Assembly: GCA_025352265.1 (NCBI GenBank)
Contig: JANXTS010000033.1
Span: forward strand, 62,001-126,000
Length of the DNA: 64,000 nucleotides
Direction: 5' to 3'
From: Variovorax sp.
Lineage (GTDB): Bacteria; Pseudomonadota; Gammaproteobacteria; Burkholderiales; Burkholderiaceae_C
Shown here: positions 1 through 64,000 of the stretch, in pieces
Layout of the letters: every line of letters starts with the position of its first letter
How positions within the stretch are numbered: position 1 is the stretch's first letter
The notes under the pieces: model-generated
What the model saw: the letters and a program-made list of their open reading frames with translations, nothing else
Database searches by the model: none
What the model was told of the DNA's origin: nothing
Made by a program: the position numbers and the translations under genes

Positions 1-737
1 TTGAGCACCGACAGCGCCTCGTCGATCAAAGCAGCGAAGCAGCGGCGATAACCACGATCCAGCAACTGATCGCGCAGGGGCAAGCCGGAGAGCGCATTGA
101 CCGGATTGTTGAGGTTGAGCAGCAACTTGCCCCACTGCACCGGCAGCAAGTTGCCATGCAGGTCGAGCGGCACACCGGCGCGCTCGAACACTGCGGTCCA
201 TGCACGAAGCGAGGCGTCGTCCTGCGCCGCGAGTCGGCCCGGCGTGCCGCGATGGAATGCACCGGGACCGATCTCGGCCACGTTGTACGGAACCATGCCG
301 GGCAGTACGTTCAAATGTGGCGCAGCGCGCGAGGCTACGGCTGCGTTGGAGATGCCGTTCTGTAACGAGAGGATCGGCGTGCCGGGCGGCAAGACGGCGC
401 CGAGTTGCGCGGCCGCCTCGGCGGTGGCGCCGCTCTTGACTGCGAGCAGCACGAGCGCAGGTCGCGCGTTCGCAGGCACTTGATCCAGCAATCGCAGATC
501 GACGGCGGCAACGTGGTGCTTCGCACCATCGAGATCGGTCAGTGACAGCCCGTGCTGCGCCAAGGCCTGCAGCACACGTGGTCGACCGACGAAGCTCACG
601 CGCAAGCCCGCAGCCGCGAGACTTCCGCCGATGAAGCAGCCGATGGTGCCGGCGCCCATGACCAGAACCTCGCCCGGCACGTTGCCGGGCGCAACGTCGG
701 CAACAGCGTCGGCAACAGTGTCGGTCAGTGCGGGCAC
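1..737 (-). CDS. 2-dehydropantoate 2-reductase-like protein (3' end outside window)
   Basis: Ketopantoate reductase family: NADPH-dependent reduction of 2-dehydropantoate to pantoate in pantothenate synthesis, in the cytoplasm. The translation shows the N-terminal dinucleotide motif GAGTIGCFIGG, then LLAVKSG, LSLQNGIS and the substrate-domain motif WGKLLLNLNNPVNAL, which carries the family's Lys and Asn residues. The gene runs off the left edge, so the C-terminal domain is not seen. The start is uncertain: GTG at 737 lies just after the alaS stop, and a second in-frame GTG at 680 would begin three residues before the VLVMGAGTIG strand and fits the family better. Neither has a clear Shine-Dalgarno. 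A short direct repeat (GTCGGCAACAG, about 699-720) encodes a VADAVAD stretch that exists only if the upstream start is used. It could be a paralogue rather than the pathway panE. Confidence 0.8.
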   Translation of the reverse strand, partial: MPALTDTVADAVADVAPGNVPGEVLVMGAGTIGCFIGGSLAAAGLRVSFVGRPRVLQALAQHGLSLTDLDGAKHHVAAVDLRLLDQVPANARPALVLLAVKSGATAEAAAQLGAVLPPGTPILSLQNGISNAAVASRAAPHLNVLPGMVPYNVAEIGPGAFHRGTPGRLAAQDDASLRAWTAVFERAGVPLDLHGNLLPVQWGKLLLNLNNPVNALSGLPLRDQLLDRGYRRCFAALIDEALSVL

Positions 738-742
738 CGTGT

Positions 743-3382
743 TCAGGCGCGTTCCGCCACCCATGCGTGCACAGACTTCAAAGCCGCCGGCAATGCTGCG
801 GCATCGGTGCCGCCGGCCATCGCCATGTCGGCCTTGCCGCCGCCCTTGCCGCCCACTTGCTGCGCGACGAAGTTGACCAGTTCGCCGGCCTTGACCTTGC
901 CTATGCTGTCGGGCGTAACGCCGGCCGCGATCTGCACCTTGCCGCCCTCGACGGCAGCCAGCACGATCACCGCGGTCTTCAGCTTGTCCTTGAGCTTGTC
1001 CATGGTGTCGCGCAGCGTCTTGGCGTCGGCGCCTTCGAGTTTGGCGACCAGCAGCTTGACGCCGTTGACGTCGATCGCCTGGGCGATGAGTTCATCGCCC
1101 TTCGACGACGCGAGCTTGCCTTTGAGCGCCGTGACTTCGCGCTCCAGCGCCCTCGCCTGATCGAGCACTTGCGTGAGCCGGCTCTGCAACTCCGCGGTCG
1201 GCGCCTTGAGCGTCGCGGCCACGCTGTGCACGGTCGATTCGAGGTCTTGCAGGTAGTGCAGCGCGTTCGCTCCGGTCACCGCTTCGATGCGTCGCACGCC
1301 AGCGGCCACGCCGCCTTCGCTGACGATCTTGAAGAGGCCGATGTCGCCCGTGCGGTTCACGTGCGTGCCGCCGCACAACTCTCGGCTGGAACCGATGTCG
1401 AGCACGCGGACCGACTCGCCGTATTTCTCGCCGAACAGCATCATGGCGCCGGTCTTTTGCGCCGACTCCAAGTCCATCACGCGCGATTGCGTCGCGACGT
1501 TGGCGAGGATCTCGGCGTTGACGCGCTTCTCGATCTCAAGCGTCTGCGCGTGCGTGACCGAACCGTTGTGCGCGAAGTCGAAGCGCGTCTTGTCGGCATC
1601 GACCAGCGAGCCCTTCTGTTGCACGTGCTCGCCGAGCACCTCGCGCAAGGCCTTGTGCATCAGGTGGGTCACGCTGTGATTGCGCATGGTCGCAGCACGG
1701 CGCTCGCCATCGACCGCCGCCTTGACCGCGTCGCCCACCTTCAACGTGCCTTGCGTTTGCGTGCCGTGATGGCCGAACACGTCGGCCTTGATCTTCTGCG
1801 TGTCCTCCACGCCGAAGTGCATGCCTTCGGCCGAGAGAAAACCCTGGTCGCCGACCTGACCACCGCTCTCCGAATAGAAGGGCGTGGTGTCGAGCACGAC
1901 GATGCCAGGCTGACCTTCCTTGAGTTCGGACACCGGTGCGCCTTCGAAGTAGAGCGCCTGCACGATGGCCTTTTCTTCGAGGTGCTCGTAGCCGGTAAAG
2001 CTGTTGCTGGTGCCACCGTATTCGACGTTGCGGTCCATCTTGAACTTGCCCGCCGCGCGGCCCTTGGCCTTCTGCTGCTCCATGGCGACGTTGAAGCCGG
2101 CCTCGTCAACGGTGACGCCGCGCTCGCGGCAGACGTCGGCCGACAGGTCGAGCGGGAAGCCGAAGGTGTCGTGCAGCTTGAAAGCCACGTCGCCGGGCAG
2201 CGTCTTGGCATCGCCGCCGAGCGCCGCGTCGAGGATTTCCATGCCGTTGGCCAGCGTCTCGAAGAAGCGCTCTTCTTCCTGCTTCAGCACGGCAGTGATG
2301 CGCTTTTCGTCCGCCACCAGCTTCGGATAAGCCTCGCCCATCAACGCCACCAGATCGGGCACCAGCTTGTGGAAGAACGGCTTCTTCTGCCCCAGCTTGT
2401 ACCCATGCCGAATGGCGCGGCGAATGATGCGGCGCTGCACGTAGCCGCGACCTTCGTTCGACGGGATCACACCGTCGGCTACCAGGAACGCCGTCGCGCG
2501 GATGTGGTCGGCGATGACCCGCAGGCTCTTGTTGCCCAGGTCTTGCTCGCCGGTCTCGCGTGATGCGGCCTTGACGAGCTTGTCGAACAGGTCGATCTCA
2601 TAGTTGCTGTGGACGTGCTGCAGGATCGCGGCCAGTCGCTCCAGGCCCATGCCCGTGTCGACGCAGGGCGCTGGCAGTTTCTTGACCGAGCCGTCCGGCT
2701 GCATGTCGAACTGCATGAACACGTTGTTCCAGATCTCGATGTAGCGGTCGCCGTCTTCGTCCGGGCTGCCGGGCGGGCCTCCAGCGATCTCGGGGCCGTG
2801 GTCGAAGAAGATCTCGCTGCACGGGCCGCAAGGGCCGGTGTCGGCCATCATCCAGAAGTTGTCGGACATGTAGCGGCCGCCCTTGTTGTCGCCGATGCGC
2901 ACCACGCGCTCCGGTGGCAAGCCGATTTCTTTGGTCCAGATGTCGTAGGCCTCGTCGTCCTCGATGTAGACGGTGGCCCAGAGCTTTTCGGCCGGCAGCT
3001 TGTAGACCTTGGTGAGCAGCTCGAAGGCCCATGTGAGCGACTCGCGCTTGAAGTAGTCGCCAAAGCTCCAGTTGCCGAGCATCTCGAAGAAGGTGTGGTG
3101 GCGCGCCGTGTAGCCCACATTTTCAAGATCGTTGTGCTTGCCGCCCGCGCGCAGGCAGGCTTGCACCGATGCGGCGCGCACATACGAGCGCTTGTCTTCC
3201 CCGAGAAACACGTCCTTGAACTGGACCATGCCGGAGTTGGTGAACATCAGCGTCGGGTCGTTGCCAGGCACCAACGAGCTCGACGGCACGACCGTGTGCC
3301 CCTTCGACGCGAAGAAGTCGAGAAAGGTCTTGCGGATATCGGCGACGGTGACATTGGCCGCGCTGGAGGGAGTTTGGGACAT
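743..3382 (-). CDS. alaS: Alanyl-tRNA synthetase
   Basis: Charges tRNA-Ala and clears mischarged Ser/Gly through its editing domain; cytoplasmic. At 879 residues it is the normal bacterial length. The N-terminal class II catalytic core includes [20 protein letters not shown]. The editing domain has the zinc/active-site signature [12 protein letters not shown] and [13 protein letters not shown]. The C-terminal oligomerisation (C-Ala) region follows a coiled coil and has a Gly-rich GGKGGGK stretch. The ATG start follows a weak GAGAAG Shine-Dalgarno. The ketopantoate reductase-like gene begins within a few bases of the stop, so the two are probably co-transcribed. Confidence 0.98.
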
Positions 3383-3531
3383 GGTGATGGCTTCTCGCCG
3401 GCTTCGCGCAGGCGACTTGTTTCTTCGCAGTTTGGGGGGCGTCGACGCGGACGTCGGACCTGCCTGAAGCTCGCAATTTTAACGGCTCGCCCGCTGTCGG
3501 CACCCGGGCGGGGATGTCGACGGCATCCGAC

Positions 3532-3572
3532 TTGCTAGTTAACTTGCCAGTTCACCGAGCCCTGTCCATGAT
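3532..3572 (+). promoter_or_regulatory. Candidate promoter of the ABC transporter operon, with a direct repeat
   Basis: Two copies of TTGCYAGTT (3532-3540 and 3544-3552) lie 12 bases apart. The second copy contains TTGCCA (3544-3549), a good -35 match, followed after 17 bases by CATGAT (3567-3572), a 4/6 match to the -10 box. The first transporter gene begins about 50 bases downstream. The repeat could be a regulator site overlapping the -35 box. This is inferred from spacing and consensus only. Confidence 0.35.
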
Positions 3573-3622
3573 CGCGGACAATTCTTGCACTTCCTCAACG
3601 TCACCTCCTCGCCACACGCGCC

Positions 3623-4729
3623 TTGAACACCCCAACGACCGCCGAACCCCTGGTGCGCTTCCAGCGCGTCCAAAAGACCTATGACGGCGAGCATCTCGTG
3701 GTCCGCCAGCTCGACCTGGACATCCATCGCGGCGAGTTCCTGAGCCTGCTCGGCCCGTCGGGCTCGGGCAAGACGACCACGCTGATGATGCTGGCGGGCT
3801 TCGAGTCGCCGACTTCGGGCGAAATTCTGCTCAACGGCCGGCAGATCACCGGTACGCCACCGCACAAGCGGCACTTCGGCATGGTGTTCCAGAACTACGC
3901 GCTGTTTCCGCACCTCACGGTCGGCCAGAACGTGGCCTACCCGCTCACGGTGCGCAAGGTGTCGAAAGACGCTCAGGTCACCCGCGTGAAGCGCGCGCTC
4001 GACATGGTGCAGCTCAAGGGCATGACCGATCGGCTGCCGAGCCAGCTATCCGGCGGGCAGCAGCAGCGTGTGGCACTCGCGCGCGCCCTGGTGTTCGAGC
4101 CGCAACTGGTGCTGATGGACGAGCCGCTGGGTGCGCTCGACAAGCAGCTGCGCGAGCACATGCAACTCGAACTGAAAGAAATCCATCGCCAGCTCGGCGT
4201 GACCTTCGTCTACGTGACGCACGACCAGGGCGAGGCGCTGACCATGAGCGACCGGGTGGCGGTTTTCAACGAGGGTGTGATCCAGCAGCTCGACACCGTT
4301 GATCGACTGTACGAAATGCCGGCCAACCGCTTCGTGGCGGGGTTCGTTGGTGATAACACTGTGCTCAAGGGAACGCTCCAGACCGCGGGAGAGCATGCCG
4401 TGATGGCGCTCCCGAATGGCGGCCTGCTCGGTGGGTCGAACGTCGGCGGCTCGACTGCAGGCACCGCCGTCGAGATGTGCATCCGGCCCGAGCGCGTGGT
4501 ACTGCACCTCGCCGACGCCGCACCCGGTACAAACACGCTGGCGGCCGAGGTGGCCCGTGTCATCTACTACGGCGACCACCTGCGGCTGCTCTGCAACGTC
4601 GGCGCCGGGCAGGCAGAGGCCACCGTGAAGCTGCCGATGTCCGGCCTTGTCGGCCTCGCGCCACCGCAGGCGGGCGACCGCGTTTCACTCGAATTCCCGG
4701 TGGCTCATGCGCGTATCTACGCGGTGTAG
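3623..4729 (+). CDS. Polyamine-type ABC transporter ATP-binding protein
   Basis: ATPase subunit of an importer of the spermidine/putrescine (PotA) family; cytoplasmic face of the inner membrane. Visible elements: Walker A GPSGSGKTT (44-52), Q-loop Q90, signature LSGGQQQR (142-149), Walker B LVLMDEP (D166/E167), H-loop H200, and a C-terminal TOBE-like domain from about 245. The start is TTG at 3623 and no good Shine-Dalgarno is visible. It is first of four consecutive plus-strand genes (ATPase, binding protein, two permeases), so this is a complete importer. The exact substrate (putrescine, spermidine or a related amine or opine) cannot be read from the sequence. Confidence 0.93.
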   Translation: MNTPTTAEPLVRFQRVQKTYDGEHLVVRQLDLDIHRGEFLSLLGPSGSGKTTTLMMLAGFESPTSGEILLNGRQITGTPPHKRHFGMVFQNYALFPHLTVGQNVAYPLTVRKVSKDAQVTRVKRALDMVQLKGMTDRLPSQLSGGQQQRVALARALVFEPQLVLMDEPLGALDKQLREHMQLELKEIHRQLGVTFVYVTHDQGEALTMSDRVAVFNEGVIQQLDTVDRLYEMPANRFVAGFVGDNTVLKGTLQTAGEHAVMALPNGGLLGGSNVGGSTAGTAVEMCIRPERVVLHLADAAPGTNTLAAEVARVIYYGDHLRLLCNVGAGQAEATVKLPMSGLVGLAPPQAGDRVSLEFPVAHARIYAV

Positions 4730-4781
4730 CCCAGCTCTTTTGTTCTTGTTTTTACCCCGTCAACATAAAGGAAGACTCACC

Positions 4782-5816
4782 ATGAAAAAGACTTTTCTCG
4801 CTTGTACCGTTGCCTTGATGGCCGGCCTCGCCGCGCCGGCCTTCGCGCAGACGCAGATCACCGTCGTCAACTTCGGCGGCGCCAACGCCAACGCGCAGAA
4901 GAAGGCCTATTACGAGCCGATCGAGAAGGCGGGCATCAAGGTGGTGCCGGTCGAATACAACGGGGAGCAGGCCAAGATCAAGGCCATGGTCGAGACCAAG
5001 AAAGTCACCTGGGATGTGGTCGAGGTCGAGTCACCCGACGTGGCGCGCGGCTGCGACGAGGGCCTGTTCGAAAAGCTCGACTATTCCAAGATCGGCAACA
5101 AGGCCGACTTCTTGCCCTCCGCTGTTACCGACTGCGGCGTCGGCGTTTTCGTGTGGTCGACCGTGATGGCCTACAACGGCGAAAAGCTGAAGACCACGCC
5201 CACTGGCTGGGCCGATTTCTGGGACGTGAAGAAGATTCCCGGAAAACGCGGCATGCGTAAGGGTGCGCGCTACAACCTCGAGTTCGCGTTGATGGCAGAT
5301 GGCGTGAAGCCGGCCGACGTCTACAAGGTGCTGGCCACCAAAGACGGCGCGGAGCGTGCCTTCAAGAAGCTGACCGAACTCAAGCCCAACATCCAGTGGT
5401 GGGAAGCCGGCGCGCAGCCGCCCCAGTTTCTGGTCGCCGGCGACGTGGTGCTGACCACCGTCTACAACGGCCGCATCGACGCGGCCAACCGTGAAGGCCG
5501 CGACCTCAAGATCTCCTGGCCGGGCGGCATCTACGACCTGGACTATTGGGTCATCCCGAAGGGCGCACCGAACAAGGAAGCCTCGCTCAAGTTCATCCAG
5601 TTCGCGATGAAGCCGGAGAACCAGGCTGTGTACTCGCAGGCCATTCCTTACGGCCCGACCAACACCAAGACGCTGGCTTCGCTGGACAAGAAGGTGCTCG
5701 CAGACCTGCCGACTTCGGCGTCCAACGCCAAGGAGGCGCTGCAGTTCAACGTGTCGTTCTGGGCCGACCAGGGTGAAGCGCTCGAGAAGCGCTTCGCTTC
5801 ATGGGCAACGCAATAA
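4782..5816 (+). CDS. ABC transporter periplasmic substrate-binding protein (spermidine/putrescine type)
   Basis: Periplasmic receptor for the importer encoded around it. It is 344 residues with a classical signal peptide (MKK, hydrophobic core, cleavage after AFA at about residue 22). The mature start QITVVNFGGANA and the later WDVVEVESPD, GWADFWDVKKIPGKRG and YDLDYWVIPKGA are typical of the PotD/PotF-like group. The start is ATG at 4782, preceded by AAAGGAAG, in preference to a longer upstream frame that overlaps the ATPase gene. Usually the most highly expressed gene of such operons. The ligand is unknown. Confidence 0.92.
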   Translation: MKKTFLACTVALMAGLAAPAFAQTQITVVNFGGANANAQKKAYYEPIEKAGIKVVPVEYNGEQAKIKAMVETKKVTWDVVEVESPDVARGCDEGLFEKLDYSKIGNKADFLPSAVTDCGVGVFVWSTVMAYNGEKLKTTPTGWADFWDVKKIPGKRGMRKGARYNLEFALMADGVKPADVYKVLATKDGAERAFKKLTELKPNIQWWEAGAQPPQFLVAGDVVLTTVYNGRIDAANREGRDLKISWPGGIYDLDYWVIPKGAPNKEASLKFIQFAMKPENQAVYSQAIPYGPTNTKTLASLDKKVLADLPTSASNAKEALQFNVSFWADQGEALEKRFASWATQ

Positions 5817-5860
5817 CTGCGCAGCAATCACGTGACCAGTGCGCGGGAAGCTGCGGGTAG

Positions 5861-7120
5861 GTGGCGGTGAGCACGACGGCACTTGCCACGGGCGAGACGC
5901 AAGCGCCACCAGCCGATCTTCCACGCACGCTGGCGCGCGCCGAGTCGCGTCGCAAGTGGCGCGCCTTTTCGCTCACGCTGCCACTGCTGATCTTTCTGTT
6001 GCTGACGCTGCTGGTGCCGATCGTGGCGTTGCTGCAGCGTGCCGTCCAAAACCCGGAGGTCGCGAACGCACTCCCCCGCACGGTGCGCGCGCTCGACGGC
6101 TGGGATCGCAAGGACGCACCCGCCGCGGCTGCCTATGCAGCTGTAGCAGCTGATCTAGCGGAGCTGCCCGACAGCTCCGACGCCGGCGCCTTGGCGCGCC
6201 GCCTAAATACCGAAATCGCCGGCGCCCGTTCGCTGGTGATGAACACTTTTCGCGCGGTGCCGATCGCCGGTACGCCAGACGAAGTCAAAACCCGCCTGAT
6301 CGAACTCGACCCACGCTGGAACGAGGCGCCGTACTGGCAGGCGATCGCCAAGAACGGCTCGCGCTGGACCGCCGACTACCTGCTCGCCTCGGTCGACATG
6401 CGACGCGATGCTGGCGGCAGCGTCGAACGCATGCCGCCGGACCAGCGCGCTTTCACCGGCATCCTTCTGCGCACTTTCAACATCAGCGCGGTGGTGACTT
6501 TCTTCTGCCTGCTGCTGGCCTACCCGCTCGCCTGGTGGCTGGCGTCGCTGCCGGCTCGCAAGGCGAACGTGCTGATGATCCTGGTACTGGTGCCGTTCTG
6601 GACTTCCATCCTGGTGCGCGTGGCGGCGTGGATCGTGCTGTTGCAGTCCGAAGGGCTGGTCAACCGCGGGCTGATCGGCATCGGTCTCATCGACAACCCG
6701 CTGCCGCTGCTCTTCAATCGCACCGGCGTGATCATTTCGATGGTGCACATCCTGCTGCCCTTCATGATCCTGCCGCTCTACAGCGTGATGAAAAGCGTGC
6801 CGTCGACCTATGTGCGGGCGGCGATCTCGCTCGGCAGTCCGCCCTTGGCGGCTTTTTTCCGTGTGTACGTGCCGCAGACCTATCCGGGCATTGGCGCCGG
6901 CGCGTTGCTGGTCTTTATCCTCGCGATCGGCTACTACGTAACGCCCGCCCTGCTCGGCGGCGCCAGTGACCAGATGCTCAGTTACTACGTCGCGCGCTAT
7001 ACGAATGTCGAGGTGAACTGGGGCATGGCGTGCGCACTGGGTTCGCTGTTGCTTGTCGCCACGCTGGTGCTCTATGCGGTTTATCGGCGCATCGGCAAGG
7101 CCGATCTGAGCCTGGGCTGA
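5861..7120 (+). CDS. ABC transporter permease, PotB type, with large periplasmic insert
   Basis: Inner-membrane permease of the polyamine-type importer. The first transmembrane helix is at about residues 36-58. Residues about 60-200 then form a long polar region before the remaining five helices. The ATPase-coupling loop lies near residues 315-340 (ISLGSPPLAAFFRVYVPQ). It is 419 residues, longer than standard PotB (about 275-300) because of the insert between the first two helices. The start is one of two GTG codons (5861 or 5867); the second has the better-placed AGGTGG. It pairs with the following permease to form the heterodimeric channel. Confidence 0.9.
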   Translation: MAVSTTALATGETQAPPADLPRTLARAESRRKWRAFSLTLPLLIFLLLTLLVPIVALLQRAVQNPEVANALPRTVRALDGWDRKDAPAAAAYAAVAADLAELPDSSDAGALARRLNTEIAGARSLVMNTFRAVPIAGTPDEVKTRLIELDPRWNEAPYWQAIAKNGSRWTADYLLASVDMRRDAGGSVERMPPDQRAFTGILLRTFNISAVVTFFCLLLAYPLAWWLASLPARKANVLMILVLVPFWTSILVRVAAWIVLLQSEGLVNRGLIGIGLIDNPLPLLFNRTGVIISMVHILLPFMILPLYSVMKSVPSTYVRAAISLGSPPLAAFFRVYVPQTYPGIGAGALLVFILAIGYYVTPALLGGASDQMLSYYVARYTNVEVNWGMACALGSLLLVATLVLYAVYRRIGKADLSLG

Positions 7121-7153
7121 AATAGCCAAGCCATCCGATACGCAAACGACGAC

Positions 7154-7981
7154 ATGTTCAAGTTCTCCACGCTTCCCTTATTCCCGGCCTACGCCACTCT
7201 TGCCGACAAGCTCGGCTGGTGGGCAGTGCGCTGCTTCTGCGTGCTGGTGCTGGGCTTCCTGCTGGCGCCGATTTTGGTGGTGATCCCGCTGTCGTTCTCC
7301 GACAGCTCGTTTCTCGCCTACCCGATCCCGGCGTGGTCGCTCAAGTGGTATCGCAACCTGTTCGAGTCGTCCGAATGGGGGCGTGCGGCTCGCAACAGCT
7401 TCATCGTTGCGCCAGCGGCGACGGTGCTTGCTACCGCATTAGGTACGTTGGCCGCGGTCGGTTTGTCGCGCACCGACTTCCGGTTCAAGGGTCTGCTGAT
7501 GGCCGTGCTGATATCGCCGATGGTGGTGCCCATCGTGGTGGTCGGCGTGGCGACGTACCTCTACTTCGCGCCCATCGGACTGGCCGACACTTACTTCGGG
7601 CTGATCGTGGTGCATGCGGCGCTGGGTGCACCCTTCGTGCTGACCACCGTGCTGGCCACGCTCGCAGGCTTCGACCACAACCTGGTGCGAGCCTCGCTCA
7701 GCCTGGGCGAAACACCATTCAATACGTTTTGGCGCATCACGCTGCCCATCATTGCGCCCGGCGTGATTTCGGGCGCGCTGTTCGCCTTCGCGACCTCGTT
7801 CGATGAAGTGGTGGTGACGCTGTTTCTTGCCGGACCCGATCAGGTCACGTTGCCGCGCCAGATGTTTACCGGTATCCGCGAGAACATCTCGCCAACCATT
7901 GCTGCAGTGGCGACGTTGCTGATCGTGTTTACGACCGTTTTGCTGCTGGCGCTCGAATGGTTGCGAGGGCGGCGGCGCTGA
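7154..7981 (+). CDS. ABC transporter permease, PotC type
   Basis: Second permease of the importer: 275 residues, about six transmembrane helices, the usual PotC length. The first helix is near residues 27-48 (FCVLVLGFLLAPILVVIPLSF). The coupling loop contains LVRASLSLGETPFNTFWRIT, the EAA-type motif that contacts the ATPase. It lies 33 bases after the first permease, in the same operon. There is no regulator gene in the operon, so control is probably from the upstream promoter region or a distant regulator. Confidence 0.93.
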   Translation: MFKFSTLPLFPAYATLADKLGWWAVRCFCVLVLGFLLAPILVVIPLSFSDSSFLAYPIPAWSLKWYRNLFESSEWGRAARNSFIVAPAATVLATALGTLAAVGLSRTDFRFKGLLMAVLISPMVVPIVVVGVATYLYFAPIGLADTYFGLIVVHAALGAPFVLTTVLATLAGFDHNLVRASLSLGETPFNTFWRITLPIIAPGVISGALFAFATSFDEVVVTLFLAGPDQVTLPRQMFTGIRENISPTIAAVATLLIVFTTVLLLALEWLRGRRR

Positions 7982-7997
7982 GAGCAACACGGGTGCC

Positions 7998-8375
7998 ATG
8001 ACTGCGCGCTGGCTGGCCGATGCCGTGCTCGTGCTGCATGGTCTCTTTATCGCGTTCGTGCTGATCGGCGCGCTCGGCGTGGCGCGCTGGCCGCGGCTGG
8101 CTTGGCTGCATCTAGCGGCTGTGGCGTGGGCCGTGTACGCGGCAGCAGCGGGCCGCATCTGCCCGCTCACACCGATCGAAAACGCCTTGCGCCGTGCAGC
8201 GGGCGAGGCCGGCTACGACGGTGGCTTCATCGAGCACTACCTGCTTGCCGCGATCTACCCGGACGGGCTGACGCGTGGGGTGCAGATCGGGCTGGGCGTC
8301 TTCGTGCTGGCGCTCAATGTCGCGCTGTATGCGCAATGGCTTGCGAGGCGCCGGCGCCCTTCAAATAGGTCTTAG
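7998..8375 (+). CDS. DUF2784 family membrane protein
   Basis: A 125-residue hydrophobic protein with about three to four transmembrane segments (about 7-27, 34-52, 93-112) and the conserved RICPLTPIENALR motif of the DUF2784 family. Function is unknown. It starts 16 bases after the last permease gene, so it may ride on the transporter transcript, but nothing links it functionally. Its end overlaps the convergent phosphoribosyltransferase gene by four bases. Confidence 0.75.
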   Translation: MTARWLADAVLVLHGLFIAFVLIGALGVARWPRLAWLHLAAVAWAVYAAAAGRICPLTPIENALRRAAGEAGYDGGFIEHYLLAAIYPDGLTRGVQIGLGVFVLALNVALYAQWLARRRRPSNRS

Positions 8376-8896
8376 ACCGACCACTTGGCCATCAGCTTTT
8401 CAGCGCCCATCGAGTCGTAGTTCTCAAAGGGCTGATGGATCCACGGATTGGTTGGCAAGAACTCGACCGAATAGTCCGGCGTAAACGTTGACAACGCCTT
8501 GGTCCAGATCACCGCACTGCGTAGCTCCGTGATCGGCGCGTAGTTGGTACGCAGCATCTCCATGACGGCATGCAGCGTATGGCCCGAGTCGGCCAGGTCG
8601 TCGACCAGCAGCACGCGTCCGGCGATCTCGCCCTTGGGTGTGGTGATGAAACGCGCGATGTCGAGGTGACCCTGCACCGTGCCGGCATCGGCGCGGTACG
8701 AGCTGGTCGACATGATCGCCAGGGGCTTGTCTAAGATGCGCGACAGCACATCGCCGGGTCGCATGCCGCCGCGTGCGAGGCAAAGGATGGTGTCGAACTC
8801 CCACTCCGACTGGAAGATTTTGATCGCGAGCTTCTCGACCAGATTGTTGTACTCGTCGTAACTTACGTAGAGGTGCTTGCCGTCTTCGGTCAACAT
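8372..8896 (-). CDS. Phosphoribosyltransferase (xanthine/hypoxanthine type)
   Basis: Type I phosphoribosyltransferase, 174 residues, likely salvaging a purine base with PRPP in the cytoplasm. The PRPP-binding loop VLLVDDLADSGHTL spans residues 95-108, and LCLARGGMRPGDV (39-51) matches the early PRPP/pyrophosphate loop. The start at 8896 is preceded by AGGAGA at ideal spacing. It follows purA on the same strand by 18 bases, a gene order common in this group and consistent with purine metabolism. Base specificity (xanthine, hypoxanthine or guanine) cannot be fixed by eye. Confidence 0.88.
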   Translation of the reverse strand: MLTEDGKHLYVSYDEYNNLVEKLAIKIFQSEWEFDTILCLARGGMRPGDVLSRILDKPLAIMSTSSYRADAGTVQGHLDIARFITTPKGEIAGRVLLVDDLADSGHTLHAVMEMLRTNYAPITELRSAVIWTKALSTFTPDYSVEFLPTNPWIHQPFENYDSMGAEKLMAKWSV

Positions 8897-8914
8897 GGGA
8901 ACGGTCTCCTGGGA

Positions 8915-11412
<2,498 letters not shown>

Positions 11413-11496
11413 GGAAAATGGCAGGTGGGTTAAACCGAAATTCTAATTGCTGGGGCCGTCGGCCCCGCACTCAGATCGGCTGAATCGAACGGTCGA

Positions 11497-11685
11497 CTAG
11501 CTCACCAGCCAGAGCAGCACGAGCCCGAGGACGATGCTGCAGAGGCCGAAGAAGCGAAGCTGGCCGTCGCGCAATTGAAGCAGTTGACTGAAAGCGCGTC
11601 GCCAGCCGCCCGGCGAGACCAAAGGCAGGATGCCTTCGATCACCAGCACCAAGGCCAGCGCGCTCCAGAATGTGTCGGCGCTCAC
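11497..11685 (-). CDS. DUF2065 small membrane protein
   Basis: A 62-residue inner-membrane protein with two hydrophobic segments (about 7-25 and 45-61) around the central LVSPGGWRRAFSQLLQL motif that defines DUF2065 (YjeT-like). Starts with GTG. Function unknown. It sits directly after hflC, where this family is found across proteobacteria, hinting at a link with the HflKC membrane complex. Confidence 0.85.
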   Translation of the reverse strand: MSADTFWSALALVLVIEGILPLVSPGGWRRAFSQLLQLRDGQLRFFGLCSIVLGLVLLWLVS

Positions 11686-11704
11686 GCCAGATATCGATCA
11701 GGCG

Positions 11705-12613
11705 TCAGCGGCGCGGCGCTGCTGCGGGCGTCGTGGTCGAACCTGAACTCTGCATAGCCCTGAAGAAGTCGGACGACGGATCGAGCACCAGCACGTCGCT
11801 CTTCTTGTTAAAGCTTTGCTTGTAAGCATCGAGGCTGCGATAGAACTGCGCGAACTGCGGGTCTTTGCCGAACGACTCGCTGTAAGCCGAGGCAGCTAGT
11901 GCATCGCCTTCGCCCTTGATTTTCTGCGCATCGCGATAAGCGTTCGCTACCGTTACTTCACGCTGGCGATCAGCATCGGCACGGATCTTTTCGCCTTCGG
12001 CAAAACCGGTCGAGCGCAGTTCGTTGGCGACCCGCTTGCGCTCGGCCTCCATGCGTCGATAGACCGACTCGGTAATGGCTTCGACATAGTCGACACGTGT
12101 AATGCGCACATCGACGATGTCCACGCCCCACGGCTTCGCGCCCTTGACCACGGCGAGCACTTCGCGCTGAACGTCCGCCATCAGCGCTTCGCGACGTACC
12201 GAGATCAGGTCGCGCACTGTGCGCTTGTTGATGTTTTCCTGAAAGGCGTTGCGCACCACGCGGTTCAGTTGCACCGCACCGGCGTTCTCGTCGATACCGA
12301 CGTTTCGAATGTATTCCGACGCATCGCTGATGCGCCAGCGCACATACCAGTCGATTACGACTCGCTGCTTTTCAGCCGTCAACATCGGCTCGGTTTCGAG
12401 GCTGGAGAGCATCAACAGGCGCTTGTCCAGATACGAGACATTCTGGAACGGTGGCGGCAACTTGAAGTTCAAGCCCGGCTCCTTGATGACCTGCTTGATC
12501 TGACCAAGCGCATAGACAACCCCGAACTGCCGCTGATCGACAACGAAGAGCGTGGAGCTCAGCAGCACGAGGACCACCAGGATGGTGGAAGCGATGAAAC
12601 CAATTCTGTTCAT
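11705..12613 (-). CDS. hflC: HflC, membrane modulator of FtsH protease
   Basis: SPFH/band-7 protein that with HflK forms a large periplasmic cage around the FtsH protease. One N-terminal transmembrane helix (about 4-24) is followed by a band-7 domain (VDQRQFGVVYALGQ onward) and a C-terminal coiled coil. The start chosen is ATG at 12613 because GGAG sits seven bases upstream. ATG at 12619 or TTG at 12631 would add two or six residues and place the Shine-Dalgarno too close or nowhere. Fourteen bases separate it from the hflK stop. Confidence 0.96.
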   Translation of the reverse strand: MNRIGFIASTILVVLVLLSSTLFVVDQRQFGVVYALGQIKQVIKEPGLNFKLPPPFQNVSYLDKRLLMLSSLETEPMLTAEKQRVVIDWYVRWRISDASEYIRNVGIDENAGAVQLNRVVRNAFQENINKRTVRDLISVRREALMADVQREVLAVVKGAKPWGVDIVDVRITRVDYVEAITESVYRRMEAERKRVANELRSTGFAEGEKIRADADRQREVTVANAYRDAQKIKGEGDALAASAYSESFGKDPQFAQFYRSLDAYKQSFNKKSDVLVLDPSSDFFRAMQSSGSTTTPAAAPRR

Positions 12614-12627
12614 GTTCATGCTCCGGC

Positions 12628-14028
12628 TCAACGCGCGTCACGATCGCGCGAACGACCGTCGCGCGCTCGGGCTTCGCCGCCATTGGGAATAACCGGAATC
12701 ACCGAGGACTGCGGGGTGGCGGTGCCCGCTACGTTGGGCGAGGCACCATCGGCCGGCGCAGGCACGGGGCTCACGCCGCTCGATGCCATAAGTTTGTCGA
12801 GAGGAAGGTAGAGCAAGTTGGAGCCCGATTTAGAGTCGACCAGGACCTTAGTCGTGTTGCTGTAGATCTGCTGCATCGCGTCGGTGTACATGCGATCGCG
12901 CGTGACCTGCGGCGCCTTCTGGTATTCGGTAAGCACCGCGCCGAAGCGTCCGGCGTCACCCTGTGCCTGGGCGACGATTCGCGCCTTGTACGCATCAGAT
13001 TCTTCTTTCAGGCGCGACGCGGTACCGGTCGCACGGGGAATGACGTCGTTGGCATACGCCTGTGCTTCGTTTTTCGCACGCTCCCGCTCCTGACCGGCCT
13101 TCAGCACATCGTCGAACGCCGCCTGCACTTGCTCGGGTGGGCGCACGCCGCCTTGCTGCAAGTTGATCGCGACCACGTCGACGCCGACCTTGTAGCGGTC
13201 GAGGATGGTCTGCATCAGCGTGCGCACGCGCGGCGAGATCTGGTCGCGCTCTTCCGCGAGCGCTGCGTCCATCTTCATCTTGCCGACGACTTCGCGAACG
13301 GCTGTTTCGGCAACCTGGACCACGGTGTCTGCCGGTGCCTTGCTCTCAAAGAGATACGCCTGTGCGTTGCTCAAACGGTACTGCACCGCAAACTTGATTT
13401 CGACGATGTTCTCGTCTTCAGTCAGCATGGCCGACTCACGCAGGCCGGTCGAGCGCACTATGCTGTCTCGACCCACGTCGACCGAACGGATCTGCGAGGT
13501 CACGACCAACTCATGGCGCTGTATCGGATACGGCAACCGCCAGTTGAAACCTGCGCCCACGGTCTCTTTGAAGCGGCCGAACTGTGTAATGACGGCTTGC
13601 TGACCTTCGTTCACGATGAAGAACCCGGTACCAAGCCAGATGAGCACGGCAACAGCCACAACCAAGCCGAGCCCGACGCCTGCGTTCTTCATATCGGGAC
13701 GGAAGCCGCCAGGGCCGCCGCTGCCATTGCCGCTGGGACGGTTCTTGTCGCCACCACCGCCGCGACCGCCGCCGAAGAGGCCGCCGAGCTTGCGATTGAA
13801 GTCACGCCACAACTCGTCGAGGTCGGGCGGACCCTGGTTCGGACCCTGGCCGCGCGGTCGATTGCTGTTACCCGGAGGCGGCGCCGGGGGTGTACTTGGC
13901 GGATCGGCATCGGGCCGATTGGCGCCGGAGCGCTCACCGTTAGACGAAGGCTCGTCGCCTCGTCCCCACTTGCCATCGTTCAGGTTGAACATTCCCTGAA
14001 ACCGGCTCCACACTGGCTTTGCATTCAT
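12628..14028 (-). CDS. hflK: HflK, membrane modulator of FtsH protease
   Basis: Partner of HflC in the FtsH-regulating complex. It is 466 residues with a long polar N-terminus very rich in Gly, Pro, Asn and Asp (about 18-115), then a transmembrane helix (about 117-137) and the band-7 domain (FIVNEGQQAVITQFGRF). The start is ATG at 14028 (MNAKPVW); a 13-residue upstream extension runs to the hflX stop and lacks family support. The disordered cytoplasmic N-terminal extension is normal for betaproteobacterial HflK. Confidence 0.96.
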   Translation of the reverse strand: MNAKPVWSRFQGMFNLNDGKWGRGDEPSSNGERSGANRPDADPPSTPPAPPPGNSNRPRGQGPNQGPPDLDELWRDFNRKLGGLFGGGRGGGGDKNRPSGNGSGGPGGFRPDMKNAGVGLGLVVAVAVLIWLGTGFFIVNEGQQAVITQFGRFKETVGAGFNWRLPYPIQRHELVVTSQIRSVDVGRDSIVRSTGLRESAMLTEDENIVEIKFAVQYRLSNAQAYLFESKAPADTVVQVAETAVREVVGKMKMDAALAEERDQISPRVRTLMQTILDRYKVGVDVVAINLQQGGVRPPEQVQAAFDDVLKAGQERERAKNEAQAYANDVIPRATGTASRLKEESDAYKARIVAQAQGDAGRFGAVLTEYQKAPQVTRDRMYTDAMQQIYSNTTKVLVDSKSGSNLLYLPLDKLMASSGVSPVPAPADGASPNVAGTATPQSSVIPVIPNGGEARARDGRSRDRDAR

Positions 14029-14067
14029 TCGCTTCTGTTCTCTCGTCAGTGACGGGATTGTGCCCAA

Positions 14068-15240
14068 TCAATTGGCAGCATCGTGCAATTCAGCGTCGGT
14101 CGCTAAGGTCATGGCAGCATCGGACACCGAACCGGACCGTCGCGCCAACTCGGTCCGCAGAGCCGGCACACCTTCGCCCGTATGCGCACTCAGAAAAATT
14201 CTGGGAATTCTGATCCCGTCTATTTCCATCTCATCGACCAGGTGCAGCGGTTGTCGTCCAGTTTCAAGGGCGTCGATCTTGTTGAACACCATCAATTGCG
14301 GAACGCTATCGGCACCGATCTCCTTCAGCACCGCTTGGACCTCGGCCATTTGCTCCGGGTAGTGGGGATTCGACGCATCGACGACATGCAAAAGCAGGTC
14401 GGCGTCTATGGCTTCCTGTAGCGTCGCCTTGAAAGCGTCGACCAGACCGTGCGGCAGATCGCGAATGAAACCGACCGTGTCGGAAATCGAAACCTGGCGG
14501 CGCGCGTCGCCGAGATAGAGCGACCGGGTTGTCGTATCGAGTGTGGCAAAGAGCTGATCCGCCGCATAGGCACGTGCCTTGACCAACGCGTTGAAGAGCG
14601 ATGACTTGCCAGCGTTGGTATAGCCCACCAGCGAAATGTTGAAAGTCTCGCGGCGCTCGCGCTGCCGGCGCTGTGTGCCACGCTGTTTCTGCACCTTGGC
14701 TAGGCGTTCGCGCGTGCGCTTGATCGACTCGCTGATCATTCGGCGATCGAGCTCGATCTGCTTTTCGCCCGGACCGCCGCGGACACCGGCGCCACCGGTT
14801 TGGCGCTCCAGGTGGGACCAGCGACGAACGAGGCGCGTGCTCAGGTACTGCAAACGCGCGAGCTCGACCTGCAACTTGCCCTCATGCGAGCGGGCGCGTT
14901 GAGCAAAGATTTCGAGAATGAGAAATGTGCGGTCGTAGACCGCCATGTCGAGAGTGCGCTCCAGATTACGCTGTTGCGCCGGACTCAGGCTTTGGTCGAA
15001 GATCACTTCACTGGCACGATGCATCTCGGCCAACTCCTTGATCTCTTCGGCCTTGCCGCTGCCGATAAATAACGCCGCATCGGGAGCCTTGCGTTTGCAA
15101 ACGACGCGTGCAACGGGCGTTAGGCCCGCAGTTTGCGCGAGCAAGCCGAGTTCTTCGAGTTCTGCATCGAAATGCGGCAACCCGAAATCAACGCCAACGA
15201 GAACGGTGGCACCTTCCTGGCGAGAAATCAGTTCGGACAA
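14068..15240 (-). CDS. hflX: GTPase HflX
   Basis: Ribosome-associated GTPase that splits stalled or stressed 70S ribosomes. It is 390 residues. The N-terminal HflX domain includes GSGKAEEIKEL and the Gly-rich linker TGGAGVRGGPGEKQIELDRR. The G domain has GYTNAGKS (G1), TLDTTTR, DTVGFIRDLP (G3) and FNKIDAL (G4). The start appears to be TTG at 15240 with no obvious Shine-Dalgarno. It lies between hfq and hflK in a widely conserved order and is probably transcribed with hfq. Confidence 0.96.
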   Translation of the reverse strand: MSELISRQEGATVLVGVDFGLPHFDAELEELGLLAQTAGLTPVARVVCKRKAPDAALFIGSGKAEEIKELAEMHRASEVIFDQSLSPAQQRNLERTLDMAVYDRTFLILEIFAQRARSHEGKLQVELARLQYLSTRLVRRWSHLERQTGGAGVRGGPGEKQIELDRRMISESIKRTRERLAKVQKQRGTQRRQRERRETFNISLVGYTNAGKSSLFNALVKARAYAADQLFATLDTTTRSLYLGDARRQVSISDTVGFIRDLPHGLVDAFKATLQEAIDADLLLHVVDASNPHYPEQMAEVQAVLKEIGADSVPQLMVFNKIDALETGRQPLHLVDEMEIDGIRIPRIFLSAHTGEGVPALRTELARRSGSVSDAAMTLATDAELHDAAN

Positions 15241-15289
15241 GCGGATTCAAATAAGAAGAAAGGCGCGGCGGGCAAGCCCACCGCACCGT

Positions 15290-15535
15290 TCAAGGGGCAA
15301 CGTCGTCGTTCTCGGCAGCCGAGAAGTTGACGGCGCGACCCGGCACGATGGTTGAAATAGCGTGCTTGTAGACCATCTGAGTAACCGTATTGCGAAGCAA
15401 CACGACGTACTGGTCGAACGACTCGATCTGACCTTGCAGCTTGATGCCGTTGACCAGATAGATCGAAACCGGCACGTGCTCACGACGCAGGGTATTCAGA
15501 AAGGGGTCTTGAAGAAGCTGCCCTTTATTGCTCAC
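15290..15535 (-). CDS. hfq: RNA chaperone Hfq
   Basis: Hexameric Sm-like protein that pairs small RNAs with mRNAs. It is 81 residues. The Sm1 motif region includes [19 protein letters not shown], and Sm2 is YKHAIST with the ring-contact residues. The start is GTG at 15535, giving the family N-terminus (M)[13 protein letters not shown]. It is supported by GGAG six bases upstream and beats a TTG six codons earlier. The GTG start is worth keeping in re-annotation. The C-terminus is short, as in other betaproteobacteria. Confidence 0.98.
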
Positions 15536-15696
15536 GATATTCTCCGTGTTCAAGAGTTGTTGTTGGAAATGTTACCTTAACACAGCGTTTCCGCGCTGCA
15601 GCAATGGAGTCCAAAGCCCTCATAAAATAACGGCACCCAAAATCTGGAACTTCGATGCCCGATATGAACCTTCGGCATTCATCGGCATGCAATTGG

Positions 15697-17043
15697 TTAC
15701 TTGCGATCTTTGTCCGCAAATGGGTTTGTCGAGGTTTTGAACTCGATTCGCATTGGTGTTCCGACCAAATCGAATTCTTTTCGAATGCGGCCCTCGAGGA
15801 AGCGCTTGTACGCCTCGGTGACGTGCTCCAGCGAATTGCCATGGATCACGATCACCGGCGGATTCATCCCGCCTTGATGCGCATAACGCATCTTGGGGCG
15901 AAACATTCCGGCACGTTGTGGCGACTGGAACTGCACCGCTTCGAGCAGCAAGCGCGTCAACACGGGCGTCGACATCTTGCGGGTGGCCGACTTATGCGCC
16001 TGAGCGATCGACTGCCAGACCGGACCCAGGCCTTGCCGCTTGATTGCCGAAATGAAGTGCAGTGCCGCGAACTTCAGAAACGGCAGCCGAGTTTCAATCT
16101 GCCGCTGAATCTGTTCGCGCTGATAGCTGTCGACCGACTCCCATTTGTTGATGGCAATGACGACCGCGCGACCGCTTTCCAGGATGTAGCCGGCGATATG
16201 CGCGTCTTGGTCGGTCACGCCCTGTGACGCATCAAGTAGAAGCAGCACAACGTTGGCCGATTCGATGGCTTGCAAGGTCTTCACGACCGAGAACTTCTCT
16301 ATGGCCTCGAAGACTTTGCCCTTGCGGCGCAAGCCAGCCGTATCGATCAACTCGAACTTTTGCCCGTTGCGCTCAAAGGGCACGGTGATCGCATCGCGCG
16401 TGGTGCCCGGCAAGTCGAAAGCGACCAGGCGCTCTTCACCCAGCCAGGTGTTGATCAGCGTCGATTTGCCGACATTGGGACGCCCCGCCACCGCGAGCTT
16501 GATGGGCTTGTTCGGGTCGTCTTCATCGGCGTCTTCTTCAGGATCAACCAGGTTCAACGGCTCCAGCGCCAACTCGACCAAATCGCGAATGCCCTGGCCG
16601 TGCGCGGCCGAAATGCCGTGCACATCGCCCAGCCCCAGCTCATAGAAATCCACAAGCTTGGTGCCGTCCTGCATACCTTCGGCCTTGTTGGCCACCAGTA
16701 CGGTCGGCTTGCCGAGGCGCCGCAATTCGTTCGCGATGTCATGGTCCTGCGCAGATATCCCTTCGCGCGCATCGACGACGAACACGACGACGTCCGCCTC
16801 TGCGACAGCTTGGCGCGTTTGCTTGGCCATCTCCTTGAAGATGCCGCTGCCGGCGTCAGGCTCGAAGCCACCGGTGTCGATCACGATGAACTCGTGCTTG
16901 CCCTGGCGACCGTTGCCATAGTGGCGGTCGCGTGTCAGCCCGGCATAGTCCGCAACGATCGCGTCGCGGGTTTGCGTGAGCCGATTGAACAGCGTCGATT
17001 TGCCCACGTTAGGACGCCCGACAAGGGCAATAACGGGTTTCAC
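15697..17043 (-). CDS. der: Ribosome biogenesis GTPase Der (EngA)
   Basis: Double-GTPase needed for 50S subunit assembly. It is 448 residues with two G domains, the first with GRPNVGKS at residues 9-16 and the second with AGRPNVGKS near residue 186, plus the C-terminal KH-like domain ([17 protein letters not shown] onward). Starts with GTG at 17043. It is 17 bases downstream of bamB and belongs to the same minus-strand run. Confidence 0.97.
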
Positions 17044-17060
17044 AGTCGGGCTTTCAAAAC

Positions 17061-18203
17061 TTATTCAGGCTTGTAGCCGTACACGCCGCCATTGCGGGTA
17101 ACGACAACGACCGTGTTGCCGGCGAGCACCGGCGTGGCAGCGATGGCCGAACCATCGGTCGCCACGCGGTTGAGCGGCGAACCGTCTTCGCGCGAAAGGA
17201 AGTGGACCATGCCCGTGCTGTCGCCGACGACGACCGAGCGACCGACTGAAAGAGGCGCAGTGAGCTCGCGATACTTCAGACGCTCGCTGACCCAGCCGCG
17301 CTCACCGTCAGTGCGGCGCCAAGCCATCACGTTACCGTTCGATTCGGTACCGTAGACAAAACGATCGTCGCCGCTGACGCCCTCGGCGCCGGAAGCCGGC
17401 TTGCTCCAGATGAGCGTGCCGCGCTGAGAGTCAACGCAGCCCACACTGGCGTAATACGCACGGGCGCAAACGGTGTCGCCGATCCGACTCACGGTACCGG
17501 TCAGGTCCACCAGACGCTCAACATCGTTGGTGCCACGCGGTGCCGCGATCGGCGATTCCCAGCGCGACGAACCATTGTTCGGGTTGAGGCCTACGAGCCG
17601 CCCGCCCACACCTGTCACCAGCGTGTCGCCTACAGCGACCAACACGCCGGGCTTCTTCAGCACCAGATTTTCTGCGGTGCGCTGTTGCGACCACAGGCGA
17701 CGGCCGGTTTGACCATCCCACGCGCTCGTAGTGCGGTCGGCCGTTTGCACGAATACGCGGCGACCGGCGACGAGTGGCGCCGTGTATGACTCGGCACTGA
17801 GGCGTTGCTTCCAGAGAACCTTACCGTTTTCGAGCGCGACGAGTTCATTGTTTCGCGTGACGACCGCGGCAATCGTGCCGTCGCTGCCGACGCCGGCTGT
17901 AAGTGGCGCACCGGCATTGCCGCGCCAGGCTTCTTTGCCGGTCCGCGAGTCGAGCATGACAACGGTACCGTCGGCGCTGGCCAAGACCAACATGTCACCG
18001 CTCACATCGGTTTGCAGCGGAAAAGTTACCGCTGGCAATTTAGCGGTCCAGGCTTGACGCACGCCCAGCACCGCGACGTTGGCAGGTAGTTCAGCCGGCT
18101 TCGGCTTGTCAGTGCTGGAGCAGGCGGAGAGCACTGCGATGGCCAGGATCGCGGCACACGCTCGCAGGGCGTGCTTTTGGGGCACAAGGAGCTTCAAATT
18201 CAT
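17061..18203 (-). CDS. bamB: Outer-membrane protein assembly factor BamB
   Basis: Lipoprotein of the BAM complex that inserts beta-barrel proteins; anchored to the inner leaflet of the outer membrane. It is 380 residues. The signal peptide ends in a lipobox with the lipidated Cys at residue 28 (AVLSAC). The remainder is an eight-bladed PQQ-like beta-propeller with repeats such as [15 protein letters not shown] and [13 protein letters not shown]. The start ATG at 18203 overlaps the yfgM stop by ATGA, showing translational coupling. A 41-residue upstream frame extension was discarded. Confidence 0.95.
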
Positions 18204-18889
18204 GATGTGGTCTTGGCTGGAGTCACGGTGATGGTCGGGGCCAGGGTCTTCGGATCGACGCCGACGGCATTCAGCTTGATTTCGATCAGGCGGCGATAGT
18301 CGCCACGGCCCTCGAAGCCGGTCCAAGCCTTGCGGTACTCAGTCTTTGCGTCTTCGCGCTTGCCCTGGGCCAGGTAGATATCGCCCTTGCGATCGGCCGC
18401 CAACGGTTCGAATTCTTTCGGCATGCTGCCCGAGAGCTGTTTCAGCGCGTCGTCGTAAGCCTTGCTGTCGAGCAACTCGGCCGACAGGCGCAACTTGGCG
18501 ATGGCTTGATAACCCGGATCGACGGCCTTCTCTGCGACCCATGCTAGGGCCGCGCGCGAAGCCTCTTGGTTGCCTTTTTCGTGCAGCGTCTTGGCCGCGA
18601 GCAGGCCCGCTTGCTGGGCATAAGCAGTACCCGCGAATTTCTCTTTCATGTCGGCCAGCGCCCGCTCGATGCGCGCGGTGTCTCCGGCCTGTGCCCCGCG
18701 CTCCAGCTCGTCGTAGAGGGCAGCCGCTTGCGCCGCCTTGGTGCGTTGCAGGTACTGCCAGCCGTTCCACGCCATGAATGCGCCAGCAGCAATCAGCACG
18801 ACCCATGTAATGAGGCTGCCGTAGGTTGTCCAGAAATGCTTGAGCTGGTCGAGCTGTTCCTGTTCTTCAAGATCGAGTGGAGTTGCCAT
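18200..18889 (-). CDS. yfgM: YfgM-family periplasmic TPR membrane protein
   Basis: A 229-residue protein of the YfgM (DUF2133) family, an ancillary SecYEG translocon protein that cooperates with periplasmic chaperones. It has a short cytoplasmic N-terminus, one transmembrane helix (about 24-44) and a periplasmic TPR-like region to the end. It lies six bases after hisS and overlaps bamB by four bases, the same hisS-yfgM-bamB-der order seen widely in gamma- and betaproteobacteria. Confidence 0.9.
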   Translation of the reverse strand: MATPLDLEEQEQLDQLKHFWTTYGSLITWVVLIAAGAFMAWNGWQYLQRTKAAQAAALYDELERGAQAGDTARIERALADMKEKFAGTAYAQQAGLLAAKTLHEKGNQEASRAALAWVAEKAVDPGYQAIAKLRLSAELLDSKAYDDALKQLSGSMPKEFEPLAADRKGDIYLAQGKREDAKTEYRKAWTGFEGRGDYRRLIEIKLNAVGVDPKTLAPTITVTPAKTTS

Positions 18890-18895
18890 GCGCTG

Positions 18896-20191
18896 TCAGA
18901 TGTAGGGAGCCGAGGATTGTAGGGTGGTGGCCCAGGTGGCCACCTCGGAGAGCAAACGGGATGTCTGCGTACCGCCTTCGCGCAGTGCTTTCACCGTGAC
19001 CTCGCCCCGTGCGAGTTCGTCGGCACCGAAGATAAGCGCGTTAGCGGCGCCGCTGGCATCGGCTTTTTTGAACTGAGACTTGAAGCTGCCGAAGCCGTCG
19101 AGCGTGCCGGCGTGCATCTGCACGCTGACGCCTGCCGCGCGCAAGTGCTGCAGCACCGGCATCGCATGCGCAAGCGCCACCGCATCGGGAATCACCGCGT
19201 AGGCGTCTGGAACAGGCAGCGCGGTCACCCCGGCCTGCTCTTTAAGCAGTTCGAGCACGCGTTCCATGCCCATGCCCCATCCCACGGCAGGCGTCGGCTT
19301 GCCGCCCAGCACCTCGAACAGGCCGTCGTAGCGGCCGCCGCCGCACAGCGTTCCCTGCGCGCCGAGTTCGGAGGTGATGAATTCGAACACCGTGTGGCTG
19401 TAGTAGTCGAGACCACGCACCAGACGCGGGTTGATCGTCCATGCCACGCCGCAGGCGGTCAGAAGCGACTGCACTACTTCCAGATGCCGGCGCGACGCGT
19501 CGCCGAGGTAGTCCAGGAGACGCGGTGCGGCCTCGACCAGCGGCTGCATCGCTGGGTTCTTGGTGTCCAGGATGCGCAGTGGGTTGCTTTCGAGGCGACG
19601 CTGCGCATCGGCGTCCAGCAAGTCTGCGTTTTGCCGGAAGTGGGTGATCAGAGCCGCGCGGTGCGCCTGGCGCTCAGCGGGCACACCGAGGCTGTTGAGC
19701 TCGACGCGGATGTTGCGCAACCCGAGCGTTTGGAACAGGTCGTGCGCCAGCAACATCAATTCAGCATCGACTTCCGGGCCTGAGAAGCCCAGCGCCTCGG
19801 CACCCAACTGATAGAACTGGCGATAGCGGCCGCGTTGGGGCCGTTCGTGCCGGAACATAGGGCCGGTGTACCAGAGCCGTTTGCCACCGTCGTAGGTCAG
19901 GTTGTGCTCGATGGCTGCGCGCGCCACGCCGGGCGTATTCTCCGGGCGCAGTGTGAGCTGCTCGCCGTTGAGCCTGTCTTCAAAGGAGTACATCTCCTTC
20001 TCCACGATGTCGGTGGTCTGCCCAGTGCCGCGCACGAAGAGCGCAGTGGGCTCGACGATCGGTGTGCGGATATTGCGGTAGGCGTACCGACCCATGAGTT
20101 CGCGCACTGTCTGCTCGAGCGCCTCCCAACGCGCCGATTCGGGCGGCAATATGTCGTTCATGCCTTTGACGGCATTCAATTTATCGGCCAT
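18896..20191 (-). CDS. hisS: Histidyl-tRNA synthetase
   Basis: Charges tRNA-His; class II cytoplasmic homodimer. It is 431 residues. Motif 1 is around [17 protein letters not shown], motif 2 is [13 protein letters not shown] with [17 protein letters not shown], and the histidine-specific motifs are [15 protein letters not shown] and [12 protein letters not shown]. Unlike HisZ in this window, all catalytic motifs are intact. The gene follows ispG by 12 bases. Confidence 0.98.
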
Positions 20192-20203
20192 GGGTTCCGG
20201 AGG

Positions 20204-21475
20204 TCAGGCGACGACGGCGTGCTCGCCGCCAAAGCGCTTTTCAATGTAGTTTTCGACGAGTTGGTGAAACTCGTTAGCGATGTTGTCGCCGCGCAGCGTG
20301 AGCGCCTTTTCACCGTCGATGAAGACCGGCGCAGCGGGTGCCTCGCCGGTGCCGGGCAGGCTGATGCCGATGTCGGCGTGCTTGCTCTCGCCGGGGCCAT
20401 TGACGATGCAGCCCATCACCGCCACCTTCATGGTTTCGACGCCCGGGTACTTGGTGCGCCAGACCGGCATTTGCGTGCGAAGGTAGTCATCGATTTGCTT
20501 GGCGAGTTCCTGGAACGTGGTGCTCGTGGTGCGACCGCAGCCAGGACACGCAGTCACGCTCGGCACGAACATGCGCAGGCCCAGCGCCTGAAGGATTTCA
20601 TTGGCGATCACGACTTCCTGCGTGCGCGACTCGCCCGGCTGCGGCGTGAGCGACACACGGATGGTGTCGCCAATGCCCTCCTGCAGCAGGATGGATAACG
20701 CCGTAGCGGAAGCCACCGTGCCCTTGGTGCCCATGCCCGCTTCGGTCAGGCCGAGATGCAGAGGGTAGTCGCATCGCTTTGCCAGTTCGCGGTAGACCGA
20801 AATCAGGTCTTGCACGCCACTGACCTTGCAACTGAGGATGACCTGATTGCCGTTCATGCCCATCGATTCGGCAAGCTTCGCGGAATCGATCGCCGACGTG
20901 ATAAGCGCTTCGTACATCACCTGTTTGGCGTCCCAGGGTGTGGCACGCTGGCTGTTGATGTCCATCAAGCCCGACAAAAGCTCCTGATCGAGGCTGCCCC
21001 AATTCACGCCGATGCGCACCGGCTTGTTCCAGCGCATCGCGACGTCGATCATCTGACCGAATTGCCGATCGTGCTTGTCGCCTTTGCCCACGTTTCCGGG
21101 GTTGATGCGGTACTTGCTGAGCGCTTCGGCGCAGGCCGGATAGTCGGTGAGCAGGCGGTGGCCGTTGTAGTGGAAATCGCCGATCAGCGGCACGTCGATA
21201 CCCATGCGGTCGAGCTGCTCGCGTACGTAGGGAACCTGCGCCGCGGCCTCCGGCGTATTGACGGTGATGCGGACCATCTCGGAGCCGGCGATGGCAAGCT
21301 CCTTGACCTGAATCGCGGTGCCGATAGCGTCGACCGTGTCGGTGTTGGTCATCGACTGTACGCGCACCGGCGCGTCGCCGCCGACCGTTACCGTGCGCGC
21401 TCCCCACACCACATTCGCCTGGCGCGAACGCCGGGCACTGGGCGCCGCGGACTCGATTGGAAAGCAATCGTTCAT
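20204..21475 (-). CDS. ispG: 4-hydroxy-3-methylbut-2-enyl diphosphate synthase
   Basis: [4Fe-4S] enzyme of the non-mevalonate isoprenoid pathway. It is 423 residues. The barrel domain carries [11 protein letters not shown] and [12 protein letters not shown]. The iron-sulfur domain has [16 protein letters not shown] and [15 protein letters not shown], which supply the three cluster cysteines. The start overlaps the rodZ-like stop by four bases (ATGA), so the two are coupled. Confidence 0.98.
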
Positions 21476-22410
21476 GATTTCACCTCGAAGCGTGCCACGC
21501 CGCCGCCTTTGGTCACAGATCCCAAGTCGAGAGGCTTGCCACGCACCTGTATATCGACACCCGACGCCCGGCCGACCACTACCGTCAACGGCAGATTGCC
21601 CGTAAGGCCGACCGTCTCGCCGGCCTGAATCGTGCGGCGCAGCAACTGCTTGCCGCCAGCTTCAGTCACGGTCACCCAAGAGTCGGCACGTGCGAAAAAC
21701 ACCAGGACATCGGCGCCCGCGGTAACGGCCATGGGTGGCACCGGCAAGCGCCCTGGAACGCCGTCTTGCACGCCCGATGATCCAACGGGCGGTGCGGCTC
21801 CCAATGACGCGACAGACTGCACCGCCGGCATCGTCGGCTCGACAACGGTGCCAGGTGCAGCCGAAACGACCGGGGCCGTTTCGGTTTCGGTTGAAGGCTC
21901 GGTCGCACTGCGCGACGTAATCCGGGCGAAGGCGGCACTCACCTGATCCAAGGCGGACTGGGGAAGCCAAAGCAAAGCAGCAGCGCCGATAAGCAGCGCC
22001 ACGACGACGGCAAGCAACGCCCGCGATGGCAGCAAATCGGACCCGCGTCCCGAGCGCGGTGCGCCCGAGCGAAAGCTGGTGCTGATCGTGCGGTCGGCAT
22101 CGGCCAACACCGCGCGCGGCGAGCCGGGCATCTTCGCCAACACCTTGGCCGGATCGATCTTGAGAGCGCGCGCAACACTGGCAGCGAGTGCGCGAGCGAA
22201 AGCCGGATCGGGCAAAGAGTCGATATCGTCGTCTTCAAGGGCCTGCAGCTTTCGCGCCGACACCTTCAACGCAGCGGCCACAACCTCGATATGCAGCCCA
22301 TGAGCTTCGCGTGCCTCGCGCAGCATGTCGCCAGCGCTCATATTCGTGCTGTCGCCAACCACCAGCGGCACTCCTTGCGAAGCGCCGAACTCACTGGCGC
22401 GTTCAATCAT
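21472..22410 (-). CDS. rodZ: RodZ-like helix-turn-helix membrane protein
   Basis: Bitopic inner-membrane protein related to RodZ, which links MreB to the cell-wall machinery. An N-terminal Cro/HTH_25 domain (about 25-90, [20 protein letters not shown]) is followed by a basic linker, one transmembrane helix (about 133-153), a Thr/Ala/Pro-rich region and a C-terminal DUF4115-type domain ([20 protein letters not shown]). The start ATG at 22410 overlaps the end of pilW by eight bases. Position between pilW and ispG is the usual one. Confidence 0.85.
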
Positions 22411-23248
22411 TGAAATTTCCGCGCTCGTACGCAATAGCCTCCCGCGACTGAGGGAAGCGGCGCTGCAACTGGCTGGCCAGTTGGGCCAGTGCTTCGCGGT
22501 TGTTCAAGCGGCGTTCGATCTTGATGCCGAGCCACAGCGATTCAGCATTGGCAGACGGGCTGTTGTTGACGCGCCGAATGTAGAACTGAGCACGCGTCAT
22601 GTCTTCGCGCTGCAGCAGCAAGGTGGCGAGGTTGAAGCCGATCACCGGATTGCCAGGATCAATTTCATAAGCCTGCGTAAGACTGCGCTCCGCGTCAACA
22701 CGGTCGCCGGCCTTGATCTGGCAAACACCCTGCGTCATGAGCGTCTTGGCGCGATCGGCGTACCCCGGAATCGCCAGCGCCTGCGCAAACTGCTGCATGG
22801 CATCGCCATTGCGGCCTTGCTGGCAGAGCAGCCAGCCGTAGTTGTGCAGCGTGTTCGGCTCGCGCGGGTTCAAGGCAATGGCGCGACGGAAGCTGTCTTC
22901 GGCGAGACCGGCATCGTCGAGCCGCATGTAAACGAGACCGCGCAGGTTGTAGGCCTCAGCGTAGGTCGGATCCGCCGTCAAAGACTGCTTGATCTCGTCG
23001 AGCGCCACCGTAGTCTGGCCGGCTTCGAAGTAGCCGATCGCAAGTTCCAGTCGCAAGCGGGCGCGCTTGCGACCATTGCCTTCATCCGAGTCTGTCAGCA
23101 GCTGTGCGCCGTTGCCGGCCGTGCTCGCAACCGGGCCGGCTCCCTTGGCGGCACACCCGACCAGCACGATGCCGGAAACAAGGCAGAGAAGTACGCGTGC
23201 CAGAAGCGGTTGCGCGATCGAACGCGTCATCGAAAAAGCCATGCTCAT
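22403..23248 (-). CDS. pilW: Type IV pilus assembly lipoprotein PilW/PilF (TPR)
   Basis: Outer-membrane lipoprotein that helps assemble the PilQ secretin. The signal peptide has a lipobox (GIVLVGC, Cys32), followed by about five to six TPR repeats, for example YAEAYNLRGLVYMRLDD and PNTLHNYGWLLCQQGR. The start at 23248 has AGGAG ten bases upstream and lies just after the rlmN stop; the 68-residue upstream frame extension is out-of-frame rlmN. Other type IV pilus genes are not in the window, but rlmN-pilW-rodZ-ispG is a conserved order. Confidence 0.92.
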   Translation of the reverse strand: MSMAFSMTRSIAQPLLARVLLCLVSGIVLVGCAAKGAGPVASTAGNGAQLLTDSDEGNGRKRARLRLELAIGYFEAGQTTVALDEIKQSLTADPTYAEAYNLRGLVYMRLDDAGLAEDSFRRAIALNPREPNTLHNYGWLLCQQGRNGDAMQQFAQALAIPGYADRAKTLMTQGVCQIKAGDRVDAERSLTQAYEIDPGNPVIGFNLATLLLQREDMTRAQFYIRRVNNSPSANAESLWLGIKIERRLNNREALAQLASQLQRRFPQSREAIAYERGNFND

Positions 23249-23252
23249 CGCT

Positions 23253-24470
23253 TCAGTGCTCCTGGATGTTCGGTGTATTGGAGATCTGCGAAATCTTCGA
23301 AGCGGGCTTTGTATCGCGGACCGGGTGCAAAACAATGGTACGACCCGATGTGGACACGGCACCGCTCGCCCGCCGCTCGGCCATGCGCTCGACGGCCCGC
23401 GTGCGGTCCTTGACGTCGCCAGCCAACTGCCCGCAGGCCGCGTCGATGTCATCGCCGCGGGTTTTGCGGATGGTCGTCACTAGCCCGGCTGCGTTCAAGG
23501 TCTTCGCAAAAGCCAGGACTCGGGCCTGCGGCGAACGCAGCAAACCCGAAGCCGGAAACGGGTTGAAAGGAATCAGGTTGAACTTGCAAGAAATGCCGTG
23601 CTGGCGAACCAGTGCGACCAGTTTCTCCGCATGTTCGGGTTGGTCGTTAACGCCATCGAGCATGCAGTACTCGAAGGTGACGAAGTCGCGTGGCGCATGC
23701 GCCAAATAGCGTTTGCAAGCTTCGAGCAATTCGGCGATCGGGTACTTGCGGTTCAGCGGTACCAGATTGTCGCGCAGTACGTCGGTAGGCGCATGGAGCG
23801 ACACCGCGAGCGCCACCGGGCAATCGTTACCGAGCCGATCGATCATCGGCACCACGCCCGATGTCGATACAGTGACACGACGACGCGACAGCCCATAGGC
23901 GTTGTCGTCGAGTATCGTGCGAAGGGCAGGAACCAGCGCCGTGTAGTTCTGCAGCGGCTCGCCCATACCCATCATGACGACATTCGAGATGACGCGACCT
24001 TCTTGTCCGGGATCGCGCTTGAGGTGCTTGCGCAGGAAGTGCTCTGCGAACCACAACTGGGCAACGATCTCACCCGTGGTCAGGTTGCGGCTGAAGCCCT
24101 GATGCCCTGTCGAGCAGAAGCGGCAACCGACCGCGCATCCGGCTTGGGACGACACACACAAAGTGCCGCGGTCGTCTTCAGGAATGAACACCGCCTCGAC
24201 CGCGTTGCCGTCGCCTACGTCGAACAGCCACTTGATGGTGCCGTCGGCAGACTCGTGTTGCGTGGTGACCGGAAGCGCCTCGATGCGCGCCGTGGTCGCC
24301 AGCTTATCGCGCAACGACTTCGCGAGATCTGTCATCTGCGTAAAGTCGCTGGCACCACGCTGATGGATCCAGCGAAATAGCTGGGTCGCACGGAACCGTT
24401 TTTCGCCCAAGCCCTCGCAGAACGCAGCCATCCCCTCCAGATCGAACTCGAGAAGGTTGGCGGTCGTCAT
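23253..24470 (-). CDS. rlmN: 23S rRNA/tRNA adenine-C2 methyltransferase RlmN
   Basis: Radical-SAM methyltransferase for A2503 of 23S rRNA and A37 of some tRNAs. It is 405 residues. The cluster motif CxxxCxxC is C112, C116 and C119 (GCAVGCRFC). The methyl-carrier cysteine is C346 in [12 protein letters not shown]. Glycine-rich [10 protein letters not shown] and the [12 protein letters not shown] motif are present. It lies 21 bases after ndk and just before pilW. Confidence 0.97.
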
Positions 24471-24491
24471 TGCGTCAGTCGGGCAGGCACC

Positions 24492-24917
24492 TCAACGCGC
24501 GTAGACGTTGAGGCCAGCGAAGAAGAAAGCGATTTCGTTCTTGGCGGTTTCAGGTGCGTCGGAACCATGCACCGCATTGGCATCGATGCTGTCGGCGAAG
24601 TCGGCGCGGATTGTTCCGGCAGCCGCCTTCTTGGGATCGGTCGCGCCCATCAGGTCACGGTTCTTGGCGATGGCGTCTTCACCTTCGAGGGCTTGGACGA
24701 ACACCGGACCGGAGATCATGAACTCAACCAAATCCTTGAAAAAAGGACGTTCCTTGTGGACGCTGTAGAACTGTTCGGCTTCGTTGCGCGAAAGGTGCAC
24801 GAGCTTGGCAGCGACGACCTTGAGGCCGGCGGCTTCGAATCGAGAAACGATCTTGCCGATGACGTTCTTGGCGACGGCGTCGGGCTTGATGATGGAGAGA
24901 GTGCGTTCGATGGCCAT
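24492..24917 (-). CDS. ndk: Nucleoside diphosphate kinase
   Basis: Balances NTP/dNTP pools by phosphate transfer through a phosphohistidine. It is 141 residues with the active-site histidine H117 in [10 protein letters not shown] and the N-terminal [12 protein letters not shown] signature. It heads the ndk-rlmN-pilW-rodZ-ispG-hisS run. The 141 bases upstream, to the end of rluB, should hold its promoter, but I saw no convincing boxes. Confidence 0.98.
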
Positions 24918-25058
24918 TTTGAGATGCTTCCTGCTTGATTTTGAGACGATTTGTCAGCGCCGCACCCAATCGGTTGCCGCCTTGACAAAGCCTCTGATTT
25001 TAACCGGCCGGGCCGAACGACCCATGACCGATCCATGAAAAACCGCGGGGTATGGGTG

Positions 25059-26891
25059 CTATCCGCGGCCGCGTCGACGAACTCCACCGCCGCCTGCATT
25101 GCCACCCCCACTCCCATCACCGCCATAGCCGCCACCCGATCCACCGCCGCGCCGCGGCGCCTGGCGCTGCTCTTTGCGCTGCCTGGAAAAGCTGTCCGCA
25201 CCGATGTAGCCGACCGAAGTCTTCATCGGATCGGGTTGGTTGACGCCGCTCGGCTGACGGTCGTCCCCCTTGAAGCCGGGTTGACGGTCGCCACGGTTGC
25301 CGCCGCTGCCGCCACCACCGCCGGCTTGGCCACCACGGCGAGGACCACCGGGCGGTCCGCCATTGCCACCACCGGCGCCGCGCCCGCGATCGCCGCGCGG
25401 CGCTTGCCCGTCGCCGAGCGGATTTGGGATGGGCGCGTCGCGCGAATCGCCACGCGGACCGCCCGCGTTCCGGTCGTTCCGGTTGCCGCGTCGCTTCTTG
25501 TTCCGGTTGTTGCCGCCCCCACCGTCCGGGCCTTGGCCGCGCGGACCCTGGCCTTGCCCTTGTCCGAACCCGGGCCGAGGCGGACGCTCGGCGCCGCCGG
25601 CCCCGCCACCCGCTGCATCGAACAATGAGCGGATATCTTTCTCGTCGAGTTCCATCCAGGCGCCGCGCTTCAGTCCGCGCGGCAGCAACATGGCGCCGTA
25701 ACGGATGCGGATCAACCGGCTGACCGCATGGCCGACCGATTCGAACAGGCGACGCACTTCGCGATTGCGGCCTTCGGAAATCGTGACGCGGTACCAAAGG
25801 TTGGAACCTTCGCCGCCGCCGTCTTCGATGCTTCCGAATTGCGCCATCCCGTCGTCCAACCGCACGCCTTCGAGCAGTTTTTGACGCTCTTCCTTGTTGA
25901 TCGCGCCAAGCACGCGCACCGCATACTCACGCTCCAAGCCGAAGCGCGGATGCATCAGTTGGTTTGCCAACTCGCCCGAACTCGTGAACAGCAGCAGGCC
26001 TTCGGTATTCAAGTCGAGCCGACCGACCGACTGCCATTTACCTTGTTGCAGACGCGGCAGCTTGCGGAACACCGTCGGACGGTTCTGAGGATCGTCGTGC
26101 GTCACCACTTCACCGACAGGTTTGTGATACGCGATGACACGGGCTGGCGGTGGCGCGATGCGATAGCGGATCGGCTTGCCGTTGATCTTGACCTGGTCGC
26201 CATGCTGAATACGCTGACCGATATGCGCCGGCTCGGCGTTGACCGAAATTCGACCCTGCAGGATCAGCGCTTCCATCTCCAGTCGCGAGCCGAGTCCGGC
26301 CTGGGCCAAAACCTTGTGCAGCTTGGGCGAATCCGCTTCGGGCAACAACACGCGCTTGAGCGCCGGCACTTCGGGACTGTCCTCGTCGGCGTCGAACTGG
26401 CCTGACACGACATCGGCAAAGCGAATCGGCTGCGGCTGCGGCGCATTGCGCTGCTCCCGGTCGGCAGCCTTGCGTGCGCGATCGAGGTCGTCGTCCTCAT
26501 CGTCGTCCTCGTCTTCTTCATCGTCGTCGTCGTCCCGAGCGGAGTCGTCATTGCGCGCAACGCGCTCGGGCTGAATGACGGCTGGCGCGGCAGGCACGGG
26601 TGTAGGCGAGGCCGAAGAGTCTGAGGTTATGGGCGAAGGGGGCACGGCATCCGCCTGGGACGGCGGGATTTTTACCTGGGCCTCGACTTCGAGAGCAGGC
26701 GGTGGTGCTTCGTCGGCCAACGGCTCGCCTGCCACCGGGTCAATCGCCTTCAGCCGACGCGGACGGCGCTTTTTCGGCGGTGGCTCGGCCTGAGCGTTAT
26801 CCGCAGTCGCAACGGGCTTAAGGCCCTCCTTGTCTTCAGCGGCAGTTTCGGCCGGCAGCATCGCCGCGTCGTCGGAGTCGGAGGGGCTCAT
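25059..26891 (-). CDS. rluB: 23S rRNA pseudouridine synthase RluB with long disordered tails
   Basis: Converts U2605-type positions of 23S rRNA to pseudouridine. It is 610 residues, roughly twice E. coli RluB. The enzyme core is in the middle: an S4 RNA-binding domain (about 195-240, [20 protein letters not shown]) and the catalytic motif [13 protein letters not shown] with Asp near residue 293. Residues 1-190 are Pro/Ala/acid-rich with an Asp/Glu run. Residues about 425-610 are Gly/Arg/Asn/Gln-rich. The start overlaps the scpB stop (ATGA). Long tails of this kind occur in other Burkholderiales RluB proteins. Confidence 0.93.
26488..26535. repeat. Trinucleotide (TCG/GAC-type) microsatellite inside rluB
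   Basis: Runs of TCG/TCC/TCA/TCT triplets on the plus strand encode, on the minus strand, an almost unbroken Asp/Glu tract ([15 protein letters not shown]). The tract lies in the disordered N-terminal region of RluB. Triplet length changes would keep the frame. Confidence 0.8.
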
Positions 26892-27619
26892 GATTCGGTT
26901 CCGGATGGGGGAGCGTTGGTGTCGACCGGCTTGGTTGCAGCATCGACTGGAGAATTGGGAGGGACCAAGTTGCCTTCGACTTCGGCTAAATCGACGTGGG
27001 AAACTTCAGCGCCCTCAGCGACTTCAGCGGGCGGCTCGTCCATCGGCAACGAGGCCTGGTCGGGCTCGCCGAGTCGATCCAGCGCGTCGACCAAAGAGCC
27101 TTGCTGCATCGGCGAGCCGATCACCGGCAACTGGTCGAGCGACTCGAGGCCGAGATCGTCAAGAAACTGCCGCGTTGTGGCGAACAGCGCCGGCCGGCCG
27201 ACAGTTTCGCGATGCCCGATCACCTCGACCCAGTTGCGGTCTTCGAGCTGCTTGAGGATCAGGGAGTTGATGGTAACGCCGCGAATGTCTTCCATGTCGC
27301 CGCGCGTGACTGGCTGACGGTAGGCAATGATGGCCAACGTTTCGAGCACGGCGCGCGTGTACCGCGGCGGCTTCTCAGGGTGCAGCCGGTCAAGGTGGTC
27401 GCGCATGTCGGGCCGGCTTTGAAAACGCCAGCCGGAGCCGACGCTCACGAGTTCCAGGCCGCGTTGCGCCCAGTCTTCTTGCAGTTCGACGAGCAGCGTC
27501 TTGATGGTGTCGGCACCGAGTTCATCGCCGAACAGCACGCGAAGGTCGCGCACCGGCAGCGGCTGAGCCGAACAGATCAAGGCGGTTTCGAGAACGCGCT
27601 TGGCATCCGCCGTATTCAT
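26888..27619 (-). CDS. scpB: Segregation and condensation protein B
   Basis: Winged-helix kleisin-associated subunit of the SMC-ScpAB condensin. It is 243 residues; the core motifs are [14 protein letters not shown]-like ([11 protein letters not shown]), [20 protein letters not shown] and [20 protein letters not shown]. An acidic/Pro-rich C-terminal extension follows residue about 185. The start ATG at 27619 ([11 protein letters not shown]) was chosen over a 178-residue upstream frame that has no family similarity. scpA is not in the window. Coupled to rluB by ATGA. Confidence 0.95.
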
Positions 27620-27747
27620 GGTTCGCGTTATCCGGGAAAAGGCGCTTAGGGTGCGCTTCGTTTCATTGGGATGGAAAGTGGGGCTGCCAGCACGCGGGCA
27701 TTGGAAGCGCAGGGCCGAGTCACTGCCCGGCGAGACCCTAAGGGTCG

Positions 27748-28803
27748 TCAGAGGCGATTGTAATCCAGCCCCCAAGCTTTCAAACCGGCCTCCAAATCGG
27801 GCGGCAGCGGCGCGTTTAGCGCCATTGGCTGTTGCGTCATCGGATGTACGAAAGCCAGGCGGAACGCGTGCAACGCCTGCCGTGACAGCCCCGCTGCCGA
27901 TGCGCCGCCGTAAAGGGTGTCGCCCACCAATGGATGCCCGAGCGAGGCCATGTGCACGCGGATCTGATGCGTGCGGCCAGTTTCCAGCGTGCAGCGCACA
28001 CTGCAACCATGCGCGTTGCTGTCGAGCCGTTCGACCAGCGTGCGCGCTGCCTTGCCCGGGTGCCGCTCCAGGTCGACGATGGCCATTCGCAGACGATTGC
28101 GTGGGTCGCGGCCGATCGGCGCATCGACCTGTCGCGCCGCACCTCCCTCCCACGGCTTGTGGCCCACTGCGAGATACTGGCGCTTGACCTCGCGGGCGGC
28201 GATCAGCTCGACCAGCGCGTCCATCGTGGCCCTGGTGCGTGCCACCATCATCAGGCCGCTCGTATCCTTGTCGAGCCGATGCACGATGCCGGCACGGGGC
28301 AGCAAGACCGCTTTGGGATCGAGCGCCAGCAAGCCATTCAGCAAGGTGCCGCTCCAGTTGCCGGGCGCGGGATGCACCACCAGGCCAGCCGGCTTGTTAA
28401 TGACGCGGAGGTGCTCGTCTTCGAACACCACGTCGATCACCATCGCTTCAGGGCGAAAGGCTTGGCTTTGCGGGGTCGGACGCAGCTCGATCTGGCCGGC
28501 ATACCCGGCGCGGACAGTCGTCGAAGTCTTGGTCACCGTCCGCCCTTGCAGCGTCACCAGACCGCCGTCGATCATTTGCTGCAGATAGCTGCGCGAGAAC
28601 TCTGGAACCAGCGTGGCCAAAGCTCGATCGAGCCGCTGCCCGTGTTCGTCGACGCCAATCGTGAAGGCGCGCAGCTCGCTCGCCTCTGCGATGTCGGCCA
28701 GGTCGCCCGGCTCGCTCGCATCGCCGCCCTCCTCTGCCGCTGCTGCTGCGCCGGAGAGATTAACGAAGGGGTCGGTCGATATAATTAAGGGCAACTGTTT
28801 CAC
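27748..28803 (-). CDS. rluD: 23S rRNA pseudouridine synthase RluD
   Basis: Makes pseudouridines in helix 69 of 23S rRNA. It is 351 residues with an S4 domain (about 55-105, QRLDRALATLVPEFSRSYLQ) and the catalytic motif HRLDKDTSGLMMV with Asp near residue 178. The start is GTG at 28803 with no clear Shine-Dalgarno. The first 45 residues are low-complexity and may not all be translated. Its 5' end contains a perfect -10 box for bamD on the other strand, and the two start codons are only 14 bases apart. Confidence 0.94.
   Translation of the reverse strand: MKQLPLIISTDPFVNLSGAAAAAEEGGDASEPGDLADIAEASELRAFTIGVDEHGQRLDRALATLVPEFSRSYLQQMIDGGLVTLQGRTVTKTSTTVRAGYAGQIELRPTPQSQAFRPEAMVIDVVFEDEHLRVINKPAGLVVHPAPGNWSGTLLNGLLALDPKAVLLPRAGIVHRLDKDTSGLMMVARTRATMDALVELIAAREVKRQYLAVGHKPWEGGAARQVDAPIGRDPRNRLRMAIVDLERHPGKAARTLVERLDSNAHGCSVRCTLETGRTHQIRVHMASLGHPLVGDTLYGGASAAGLSRQALHAFRLAFVHPMTQQPMALNAPLPPDLEAGLKAWGLDYNRL
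28780..28785 (+). promoter_or_regulatory. Candidate -10 box (TATAAT) for bamD
   Basis: A perfect TATAAT lies 32 bases before the bamD ATG, inside the first codons of the divergent rluD gene. A weak TTAACG (28760-28765) is the only -35-like element, and it is 14 bases away, which is short. The predicted 5' leader is about 25 bases. Confidence 0.4.
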
Positions 28804-28817
28804 GAAAGCCGTATGTG

Positions 28818-29627
28818 ATGTTTCGCGCCAAATTATCGATGGTCCCTGCCTGGCTCGCCCTTTGCGCAGCAGCGTGGCTTGTCGCCGGCTGCTCGTCCAC
28901 CAAAGAAGACAAGACGGTTAACTGGAGCCCGAACAAAATTTACTCCGAAGCAAAGGATGAGGCCGACAGTGGCGCCTATGACAAGGCAATCCCTTTGTAC
29001 GAAAAGCTCGAAGGCCGCGCTGCCGGAACCCCCCTGGCCCAGCAGGCAGAACTCGACAAGGCCTACGCTCAATTCAAGTCCGGCGAAAGGCCGGCAGCCA
29101 TCGCCACCACCGATCGCTTTATTAAGCTTCACCCTGCGAGCCCTGCACTCGACTACGCGTTCTACCTGAAGGGCGTGATCAACTTCAACGACGACCTCGG
29201 CCTATTCTCTTTCGCGACGAGGCAAGACCTGTCAGAACGCGACCAGAAGGCTGCCAAGGAATCGTTTCAGGCATTTAAGGAACTGGTCACGCGCTTCCCC
29301 GCATCGCGTTACACGCCAGACGCGCGCCAGCGCATGAACTACATCGTGAACTCGCTTGCGCAGTACGAAGTTCATGTTGCCCGCTATTACTACCAGCGGG
29401 GCGCCTATCTGGCTGCCATCAATCGTTCCCAACTCGCATTGGCCGATTACCGTGAAGTGCCTGCACTTGAAGAAGCGCTGTACATCATGGTCAAGTCCTA
29501 CGATGCACTTGGGATGACGCAACTGCGCGACGACGCGCAACGCGTGCTGGCCACCAACTACCCGAAGAGCGAGTTCATGGCCAACGGCTTTCGAAAAAGC
29601 GACGATCCTTGGTGGAAGGTCTGGTAA
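28818..29627 (+). CDS. bamD: Outer-membrane protein assembly factor BamD (ComL)
   Basis: Essential TPR lipoprotein of the BAM complex. It is 269 residues; the lipobox LVAGC puts the lipidated cysteine at residue 25, and five TPR-like units follow (for example YDKAIPLYEKLEG and ALDYAFYLKGVINFND). The start is ATG at 28818 in preference to the adjacent GTG at 28815. With bamB at 17-18 kb, two BAM lipoproteins are encoded in this window. A divergent rluD-bamD arrangement is common in betaproteobacteria. Confidence 0.96.
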   Translation: MFRAKLSMVPAWLALCAAAWLVAGCSSTKEDKTVNWSPNKIYSEAKDEADSGAYDKAIPLYEKLEGRAAGTPLAQQAELDKAYAQFKSGERPAAIATTDRFIKLHPASPALDYAFYLKGVINFNDDLGLFSFATRQDLSERDQKAAKESFQAFKELVTRFPASRYTPDARQRMNYIVNSLAQYEVHVARYYYQRGAYLAAINRSQLALADYREVPALEEALYIMVKSYDALGMTQLRDDAQRVLATNYPKSEFMANGFRKSDDPWWKVW

Positions 29628-29651
29628 TCCTGACCTCCGGAACGATAGAAC

Positions 29652-31709
29652 CTAAGTCCTGAGTTCGGTCAGCGCCGCGTCGAATTGTTCGGCATTTTCG
29701 ATCCGGCGCATGGGCGGCAGCGCGGCGACGAGACGCCGCCCGTAGCCCATCGTGACCAGCCTGGCATCGCAAATCACAAGCACGCCACGGTCGCTTTCGC
29801 GTCGGATGAGCCGACCGGCACCCTGCTTTAGCGCCACCGCGGCCTCGGGCAATGAATAGTCTCCAAACGCATTTCGACCTTGGGCCTCCAGCCGTTCCGA
29901 TCGGGCTTCGACCAACGGATCGTTCGGCGGCGGAAACGGCAGTTTGTCGATCACGACCAGCTGCAACACGTCCCCTGGCGCATCGAAGCCCTCCCAGAAC
30001 GAAGCCGACGCGACCAGCACACAGCCCGCGCGACCGGCACTGGCGCCTTCCCTGAAACGCTCCATCAGCACGCGCTTGGGCAACTCGCCTTGCGCCAGCA
30101 CTTCTGGACGAAGTGCCGAATCGATCGACTCGAGTTCGAGTCGCATCGTGTCCGCGATGGTCCGCAGTGCACGCAAGGTCGTGGTCAACACCAGCGTACG
30201 ACCGCCCAGCACGGCAGCACCGCGCGCCGCGAGGCGGGCCACTTCGACACCATGCGCCGGATCGGCTGGCTTGGGAAAAGTCCGTGGGACGTAAAGGGCG
30301 GCTTGGCGCGCGTAGTCGAACGGGCTTTGCACGCGCAACACTTCGGCCGACTCGAGCCCGCATGGCTCGGTGAACCAGCGCAGCTTGGGGTCGTCACCCA
30401 GAGTGGCCGAGGTAAAGACCCACGCACGACCTCTGTCGCCAGGGTCGGTGAAATCAGCAGCGTTGTCGGTATCCGTGGCTCTGTCGGAGGTACCGGCGTC
30501 GATCTGCCCGATCTTCAGCACCCGACCACGCATCGCCTCAGCGATGTCGAGCGGCGACTCGACCAGCCGCAACTGCGTGCCGACGTCCAGCCAGCGAACG
30601 GAGTCGGTCGCACAAGGCGTCGCGAAGCACGCAGCACGCTCGGCGAGCTGCGCGGCGCGGTCGTGAAGCCGGACGAAATCGGGCGCGATTTCGCTGACGG
30701 TTCCGAGGCCTCCGGCAGCGTCTTCGAACGCGTGCTGCAGCATGTCGAGCGCGGCCTTCCATCCTTCGGCCGGCACCGTGTCGGGCGACGGCCCCGCCCA
30801 ACGCAATTTTGTCCCCGGCCACTGCTTGCCGACCACCAGCCGAAGTTCGCGCGCAGCACGCTCCAGTGCCGCGGCGAGCTGCTGCCAATCGACCAGGCCC
30901 CGCGCGTGCTGCAATCCGGCCGCAAGCAAATCGCGTGACAAATCGAGCGCCTGTCCGCTGCCAAGCTGCACGCCTAGAAACTGAACGCCAATTTCGTTGA
31001 GTTGGTGCGCTTCGTCGAACACCACCACGCGCACGCTTGGCAGCAGTTCGGCCATCCCGGATTCGCGCACCGCGAGATCGGCAAAAAATAGATGGTGATT
31101 GATGACGACCACGTCAGCCGCTAGCGCCTCGCGGCGCGCCAGGTTCACGTGGCAGGGCTTGAATTGCGGACATTGGGCACCGAGGCAGTTCTCGCGTGTC
31201 GAAGTCACCAACGGGATCAGCGGCGAACGCTCGTCGAGCCCGGGGAGTTCGGCAAGATCGCCGGTGCGCGTCGACTTGGACCATTGCTCAATCTTTGCCA
31301 GCGTACGGACCGTGCCGCGCTCGGGCAGCGATGCGTCGTGCCGCGCGAGGTCGAGTCGATGCAAACATACGTAGCTGGTGCGGCCCTTCAGAAGAGCCGT
31401 GCGAACCGGTAGGCCGAGAGCTTCGACAAGACGCGGCAAATCACGGCCGAACAACTGGTCTTGCAGTGTCTTGGTCGCCGTGGACAGCAGAATGCGCTCA
31501 CCGCTCAGCAATGCCGGTACGAGGTAAGAGAAAGTCTTGCCCACACCGGTACCCGCCTCGACGACGAGTACGCCACCGTTCTCGATCGTGCGGGCTACGG
31601 CCAGCGCCATCTGCGTTTGCCCGTCGCGCTCCCGGAACTGCTCGGCTGCGCGCGACAGCACGCCGTCAAGCGCGAACGCGTCGCGCACGTCGGACTCGAG
31701 GGCTCCCAT
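29652..31709 (-). CDS. dinG: DinG-family ATP-dependent DNA helicase (iron-sulfur)
   Basis: XPD-like 5'-3' helicase acting on R-loops and forked DNA. It is 685 residues. Walker A is EAGTGVGKT (51-59), the Fe-S cysteines are C115, C175, C180 and C186, the DEAH box is at 232-235, and the C-terminal helicase motif is VLVASASFWEGFDAPGD. All four cluster ligands are present. Length and cysteine spacing fit DinG/YoaA; I cannot separate the two by eye. The start overlaps the stop of the upstream DUF465 gene. Confidence 0.92.
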   Translation of the reverse strand: MGALESDVRDAFALDGVLSRAAEQFRERDGQTQMALAVARTIENGGVLVVEAGTGVGKTFSYLVPALLSGERILLSTATKTLQDQLFGRDLPRLVEALGLPVRTALLKGRTSYVCLHRLDLARHDASLPERGTVRTLAKIEQWSKSTRTGDLAELPGLDERSPLIPLVTSTRENCLGAQCPQFKPCHVNLARREALAADVVVINHHLFFADLAVRESGMAELLPSVRVVVFDEAHQLNEIGVQFLGVQLGSGQALDLSRDLLAAGLQHARGLVDWQQLAAALERAARELRLVVGKQWPGTKLRWAGPSPDTVPAEGWKAALDMLQHAFEDAAGGLGTVSEIAPDFVRLHDRAAQLAERAACFATPCATDSVRWLDVGTQLRLVESPLDIAEAMRGRVLKIGQIDAGTSDRATDTDNAADFTDPGDRGRAWVFTSATLGDDPKLRWFTEPCGLESAEVLRVQSPFDYARQAALYVPRTFPKPADPAHGVEVARLAARGAAVLGGRTLVLTTTLRALRTIADTMRLELESIDSALRPEVLAQGELPKRVLMERFREGASAGRAGCVLVASASFWEGFDAPGDVLQLVVIDKLPFPPPNDPLVEARSERLEAQGRNAFGDYSLPEAAVALKQGAGRLIRRESDRGVLVICDARLVTMGYGRRLVAALPPMRRIENAEQFDAALTELRT

Positions 31710-31915
31710 CAGGCAGGCTCTTGTGGCGCAATGTCGCGAGCGATGCGGTCGATCCTGTCGCGCAAGGCAAGCCGACGCTTTTTCAACCTGCGTAGCAGCA
31801 GATCGTCCTGCGGCGGCGCCACCTCGACCAGCCGATCGATAGTGGCGTCAAGATCGGCGTGCTCGATTCGCAGGTCGATCAACTGGCGAGAAAGGGAGTG
31901 AAGATTGGTGTCCAA
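31709..31915 (-). CDS. DUF465 (YdcH-like) small protein
   Basis: A 68-residue charged helical protein with the DUF465 pattern: SRQLIDLRIEHADLDATIDRL, then LLLRRLKKRRLALRDRI. It probably folds as a helical hairpin. Function unknown. The start appears to be TTG at 31915 without a good Shine-Dalgarno. It overlaps the dinG start and is probably co-transcribed with dinG. Confidence 0.78.
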   Translation of the reverse strand: MDTNLHSLSRQLIDLRIEHADLDATIDRLVEVAPPQDDLLLRRLKKRRLALRDRIDRIARDIAPQEPA

Positions 31916-32003
31916 CTGAAAAAATGCGGACCGGGTCAGGCAGGCTCCGACGACCGCAGTGCAAGATCACTCGATAATACGTCGACACATCTCTTCTGCA
32001 CCC

Positions 32004-32768
32004 ATGATTCGAGGTTTCCGACTCGCTGCCGCCACTGGCCTCCACAAGGGAGACCGGCCGTATCAACAAGACCAGGTTTTGATGCTCACGCACGCCCGTG
32101 TTCCGGGTTGTGTGCTGGGGGTAGTCGCTGATGGCATGGGCGGTCGCAGCGGTGGCCGCAAGGCGTCCGACCAGGTGATGATGACGGCGCGCCAGCTATT
32201 TGCTCGCTACCGCCCCGAGCACGACGAGCCGGGCAACATACTGCGACGCTTGCTCGACGATGCACACACCATCATCAAACTGACCGCGCTCTCCAGCGAG
32301 CAGGAGCCACACAGCACGGTCGCGGCCTTCTTGATGAACCCGCATGGCGATTGCGCCTGGATCCACGCGGGCGATTCGCGGATCTATCACTTCCAGCGCG
32401 GCCGGCTTATCAAACGCACACGCGACCATTCTTATGTTCAGGTGTTGATCGACCGGGGCGAGATCACCGAGCACGAGGCCAACATCCATCCGCAAGGGAA
32501 CATCCTGCTCGGTTGCCTCGGCATGACCGCAACGCCGCCACCGATCGAAACCCACTTCATTCCCCAACTGCAACCCGGCGACGTGCTGATGGCATGCAGC
32601 GACGGCCTTTGGCACTACTTCACTCCTGAAGAAATGGGTGCAGTGCTGTCGGAGCATTCACCTCGCGAAGCAGTCGAAATGCTGGTGAACGAAGCGCGTA
32701 AGCGCGCGCGTGGCACGGGCGACAACCTGTCGCTGGCGGTGCTTAAGCTGGAGCCGCTGCCGAAGTAG
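32004..32768 (+). CDS. PP2C-type Ser/Thr protein phosphatase
   Basis: Metal-dependent protein phosphatase, 254 residues, cytoplasmic. PP2C motifs are in order: RPYQQDQ (D23), VVADGMGG (D43), GDSRIYHF, CSDGLWHY and GTGDNLSLAV, which together supply the two-metal site. The start ATG at 32004 (MIRGFRL) was chosen over an upstream frame of 15 residues. No partner Ser/Thr kinase, forkhead-associated or anti-sigma gene is nearby, so its substrate is unknown. Confidence 0.9.
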   Translation: MIRGFRLAAATGLHKGDRPYQQDQVLMLTHARVPGCVLGVVADGMGGRSGGRKASDQVMMTARQLFARYRPEHDEPGNILRRLLDDAHTIIKLTALSSEQEPHSTVAAFLMNPHGDCAWIHAGDSRIYHFQRGRLIKRTRDHSYVQVLIDRGEITEHEANIHPQGNILLGCLGMTATPPPIETHFIPQLQPGDVLMACSDGLWHYFTPEEMGAVLSEHSPREAVEMLVNEARKRARGTGDNLSLAVLKLEPLPK

Positions 32769-32823
32769 CGCCAGAAGCAGCGCCGGTGACTGCCTCCCCA
32801 GCACGGCGCGAGGCTTAACCCGC

Positions 32824-33477
32824 TCAAGGAGGCGGTGGCAGTGACGCCGAGCGCGGCTTGGTGCGCTCGGCGTTGCGTTTTTCGATCTCGGCACGATGCG
32901 CCTGGGCTTTCTTCGCCTTATCGTCGAATTGTTGCTGTTCCACGGGTGCCTGAGCGCGCGACTTGACAGTTTTTGCAAGGTGCTCCGCGTGGTCCTTCTG
33001 CTTGTTCTCGAACTGTTCACGTTTCGCCGCTTCAGCAGCAGCGGCGGCGGCTCGACCCGCGGTGTGGTCGGAAGAACGTTGCTCACGGTCGGCTTGCGAC
33101 TTGAGCGCCTTGTCGCGTTGGTCAGCGGCCTCCTGCGCCCGCTGCGGTGCAGACTTCTCGTCGAGCCTGTCCAGGGCAGCAGCGCCGCGACGCTTACGCT
33201 CAGCGTCATTGATGATCGCTTCTTGCCGCTTGATGTTGTCCAGTGCACTGCGCTTGCCCCGGCGACTGTCCTCCAGACAACTCTCGACCGCAAACCTCTT
33301 GAAGCAGGCAATCCGTTCCTCTTCGAACTTCTTGTCGACATCGGCACGCTCAGCGGTGAGTCGCGAGCGCTCGGCCGCCATATCGGTGTTACCGGCCGTT
33401 GCGACCGACTGCGCACAAAGCGGCAAAGATGCCGCCGCGGTCGCCACCAAAAACAAAGAGATGAAGATTTTCTTCAT
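32824..33477 (-). CDS. Secreted Lys/Glu/Ala-rich coiled-coil protein, function unknown
   Basis: A 217-residue protein with a clear signal peptide (MKKIFISLFLV, cleavage after LCAQ near residue 23). The rest is almost entirely charged helix, rich in Ala, Arg, Lys, Gln and Glu, and ends in a Pro tail (SLPPPP). Two cysteines (in IACFKRF and ESCLED) could form a disulfide. No enzyme motif is visible. Its ATG overlaps the zapE stop by ATGA, so it is translated with zapE. It resembles proteins of unknown function found downstream of zapE in related bacteria, and a structural periplasmic role is only a guess. Confidence 0.72.
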   Translation of the reverse strand: MKKIFISLFLVATAAASLPLCAQSVATAGNTDMAAERSRLTAERADVDKKFEEERIACFKRFAVESCLEDSRRGKRSALDNIKRQEAIINDAERKRRGAAALDRLDEKSAPQRAQEAADQRDKALKSQADREQRSSDHTAGRAAAAAAEAAKREQFENKQKDHAEHLAKTVKSRAQAPVEQQQFDDKAKKAQAHRAEIEKRNAERTKPRSASLPPPP

Positions 33478-34571
33478 GTGAGCCCGGTATCGACATTGCG
33501 CCGCTCGAGCGCTAAAAATTCGGCCGACTGCATCTCGTTGAGTCGCGAGACCGTGCGCGGAAACTCGTGCGCCAGCGGACCTTCGGTGTACAACGCCTCG
33601 GGCGCGACCTGTGCCGACATGATGAGCTTCACGCGGCGATCGTAGAACACGTCGACCAGCCAGGTGAAGCGACGTGCTTCAGACGCGCGGCTCACCGACA
33701 TCTGCGGCACATCGGACAACAGCACCGTATGGAACTGTGCAGCAATTTCCAGATAGTCATTTTGCGATCGCGGTCCGCCGCAAAGCGTCCTGAAGTCAAA
33801 CCAGACCACACCGCCGGCACGTCGCCGCGCATGAATTTCGCGTGACTCGATGTGCAGCACCGGATTGTCGTCCGGCGTCTCGGCCAGCCGATTGAAAGCG
33901 TCCCTCATTTCCTGATCGGCCGCCGCGCCGTTGGGCGTAAGGTACATGCGCAACTGGTGCAGGGTGCGAGTGCGGTAGTCGGTGCCGTTGTCGACATTGA
34001 TGACTTCCAGCTTTTCCTTCAGTAGCTCGATAGCCGGAAGAATACGGTCCCGGTGCAAGCCGTTGGGATACAAATCGTCCGGCTTGAAATTGGAAGTCGT
34101 GACAAAGCCGACGCCGTTATTGAACAGCGCCGCGAGCAACCGATGCAGGATCATCGCGTCGGTGATGTCGGCCACGTGGAACTCGTCAAAGCAGATTAGC
34201 TTGTAGCGCTTCGACATGCGCAGCCCAAGCTCGTCCAGTGGATTGACCGTGCCTTGCAAGTCGGCCAGTTCGCGGTGCACTTCGCGCATGAACTCGTGAA
34301 AGTGCAGGCGTGTCTTGCGCCGCAACGGCACCGCGTTGAAGAACAGGTCCATCAAGAAAGACTTGCCGCGACCGACACCGCCGTACATGTAGACACCGCG
34401 CGGAATCTCCGGCCGATGGATGAACTTCTTCAGTGCATTCGAGCGCTGGGCCTTGTAGTCACCCCACTCGCTGGCGCAGCGATCCAGCGCTTCCGCGGCA
34501 CGCACTTGCGCCGGATCGCTATGGAAGCCCCGCTTTGCGAGCTCCGCCTCGTAAGCCTGCTTGACGCTCAA
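33474..34571 (-). CDS. zapE: Cell division protein ZapE (AFG1-like ATPase)
   Basis: AFG1-family ATPase that associates with the Z-ring in E. coli. It is 365 residues; Walker A is GGVGRGKS (64-71), Walker B is LICFDEFHV, and the family motif LHFHEFMREVH is present. The start is TTG at 34571, immediately after the lpd stop. The 43-residue upstream frame overlaps lpd out of frame and was discarded. It is the last-but-one gene of the 2-oxoglutarate dehydrogenase operon, a common arrangement in Burkholderiales. Confidence 0.92.
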   Translation of the reverse strand: MSVKQAYEAELAKRGFHSDPAQVRAAEALDRCASEWGDYKAQRSNALKKFIHRPEIPRGVYMYGGVGRGKSFLMDLFFNAVPLRRKTRLHFHEFMREVHRELADLQGTVNPLDELGLRMSKRYKLICFDEFHVADITDAMILHRLLAALFNNGVGFVTTSNFKPDDLYPNGLHRDRILPAIELLKEKLEVINVDNGTDYRTRTLHQLRMYLTPNGAAADQEMRDAFNRLAETPDDNPVLHIESREIHARRRAGGVVWFDFRTLCGGPRSQNDYLEIAAQFHTVLLSDVPQMSVSRASEARRFTWLVDVFYDRRVKLIMSAQVAPEALYTEGPLAHEFPRTVSRLNEMQSAEFLALERRNVDTGLT

Positions 34572-34575
34572 GAGA

Positions 34576-36009
34576 TCAAAAGTTGAGCGTGCGTTTTTCG
34601 ACCGCCAGCGCCGCTTCCTTCGTGGCTTCCGACAGCGACGGATGCGCGTGACAGATGCGCGCGATGTCCTCGCTGCTCGCCTTGAACTCCATCGCGACAA
34701 CGGCTTCGGCGATCAACTCGCTCACTTGAGGGCCGACCATGTGCACGCCGAGGATCTCGTCAGTGGTCGCATCCGCCAAAAACTTGACCATGCCGGTTGT
34801 GTCGCCCAGCGCACGCGCGCGGCCATTCGCGAGGAACGGGAAGGTGCCAGCCTTGTAGGCGCGGCCTTCTTCCTTGAGCTGCTGCTCGGTCTGGCCGACC
34901 CATGCAATCTCCGGATGCGTGTAGATGACCCACGGCACGGTGTTGAAGTTGACGTGTCCGTGCTGGCCGGCAATGCGCTCGGCCACGGCCACGCCCTCTT
35001 CTTCTGCCTTGTGGGCCAGCATCGGGCCACGCACCACGTCGCCGATCGCCCACACGTTGGGCAAATTGGTCTTGCACTCGTCGTCGACCACGACGGCACC
35101 GCGCTCGTCGAGCTTTAGGCCGACGGCTTCGGGCTTGAGGCCGATGGTGTTGGCGACGCGACCGATCGAGACGATCAGCTTGTCGACGTCGAGCGTTTGC
35201 GCTTCGCCCTTGGCGTTGGTCCAAGCGATGGAGACGCCCTTCTTGCCGGTTTTGATCTCGCCGACCTTGACGCCGAGTTCGATCTTCAGGTCCTGCTTGT
35301 CGAACGCCTTCTTGGCTTCCTTGGCAATCTGTTCGTCGACCGCGCCGAGAAACGTCGGCAGGCCTTCCAGCACCGTGACTTCGGCACCCAGGCGGCGCCA
35401 GACGGAACCCATCTCCAGTCCGATCACGCCGGCACCGATCAGAGCCAGCTTCTTGGGCACCGCGCCGACGCGCAGCGCACCGTCGTTCGACAGGATGTTC
35501 TCTTCGTCGAACGGCGCGCCAGGCAGCGCGCGGGCATTGGAGCCCGTCGCAACGACGATGTGCTTGCCGCTGATCGCCTCCTCGCCGGTCGCACCGACCA
35601 CCTTGAGCTCATAGCCGACGTCATCCGTCTTGACGAACGAAGCGCGGCCATGGAACGAGATGATCTTGTTCTTCTTGAACAAGTATGTGATGCCGTCGTT
35701 GTTCTGCTTCACGACCTGGTCTTTGCGGGCCATCATCTTGCCGATGTCGAGCGAGAGGCCCGACACGTTGATGCCATGGTCGGCGAAGGTGTGGCCGGCC
35801 TGCTCATAGTGCTCAGACGACTGCAGCAGCGCCTTCGAAGGGATGCAGCCGATGTTGGTGCAGGTGCCGCCCAATGCAGGCCCGCCCTTCGCGTTCTTCC
35901 ATTCGTCCACGCACGCGACGTTGAAGCCGAGCTGCGCCGCACGGATGGCAGCGATGTAGCCGCCCGGGCCCCCACCGATGACGATCACGTCGAATTGTTT
36001 GTTTGCCAT
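34576..36009 (-). CDS. lpdA: Dihydrolipoyl dehydrogenase (E3) of the 2-oxoglutarate dehydrogenase operon
   Basis: Flavoprotein that reoxidises lipoyl groups with NAD+. It is 477 residues: FAD motif VIGGGPGGYIAAIRAAQLG at the N-terminus, redox pair in [18 protein letters not shown], second dinucleotide motif GAGVIGLEMG, and the C-terminal dimer motif HAHPSLSEA with the catalytic His/Glu. There is no lipoyl domain, unlike the second E3 at 47.3-49.1 kb. It lies 13 bases after odhB and is assigned to the 2-oxoglutarate complex by operon position. Confidence 0.96.
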   Translation of the reverse strand: MANKQFDVIVIGGGPGGYIAAIRAAQLGFNVACVDEWKNAKGGPALGGTCTNIGCIPSKALLQSSEHYEQAGHTFADHGINVSGLSLDIGKMMARKDQVVKQNNDGITYLFKKNKIISFHGRASFVKTDDVGYELKVVGATGEEAISGKHIVVATGSNARALPGAPFDEENILSNDGALRVGAVPKKLALIGAGVIGLEMGSVWRRLGAEVTVLEGLPTFLGAVDEQIAKEAKKAFDKQDLKIELGVKVGEIKTGKKGVSIAWTNAKGEAQTLDVDKLIVSIGRVANTIGLKPEAVGLKLDERGAVVVDDECKTNLPNVWAIGDVVRGPMLAHKAEEEGVAVAERIAGQHGHVNFNTVPWVIYTHPEIAWVGQTEQQLKEEGRAYKAGTFPFLANGRARALGDTTGMVKFLADATTDEILGVHMVGPQVSELIAEAVVAMEFKASSEDIARICHAHPSLSEATKEAALAVEKRTLNF

Positions 36010-36022
36010 CTGTGTCTTCGCC

Positions 36023-37300
36023 TCAGATGTCGAACAGAAGGCGCGATGGATCTTCCAACGCTTCCTTCATTGCAACCAGGCCCAGCACGGCTTCGCGGCC
36101 GTCGATGATGCGGTGGTCGTAGCTCATCGCCAGGTAGTTCATCGGGCGGATGACGATCTGCCCGTTTTCCACCACCGCGCGGTCCTTGGTCGCATGCACG
36201 CCCAGGATGGCCGACTGCGGCGGGTTGATGATGGGTGTCGACAGCATGGAGCCGAAGGTGCCGCCGTTGCTGATCGAAAAGGTGCCGCCGGTCATTTCTT
36301 CGATGCCCAGCTTGCCGTCCTTGGCCTTCTGGCCGTACTCGGCGATCTTCTTCTCGATGTCGGCAAAGCTCATCTGGTCGGCGTTGCGCAAGATCGGCAC
36401 CACCAGGCCACGCGGCGAGCCAACGGCGATGCCGATGTCGAAGTAGCCGTGGTACAGGATGTCGTTGCCATCGACCGAGGCGTTGATGACCGGGTACTTC
36501 TTGAGCGCGTGCACCGCCGCCTTCACGAAGAAACTCATGAATCCGATCTTGACGCCGTGCTCTTTCAGGAAAGCGTCCTGGAACTTCTTGCGCATCTCCA
36601 TGACCGGGGCCATGTTGACTTCGTTGAATGTCGTCAGGATCGCGTTGGTCGATTGCGATTGCAGCAGACGCTCGGCGATGCGGGCGCGCAGACGGCTCAT
36701 CGGCACGCGCTGTTCCGGGCGATCGCCCAGATCAGGCGCAGCGGTCGGCGATGCGACCTGCGTCAGCAGCGGCTTGGCTACGGGGGCCGGGGCAGCGGCA
36801 GGGGCCGGCGCCTTGGCGATGGCGGCACCCGATGCAACAGCGCCGAGCACGTCGCCCTTGGTCACGCGACCGTCCTTGCCTGAGCCGGCCACGTCTCCGG
36901 TCTTCAGGTTGTTGTCGGCTAACAATTTGGCCGCGGCTGGCATGGCTACGTCTGACTTCGAGCCGCCGGTCACCACGGCTGCAGCAACGGCAGGCGCGGG
37001 GGCAGCGACCGCCGGAGCAGGCACAGCCGCAGGTGCAGGAGCCGCAGAGCTGGCCTTGCCCTCCGTGTCGATCCTGGCGATCAATTGCTCGGCGAGGACG
37101 GTGGCGCCATCGGGTTGCAAGATTTCCACCATCACGCCGGCCGAGGGCGCCGGCACTTCAAGCACGACCTTGTCGGTCTCGATTTCGATCAGGATTTCGT
37201 CGACGGCGACTGCATCACCGGCTTTTTTCTTCCAGGTGAGCATGGTGGCTTCAGCCACCGATTCGGACAGCTGGGGGACTTTGACTTCTACGATGGACAT
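36023..37300 (-). CDS. sucB: Dihydrolipoyl succinyltransferase (E2) of 2-oxoglutarate dehydrogenase
   Basis: Core of the 2-oxoglutarate dehydrogenase complex. It is 425 residues: one lipoyl domain with the modified lysine K44 in IETDKVVLE, an Ala/Pro linker, a peripheral subunit-binding domain (about 118-155, [19 protein letters not shown]), and the acyltransferase domain with the catalytic motif [12 protein letters not shown] near the end. The gene is 19 bases after sucA. Also called odhB. Confidence 0.97.
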
Positions 37301-37319
37301 TTTGAATTTTCGGTTCTGG

Positions 37320-40196
37320 TTATTTGGTCAGCACGAAGCCCTTGAGCTTGCCGAACGCGCCGTCGACCAGCGCCTTTTGTTGTTCCTGATGCAGGTGCGA
37401 GTAGCCCACCGCGGGCGACGCCGAAGCCGCACGGCCGGAGTAGCCGAGCTTCTGCCCTTCGTGCATGTTCTCGTGGATGTAGTGCTGCACGAAGAACCAT
37501 GCGCCCTGGTTTTGCGGCTCGTCCTGCGTCCAAACCACATCGACCAAATTGGGGTACTTCTTGAGCTCTGCGCCGAACGCTTTGTGCGGGAACGGATAGA
37601 GCTGTTCGACGCGGATGATCGCGACATCGTCTGTGCCGCGCTCTTCGCGCTTCTTGGCCAAGTCGTAATACACCTTGCCAGAACATGCGATCACGCGTTT
37701 GACTTTGTCAGCCTTGAGGTCGCGACTGTCGGGAATGACAGTCTGAAAAGCACCCTTGATGAACTCGGACAGCGGAGAGGTCGCATCCTTGTTACGCAGC
37801 AGCGACTTGGGCGTCATGATGATCAATGGCTTGCGCAAGTTGCGCACCATCTGACGACGCAGGATGTGGAATATCTGGCTGGCTGTGGTGGGCTGCACCA
37901 CCTGCATGTTGGTGTCGGCAGACAGCTGCATGAAGCGCTCGAGGCGCGCCGAACTGTGCTCCGGGCCCTGGCCTTCGTAGCCGTGCGGCAACATCAGCGT
38001 GATGCCGTTGACGCGGCCCCATTTCACTTCGCCTGAAGCGATGAACTGGTCGATCACCACTTGTGCGCCATTGGCGAAGTCACCGAACTGCGCTTCCCAT
38101 ATGACGAATGTGTTCGGGTCGTTCGAGGCGTAGCCGTACTCGAAAGCCAGCACCGCTTCTTCGGACAGGATCGAGTCGATGACCAGAAACGGCGCCTGGT
38201 TCTCGGCCACGTTTTGCAGTGGCGTGTAGGTGCCGACGTCAAACTTTTCGCGGTTTTGGTCGTGCAGCACGGCGTGACGGTGCGTGAAGGTGCCGCGGCC
38301 CGAGTCTTCGCCCGAAAGGCGAATCGGATAGCCACTGGCGACCAGCGAAGCGAAAGCCATGTGCTCGCCCATGCCCCAGTCGACGTTCATGTCGCCGCGG
38401 CCCATTGCAGCGCGGTCGTCCAGCACCTTCTTTACCAGCGGATGCACGGTGAAGCCGGCCGGCACAGTCGTGATTTTCTCTGCCAGCCGCTTCCATTCCG
38501 AGCTCGGAATGGCGGTGTCACCGGCGTCGGTCCACTTCTTGTTGAGGTAAGGGCTCCAGTCGACTGCGTACTTGCTCTTGAAGTTGGTGAGCACCGGGTC
38601 GACCGTATTCTTGCCTTCGTCGAATGCAGCGCGCTGCGCCTTGACCATGTCGTCGCCGAGCGTGGCACCCAGACCCTGCGCTGCCAGCCGGTCGGCGTAG
38701 AGCTTGCGAGTGCCGGGGTGCTGAGCGATCTTCTTGTACATCAACGGCTGGGTGAGCGACGGCGTGTCCTGCTCGTTATGGCCCAACTTGCGGAAACAGA
38801 TGATGTCGACCACCACGTCCTTCTGAAACTCCATGCGGAAGTCCAGCGCGAACTGAGTCGCAAGCACCACGGCTTCAGGGTCGTCGCCATTCACGTGCAA
38901 CACCGGCGCTTCGATCATCTTGACGATGTCCGAGCAATACAGGGTCGAACGGCTGTCGCGGGGGTCGCTGGTGGTGAAGCCGATCTGGTTGTTGATGACG
39001 ATATGGACGGTTCCGCCGGTGTGATAGCCGCGTGTTTCAGCGAGCGCCAGCGTTTCCATCACGACGCCCTGACCGGCAAAAGCCGCGTCGCCGTGAACGA
39101 TGATCGGTAGCACCTGCTTGCCGAGCGGGTCACCGCGACGGTCCATGCGGGCGCGCACAGAACCTTCGACCACAGGGTTCACGATCTCCAGGTGCGAGGG
39201 ATTGAAGGCCAGGCTCAAATGCACCGGGCCGCCGGGCGTGGTCACGTCCGAGCTGAAGCCCTGGTGGTATTTGACGTCGCCGCTGGTCAGTTCTTCAGGG
39301 GCAGTGTGGTCGAACTCGGCGAACAGGTCAGCCGGCATCTTGCCGAGCGAATTGACCAGCACGTTGAGCCGGCCGCGATGCGCCATGCCAATCACTATTT
39401 CCTGCACGCCTTGCACGCCGGCCTGGTTGATCAGCTCGTCCATCGACACGATGAAGCTCTCGCCGCCTTCAAGCGAAAAACGCTTCTGTCCCACGTATTT
39501 GGTGTGCAGGAAGCGTTCGAGGCCTTCTGCCGCGGTCAGGCGATTCAGCACATGCTTCTTTTGCTCGACCGTCAGCTGCGGATTGGTGCGCGCGCTTTCG
39601 AGCTTCTGCTGCCACCAGCGCTTGTGGTTCTGGTCGGTCGTGTACATGTACTCGGCGCCGATGGTGCCGCAGTACGTTTCACGCAAGGCGTTGAGCAGAT
39701 CGCGCAAAGACATGGTGTCTTTGCCGAAGAACGTATTGCTGGTGTTGAACACCGTTTCGAGGTCGGCGTCAGCAAAGCCGTAGAACGACGGTTCGAGTTC
39801 CGGGATCGCCGGGCGCTCTGTGCGCTTGAGCGGGTCGAGATCGGCCCAGCGTGCACCGACGTTGCGGTACGCGGCAATGAGCTGCTGCACTGCCGTGCGC
39901 TTGCGGCCGAGTTCGGAGTCGGCACCGCTGGCCTGCACCACGCGAGTGGTGCCCTGCTTGGCCCGTTCGGCAAAAGCATTGACGACCGGCAGATGCGCCA
40001 CGTCTTTGGCATTGCTGCCGTCGGCGGCCGGCACGTGCTGCAAAGCGTCAAAATACGAACGCCAGGTGTCGGGCACGCTGCCGGGATTAGAGAGGTAGTT
40101 TTCATACATCTCTTCGACATAGGGCGCATTGCCGCCGAAGAGATAGGTGTTGCCTTGATAGGCTTGGTACGCCGAGGGCGTCGAAGAATCGCTCAT
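37320..40196 (-). CDS. sucA: 2-oxoglutarate dehydrogenase E1 component
   Basis: Thiamine-diphosphate-dependent decarboxylase of the TCA cycle, 958 residues. Family motifs: [21 protein letters not shown] at the N-terminus (residues 8-28), [25 protein letters not shown] (cofactor site), [17 protein letters not shown], and [20 protein letters not shown] in the C-terminal half. It heads the sucA-sucB-lpd-zapE run. Also called odhA. The promoter should lie in the 166 bases up to prpE. Confidence 0.98.
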
Positions 40197-40362
40197 ATTC
40201 CGCTGACCTTCGCTTCCCTGGAGGAAGCACTAGCTGGTTGAGAAACCTTCCGCGACACGGCTTGACCGATTGGCGGATGCGACTGTGGCTGGGGAAGGGC
40301 CTGAGTACGTTGGCATTCTGCCACTTCAACAATATGACACCCGTCGCTCGCGGGCCAACCCT

Positions 40363-42273
40363 TCAAGGGACTACGAGTTGCCCGATCTTCTGCAGCGTGA
40401 CCGGATCGTCGATCGTGGTCAGGTCGCCCGGGTCGCGCCCCTCGCACACTGCCTGTATCGCGCGCCGCAACAGCTTGCCGCTCCGCGTCTTGGGCAGGCC
40501 CGTCACGAACCTCACGCGTGCCGGTCTTGCCAGGGCGCCGAGTTCGTCGGCCACCCTCTTCATGATCTCTCCCTCGAGCTTGAGCGCGACATCGGAATCG
40601 GTCACCGCATCGCCCGCCTTGGGCACGACGAAAGCCATCGCCACCTGCCCCTTGAGCGCATCGGCCACGCCCACCACGGCCACCTCGGCCACATTGGCGT
40701 GGCCCGAAATGCTCTCTTCGATTTCGCGGGTCCCCAGTCGGTGCCCGGCAACGTTGATCACGTCGTCGGTGCGGCCAAGAATGTAGAAGTAGCCCTCGGC
40801 ATCGCGAACACCCCAATCGAAGGTCGAATAGACCAACTTGCCGGGCAGGCTTTTCCAGTAGGTCTGGACGAAGCGCGCGTCGTCTTTCCAGATGGTTTGC
40901 ATGAAGCCAGGCGGCGTCGGTCCTTCAATGACCACTACGCCTTTCTCGTTGGGCCCGGTAAGTTCTTCGCCGGTCGCCTCGTGAAGGATCTTGACCTTGT
41001 AGCCGTACATCGGCACACCAGGGCTGCCGAACTTGCTCGGCTTGGCCTCGACGCCGTTGGCGATGGTGATGATCGGCCAGCCCGATTCGGTTTGCCAGTA
41101 GTTGTCGATGATCGGCACGCCCAGCCCGTCGCTGATCCAGCGCGCTGTTGGTTCGTCGAGCGGCTCGCCTGCGAGAAACAGCGCGCGCAGGGACGACAGA
41201 TCGTATTTCTTCAAGAGCGCGGGGTCGTATTTCTTCAGGACTCGCACGGCGGTAGGCGCGCTGAACATGACCGTGACCCGGTACTTTTCGACCAGCCGCC
41301 ACCAGATGCCGGCATCCGGTTGCCGGTCGATTCCTTGCGTTGGCAAGCCTTCGTACAAGATCGTCGCCATGCCGGCGATTAGCGGGCCGTAGACGATATA
41401 GCTGTGCCCCACGACCCATCCGATGTCGCTGGTCGAAAAGTAGGTCTCACCGGCGCGGCCATCGAAGATGTGCTTCATGCTGGCTGCCAGCGCGACCGCG
41501 TAGCCGCCGGTGTCGCGCTGCACGCCTTTGGGTTTTCCAGTGGTGCCGCTGGTGTAGATGGTGTAGCTGATGTCCGTCGACACCAGCCATGTACATGGCA
41601 CCACAACATCGCCGTGCACAGCGGCCAGGTCGCGGTCCAGGTGATCGCGACCTGCCACGAGCTCCATCGGCGCCAGCCCACGATCGGTCAGCAACACCGC
41701 TGCCGGCTTGTAGTTCGACAGACGGATCGCTTCGTCGAGCAACGGCTTGTACGGCACGATTTTTCCGCCCCGCGAACCCGCATCCGCACTGACCACGACC
41801 TTGGGCTCGGCGTCTTCGATGCGCGAAGCCAGAGATCCGCTAGCGAAGCCCCCGAACACCACGCAGTGAATGGCGCCGATGCGGGCGCAAGCCAGCATCG
41901 CGAACGCTGCCTCTGGAATCATCGGCATGTAGATAAGAACGCGATCGCCCTTGCCAACGCCGAGCGCCATCAGGCTGGCGGCGGTGCGCTGTACTTCTAT
42001 GTGCAGCTGGCCAAAGGTAAAGGTCTTTTCGACGCCGGTCTCTGTGGAGACGAAGATGAGCGCGGGCTGCTCGGCGCGGACTGCAAGATGACGGTCGACC
42101 GCGTTATGACACAGGTTCGTTGTTCCGCCTAGAAACCAGTTGGCGAACGGCGGGTTGCTTGCGTCGAGGATCTGAGTAGGTGGGGTGTGCCAGTCGATCA
42201 GTTGTGCCTCGTCGGCCCAGAAACCTTCGGGGTCGCTGATGGAACGGGCATGGAAATCGTCGTAGCGGGTCAT
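40363..42273 (-). CDS. prpE: Propionyl-CoA synthetase (propionate-CoA ligase)
   Basis: AMP-forming acyl-CoA synthetase activating propionate, possibly with some activity on acetate. It is 636 residues: P-loop YTSGTTGKPKG, YWQTESGWP, the hinge/cofactor motif GRTDDVINVAGHRLGT and the catalytic lysine in TRSGKLLRR. The N-terminal SISDPEGFWADEAQLIDW is PrpE-like rather than Acs-like. The start ATG at 42273 has AAGGAGA upstream; a ten-residue upstream extension was discarded. The other methylcitrate-cycle genes are not in the window. Confidence 0.88.
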   Translation of the reverse strand: MTRYDDFHARSISDPEGFWADEAQLIDWHTPPTQILDASNPPFANWFLGGTTNLCHNAVDRHLAVRAEQPALIFVSTETGVEKTFTFGQLHIEVQRTAASLMALGVGKGDRVLIYMPMIPEAAFAMLACARIGAIHCVVFGGFASGSLASRIEDAEPKVVVSADAGSRGGKIVPYKPLLDEAIRLSNYKPAAVLLTDRGLAPMELVAGRDHLDRDLAAVHGDVVVPCTWLVSTDISYTIYTSGTTGKPKGVQRDTGGYAVALAASMKHIFDGRAGETYFSTSDIGWVVGHSYIVYGPLIAGMATILYEGLPTQGIDRQPDAGIWWRLVEKYRVTVMFSAPTAVRVLKKYDPALLKKYDLSSLRALFLAGEPLDEPTARWISDGLGVPIIDNYWQTESGWPIITIANGVEAKPSKFGSPGVPMYGYKVKILHEATGEELTGPNEKGVVVIEGPTPPGFMQTIWKDDARFVQTYWKSLPGKLVYSTFDWGVRDAEGYFYILGRTDDVINVAGHRLGTREIEESISGHANVAEVAVVGVADALKGQVAMAFVVPKAGDAVTDSDVALKLEGEIMKRVADELGALARPARVRFVTGLPKTRSGKLLRRAIQAVCEGRDPGDLTTIDDPVTLQKIGQLVVP

Positions 42274-42313
42274 CTGGTTTTGTCTCCTTCGATGCCCCCG
42301 CAATCTACCGGAA

Positions 42314-42925
42314 CTACCGGATCAAGGCTTGCAAGTCGCGAAACGCCGAATGCTCTGCCGTACGCAGCCATTCGAACCCGACCATTTCAGTGGTGACAAG
42401 TTCCGCGCCGGCCCCGGCCAGGCGGTCGAACGCGGCATCGCGGTTGCGCTCCGTGCGCGAACTGCAGGCATCGGTCACAACCCATACTTCAAACTCGTCT
42501 TCGAGCAGATCGAGTGCGGTTTGCAGCAGGCAGACATGCGCTTCGCAGCCGGCAATGACGATGGTGCCGCGCTCGTCGGCAGGGGCGGCGGGCTTCTGCA
42601 GATGTTTGGGAAGGCTTCGTGCATTGCCGCGCTGCGCCTGAGGCTGCGGTTCAGCAGGCCGCAGCCAGTCGCCGAGGCCTTCCTCGACACCACTGAAATG
42701 CATTTTGGCCAATGTGCGCTGACACAATGCGCGAATGTCCGGGAGGTTTTCACCGAGCTTCGACGGGTTCTGCTCAGTGCCCCACACGGGCACGTCGACC
42801 AGTTGCGCCATCTTGCCCAGTCGAACGGCGTTCTTGGCGACCGCTTCCGACTCGAATATCGCCGGCATGAGCCGCGCCTGGTAATCGACCAGCACGAGTT
42901 GGGAAAGCGAGGCATCGAGCAGCAT
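42314..42925 (-). CDS. Isochorismatase-family hydrolase
   Basis: Cysteine hydrolase of the isochorismatase/nicotinamidase superfamily, 203 residues. The triad is D14 (LVLVDYQ), K74 (TLAKMHFS) and C132 (GCEAHVCLLQ). A Gln/Pro-rich insert at about residues 91-117 is unusual, and its length suggests a loop over the active site. The substrate cannot be read. It follows the TetR gene by 24 bases on the same strand and is probably co-transcribed with it. Confidence 0.88.
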   Translation of the reverse strand: MLLDASLSQLVLVDYQARLMPAIFESEAVAKNAVRLGKMAQLVDVPVWGTEQNPSKLGENLPDIRALCQRTLAKMHFSGVEEGLGDWLRPAEPQPQAQRGNARSLPKHLQKPAAPADERGTIVIAGCEAHVCLLQTALDLLEDEFEVWVVTDACSSRTERNRDAAFDRLAGAGAELVTTEMVGFEWLRTAEHSAFRDLQALIR

Positions 42926-42949
42926 GGGCGGGTCTTGTTAAAAAAGAAC

Positions 42950-43597
42950 CTAAACCGTACCACCGATCGGATCCTGGGTGGCGGCCACGACGCACCGGGC
43001 AACCAGCTGCGCCACATAGGTTTTGAATAGCAACTCTCCCGACTGGCGAAACATTCGAATGCGTCCCGTGTGCTGCATCAGCAGCAGGCCGACACCCTGC
43101 GCAAACAGGGAAGTGTTTTCTTGCAGCGCCCTCTTTGCGTCGAGGCCCATTGCCCGCAGCGCGTCTTCACAGGGCTTCAGCGCGTCGTACAGGCGGTCGT
43201 TCAGCTCGTGGTCGAGGTCACTGGTCAGACCCCGAGGGCGCATGCCGTGAACCAGATAAAAGCCCAGGTCCAGATCGCGTGGATTCGCGGCGTAGAAATC
43301 GAACCAGGCCAGCGCCTTCGCCAACAGTGTTTTGTCTGGCTTGGCCTTGAACACTCGCGCGCCGGCAACGGCGGCTTGCAGACGCGTCAACGACTCGTCG
43401 AGCAAGGCGGCGTACACCGCCTCCTTGCTGTCGAAGTACGAGTAGATCGCGCCTGGGGTGTAGCCGGCGCGCTTGGCGATTTCGCGGATGCTGGCGCCTT
43501 CGATGCCCGCTTCGGAGAACACCGAGCGCGCGGCATCGAGCACCAGTGCACGGCGTGCATCGGTGAGTGTTTGCCGACGTTGGAGCTTGGCATGCAT
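42950..43597 (-). CDS. TetR/AcrR-family transcriptional regulator
   Basis: A 215-residue one-component repressor. The helix-turn-helix is at about 35-55 (ASIREIAKRAGYTPGAIYSYF). The C-terminal ligand domain contains the FYLVHGMRPRGL segment seen in several uncharacterised betaproteobacterial TetR proteins. The start ATG at 43597 (MHAKLQRRQ) was chosen because the frame upstream runs across the divergent promoter. It is divergent from the hydroxylase-family gene, so it most likely represses that gene and itself. Confidence 0.88.
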   Translation of the reverse strand: MHAKLQRRQTLTDARRALVLDAARSVFSEAGIEGASIREIAKRAGYTPGAIYSYFDSKEAVYAALLDESLTRLQAAVAGARVFKAKPDKTLLAKALAWFDFYAANPRDLDLGFYLVHGMRPRGLTSDLDHELNDRLYDALKPCEDALRAMGLDAKRALQENTSLFAQGVGLLLMQHTGRIRMFRQSGELLFKTYVAQLVARCVVAATQDPIGGTV

Positions 43598-43645
43598 CGG
43601 TCGAATATAGCGCCGACCTGCATGCATCTCCAATTTTTTGGACAG

Positions 43646-43678
43646 TTGAACAATCATTTGAACAGTGTTTAAATCATT
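43646..43678. promoter_or_regulatory. Candidate TetR operator in the divergent intergenic region
   Basis: TTGAACA occurs at 43646-43652 and again at 43658-43664. The second copy pairs with TGTTTAA (43666-43672) to make a 15-bp near-palindrome with one mismatch. AATCATT is also repeated (43652-43658 and 43672-43678). This 98-base space separates the TetR gene from its divergent neighbour, and the palindrome ends 23 bases before the neighbour's ATG. Confidence 0.5.
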
Positions 43679-43694
43679 GAATACTGGAGACACG

Positions 43695-45335
43695 ATGAAT
43701 GCTGCCCTTCCCGTCGCCAACCTGATGTCTGGCAACGACTACCGCGACTCGCTGCGGCGTTACAAACCCACCGTCTTCGTCGACGGACGCCGCGTCGAAA
43801 GCGTGGCCGACGAAGCGGCCTTTCAGCCCGGCATCAATGCCATCGCGCTGACATACGACTACGCGCTGCAGTCGCGATACGAGCCGCTGATGACGGCCAT
43901 CCAGCACACCAGCGGTAAGCGGGTAAACCGGCTGTCGCACATCAACACCGGATCCAGCGACCTGTTGAACAAGCTCGAAGCAGTGCGGCTCGTTTGCCAG
44001 GAAACCGGCTGTGCCCAGCGGTATCTGACGCACGATGCACTCAACGCCATTGGACAGGTGTCGGCACGCATCGACGAGGCGCGCGGAACGACCGAAAACA
44101 CCGCCCGGTTCACCGAATATCTGCACCGCATCCAGGATGAGGATCTGACGCTCGGCGTCGCGATGACCGACGCCAAAGGCGACCGCAGCAAGCGCCCGCA
44201 CGAACAATCGAACATCGACAGCTACCTGCACATCGTCGAGCGCAATGCACTGCGCAACGGGGTGCGCGGCATCGTGATTTCAGGCACCAAGGCCATCGTG
44301 ACCGGCGCGCCCTACGTGCATGAACTGCTGGTCATGCCATGCCGCAACATGAGCCGCGAGGACGCGGATTTCGCAGTGTGCTGCGCCGTGCCACTCGACG
44401 CACCGGGCTTGACCATCGTGGCGCGCCCGGCCGGTCGCCCTGGTGAAAAACTGGAACATGGCGATGCGCTGTTCAGCCGCAAATACGGCCAGAGCACAGG
44501 CGTCTGCATGTTCGATCGCGTCTTCGTGCCATCGGACAACGTGTTCTACGCCGGCGAGTGGGAGCACACAGGTCACCTGACCTACAGCTACGCCACGCAC
44601 CACCGCCACAGCTGCATTGGCGCGCGCGCAGGCTTCGGGGATTTGCTGATCGGTGCCGGCGCGCTGATGTGCGAAGCCAATGGCTTCGACCCGGGCAAGG
44701 AGACGCACTTGCGCGAACAGATGGTCGAACTCATCACCATCACTGAGAGCTTCTTTGCCTGCGGCGTGGCGGCGAGCGTCTACGGAAAGGCCGACGAGCA
44801 TTGCGACATCTTCATGCCCGACCCGGTGTTCAGCAACATCGGCAAGCTGCTGCTGGCCACCAAGATCTACGACATGCACCGCATTGCGCACTATGTGAGC
44901 GGCGGGCTGATCGTGACGCTGCCCGGCCCGGACGAAGATCACAACCCGGAGACCGCGGCGCGCCTGTCGGAGGTGCTGCGCGCCAGCCCCGACGTGCCAT
45001 ACGAACAGCGCATCGAAACTGCGCGTTTCATCGAAGACCTGACCGCCGGCTACCAGGGCGGCTGGTACAGCGTGATCAGCCTGCACGGCGGTGGCTCGCC
45101 AGCCGCAATGAAGCAGGAGATCTATCGCAACTACCCCATCGGGTCCAAGGTCGAACTGGTTGAACGGCTGCTCGACCGCGGTGTGGCGCACGATCCGAAC
45201 CGAGCGATTACGAAGAACCGTCAGCCCGGCAAGTGCTGCGACACCGGCTGCACGACGCCGGGCCAGGCAGTGATGGTCGATCTACCGGCACCGCGATCGG
45301 TGCGCCTGCCGGTGCCGGCGACACCCGCGGCCTAG
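43695..45335 (+). CDS. 4-hydroxyphenylacetate 3-hydroxylase / 4-hydroxybutyryl-CoA dehydratase family protein
   Basis: A 546-residue FAD-binding protein of the HpaB/AbfD superfamily. It aligns along its length with 4-hydroxybutyryl-CoA dehydratase (VFVDGRRVESV, YLHRIQDEDLTLGVAMTDAKGDR, HGGGSPAAMKQEI). From memory of the clostridial AbfD sequence, the Fe-S ligand positions C99, C103, H292 and C299 correspond here to C106, Y110, H303 and A310, so two cysteines are lost. Other cysteines (C101, C307, and a C-terminal GKCCDTGC) are present. It may therefore be a flavin monooxygenase or a non-cluster variant; the substrate is unknown. The start at 43695 follows GGAG by six bases, in preference to a GTG ten codons upstream that lies within the operator. 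Confidence 0.75.
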   Translation: MNAALPVANLMSGNDYRDSLRRYKPTVFVDGRRVESVADEAAFQPGINAIALTYDYALQSRYEPLMTAIQHTSGKRVNRLSHINTGSSDLLNKLEAVRLVCQETGCAQRYLTHDALNAIGQVSARIDEARGTTENTARFTEYLHRIQDEDLTLGVAMTDAKGDRSKRPHEQSNIDSYLHIVERNALRNGVRGIVISGTKAIVTGAPYVHELLVMPCRNMSREDADFAVCCAVPLDAPGLTIVARPAGRPGEKLEHGDALFSRKYGQSTGVCMFDRVFVPSDNVFYAGEWEHTGHLTYSYATHHRHSCIGARAGFGDLLIGAGALMCEANGFDPGKETHLREQMVELITITESFFACGVAASVYGKADEHCDIFMPDPVFSNIGKLLLATKIYDMHRIAHYVSGGLIVTLPGPDEDHNPETAARLSEVLRASPDVPYEQRIETARFIEDLTAGYQGGWYSVISLHGGGSPAAMKQEIYRNYPIGSKVELVERLLDRGVAHDPNRAITKNRQPGKCCDTGCTTPGQAVMVDLPAPRSVRLPVPATPAA

Positions 45336-45345
45336 GCGACAGCGG

Positions 45346-46164
45346 ATGCCATCTTTCGTCCATGGGCGCCGCAGGCCGAGGCTCGCGGCGTTGGCGGCGG
45401 CAGTGTTGGCTGCGTTGCTGGCGTCGGGTTGTACCAGCCTGCGCCCGGCAAACACGCCGATCGAAACCTTCGTCGACAAGAGCACCTGCACCGCTCATGC
45501 CGACACCTTGCTGGTCATGTTGCCGGGTGCCTATTCGCAGCCGAACGAGTTCGTGCGCGAAAACTTCGTGAGCGCAGTGCGCGATCGGCAACTGGCCGTC
45601 GACATCGTGCGCGTCGATGCACACCTGGGCTACTACAGCAAGGGCGCCGTCATCGAACGCCTGCAACAAGACGTGATCGCGCCTGCGCAGGCCCAAGGCT
45701 ACAAAGCGATATGGATCGTCGGCATCTCCATCGGAGGGCTCGGTGGGTTGATCTATGCCAACGCACATGCGACCAACCTGACGGGGCTTGTCGTGCTCGC
45801 GCCCTATCTTGGCGACCGCGTGCAAAGCATCGATGTCGCGAATGCGGGCGGACTCACGCGCTGGCAAGGGCCGCTCACTGACCCCATCGGCGACGACCGG
45901 GCAGGCGGCGAACGGGCGCAACGCGAGACGGCGCTGTGGCAATGGTTGAAGGGTTACGCCAGTCGACCGCTGCCGGTCGACCACCCGCCGCTCTACCTGG
46001 GCTATAGCCTCGACGATCGGTTCGCGTTCAGCCATCGACTGCTGGCGGCCGCCTTGCCGCCAGAGCGCGTATTCACGACAGAAGGCGGCCACGACTGGCC
46101 AGAATGGACGAGGCTGTGGCGCGCGGTGCTGCCAACTTTGCCGCTGCCGGCCTGCAACGGTTGA
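45346..46164 (+). CDS. Lipoprotein alpha/beta hydrolase
   Basis: A 272-residue predicted lipoprotein. The basic N-terminus and hydrophobic segment end in lipobox LLASGC with Cys29. The alpha/beta-hydrolase fold shows the nucleophile elbow GISIGG (S128), an acid in GYSLDDRF and the histidine in EGGHDW near the C-terminus. It begins ten bases after the hydroxylase-family gene, so it probably shares its transcript and TetR control. It would act in the periplasm or at the outer membrane as an esterase or lactonase; the substrate is unknown. Confidence 0.8.
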   Translation: MPSFVHGRRRPRLAALAAAVLAALLASGCTSLRPANTPIETFVDKSTCTAHADTLLVMLPGAYSQPNEFVRENFVSAVRDRQLAVDIVRVDAHLGYYSKGAVIERLQQDVIAPAQAQGYKAIWIVGISIGGLGGLIYANAHATNLTGLVVLAPYLGDRVQSIDVANAGGLTRWQGPLTDPIGDDRAGGERAQRETALWQWLKGYASRPLPVDHPPLYLGYSLDDRFAFSHRLLAAALPPERVFTTEGGHDWPEWTRLWRAVLPTLPLPACNG

Positions 46165-46581
46165 CGTGCACGCCCGAACTCCTAGAGCAACCGTGCGTTG
46201 AGCCGCTTGCAGCACGCTTCAGTTAGGTAATAACAGCGTTTGTTTCACGTTCGCCGTGTCCGTCCCTAACCTTAGAGGGTTGTCGCCGTCTTGGACCGCG
46301 GCGCCGCGACCACCGCAAAGGGGCCAATGACGAGCGCCACGAAAACACTAATCCTTCGAAATAGGCCAAACAAGTGGCAACTGGGACACTCGCAGCCCTT
46401 CGCAAATCGACAGGGTTGCATCACACCTTGATCGCCTAGCGACACAAGCAATTCGCATTCTTTTGACTTACATCACGAGAACCGCTTATTTCAGATAACT
46501 GGTGAACTTTACAAACTCATATCAAGAGATTAGTGAATATTTAATTAAAACAACAGGTTAGGATATAAATCCAGAAAATGG
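46165..46581. other. Non-coding, partly AT-rich intergenic region
   Basis: No convincing gene in about 415 bases. The first part has ordinary GC content and a 7-bp inverted repeat (46157-46163 with 46188-46194) with no T-run after it. From about 46440 the composition turns clearly AT-rich, unlike the rest of the window, and leads into the promoter of the NlpC/P60 gene. A minus-strand frame at 46223-46405 has no recognisable protein features. No tRNA fold was seen. Confidence 0.6.
46541..46569 (+). promoter_or_regulatory. Candidate promoter of the NlpC/P60 gene
   Basis: TATAAA (46564-46569) is a 5/6 match to the -10 box, and TTAATT stands 17 bases upstream as a weak -35. The surrounding 100 bases are AT-rich. 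A second possible -35, TTGACT, is at 46463-46468 without a good -10 partner. Confidence 0.4.
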
Positions 46582-47178
46582 ATGAAATTGACATCGATGA
46601 GTGTCGTCAATATCCTACGTACCATGCGTTTATTTGTCTTGCCTGCCATCCTCCTTATTGCTTTTGCGGCCCATGCCGCCCCACAACAGGAGCGCAGCGA
46701 CGACATAGAACGAATGCTTTCGGATAAGGGGCTAATCGGCAAGCTCGATCATGTTCGCCAGACCGTCAGCGATCGCACCTCCGAATTAGTGGTCACGGCC
46801 GTCGGTTTCCTGGGCGTACCTTACCGCCGTGGCGGCAACACCGCGGAAACCGGCTTCGATTGCAGTGGCTTCGTCCGCGCCATGTACAACCAGACCATTG
46901 GCCTCGTGCTGCCGCGTCGCGCTGTCGAACAGGCGGCTGCCACCGAGCCGATCGCACGCACCGATCTCAAGCCCGGCGACCTGGTGTTCTTCAACACCAT
47001 GCGCAGGGCGTTCAGCCATGTCGGAATCTACGTCGGTGAAGGCAAGTTCATTCACTCGCCCAAGCCAGGCGCCCAGGTCCGCGTGGAAGACATGAGCGGC
47101 AGCTACTGGCAGAGTCGCTTTAATGGCGGACGACGCGTGCAGGCCGTCCAGGGCGAAGAGACCAAGGTCGGCGATTGA
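46582..47178 (+). CDS. Secreted NlpC/P60 cell-wall endopeptidase
   Basis: Peptidoglycan hydrolase cutting peptide stems, up to 198 residues. The NlpC/P60 triad is C94 (GFDCSGFVRAMY), H146 (FSHVGIYVGEGKF) and H158 (FIHSP). A signal peptide lies at residues 15-33 (MRLFVLPAILLIAFAAHA), so translation may begin at ATG 46624 or at 46582; no start has a strong Shine-Dalgarno. It stands alone between its own promoter and a bidirectional terminator. There is no SH3 or LysM targeting domain. Confidence 0.9.
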   Translation: MKLTSMSVVNILRTMRLFVLPAILLIAFAAHAAPQQERSDDIERMLSDKGLIGKLDHVRQTVSDRTSELVVTAVGFLGVPYRRGGNTAETGFDCSGFVRAMYNQTIGLVLPRRAVEQAAATEPIARTDLKPGDLVFFNTMRRAFSHVGIYVGEGKFIHSPKPGAQVRVEDMSGSYWQSRFNGGRRVQAVQGEETKVGD

Positions 47179-47201
47179 GCGCTGCCTGAGTCATTTGATA
47201 A

Positions 47202-47215
47202 GCCCCTGAAGGGGC
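47202..47215. other. Short GC hairpin downstream of the NlpC/P60 gene
   Basis: GCCCC-TGAA-GGGGC forms a five-pair stem with a tetraloop, 24 bases after the stop codon and just before the terminator. It may assist termination or mRNA stability. Confidence 0.5.
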
Positions 47216-47228
47216 ACACATAAAAAAA

Positions 47229-47251
47229 ACCCGCCATTGGCGGGTGTTTTT
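47229..47251. terminator. Bidirectional rho-independent terminator
   Basis: Stem ACCCGCC / GGCGGGT (47229-47235 and 47239-47245) with loop ATT, followed by GTTTTTT on the plus strand. A run of A residues before it gives the U-tract in the other direction. It ends both the NlpC/P60 gene and the convergent pyruvate dehydrogenase operon. Confidence 0.88.
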
Positions 47252-47276
47252 AATTGGGCGCTCGCTGCTGAGCGCT

Positions 47277-49100
47277 TCAGCGCTTGACCGGCGGCAGATC
47301 GGTGCAGTGACCGTGCAACGCCTCGGCCGCAAGACCGATGCTCTCCCCCAGCGTCGGATGCGGATGGATGGTCTTGCCGATGTCGATCGCGTCGGCACCC
47401 ATCTCGATGGCCAGCGCAATCTCACCGATCATGTCTCCGGCATGCGTACCCACGATGCCGCCACCCAGGATCTGCTCGGTTTCCGCATCGAACAGCAGCT
47501 TGGTAATGCCTTCGTCGCGGCCATTGGCAATTGCACGGCCAGAGGCGCTCCACGGGAACAGCCCCTTCTTGATGTTGATGCCTTCCGCTTTGGCCTGGTC
47601 TTCGGTGAGGCCGACCCAGGCCACTTCGGGGTCGGTGTAAGCCACGCTCGGGATCACGCGCGCGTTGAAGGCCGCCGCGGCCAGTTGCTTGTCGCCCTTT
47701 TGCTCACCAGCGATGACCTCGGCCGCCACGTGCGCCTCATGCACCGCCTTGTGCTCCAGCATAGGCTGGCCGACGATGTCGCCCACCGCGAAGATGTGCG
47801 AGATGTTGGTCCGCATCTGGATGTCGACCGGGATGAAGCCGCGGTCGGTCACGGTCACGCCAGCCTTCTCTGCACCGATCTTCTTGCCGTTGGGGCTGCG
47901 GCCGACGGCCTGCAGCACCAAGTCGTACAACTGCGGCTCTTTGGGCGCAGCCTCGCCTTCGAAGGTCACCCTGATGCCGTCCTTGGTCGCTTCGGCACCC
48001 ACCGTCTTCGTCTTCAGCATGATGTTGTCGAAGCGCGGTGCGTTCATCTTTTGCCAGACCTTGACCAAGTCGCGGTCGGCGCCCTGCATCAGGCCGTCGA
48101 GCATTTCGACCACGTCGAGTCGAGCCCCGAGCGACGAATACACAGAGCCCATTTCGAGTCCGATGATGCCACCGCCGAGGATCAGCATGCGCTTGGGATC
48201 GATGCCCAATTCCAAAGCGCCAGTCGAGTCGACCACGCGCGGATCTTTGGGCATGAACGGCAGATGCACTGCCTGCGATCCAGCCGCAATGACGCAGTTG
48301 CGGAACTTGACGGTCTGCGCCTTGCCGGTCGTGGCCTGGCCGTCACCGCTGGTCTCCTGCACCTTGACGTGGAACGCATCGATAAATTCGCCGACGCCGC
48401 GCAAGGTCGCGACCTTGCGCATCTTCGCCATCGCGGTGAGCCCGCCGGTGAGCTTGGTCACCACCTTGTTCTTGCGTGCGAGGAGCTTGGTCCGGTCGAT
48501 CACCGGCTCGCTGAAGGTCACGCCCATGTCGGCGAAGTGCTTGACCTCGTCCATCACCGCGGCGACGTGCAGCAGCGCCTTCGACGGAATGCAGCCGACG
48601 TTGAGGCACACGCCGCCCAGCGTGGCGTAGCGCTCGACCAGGATGACTTTGAGCCCGAGATCCGCCGCGCGAAACGCCGCCGAGTAACCACCTGGCCCGG
48701 CACCCAGCACGAGCAGATCGCATTCGTGATCCACGGCGCCACCATAGGTAGTCGCCGGCGTAGCAGCAGTGGGAGCAGTCGATGCCTGAGCAGACGGAGC
48801 TGGCGCTGGGGCAGTTGGAGCTGGCGTTGGTGCTGGGGCAGCAGGCGCCGCAGCGCCAGCCCCGCTCACCTCCAGCGTCAACACCACCGAACCCTGCTTC
48901 ACCTTGTCGCCGACACCCACGGTCAGCGACTTCACGACGCCCGCGGAGGACGACGGGATCTCCATCGACGCCTTGTCGGATTCCACCGTGATCAGCGACT
49001 GTTCGGCCTTGACCGTGTCGCCGACCTTGACCAGCACTTCGATGACTGCCACTTCGTCGAAGTCGCCGATGTCGGGTACCTTGATTTGTTGTTCGCTCAT
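47277..49100 (-). CDS. lpdA: Dihydrolipoyl dehydrogenase (E3) with N-terminal lipoyl domain, pyruvate dehydrogenase complex
   Basis: E3 of the pyruvate dehydrogenase complex, 607 residues. Residues 1-78 form a lipoyl domain with the modified lysine K43 (ESDKASME). An Ala/Pro/Thr linker (79-120) leads to the flavoprotein: FAD motif [14 protein letters not shown], redox cysteines C165 and C170 ([13 protein letters not shown]), second nucleotide motif [10 protein letters not shown], and catalytic HPHPTLGES near the C-terminus. E3 with its own lipoyl domain is known in Neisseria- and Ralstonia-type complexes. The start overlaps the stop of the upstream proteasome-like gene (ATGA). The last gene of the operon, ending at a terminator. 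Confidence 0.96.
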
Positions 49101-49687
49101 GAGGACACCTTCAATTTGAGAGTGAGTACATCGGCCGGTCCGGCCGAATTACGATCGAATTCACAGCCAGCTGCGATGCCGGCTTCGGCTACTTCGCGCG
49201 CGGAACGCGCTTTGGCATACACCGCGTGCATGGCACCGAGTGCAAAGCTTCGTCCGGAGCCGATGCTCCAGAACTGCTTGAACTCGAACACCTCACGGTA
49301 GCTGTAGACCCCATAGATGCCAGTTGCATTCGCCAACACCAGGCTGAACTGGCTCGACTCATAAGGGTCATGCTCGTCTTCCTTGGTTTGGAGAAAGAAG
49401 GACTCCTTGAGCAGCGGATGCAGCTTGGTGAACGTACGGTAGATCTCGTCGCGGCTGCGCAGCTTTAGCTCGTCTTTGCCGATCGCTGCCAGCGCATGCC
49501 GAAGCGCCGGAAAGTGCGCCACGGAGCCCGACGCGGCAAAGAGACTGCGCCCCCCTGCATCGTCGAGCTCGAACACCTTTCGGTTGTCTTCCTGCGCATG
49601 CGAGAGCCGCGTGTCGCCGAAAGTGACCAGCGTGTCCGCTGCGATCACCACATGACTGCCCTTGCGGACAGCCACCACCGTGGTCAT
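49097..49687 (-). CDS. Proteasome-like Ntn-hydrolase subunit, probable betaproteobacterial proteasome homologue (BPH)
   Basis: A 196-residue N-terminal nucleophile hydrolase. After removal of Met1 the protein begins [17 protein letters not shown], closely matching HslV and proteasome beta subunits. T2 is the likely nucleophile, and D18 and K37 match proteasome Asp17 and Lys33, with a three-residue insertion before the Lys. [11 protein letters not shown] (142-152) matches the HslV IGSGGPYA segment with the catalytic-site Ser (S144). D178-R-N-S181 fits the DxxS motif. There is no HslU or other unfoldase gene next to it. I infer the BPH family from length, sequence and host group. It sits between aceF and lpd and overlaps both by ATGA. 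It is easily mis-annotated as hypothetical or as a membrane transporter. Confidence 0.82.
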
Positions 49688-51387
49688 AGCAAGACTCGGC
49701 GGAAGTCGGCGAGAACCTGCCCGAGGTAGGTGTTGAAGCGTGCAGCCGACGCGCCATCGATCACGCGATGGTCATACGACAGCGACAGCGGCAACGTCAG
49801 GCGCGGCACGAACTGCTTGCCATCCCACACCGGTTTCATCGCACTCTTCGACAAGCCGAGGATCGCCACTTCAGGCGCATTGATGATGGGCGTGAAGTGC
49901 GTACCGCAGATGCCGCCGAGCGAGCTGATCGACATGCAACCGCCCTGCATGTCGACTGAGCCGAGCTTGCCGTCGCGAGCCTTCTTGGCGAGCTCTCCCA
50001 TCTCGGTGCTGATCTGCAGAATGCCCTTCTTGTCGGCATCTTTCAACACTGGAACTACCAGGCCGTTGGGTGTGTCCGCCGCGAAACCGACGTTGTAATA
50101 GTGCTTATAGACCAGCGTGTCACCGTCCAGGCTGGTGTTGAAGTCCGGGAATTTTTTCAGCGCGGATACGACTGCCTTGATCACGAAAGCCAGCATCGTC
50201 ACCTTGACGCCGGACTTCTCGTTCTCCTTGTTCGTCAACACGCGGAAGGCCTCGAGCTCGGTGATGTCGGCATCGTCGTTGTTGGTGACGTGGGGAATCA
50301 TCACCCAATTGCGATGCAGGTTGGCGCCGCTGATCTTCTTGATGCGCGACAGGTCCTTGCGCTCGACCGCGCCAAACTTGGCAAAGTCGACCTTGGGCCA
50401 CGGAATCAAACCGAGTGCGGCGCCGTCGCCACCACCACCGCTCGCCGGTGCTTTCGCCGCCGAAGCTTTGGTGCTCGCCGCGCCGCTCATCACCGCCTTC
50501 GTGAATGCTTGAACGTCCTCTTGCGTGATGCGGCCCTTGGGACCCGAGCCCTTCACTTCTTCGAGCGGCACGCCGAGTTCGCGAGCGAACTTGCGCACCG
50601 ATGGAGATGCGTGCGGCAAGCCGGCGCTAGGAGCGACCGTCGGGTTGTGGCCGGCCGGTGGCGCCGACGCTGCCGGCGAACTGGCAGGTGGTGCCGGGAC
50701 GGTGGCCGTGGCGGCAGAAGGCGCAGCAACGGCCTGTGCAGGTGCAGCCGCCGAAGGCGCAGGCGCTGCCGGTGCCGGTACCGCGCCACCAGCCGCTCCT
50801 TCCAGGATCGCGATCAGGTCACCGATGTTGACCGTGTCGCCGACCTTGACCCTCAGCTCCTTGAGCACGCCGGCGGCCGAAGCCGGAATCTCCATCGAAG
50901 CCTTGTCGGTTTCGACGGTGATCAACGACTGCTCTGCCTTGATCGTGTCGCCGGGCTTGACCAGGATCTCGATGACCGAGACGTCCTTGAAGTCACCGAT
51001 GTCGGGCACCTTGATTTCGATCGGACCACCGCCGCTCAGTGGTGCTGCGGCGGGTGCCGCGGGCGCAGCGGGTGCAGAAGACGGCGTCGGCGCGGGCGCG
51101 ACAACCGCAGCGGGTGAAGGCGCCGCGGCAGGTGGAGATAGCGCAGCGCCCTCACCTTCCAGCACCAGCACGACCGAACCTTGCTTCACCTTGCTGCCGA
51201 CTTCGACCTTGATCTCCTTCACGACGCCGGCTTGGCTCGACGGGATTTCCATCGATGCCTTGTCTGTCTCCACCGTGATGAGCGACTGTTCGGCCTTGAC
51301 CGTGTCGCCCACTTTCACCAGCACCTCAATGACTGCGACCTCGTCGAAATCGCCGATGTCCGGTATCTTGACTTCCACTGCTGCCAT
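49684..51387 (-). CDS. aceF: Dihydrolipoyl acetyltransferase (E2) of pyruvate dehydrogenase
   Basis: Core of the pyruvate dehydrogenase complex, 567 residues. It has two lipoyl domains (about 1-78 with K43, and 123-197 with K162; both [10 protein letters not shown]), each followed by an Ala/Pro-rich linker. Next come a peripheral subunit-binding domain (about 265-300, [20 protein letters not shown]) and the acetyltransferase domain ending in [14 protein letters not shown]. It is 62 bases downstream of aceE. The stop TGA overlaps the start of the proteasome-like gene. Confidence 0.97.
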
Positions 51388-51449
51388 GTTCTATCTCCCG
51401 CCCCGAAGGCGTTCTGGTTGTTCGTTTTGGTTCTTCGTTCGGCTTGGGG

Positions 51450-54188
51450 TCAAGCGTAAAGCGGATTCACTTTGTCAACATTAATTGCGTACTTCTTGAT
51501 CGCGTCAGCCACCTTTTGCACAGGCACGGTGCCGTCTTCGCTCAAGGCTTTGAGTGCGGCAACGACGATGTAGTGGCGGTTAATCTCGAAGTGCTCACGC
51601 AGCTTGTTGCGGAAGTCGCTGCGGCCGAAGCCGTCGGTACCCAGCACCTTGTAGGTGCGGCCCTTGGGGATGTATGGACGAATCTGCTCGGCGTAAGCCT
51701 TCATGTAGTCGGTCGACGCGACCACCGGGCCGGCACTGGCTGCCAATTGCTGCGCCACGAAGGACACGCGCGCCGTATCGATCGGGTGCAGCAGGTTCCA
51801 GCGGTCGACATCCTGGCCGTCGCGGGTCAACTCGTTGAAGCTTGGGCAGCTCCACACCGAGGCGGAAACGCCCCAGTCTTTTTCGAGCAACTCTTGCGCC
51901 GCGAAGCTCTCGCGCAGGATGGTGCCGCTGCCGAGCAACTGCACCGTCGGCGCGTCCGTGCCCTTGACGGCCTTGATCGCCGGGCCAGGTTTGGCCAGGT
52001 ACATGCCCTTGATGATCTGCTCCTCGGTGCCGGGCCTAAGGCCGGGCATCGGGTAGTTTTCGTTCAGCAGCGTCAAGTAGTAATAGACGTTGTCCTGCTT
52101 CTCGACCATGCGCTTCAGACCGTGGTGCAGGATGACGCCGACTTCGTGCGCGAAGGTCGGGTCGTAGCTCACGCAGTTAGGGATCGTGTTGGCCAAGATG
52201 TGGCTGTGACCGTCTTCGTGCTGCAGGCCTTCGCCGTTGAGCGTCGTCCGGCCCGAGGTACCGCCGAGCAGAAAGCCGCGCGCCTGCATGTCGCCGGCCG
52301 CCCAGGCCAGGTCGCCGATGCGCTGAAAACCGAACATCGAGTAGTACACATAGAACGGCACCATGATGCGGTTGTTCGTGCTGTAAGACGTGGCCGCGGC
52401 GATCCAACTGCTCATGCCGCCGGCCTCGTTGATGCCCTCTTGCAGGATCTGACCGGCCTTGTCTTCCTTGTAATACATGACCTGGTCTTTATCGACCGGG
52501 GTGTACTGCTGGCCTGCGGGGTTGTAGATGCCGATCTGGCGGAACAAGCCTTCCATGCCGAAGGTGCGTGCCTCGTCGACCAGGATCGGCACGACGCGCG
52601 GGCCCAGTGCCTGGTCGCGCAGCAACTGCGTCAAGAAGCGAACGTACGCCTGCGTCGTCGAGATCTCGCGTCCCTCGGCAGTCGGCTCCATGACGCTCTT
52701 AAAGACCTCGATCGACGGCACGGTGAAGTTCTCGTCCGCCCTGGTGCGGCGATGCGGTAGGTAGCCGCCGAGCGCCTTGCGCCGCTCGTGCAGGTACTGC
52801 ATTTCAGGCGTGTCGTCGGCCGGCTTGTAGAAAGGCAGTTCGGCCAGTTGGCTATCGGGAATCGGAATGTTAAAGCGATCGCGAAAAGCCTTGATGTCTT
52901 CGTCGCTCAGCTTCTTGGTCTGGTGCACGTTGTTCTTGCCCTCACCGATCTTGCCCATGCCAAAGCCCTTGACGGTCTTCACGAGCAAGACCGTTGGCTG
53001 ACCCTTGTGCTTCACGGCTGCATGGAAGGCTGCGTACACCTTTTGCGAATCGTGGCCGCCGCGGCGCAAATTCCAGATGTCGTCGTCGCTCAGCTTGGCG
53101 ACCATTTCAGCGGTGCGCGGATCGCGGCCGAAGAAGTTCTTACGCACGTAAGCGCCGTCATTGGCTTTGAACGACTGGTAGTCGCCGTCGTTCGTGTCCA
53201 TCATGATCTTGCGAAGCGCGCCGTCCTTGTCACGCGCCAGCAGCGAATCCCAGCCCTGCCCCCAGATCAGCTTGATGACGTTCCAGCCGGCACCTCGGAA
53301 CTCGCCTTCGAGCTCCTGGATGATCTTGCCGTTGCCACGCACCGGCCCGTCGAGCCGCTGCAAATTGCAGTTGATGACGAACACCAGGTTGTCGAGGTTT
53401 TCGCGCGCGGCGAGTCCGATGGCACCGAGCGATTCGACCTCGTCCATTTCGCCGTCGCCGCAGAACACCCAGACCTTGCGGTTTTCGGTGTTAGCGATGC
53501 CGCGGGCATGCAAGTACTTCAAGAAGCGCGCCTGGTAGATCGCCATCAGCGGGCCGAGGCCCATCGACACCGTCGGAAACTGCCAGAACTGCGGCATCAG
53601 TTTCGGATGCGGATAGCTCGACAGGCCCTTGCCATCGACTTCTTGCCGGAAGTTGAGCAACTGCTCCTCGGTCAGCCTCCCTTCGAGGTAGGCGCGGGCA
53701 TAGATGCCGGGCGACACGTGACCCTGGATATAAAGGCAGTCGCCGCCGTGCTCTTTGCCTGGTTCCGCACTCTCGGCATGCCAGAAATGGTTGAAGCCGG
53801 CGCCAAACATGGTGGCCAGCGAGGCGAAAGAGCCGATGTGACCGCCGAGGTCGCCGCCTTCGGGCGGGTGATGGCGATTCGCCTTGACAACCATTGCCAT
53901 CGCGTTCCAACGCATGAAAGAGCGCAGCCGCTCTTCGATTTCTGCATTGCCAGGGGAACGTTCCTCCTGGTCGACCTCAATGGTATTGACGTACGCCGTA
54001 GTTGCCGAAAACGGTTTGTCGATGCTGTGCTGCCGCGCATGTTCCAGCAGTTGTTCCAACAGAAAGTGAGCCCGGTCGGGCCCTTCACTCTGGATGACGG
54101 CCGACAGCGCGTCCATCCATTCGCGGGTCTCTTGCGCGTCCGCGTCATTTGCGGCCGAGCCGAACAGGTTCTCGGGAGTTGCCGACAT
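51450..54188 (-). CDS. aceE: Pyruvate dehydrogenase E1 component (homodimeric)
   Basis: Thiamine-diphosphate-dependent E1 that decarboxylates pyruvate and acetylates the E2 lipoyl groups. It is 912 residues, of the AceE type. Motifs: GDLGGHIGSFASLATMFG, the thiamine diphosphate site WVFCGDGEMDEVESLGAI, and LLVKTVKGFGMG. The start has AGGAG seven bases upstream. It heads aceE-aceF-BPH-lpd. The 168 bases between it and the divergent sensor kinase gene are AT-rich and contain the imperfect inverted repeat ACCAATTTCAAATGGT, a possible regulator site. Confidence 0.98.
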   Translation of the reverse strand: MSATPENLFGSAANDADAQETREWMDALSAVIQSEGPDRAHFLLEQLLEHARQHSIDKPFSATTAYVNTIEVDQEERSPGNAEIEERLRSFMRWNAMAMVVKANRHHPPEGGDLGGHIGSFASLATMFGAGFNHFWHAESAEPGKEHGGDCLYIQGHVSPGIYARAYLEGRLTEEQLLNFRQEVDGKGLSSYPHPKLMPQFWQFPTVSMGLGPLMAIYQARFLKYLHARGIANTENRKVWVFCGDGEMDEVESLGAIGLAARENLDNLVFVINCNLQRLDGPVRGNGKIIQELEGEFRGAGWNVIKLIWGQGWDSLLARDKDGALRKIMMDTNDGDYQSFKANDGAYVRKNFFGRDPRTAEMVAKLSDDDIWNLRRGGHDSQKVYAAFHAAVKHKGQPTVLLVKTVKGFGMGKIGEGKNNVHQTKKLSDEDIKAFRDRFNIPIPDSQLAELPFYKPADDTPEMQYLHERRKALGGYLPHRRTRADENFTVPSIEVFKSVMEPTAEGREISTTQAYVRFLTQLLRDQALGPRVVPILVDEARTFGMEGLFRQIGIYNPAGQQYTPVDKDQVMYYKEDKAGQILQEGINEAGGMSSWIAAATSYSTNNRIMVPFYVYYSMFGFQRIGDLAWAAGDMQARGFLLGGTSGRTTLNGEGLQHEDGHSHILANTIPNCVSYDPTFAHEVGVILHHGLKRMVEKQDNVYYYLTLLNENYPMPGLRPGTEEQIIKGMYLAKPGPAIKAVKGTDAPTVQLLGSGTILRESFAAQELLEKDWGVSASVWSCPSFNELTRDGQDVDRWNLLHPIDTARVSFVAQQLAASAGPVVASTDYMKAYAEQIRPYIPKGRTYKVLGTDGFGRSDFRNKLREHFEINRHYIVVAALKALSEDGTVPVQKVADAIKKYAINVDKVNPLYA

Positions 54189-54356
54189 GTTTGTCTCCTG
54201 CTTATAGGTTGTGGTCGTAATTTAGTGCCGGAATTGCCAGCGCGTGGCAGTTTCCCACATTATTTAACCAATTTCAAATGGTAGATAGTGATTTCTTAAT
54301 GTGATATTTTAAAGCTTGCCTCGCGGCGATTCGCGGCCTTCCCCTACACTCGCTCG

Positions 54357-56897
54357 ATGCCTTTTTCTTCCCCCATCGCGGTCGCTCGCAGCGCTGCTAA
54401 TGCGTCTCCCTTGTCGTGGTGGCGGCGCTGGTGGCGGCGCCAGACGCCGGTGCTGCAAGACGCGGTCGCCATGCTCGCGCCGTTGGCCGCCGTGCTGCTG
54501 TTTCTGGGCGTGATCGTTTCGGCCTTCTGGTACTTGCGGGCCGAAGAAGTTGAGCGGGAACAGGAGTCGGTCAAGCGCGACGTCGAGTACGCGCAGCAAC
54601 GGGTGCGGCTGCGGCTGCTGGAGCGGCAAGAGCAACTGATGCGACTGGCGCGCGATGCGTCGAACCGCGAAATCGACGCGGCCGAGTTCACTAGCCGCGC
54701 CGAGTCTTTGGTGAGCCAGTTTCCGGAGCTTCAGGAGATCAGCTGGATCGATGATCGGCGCCGCTTCAAGGCGAGTTACGCGGCCCCGAGCGTCCATCCA
54801 TCGCAGCAACATCCAGTTGGCGAAGTACTTCGACCCGGCGACACCGAAAGCAACTACGCACTGGCGCGCGAACTGCGCCAGCCTGTGTTCTCGCAGCCGA
54901 TGGCCGGGACAGGTCCGCCGAGCATGTTGCAGCTCCACATTCCGCTCTTCGATCAAGGCTTGTTCGCGGGCGCAGTGGTCGGCGAATTTTCTGTCGACGG
55001 ACTGCTTCGCTACGGCATTCCTCCGGAAGTCTCCGCGCGGTATGCAGTGGCGCTGCTCGATGCGAAGAGCGGCCTGCTGGCTGGCAACACCGTCAATCCC
55101 CGCGAGGCCGGCACGCGCCTGCTGCCCTGGGCCGAGCACACCAACGAGTACGAGGTGCCTGTGTCGCCGGTCGGCAATGGCTTGGTGCTGCGTGCGCAGG
55201 CGTACCGAACGTCCCAGGGCTTCGTCGGCAACGGCCTCTTTTGGCTGGTCGGCGCGCTGAGCGTGCTCACCAGTTGGATGCTCATCGGCACCTGGCGTCA
55301 CACCCGGCGGCGACTGCAGGCGCAACAGGCGCTGATCGCTGAAACCAACTTCCGCCGGGCAATGGAAAACTCGATGCTGACCGGCATGCGAGTGCTCGAT
55401 CTCGAAGGCCGAATCACCTATGTCAACGCCGCCTTCTGCGATATGACTGGCTGGAGCGAAGCGGAGTTGGTCGGCAAGGCGCCGCCCTTTCCGTACTGGC
55501 TGGAATCAGATCGAGAGGTCATGAACGACCGGCTCGAAGAAGAGCTGCACGGTCGTGCTTTGCCAGGTGGTTTCCAGGTGCGGGTTCGGCGCAAGAACGG
55601 CAGCATTTTCAACGCGCGCCTGTACGTATCGCCGCTGATTGACGCCCGTGGCCACCAGACCGGCTGGATGACGTCAATGACCGACATCACCGAGCCGACG
55701 CGCATTCGGGAGCAGCTGTCGGCCTCTTACGAGCGCTTCACAACGGTACTCGAAGCACTCGATGCCGCGGTGTCGGTCGCGCCGATCGGCAGCGAAGAAC
55801 TGCTGTTTGCCAACAAGCTCTATCGGCTCTGGTTCGGCTCCAACACCGTCGGCCATCTCGGCATGGTCGCGCAGGCCGGCGTACCGGCCTCGCAGGCGCA
55901 CGACGAGGCGCTGGACGACGTCGATCCGTTCGCCGGCCTGCCGATCGACACGCTCACCGCCGCACAGCCCGCCAACAACGAAATCTTCGTGCTCGAGCTT
56001 GGCAAGTGGCTCGAAGTGCGCTCACGCTATCTGACTTGGGTCGATGGCCGGCTCGCGCAGATGGTGATCGCGACCGACATCACACCGCGCCGCGTTGCCG
56101 AGGAGCAGGCGGCCGCACAGGCCGATCGTGCGCAGGCGGCGAGCCGTCTCATCACCATGGGCGAGATGGCGTCGAGCGTAGCGCACGAACTCAACCAGCC
56201 GCTGACGGCCATCGCCAACTATTGCAACGGCATGGCGTCTCGCATCCGCGGTCAGACGATCGACTCCGAATCGCTGCTGGCCGCGCTCGACAAAACATCC
56301 AAGCAGGCACAGCGTGCCGGCCAGATCATCCAGCGCATCCGTTCTTTCGTGAAGCGCAGCGAACCCAACCGCACGCCGGCCGAGGTGGGCACTATGGTGA
56401 GCGAGGCCGTGGAACTGGCCGGCATAGAACTGCGACGCCGCAACGTGCGGCTCAACCACTACGTGGCGGCACGGCTTCCCATCTTGCAAGTCGATCCGAT
56501 CCTGATAGAGCAAGTGATGGTCAACTTGTTGAAGAACGCGGCCGAGTCGATCGACAACGCGAATCGCCCGTTGGCGCGGCGCAGCGTCGAGCTGCGCGTG
56601 CTGCCCAAAACGATCGAGGGCCAGAGCGCCGTCGAATTTTCGGTGCAGGACACCGGCATGGGCCTCGCGCCGGAAGTGATGGACCGGCTCTACGAAGCAT
56701 TCTTCTCGACCAAGCCCGAAGGCATGGGCATCGGGCTCAACCTGTGTCGCACTATCGTCGAATCGCATCGCGGCCGTATGCAGGCGGAGAACATCTACAA
56801 TGGCCGGGAGGTGGTCGGATGCCGTTTTTCCTTCTGGATTCCGGTGTTGGATGCTCTAAATTCCATAGCAAACGACGAGGCAAAGGTACCTGCATGA
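54357..56897 (+). CDS. Membrane PAS sensor histidine kinase (FixL-like kinase half)
   Basis: An 846-residue sensor kinase. Layout: cytoplasmic N-terminus, transmembrane helix 1 (about 37-59), a periplasmic sensor region of about 230 residues, helix 2 (about 292-314), a PAS domain (about 325-450, MRVLDLEGRITYVNAAFCDMTGWS), a second, weaker PAS-like region (about 460-585), HisKA with the phosphorylated H610 (SVAHELNQPLTAIAN), and HATPase (LIEQVMVNLLKNAAES, DTGMGLAPE, GMGIGLNLCRTI). I see no FixL-type haem histidine motif, so it is probably not an oxygen-haem sensor. It overlaps the response regulator gene by ATGA and is divergent from aceE. A TACACT box seven bases before the ATG suggests a leaderless transcript. 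Confidence 0.88.
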   Translation: MPFSSPIAVARSAANASPLSWWRRWWRRQTPVLQDAVAMLAPLAAVLLFLGVIVSAFWYLRAEEVEREQESVKRDVEYAQQRVRLRLLERQEQLMRLARDASNREIDAAEFTSRAESLVSQFPELQEISWIDDRRRFKASYAAPSVHPSQQHPVGEVLRPGDTESNYALARELRQPVFSQPMAGTGPPSMLQLHIPLFDQGLFAGAVVGEFSVDGLLRYGIPPEVSARYAVALLDAKSGLLAGNTVNPREAGTRLLPWAEHTNEYEVPVSPVGNGLVLRAQAYRTSQGFVGNGLFWLVGALSVLTSWMLIGTWRHTRRRLQAQQALIAETNFRRAMENSMLTGMRVLDLEGRITYVNAAFCDMTGWSEAELVGKAPPFPYWLESDREVMNDRLEEELHGRALPGGFQVRVRRKNGSIFNARLYVSPLIDARGHQTGWMTSMTDITEPTRIREQLSASYERFTTVLEALDAAVSVAPIGSEELLFANKLYRLWFGSNTVGHLGMVAQAGVPASQAHDEALDDVDPFAGLPIDTLTAAQPANNEIFVLELGKWLEVRSRYLTWVDGRLAQMVIATDITPRRVAEEQAAAQADRAQAASRLITMGEMASSVAHELNQPLTAIANYCNGMASRIRGQTIDSESLLAALDKTSKQAQRAGQIIQRIRSFVKRSEPNRTPAEVGTMVSEAVELAGIELRRRNVRLNHYVAARLPILQVDPILIEQVMVNLLKNAAESIDNANRPLARRSVELRVLPKTIEGQSAVEFSVQDTGMGLAPEVMDRLYEAFFSTKPEGMGIGLNLCRTIVESHRGRMQAENIYNGREVVGCRFSFWIPVLDALNSIANDEAKVPA

Positions 56898-57523
56898 GCT
56901 TGATTCCGAAGAAGGGCACGGTCTACGTCGTCGACGACGATGAAGCAGTACGCGATTCGCTGCAGTGGCTGCTCGAGGGAAAGGACTACCGCGTCCGCTG
57001 CTTCGACTCCGCCGAGTCTTTTTTGTCCCGCTACGACCCACGCGAGGTCGCTTGCCTGATAGTGGATATCCGCATGGGCGGCATGACCGGGCTTGAATTG
57101 CAAGACCGGCTGATCGAGCGCCGCTCACCGCTGCCGATCGTCGTCATTACCGGTCACGGCGACGTGCCGATGGCGGTCGATTCGATGAAGAAGGGCGCTA
57201 TGGACTTCATCCAGAAGCCATTCAACGACGAAGAGCTGGTGACGCTGGTCGAACGCATGCTCGAGCACGCTCGCAGCGCCTTTGCACAGCACCAGCAATC
57301 GGCCAGTCGCGACGCCCTATTGTCCAAGCTCACCGGGCGCGAAGCGCAAGTACTCGAGCGCATCGTCGCTGGCCGGCTTAACAAGCAAATCGCCGACGAT
57401 CTGGGCATCAGCATAAAAACGGTCGAGGCGCACCGCGCCAACATCATGGAAAAGCTCAACGCCAACACGGTTGCCGATCTGTTGAAGATCGCGCTCGGCC
57501 AGGCGGCTCCCGCCAAAGCCTGA
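56894..57523 (+). CDS. FixJ-type response regulator
   Basis: A 209-residue two-component regulator. The receiver domain has acidic residues D14-D16 (VVDDDEAVRD), phospho-acceptor D58 (CLIVDIRM), Thr in VVITGHGD and K108 (FIQKPF). The C-terminal LuxR/GerE helix-turn-helix is LTGREAQVLERIVAG through IKTVEAHRANIMEKL. It is translated with the upstream kinase (ATGA overlap; AAAGG upstream). It could regulate the divergent aceE operon or distant genes. A strong terminator follows. Confidence 0.92.
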   Translation: MSLIPKKGTVYVVDDDEAVRDSLQWLLEGKDYRVRCFDSAESFLSRYDPREVACLIVDIRMGGMTGLELQDRLIERRSPLPIVVITGHGDVPMAVDSMKKGAMDFIQKPFNDEELVTLVERMLEHARSAFAQHQQSASRDALLSKLTGREAQVLERIVAGRLNKQIADDLGISIKTVEAHRANIMEKLNANTVADLLKIALGQAAPAKA

Positions 57524-57588
57524 CACCTCTTTGACGCCTGACTGATGTCGAACCGATGCCTATCGCTTCGATAGCAATCGATGTCTTC

Positions 57589-57613
57589 AACGCCTGCGCA
57601 AGCGGGCGTTTTT
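57589..57613 (+). terminator. Rho-independent terminator after the two-component pair
   Basis: Stem AACGCCTGC / GCGGGCGTT with loop GCAA (one G-T wobble), followed by TTT. It lies 66 bases after the response regulator stop and 20 bases before folD. Confidence 0.8.
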
Positions 57614-57632
57614 ACTTGGAAAATCGAATCCG

Positions 57633-58502
57633 ATGACAGCTCAACTGATCGACGGGAATGCACTCTCGCGCACGCTCCGCACCGAGGTCGCGCAACGCGC
57701 CGCAGCCCTGAAGATCCGCGGCGTGGTGCCAGGCCTGGCGGTCGTGCTCGTTGGCGAGAACCCCGCCAGTCAGGTCTATGTGCGCAACAAGGTCAAGGCC
57801 TGCGCAGACAACGGCCTGCATTCGGTGCTCGAACAGTATCCGTCCGACCTGAGCGAAGCCGACTTGCTGGCGCGTGTCGAGGCACTGAACAACGATCCGG
57901 CCATCCACGGCATCCTGGTGCAGTTGCCTCTACCGCCGCATATCGACGCGCAGAAAGTGATTGAAGCCATCGCCCCTGCCAAAGACGTCGACGGCTTCCA
58001 TGTGGCGAGTGCCGGTGCGCTGATGACGGGCTTGCCGGGTTTCTGGCCGTGCACACCGTACGGCTGCATGAAGATGCTCGAGTCGATAGGCTTTCAACTG
58101 CGCGGCAAGCACGCCGTCGTCATCGGTCGTAGCAACATCGTCGGCAAGCCAATGGCGCTGATGCTGCTCGCCGAAAGCGCGACCGTGACGATCTGCCATA
58201 GCGCCACCGCCGACCTCGGCACGATGACTCGGCAGGCCGACGTGATCGTCGCTGCTGTGGGCAAGCGCAACGTGTTGACCGCCGACATGGTCAAGCCCGG
58301 CGCCGTAGTGATCGACGTCGGCATGAATCGGAACGAAGAAGGCAAGCTCTGCGGCGACGTCGATTTCGACGGCGTCAAGGAAGTCGCCGGCTGGATCACC
58401 CCCGTGCCCGGCGGCGTCGGCCCGATGACGATCACGATGCTGCTGGTCAACACAGTCGAAGCCGCGGAACGCGCCGCACCTTCATTGGCTCTTACTGCAT
58501 AG
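57633..58502 (+). CDS. folD: Bifunctional methylenetetrahydrofolate dehydrogenase/cyclohydrolase
   Basis: Interconverts 5,10-methylene- and 10-formyl-tetrahydrofolate; cytoplasmic. It is 289 residues. Catalytic lysine K53 lies in [27 protein letters not shown] and the cofactor loop GRSNIVGKP are present, as is [14 protein letters not shown] near the end. The last five codons and the stop are the first copy of a 15-bp tandem repeat that continues 45 bases downstream. The gene begins 20 bases after a terminator, and I could not pick out a promoter. Confidence 0.97.
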
Positions 58503-58547
58503 GCCCCTACTGCATGGGCTCTCACTGCATAGGCTTTTACTGCAAGC
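58488..58547. repeat. Four tandem copies of a 15-bp repeat across the folD stop
   Basis: Units 58488-58502, 58503-58517, 58518-58532 and 58533-58547 follow the pattern GGCTCTYACTGCATA with few differences. The unit is five codons long; in the folD frame each copy reads A-L/P/F-T-A then stop, Trp, stop or Ser. Copy 1 contains the folD stop. Confidence 0.9.
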
Positions 58548-58593
58548 TGCATTCCCACTTGAACTCACGCCGCCTCGCCGCCAGATTCACACC

Positions 58594-60666
58594 ATGACCC
58601 AAACGACCGCAACGCTTACGACCAATCCGCTTCTCGATTTCACCGACCTTCCGCTGTTCGACAAAATCGAACCGGAGCACGTGGCTCCGGCGGTCGACGC
58701 GTTGCTGGCGGAATCTGACAACGCGCTGGAAACCGTGACTGCACCGGACTTTCCTTCCGACTGGACCGCTATCTCGAAAGTGCTCGACGTCGCATCGGAG
58801 CGCTTCAGCCGCGCTTGGGGTGCTGTGGGTCACTTGAACGCAGTCGCCGACACTCCAGAACTGCGAGCCGCCTACAACGAGGCGATGCCGCGCGTTACTG
58901 CGTTTTGGACGCGCCTGGGCTCCGACGAACGGCTCTACGCCAAGTACAAGGCGATCGTGCCTGCAACGCTCGACCCCGAGCAGCGCCAAGCGCATAAAAA
59001 TGCGGTTCGCAACTTCGTGCTCGGCGGTGCCGAACTGCAAGGCACCGCGAAGGAGCGCTTTGCCGTCATTCAGGAGCGTCAAGCCGAACTGAGCCAGAAG
59101 TTCAGCGAAAACGCACTCGATGCCACCGATGCCTTCGCGTATTACGCGTCGCCTGCAGAGCTCGATGGCGTCCCGGAAGACGTGGTGAGTGCGGCGCGCG
59201 CCGCGGCCGAATCGGGAGGCAAGGCCGGCTACAAGCTCACGTTGAAGATGCCTTGCTACATGCCTGTGATGCAGTTCGCCAAAAGCAGCGTGCTGCGCGA
59301 AACGCTCTACCGCGCCTACGTCACGCGCGCCAGCGAGTTCGGCGACGCGAAGCTAGATAACACCGCGCTGATTACAGAAATCCTCGCGCTGCGGGAAGAA
59401 GAAGCCAAACTTCTGGGCTATGAGAGCTTCGGGCAACTTTCGGTCGTGCCGAAGATGGCGGAATCCCCCGAGCAGGTCGTCAAGTTCTTGCGTGATCTTG
59501 GCGTCAAGGCCAAACCCTACGGCCAACGTGATTTGGCTGACCTGAAGGCTTTCGCAACGACTCAGCTTGGCCTGACCGACCCGCAACCCTGGGACTGGAC
59601 TTTCGTCGGCGAAAAGCTCAAGGAAGCACGCTACGCTTTCAGCGAACAAGAGGTCAAGGAGTACTTCACCGCACCGAAGGTCATGGCTGGCCTGTTCAAG
59701 ATCGTGGAAACCTTGTTCGAAGTGGCCATTCGTCGCGACAGCGCGCCTGTGTGGCACCCGACAGTCGAGTTCTATCGCATCGAGCGCGACGGCACCACGG
59801 TGGGCCAGTTCTACCTCGATCCGTCCGCCCGCGCCGGCAAGCGAGGCGGTGCCTGGATGGACGATGTGCGCGCGCGCTGGTTGCGCCCCGACACCGGCGT
59901 GCTGCAAACGCCCATTGCGCAGTTGGTCTGCAACTTCGCCGAAGGCGTTGATGGCAACCCGCCGCTGTTGACGCACGACGACGTGACCACGTTGTTCCAT
60001 GAATTCGGCCACGGCTTGCAGCACATGCTGACCCAGATCAACGAGCGCGACGTTTCGGGCATCAGCGGTGTCGAGTGGGACGCCGTCGAGCTACCGAGTC
60101 AGTTCATGGAAAACTTCTGCTGGGAATGGGACGTGCTGCAGCACATGACATCGCACGTCGACACCGGCGCGCCGCTGCCGCGCGCGCTGTTCGACAAGAT
60201 GACCGCGGCCAAGAATTTCCAAAGTGGCTTGCAGACGCTGAGGCAAATCGAGTTTTCACTCTTCGACATGCTGCTGCACACCGAATACCAGGCCTCCACC
60301 GCAAAACCTGGTGAGGTGCTTGCATTGCTGGCGAAGGTGCGTAGCGAAGTGGCGGTCATGCCATCGCCGACGTTCAGCCGTACTCCCAATACCTTCAGCC
60401 ACATCTTCTCGGGTGGCTACGCAGCGGGTTATTACAGCTACAAGTGGGCCGAGGTATTGAGCGCGGACGCGTATGCCGCTTTCGAGGAGACGGCAGGCGC
60501 CAACGGCGAACCGAGCATCGAGACCGGTCGCAAGTACCGCGAGGCCATTCTCGAATCCGGTGGCAGCCGCAGCGCCATGGACTCGTTCAAGGCGTTTCGC
60601 GGCCGCGAGCCACAACTCGATGCGTTGTTGCGACACCAAGGCATGGCCGAGCCGCAACTGGCGTGA
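58594..60666 (+). CDS. prlC: Oligopeptidase A (M3 family metallopeptidase)
   Basis: Cytoplasmic zinc oligopeptidase that degrades signal peptides and other short peptides. It is 690 residues, close to E. coli OpdA/PrlC. The zinc motif HEFGH is H469, E470 and H473 (TLFHEFGHGLQHML), with a downstream Glu in WDAVELPSQFMEN. The C-terminal SGGYAAGYYSYKWAEVLSAD supplies the substrate-binding tyrosines. It begins 92 bases after folD, just past the tandem repeat. Confidence 0.95.
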   Translation: MTQTTATLTTNPLLDFTDLPLFDKIEPEHVAPAVDALLAESDNALETVTAPDFPSDWTAISKVLDVASERFSRAWGAVGHLNAVADTPELRAAYNEAMPRVTAFWTRLGSDERLYAKYKAIVPATLDPEQRQAHKNAVRNFVLGGAELQGTAKERFAVIQERQAELSQKFSENALDATDAFAYYASPAELDGVPEDVVSAARAAAESGGKAGYKLTLKMPCYMPVMQFAKSSVLRETLYRAYVTRASEFGDAKLDNTALITEILALREEEAKLLGYESFGQLSVVPKMAESPEQVVKFLRDLGVKAKPYGQRDLADLKAFATTQLGLTDPQPWDWTFVGEKLKEARYAFSEQEVKEYFTAPKVMAGLFKIVETLFEVAIRRDSAPVWHPTVEFYRIERDGTTVGQFYLDPSARAGKRGGAWMDDVRARWLRPDTGVLQTPIAQLVCNFAEGVDGNPPLLTHDDVTTLFHEFGHGLQHMLTQINERDVSGISGVEWDAVELPSQFMENFCWEWDVLQHMTSHVDTGAPLPRALFDKMTAAKNFQSGLQTLRQIEFSLFDMLLHTEYQASTAKPGEVLALLAKVRSEVAVMPSPTFSRTPNTFSHIFSGGYAAGYYSYKWAEVLSADAYAAFEETAGANGEPSIETGRKYREAILESGGSRSAMDSFKAFRGREPQLDALLRHQGMAEPQLA

Positions 60667-60733
60667 CATTGCGCGCCAACCTGGGGGCGGTGCTGAGATA
60701 CTCGGTCCATCGATTCGAGCACGGAGCCTGCTG

Positions 60734-61402
60734 ATGATGAAATTGACTGCCCGACTCTCCACCCTTCCACTGTCACTGGGCCTTCCGCTCGGCCTGCTGC
60801 TGATCGCTGCGAGCGTAGTGGCGCAGCCGGTCTATCGCAACGTCGACAAGAGCGGCAAGATTTCCTTTTCGGATCAGGCACCCGCTGCCAATGCGCAGCC
60901 GGCCGCCCCGCGTGCGGGGATCTCGAGCGCGAGCACAGACGGATTGCCCTACGAGCTGCGTCAGGTGGTGCAGCGCTACCCGGTCACGCTCTACACCAGC
61001 GACGAGTGCGCGCCTTGCGTGGCCGCGCGCTCGCTGCTCCTCACCCGCGGTGTGCCGTTCGACGAGCGCCAGATCAAGACGGATGCCGACACCGCTGCAC
61101 TGCAGCGGCTGAGCGGGCAAACGTCTTTGCCGGTGGTGAGCATCGGGGCACAGCAGCTGAAGGGGTTTTCGGATGCCGAATGGTCGCAGTACCTCGACGC
61201 GGCCAACTATCCGAAAAGCTCGCAGTTGCCTGCCGGCTATCGGTCGGCCTCGGCTCGGCCGCTGGTGGCTCAATCACCGGCACCGGGTGCACCCGGCTCG
61301 GCAAATGTAGGCAGCGCACCAGCTGCCACGGCGCCACCGCCCATCCCGCAGTCGGTCAACAACGGACCGACTCCGAGCAATCCAGCCGGTATCAAGTTTT
61401 AG
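60734..61402 (+). CDS. Secreted glutaredoxin-like protein with DUF4124 N-terminus
   Basis: A 222-residue exported protein: signal peptide (about 1-30, ends VVAQ), a DUF4124-type segment (PVYRNVDKSGKISFSDQAP), a thioredoxin-fold glutaredoxin domain (about 82-155) with the redox pair C92/C95 (CAPC), cis-Pro in SLPVVSIGAQQL, and a Pro/Ala-rich tail. It starts at ATG 60734 (GGAG upstream). A glutaredoxin in the periplasm is unusual, because glutathione-based reduction is cytoplasmic. It may act in disulfide exchange or copper handling, which I cannot decide. Confidence 0.82.
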   Translation: MMKLTARLSTLPLSLGLPLGLLLIAASVVAQPVYRNVDKSGKISFSDQAPAANAQPAAPRAGISSASTDGLPYELRQVVQRYPVTLYTSDECAPCVAARSLLLTRGVPFDERQIKTDADTAALQRLSGQTSLPVVSIGAQQLKGFSDAEWSQYLDAANYPKSSQLPAGYRSASARPLVAQSPAPGAPGSANVGSAPAATAPPPIPQSVNNGPTPSNPAGIKF

Positions 61403-61411
61403 GGGCGCAGT

Positions 61412-62107
61412 TCAATCGAACTGCAAAACTTCAACACCGCTGGGCGTGCCGAGCAAACATACATCGGCCTTCTGATAGGCGAACACGCCGACTGTGACCA
61501 CACCAGGCCACTGGCTCACTTCTACCTCGAAGGCACGCGGATCGATGATCTTCAGACCCGACACGTCGATGATGTGCTGGCCGTTGTCGGTCACCAGCGG
61601 CAACCCGTCTTTCTCACGCACTTGCGCCTCGCCGCCCAGCCGTGCGAATTGCCGGATTATCCGGCGCGCTGCCATCGGAATCACTTCGACGGGCAACGGA
61701 AAGTCGCCCAGCGTGGTGACCAGCTTCGACGCATCTGCGATGCAGACAAAGCGTCGCGACTGCGCTGCAACGATCTTCTCGCGCGTCAGCGCAGCACCGC
61801 CTCCTTTGATCATGTGGCCGCGGTGATCGATTTCGTCGGCACCGTCGATGTAGACCGACAGCTCTTCTACTTCGTTGCTGTCGAAAACCGGAATGCCTGC
61901 GGCGCGCAGCCGTTCCGAGGATGCCACCGAGCTCGACACCGCACCCTTGATCTCGTCCTTGATCGTGGCCAGCGCGTCGATGAACTTATTGACGGTCGAG
62001 CCGGTGCCGACACCGACAATTTCGCCTCGGCTCACATAGTCGAGCGCGGCGAAGCCAACTTGCGCTTTCATCTGGTCTTGCGTCAAGGGCGTAGCGGGTG
62101 AAGTCAT
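61412..62107 (-). CDS. rpiA: Ribose-5-phosphate isomerase A
   Basis: Interconverts ribose-5-phosphate and ribulose-5-phosphate in the pentose phosphate pathway. It is 231 residues with [15 protein letters not shown] (phosphate loop), YIDGADEID and [11 protein letters not shown] (catalytic acid and lysine). It is convergent with the glutaredoxin-like gene (nine bases apart) and divergent from pyrD. Confidence 0.97.
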
Positions 62108-62164
62108 CGCGGAGAATCCAGGGTCATTGAAATCCGGAATTATCCGGTGTTGCCGCTGCTGCCT

Positions 62165-63232
62165 ATGTCACTCTTCCCACTCTCTTCGCTCTACGGGCTT
62201 GCCCGCCCCTTTCTCTTCGGCTTCGACCCCGAACATGCGCACGAGCTCACGCTCGCCACGCTTGCGCGTACACAAAACACACCGCTGGACTGCGCTTATG
62301 CGGCACCGCGTGTCGACGATCCGGTGACGTTGGCCGGCCTGACCTTTCCGAATCGCATCGGCCTTGCAGCCGGGCTCGACAAGAACGCACGCTGCATCGA
62401 TGCCTTTGCCGCAATGGGCTTCGGCTTCGTCGAGGTCGGCACTGTCACGCCAAAGGCGCAACCGGGCAATGCCAAGCCACGCATGTTCCGCCTGCCGCAG
62501 CGAGAAGCGCTGATCAACCGGCTCGGCTTCAACAACGACGGGCTCGACGCCTTCGTCGCCAATGTTCAGCGCGCGCGTTTCCGAAAGCGCAACGCGGCGG
62601 CGCCGATGCTGCTGGGCCTGAACATCGGCAAGAACGCCGCGACGCCGATCGAGCGCGCGACCGATGACTACCTGCTGTGTCTCGACGGTGTGTATCCGCA
62701 CGCCGACTACGTGGCGATCAACATTTCGAGCCCGAACACCGCCAACTTGCGCTCGCTGCAAAGCGACGCAGCGCTGGATGGGTTGCTGGGCGCCGTGGCA
62801 TCCCGCGGCGGCGAGTTGGCGGCGCAGCATGGCAAGCGCGTGCCACTGTTCGTGAAGATCGCGCCGGACCTGGACGCTGCGCAAGTCGGCGTCATCGCCG
62901 CGGCATTGCAGCGTCACCAAATGGACGGCGTGATCGCAACCAACACCATGCTCGCGCGCGAGGCAGTCAAGGGTCTGCCGCACGCGGAAGAAGCAGGTGG
63001 ACTTTCAGGAGCGCCAGTCCGCGAGGCGAGCAATCGCGTGATCGGTCAACTGCGCAAGCTGCTGGGCAAGGGCTTTCCGATCATCGGGGCCGGCGGCGTG
63101 CTGAGCGCGGCCGACGCGCGCGAAAAGATTGCAGCCGGTGCGGATGTCGTACAAATCTACACAGGCCTGATCTATCGCGGGCCCGGCTTGGTGCGGGAAG
63201 CTGCTCAGGCGCTGCGCAAGCTCGGCGACTGA
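62165..63232 (+). CDS. pyrD: Dihydroorotate dehydrogenase (quinone), class 2
   Basis: Membrane-associated FMN enzyme of pyrimidine synthesis. It is 355 residues: an N-terminal amphipathic membrane helix region ([16 protein letters not shown]), [15 protein letters not shown], the catalytic serine motif [14 protein letters not shown], and the FMN phosphate site [15 protein letters not shown]. The start is ATG at 62165 rather than a GTG six codons upstream; neither has a strong Shine-Dalgarno. The promoter lies in the 57 bases shared with rpiA. Confidence 0.96.
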
Positions 63233-63255
63233 GCGCCCACGACATCAAGCTCAGT

Positions 63256-63552
63256 TCAGCGGCGACCGAGCAACAGACCCACCAACACGCCGACCGCGAG
63301 CGCAGCGCCTGCGATTTGCCAAGGTTCGTCGTGCGCATAGATGTTGGCGCTGTCTGCAGCTTCGCGTGCCTTCTTGGCAGCGATGCGAGCTTTTTCTGCG
63401 GTCAGTTCTTTGGCAATGGCGATCTTGGCGTCGACGCGCTGGCGCAAGGCCTTGATGTGCGGCACCGAGTCGAGGTCCTTGCTGGCGAGAACGCCTCGCA
63501 CGTCTTCAACGACCGCATCGGCGGCTGCTTCGAGATTGCTGGTAGCACTCAT
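63256..63552 (-). CDS. DUF883 (ElaB/YqjD-type) membrane-anchored protein
   Basis: A 98-residue protein: a charged helical N-terminus (1-72) rich in Ala, Lys and Glu, then the family motif YAHDEPWQIAGAALAVGVLVGLLLGRR with a C-terminal transmembrane anchor. E. coli relatives bind stationary-phase ribosomes at the membrane. The start at 63552 has GGAGGG about ten bases upstream. A longer frame upstream overlaps the next gene and was rejected. Confidence 0.88.
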   Translation of the reverse strand: MSATSNLEAAADAVVEDVRGVLASKDLDSVPHIKALRQRVDAKIAIAKELTAEKARIAAKKAREAADSANIYAHDEPWQIAGAALAVGVLVGLLLGRR

Positions 63553-63625
63553 TGAAATGTTCCCTCCGTGGATTGACGCCGGCACTGTGCCGGCGACTTT
63601 GACACGCCAGCGAATGGCGTACCGC

Positions 63626-64000
63626 TCATGGTACAGCCGGCAAAGGGCCACCGAGCAGTCCGGCGACATGTGCACCAATCGCCAGGCTGCTCGTGAGGCC
63701 TGGCGACTCGATGCCGAACAGGTTGACCAGCCCCGGGACACCGTGATCGGCCGGACCGGAAATAACGAAGTCCTTCGCCGGCTCCCCTGGGCCGGACAGC
63801 TTGGGGCGCATGCCGGCATAACCCGGCAGCAAGGCGCCGTCGCGCAACGCGGGCCAATAGCGTCGGACTTCGGCGTAAAAGGCGTCACCCCGTGCCGGAT
63901 CGACCACCAGATCGTCGGGCGACGACACCCATTGAACATCGGGGCCGAACTTGGCCTGACCGCCGAGGTCGATCGTGAGGTGCACGCCGAGACCGCCGAC
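63626..64000 (-). CDS. FAD-dependent oxidoreductase, C-terminal part (5' end outside window)
   Basis: The last 124 residues of a DAO-fold FAD oxidoreductase. The visible sequence [22 protein letters not shown], then [37 protein letters not shown], matches the L-2-hydroxyglutarate oxidase (LhgO)-like group. The N-terminal FAD-binding GxGxxG is beyond the right edge, so the exact enzyme is not established. It is upstream of the DUF883 gene on the same strand, 73 bases apart. Confidence 0.8.

Follow-up and report, generated by a model that had tools for sequence, protein, structure and literature searches.

The betaproteobacterial proteasome homologue in the pyruvate dehydrogenase operon of Variovorax: identity, operon history and candidate function

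Described relatives and identity of the protein

HslV (ClpQ), which works with HslU, shares a proteasome-beta-like fold and a Thr/Asp/Lys active site with the betaproteobacterial proteasome homologue (BPH), and the 20S proteasome beta subunit and Anbu belong to the same proteasome-like superfamily. The closest described systems are the BPHs of Cupriavidus metallidurans (5OVU) and Thiobacillus denitrificans (5OVS/5OVT), for both of which Fuchs et al. report a tetradecameric double ring (PMC5777263). The same paper describes covalent binding of epoxomicin to Thr1, inertness on peptides and casein, unchanged carbonylation patterns of stressed extracts, loss of the HslU-interface residues of HslV, no unfoldase candidate, and C. 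metallidurans pull-downs in which neither a subunit of pyruvate dehydrogenase (PDH) nor HslU was found. It also names three genomic contexts, namely argG, the three PDH genes (in C. metallidurans) and Hsp33, citing Valas and Bourne 2008, and places a Ser nucleophile in BPHs outside the Betaproteobacteria. The relative connectase is a ligase according to the accessible portion of PMC8665760, which adds no BPH function, and no later functional study of BPH was found among the matches listed in a literature search. Both the BPH family and its PDH-operon context are already known; since this context and the PDH-negative pull-down already stand in PMC5777263, the system cannot be called undescribed, as the initial annotation of the DNA had proposed.

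The window analyzed here is a stretch of 64,000 nucleotides from Variovorax sp. (contig JANXTS010000033.1, positions 62,001 to 126,000). Its BPH gene occupies positions 49097..49687 of the minus strand. A 196-residue reading frame had been proposed there with no strand given, and it is real: the product begins with MTTVVAV, the nucleophile Thr standing directly after Met, and plus-strand frame 1 over the same interval is interrupted by stops. On the same strand, Pfam identifies aceE upstream (PDH E1, 912 aa, 51450..54188), aceF (PDH E2, 567 residues with two lipoyl domains, an E3-binding domain and a catalytic domain, 49684..51387) and lpd (PDH E3, 607 aa with an N-terminal lipoyl domain, 47277..49100). 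The double ATGA overlap claimed for this gene is present in the window, joining the E2 stop TGA to the BPH start ATG at 49684..49687 and the BPH stop TGA to the E3 start ATG at 49097..49100, both on the minus strand. Divergent from the PDH operon, at 54357-57523, lie genes for a PAS sensor histidine kinase and a FixJ-like response regulator (the latter recognized by eye), a pair that is a possible regulator of the operon. Also near the operon, at 42950-45335, a TetR regulator adjoins an HpaB-family (4-hydroxyphenylacetate 3-hydroxylase) gene. An anti-phage defence role for BPH was rejected, as there was no PADLOC match.

The reading frame is not a product of chance. Its protein matches the Pfam Proteasome family (PF00227) at 40 bits (cut-off 22.4), and its best PDB match is 5OVU (3e-63, 216 bits), followed by 5OVS (3e-27, 99 bits). 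HslV chains are the nearest structures outside BPH, the best of them at 4e-4 and 23.5 bits, and this comparison with solved structures bears out the earlier reading of the protein as a probable BPH. Among the 14 PDB matches with E up to 1, no chain is named Anbu. An identity as HslV or 20S beta was rejected because the curated NCBIfam cut-offs were missed, both by the HslV models (33.9 bits against 137 and 32.1 against 157.75) and by the proteasome beta models (archaeal, 32.4 against 224; bacterial, 22.1 against 191.9). The active site consists of T2, D18, K37, the oxyanion residue G54 and G143-S144-G145, with equivalents of Thr1, Asp17, Lys33 and Ser129. All residues singled out beforehand are in place (Thr2, Asp18, Lys37, Ile142-Gly143-Ser144-Gly145, Asp178 and Ser181), and the family conserves most of them. 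The alignment further delimits an acidic pore-loop segment at residues 100-110 (minus strand, 49358..49390, coordinates worked out by hand), which is gapped in the HslV of the same genome. The window protein therefore combines the features that mark a BPH: nearest similarity to BPH, the active site, no propeptide, the acidic pore loop and a PDH context.

Compared with the C. metallidurans protein, the window BPH is alike in family, in the Thr after Met, in the acidic pore loop and, according to PMC5777263, in its PDH-operon context; sequence divergence is the sole difference, the window protein being known from its sequence. The T. denitrificans BPH shares the family, the active site and, by homology, the fold, but differs in its argG-operon context (PMC5777263); 5OVS was left out of the tree described below. 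HslV differs in lacking the elongated acidic pore loop, as judged from the copy in the source genome.

That separate hslV gene (identified by Pfam family and by eye) lies beside an ORF resembling HslU by eye. Together with the position of HslV chains as the nearest solved structures other than BPH, it would suit a BPH that acts as a second HslV with HslU. Such a role is extremely unlikely, since genomes with BPH are no more likely to have HslV than genomes lacking BPH: a match of HslV strength (best E below 1e-14, a cut set in this analysis) is absent in 8 of the 40 BPH-positive and 19 of the 110 BPH-negative genomes of the source family (p=0.81, no association). A dependence of BPH on HslV was rejected on the same counts. 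The loss of the HslU-interface residues and the pull-downs free of HslU, both reported by Fuchs et al. (PMC5777263), also argue against this role.

Operon contexts and history of the PDH slot

Of 399 genomes sampled from the order, 152 have a BPH-like match. Loci with flanks were obtained for 147 of these genomes (the window and 146 further loci; the other five had no place listed). Among the further loci, hsp33 lies downstream of BPH in 55, an S4-domain (Hsp15-like) gene without hsp33 lies nearby in 14, argG upstream and/or yajQ (DUF520) downstream is found in 50, the order E2-BPH-lipoylE3 in 15, and none of the tested marker neighbours in 12. Each neighbour family takes its name from the Pfam match of a single representative; we take the S4-domain neighbour to be Hsp15 and the DUF520 neighbour to be YajQ. 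In a second set, drawn from named genomes, 64 of 67 loci have the order E2-BPH-lipoylE3 and contig ends truncate the other three. Variovorax/Ramlibacter is over-represented among the PDH-linked loci, and there is some overlap between the named and unnamed sets (L019 and L100 appear to be one contig). Diverged second copies of BPH occur in three genomes of genus code g38 (L300, L301, L302), with no tested marker neighbour.

Within the source family, BPH is present in 40 of 150 genomes. A count of locations in relatives had been suggested as a check on the aceF-BPH-lpd order, and the order proves stable: in all 40 genomes BPH or its remnant lies at the PDH locus, with 38 complete E2-BPH-lipoylE3 arrangements (the window and L100-L102 counted), one remnant (L285) and one arrangement split over two contigs (L298/L299). 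The remnant, at L285:262-2065 in a draft genome with 6% contamination, is a decaying BPH that matches only over residues 1-70 and 134-194. In the E3 that follows, the match starts no earlier than residue 110, so that the lipoyl domain seems to be missing.

In a tree of 147 BPHs with an HslV outgroup, the PDH-linked BPHs (16 rows, family codes f1, f3, f8, f10, f20, f21 and f32) fall on one side of a branch with values of 100/96. That a single clade holds the PDH-linked BPHs of seven sampled families is new here. The BPHs of the argG block (52 rows) form a separate clade at a branch of 100/99. Labels in this tree denote similarity blocks, under which 12 of the 146 loci, those without a marker, were given a block label (10 Hsp33-type, 2 argG), and the root is unsure because the HslV outgroup branch is very long. 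Given the position of the PDH-linked BPHs on one side of the 100/96 branch, a single placement into the PDH slot suffices. An independent entry of the two family f21 copies (L117, L139) was rejected, as the tree puts both inside the PDH clade. No PDH-clade BPH in the sample lies outside the PDH slot; this absence could reflect a functional tie, and it could count against an explanation of BPH as a general peptidase.

The presence of BPH was also followed on an E3 tree of the same family (38 positive and 65 negative rows), where it requires 20 changes, at least 7 of them forced by starred branches. This tree was built by a quick method and is weakly supported, only 19 of its 102 branches being starred and one of its two outgroup rows standing out of place; it omits L273 and L286 (both with a short E3), L298 and L331, and scores the remnant L285 as BPH-positive. 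With a single slot and a single BPH clade involved, repeated loss of BPH is the simplest reading. Transfer together with the operon is also possible.

The E2 and E3 genes themselves mostly remain where BPH is missing. Searches of 68 of the 110 BPH-less genomes of the family, in three batches (8/8, 28/30 and 29/30 positive), found an E3 match in 65. Of these matches, 63 begin in the lipoyl domain (residues 1-5), and those of L359 and L360 begin only at residue 123 or 111. None of the 66 PDH loci examined in the 65 genomes contains a BPH match. E2 stands beside E3 in 65 of the 66 loci and was not found in one (L352); consequently, E2 and E3 persist without BPH. The distance between them is at most 60 nt in 55 of the 66 loci, and 61-162 nt with no 60-aa ORF in 7. 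Another ORF occupies the slot in two loci, a DUF4253 protein in one (L315:3399-4091) and a 294-residue ORF with no Pfam match in the other (L254:3471-4352). In one further locus, L310 (G438:C103), E2 and the lipoyl-E3 appear in a single open frame of 1178 residues, probably an E2-E3 fusion. A factor for PDH assembly or quality control would be expected to accompany these PDH genes in every genome that keeps them, and BPH does not.

Translation, selection and diagnostic residues

The gene junctions were read in 107 PDH-linked loci (of 120 listed, 117 matched both E2 and BPH, and 10 of these were set aside because a start failed to align). E2 and BPH overlap in 39 of them, BPH and E3 in 64, and both overlaps occur together in 35; the gap on the E2 side of BPH reaches 168 nt. 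A Shine-Dalgarno match (<= -5 kcal/mol) is found at 2 of the 39 overlapping BPH starts versus 31 of the 68 non-overlapping ones, and this scarcity fits re-initiation in the window lineage. At E3 starts the figure is 36 of 107, and for random 19-mers it is 21%. The description of BPH as translationally locked applies to the window and its Variovorax-type relatives but not to PDH-linked loci in general, and general locking was rejected in view of the 35 double overlaps. Since the overlaps vary across the 107 loci, a fixed ratio of BPH to PDH synthesis, which had been deduced from the coupling, is not a conserved property.

BPH is under purifying selection, with a median dN/dS of 0.23; the corresponding medians are 0.18 (E1), 0.16 (E2 catalytic domain) and 0.19 (E3), from 911 of 1431 pairs among 54 loci. 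Its pairwise protein divergence correlates with that of E1, E2 and E3 at 0.70-0.78 (0.81 among the PDH genes), a consequence of shared ancestry from which nothing is drawn. In an alignment of 211 of 214 BPHs (three truncated copies and the 37 family loci L263-L299 lie outside it), a check for loss of the nucleophile in orthologues finds Thr2 kept in 207, replaced by Ser in 3 and gapped in 1; the second residue, read directly in 211 BPH relatives, is Thr in 208 and Ser in 3. Thr2, Asp18, Lys37, Gly54, Gly143 and Gly145 are intact in 207-211 of the 211 proteins, Lys37 and Gly54 being invariant, and Ser144 is intact in 202. The acidic pore loop, covering window residues 96-114, has a median net charge of -4 in the PDH group; the HslV of the source genome has 4 residues there. 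A BPH that is vestigial or slowly decaying in the window lineage would agree with its presence in only 40 of 150 family genomes, one of them with remnants only (L285), and with the frequent changes of state on the E3 tree. The dN/dS of about 0.23 and the conservation of the active site nevertheless make decay very unlikely.

The three BPHs with a Ser nucleophile (L195, L203 and L211, codons TCG, AGT and AGC) belong to the argG block, so switching between Thr and Ser also occurs within the sampled order and not only outside the Betaproteobacteria. L210, which shares its genus code with L195 and L211, has Thr.

Diagnostic positions were counted under a strict (90%/10%) and a relaxed (80%/20%) rule. 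The PDH-linked BPHs have 0 strict and 3 relaxed positions against the Hsp33-type block, and that block in turn has 1 strict and 6 relaxed against them. When three control clades from within the Hsp33-type block are compared with its rest, they yield 1-5 strict and 10-11 relaxed positions, counts that are inflated because these clades have fewer rows (8-12 versus 16). The argG block is separated from either other group by 13-18 strict positions, depending on the direction; its own positions number 17 in the comparison with the PDH group and 18 in that with the Hsp33-type block. The scarcity of PDH-diagnostic and the abundance of argG-diagnostic positions indicate that the protein bears no clear imprint of the PDH operon and that the argG-linked subfamily stands apart.

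These counts bear on a dedicated role in PDH quality control, in which BPH would trim or degrade PDH subunits, for example at the disordered Ala/Pro-rich linkers flanking lipoyl domains, which may enter the ring without an unfoldase. The order E2-BPH-lipoylE3, stable over seven family codes, and the overlap of BPH with the E3 start in 64 of 107 loci are in its favor. It is nonetheless distinctly unlikely, given the retention of E2 and E3 in BPH-less relatives, the lack of any strict PDH-clade diagnostic residue, the adjacency of Hsp33-type block orthologues to hsp33 or Hsp15-like genes, and the C. metallidurans pull-downs, in which no PDH subunit was reported (PMC5777263). Only a slim chance is given to a more specific form, in which the PDH-clade BPH would be an unfoldase-independent protease of the PDH complex, with the lipoyl-domain linkers of oxidized E2 and E3 threaded into the acidic pore and its dosage set by re-initiation after E2. 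The suggestion that PDH subunits, lipoyl domains or assembly intermediates are substrates or partners is likewise not supported, given that BPH is absent from all 66 PDH loci examined in BPH-less relatives and that the count of strict PDH-diagnostic residues is zero.

Function of BPH

The identity of the protein, its intact active site, purifying selection on it, its stable slot between E2 and the lipoyl-E3 in one clade, and repeated changes in its presence with E2 and E3 retained form the observed basis for a functional reading. BPH is probably an HslV-derived Ntn hydrolase that acts without ATP as a general compartment peptidase, its expression coming from a housekeeping operon. By homology, this N-terminal-threonine hydrolase would form a 14-subunit double ring that encloses its active sites and carries an acidic pore loop, and it may cleave unfolded or damaged chains or peptides with no specificity for PDH. 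A single ancestor may have placed the gene in the PDH operon, which would provide steady, growth-linked expression, and in the window lineage it is probably translated by re-initiation after E2. In other clades, the same job could be carried out from Hsp33/Hsp15 operons, while argG-yajQ operons house a subfamily that has diverged further. The inertness on peptides and casein and the unchanged carbonylation described by Fuchs et al. (PMC5777263) leave the general peptidase role unproven.

The fact that standard substrates are untouched though epoxomicin binds (PMC5777263) would also suit a narrow-specificity Ntn enzyme (a peptidase, an amidase or a connectase-like ligase) with one substrate unrelated to PDH, for which the operon would supply expression only. 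The ligase activity of the related connectase (PMC8665760) points the same way. With no substrate on record, and with three unrelated operon contexts that have no common small-molecule theme, such an enzyme is unlikely.

The facts of the initial annotation are right, and its claims of an undescribed system and of PDH partners are unsupported. The PDH slot is stable, yet nothing points to a PDH-specific job of BPH. BPH has a solved structure, and the comparison narrows the question of its substrate: its PDH address is one clade-specific placement. Because there are no strict PDH-specific residues and the presence of BPH changes frequently while E2 and E3 stay, the substrate is best sought in a general role, in stress or housekeeping, common to PDH- and Hsp33-linked species. 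Natural BPH-positive and BPH-negative relatives can be used as matched pairs in the search for substrates.
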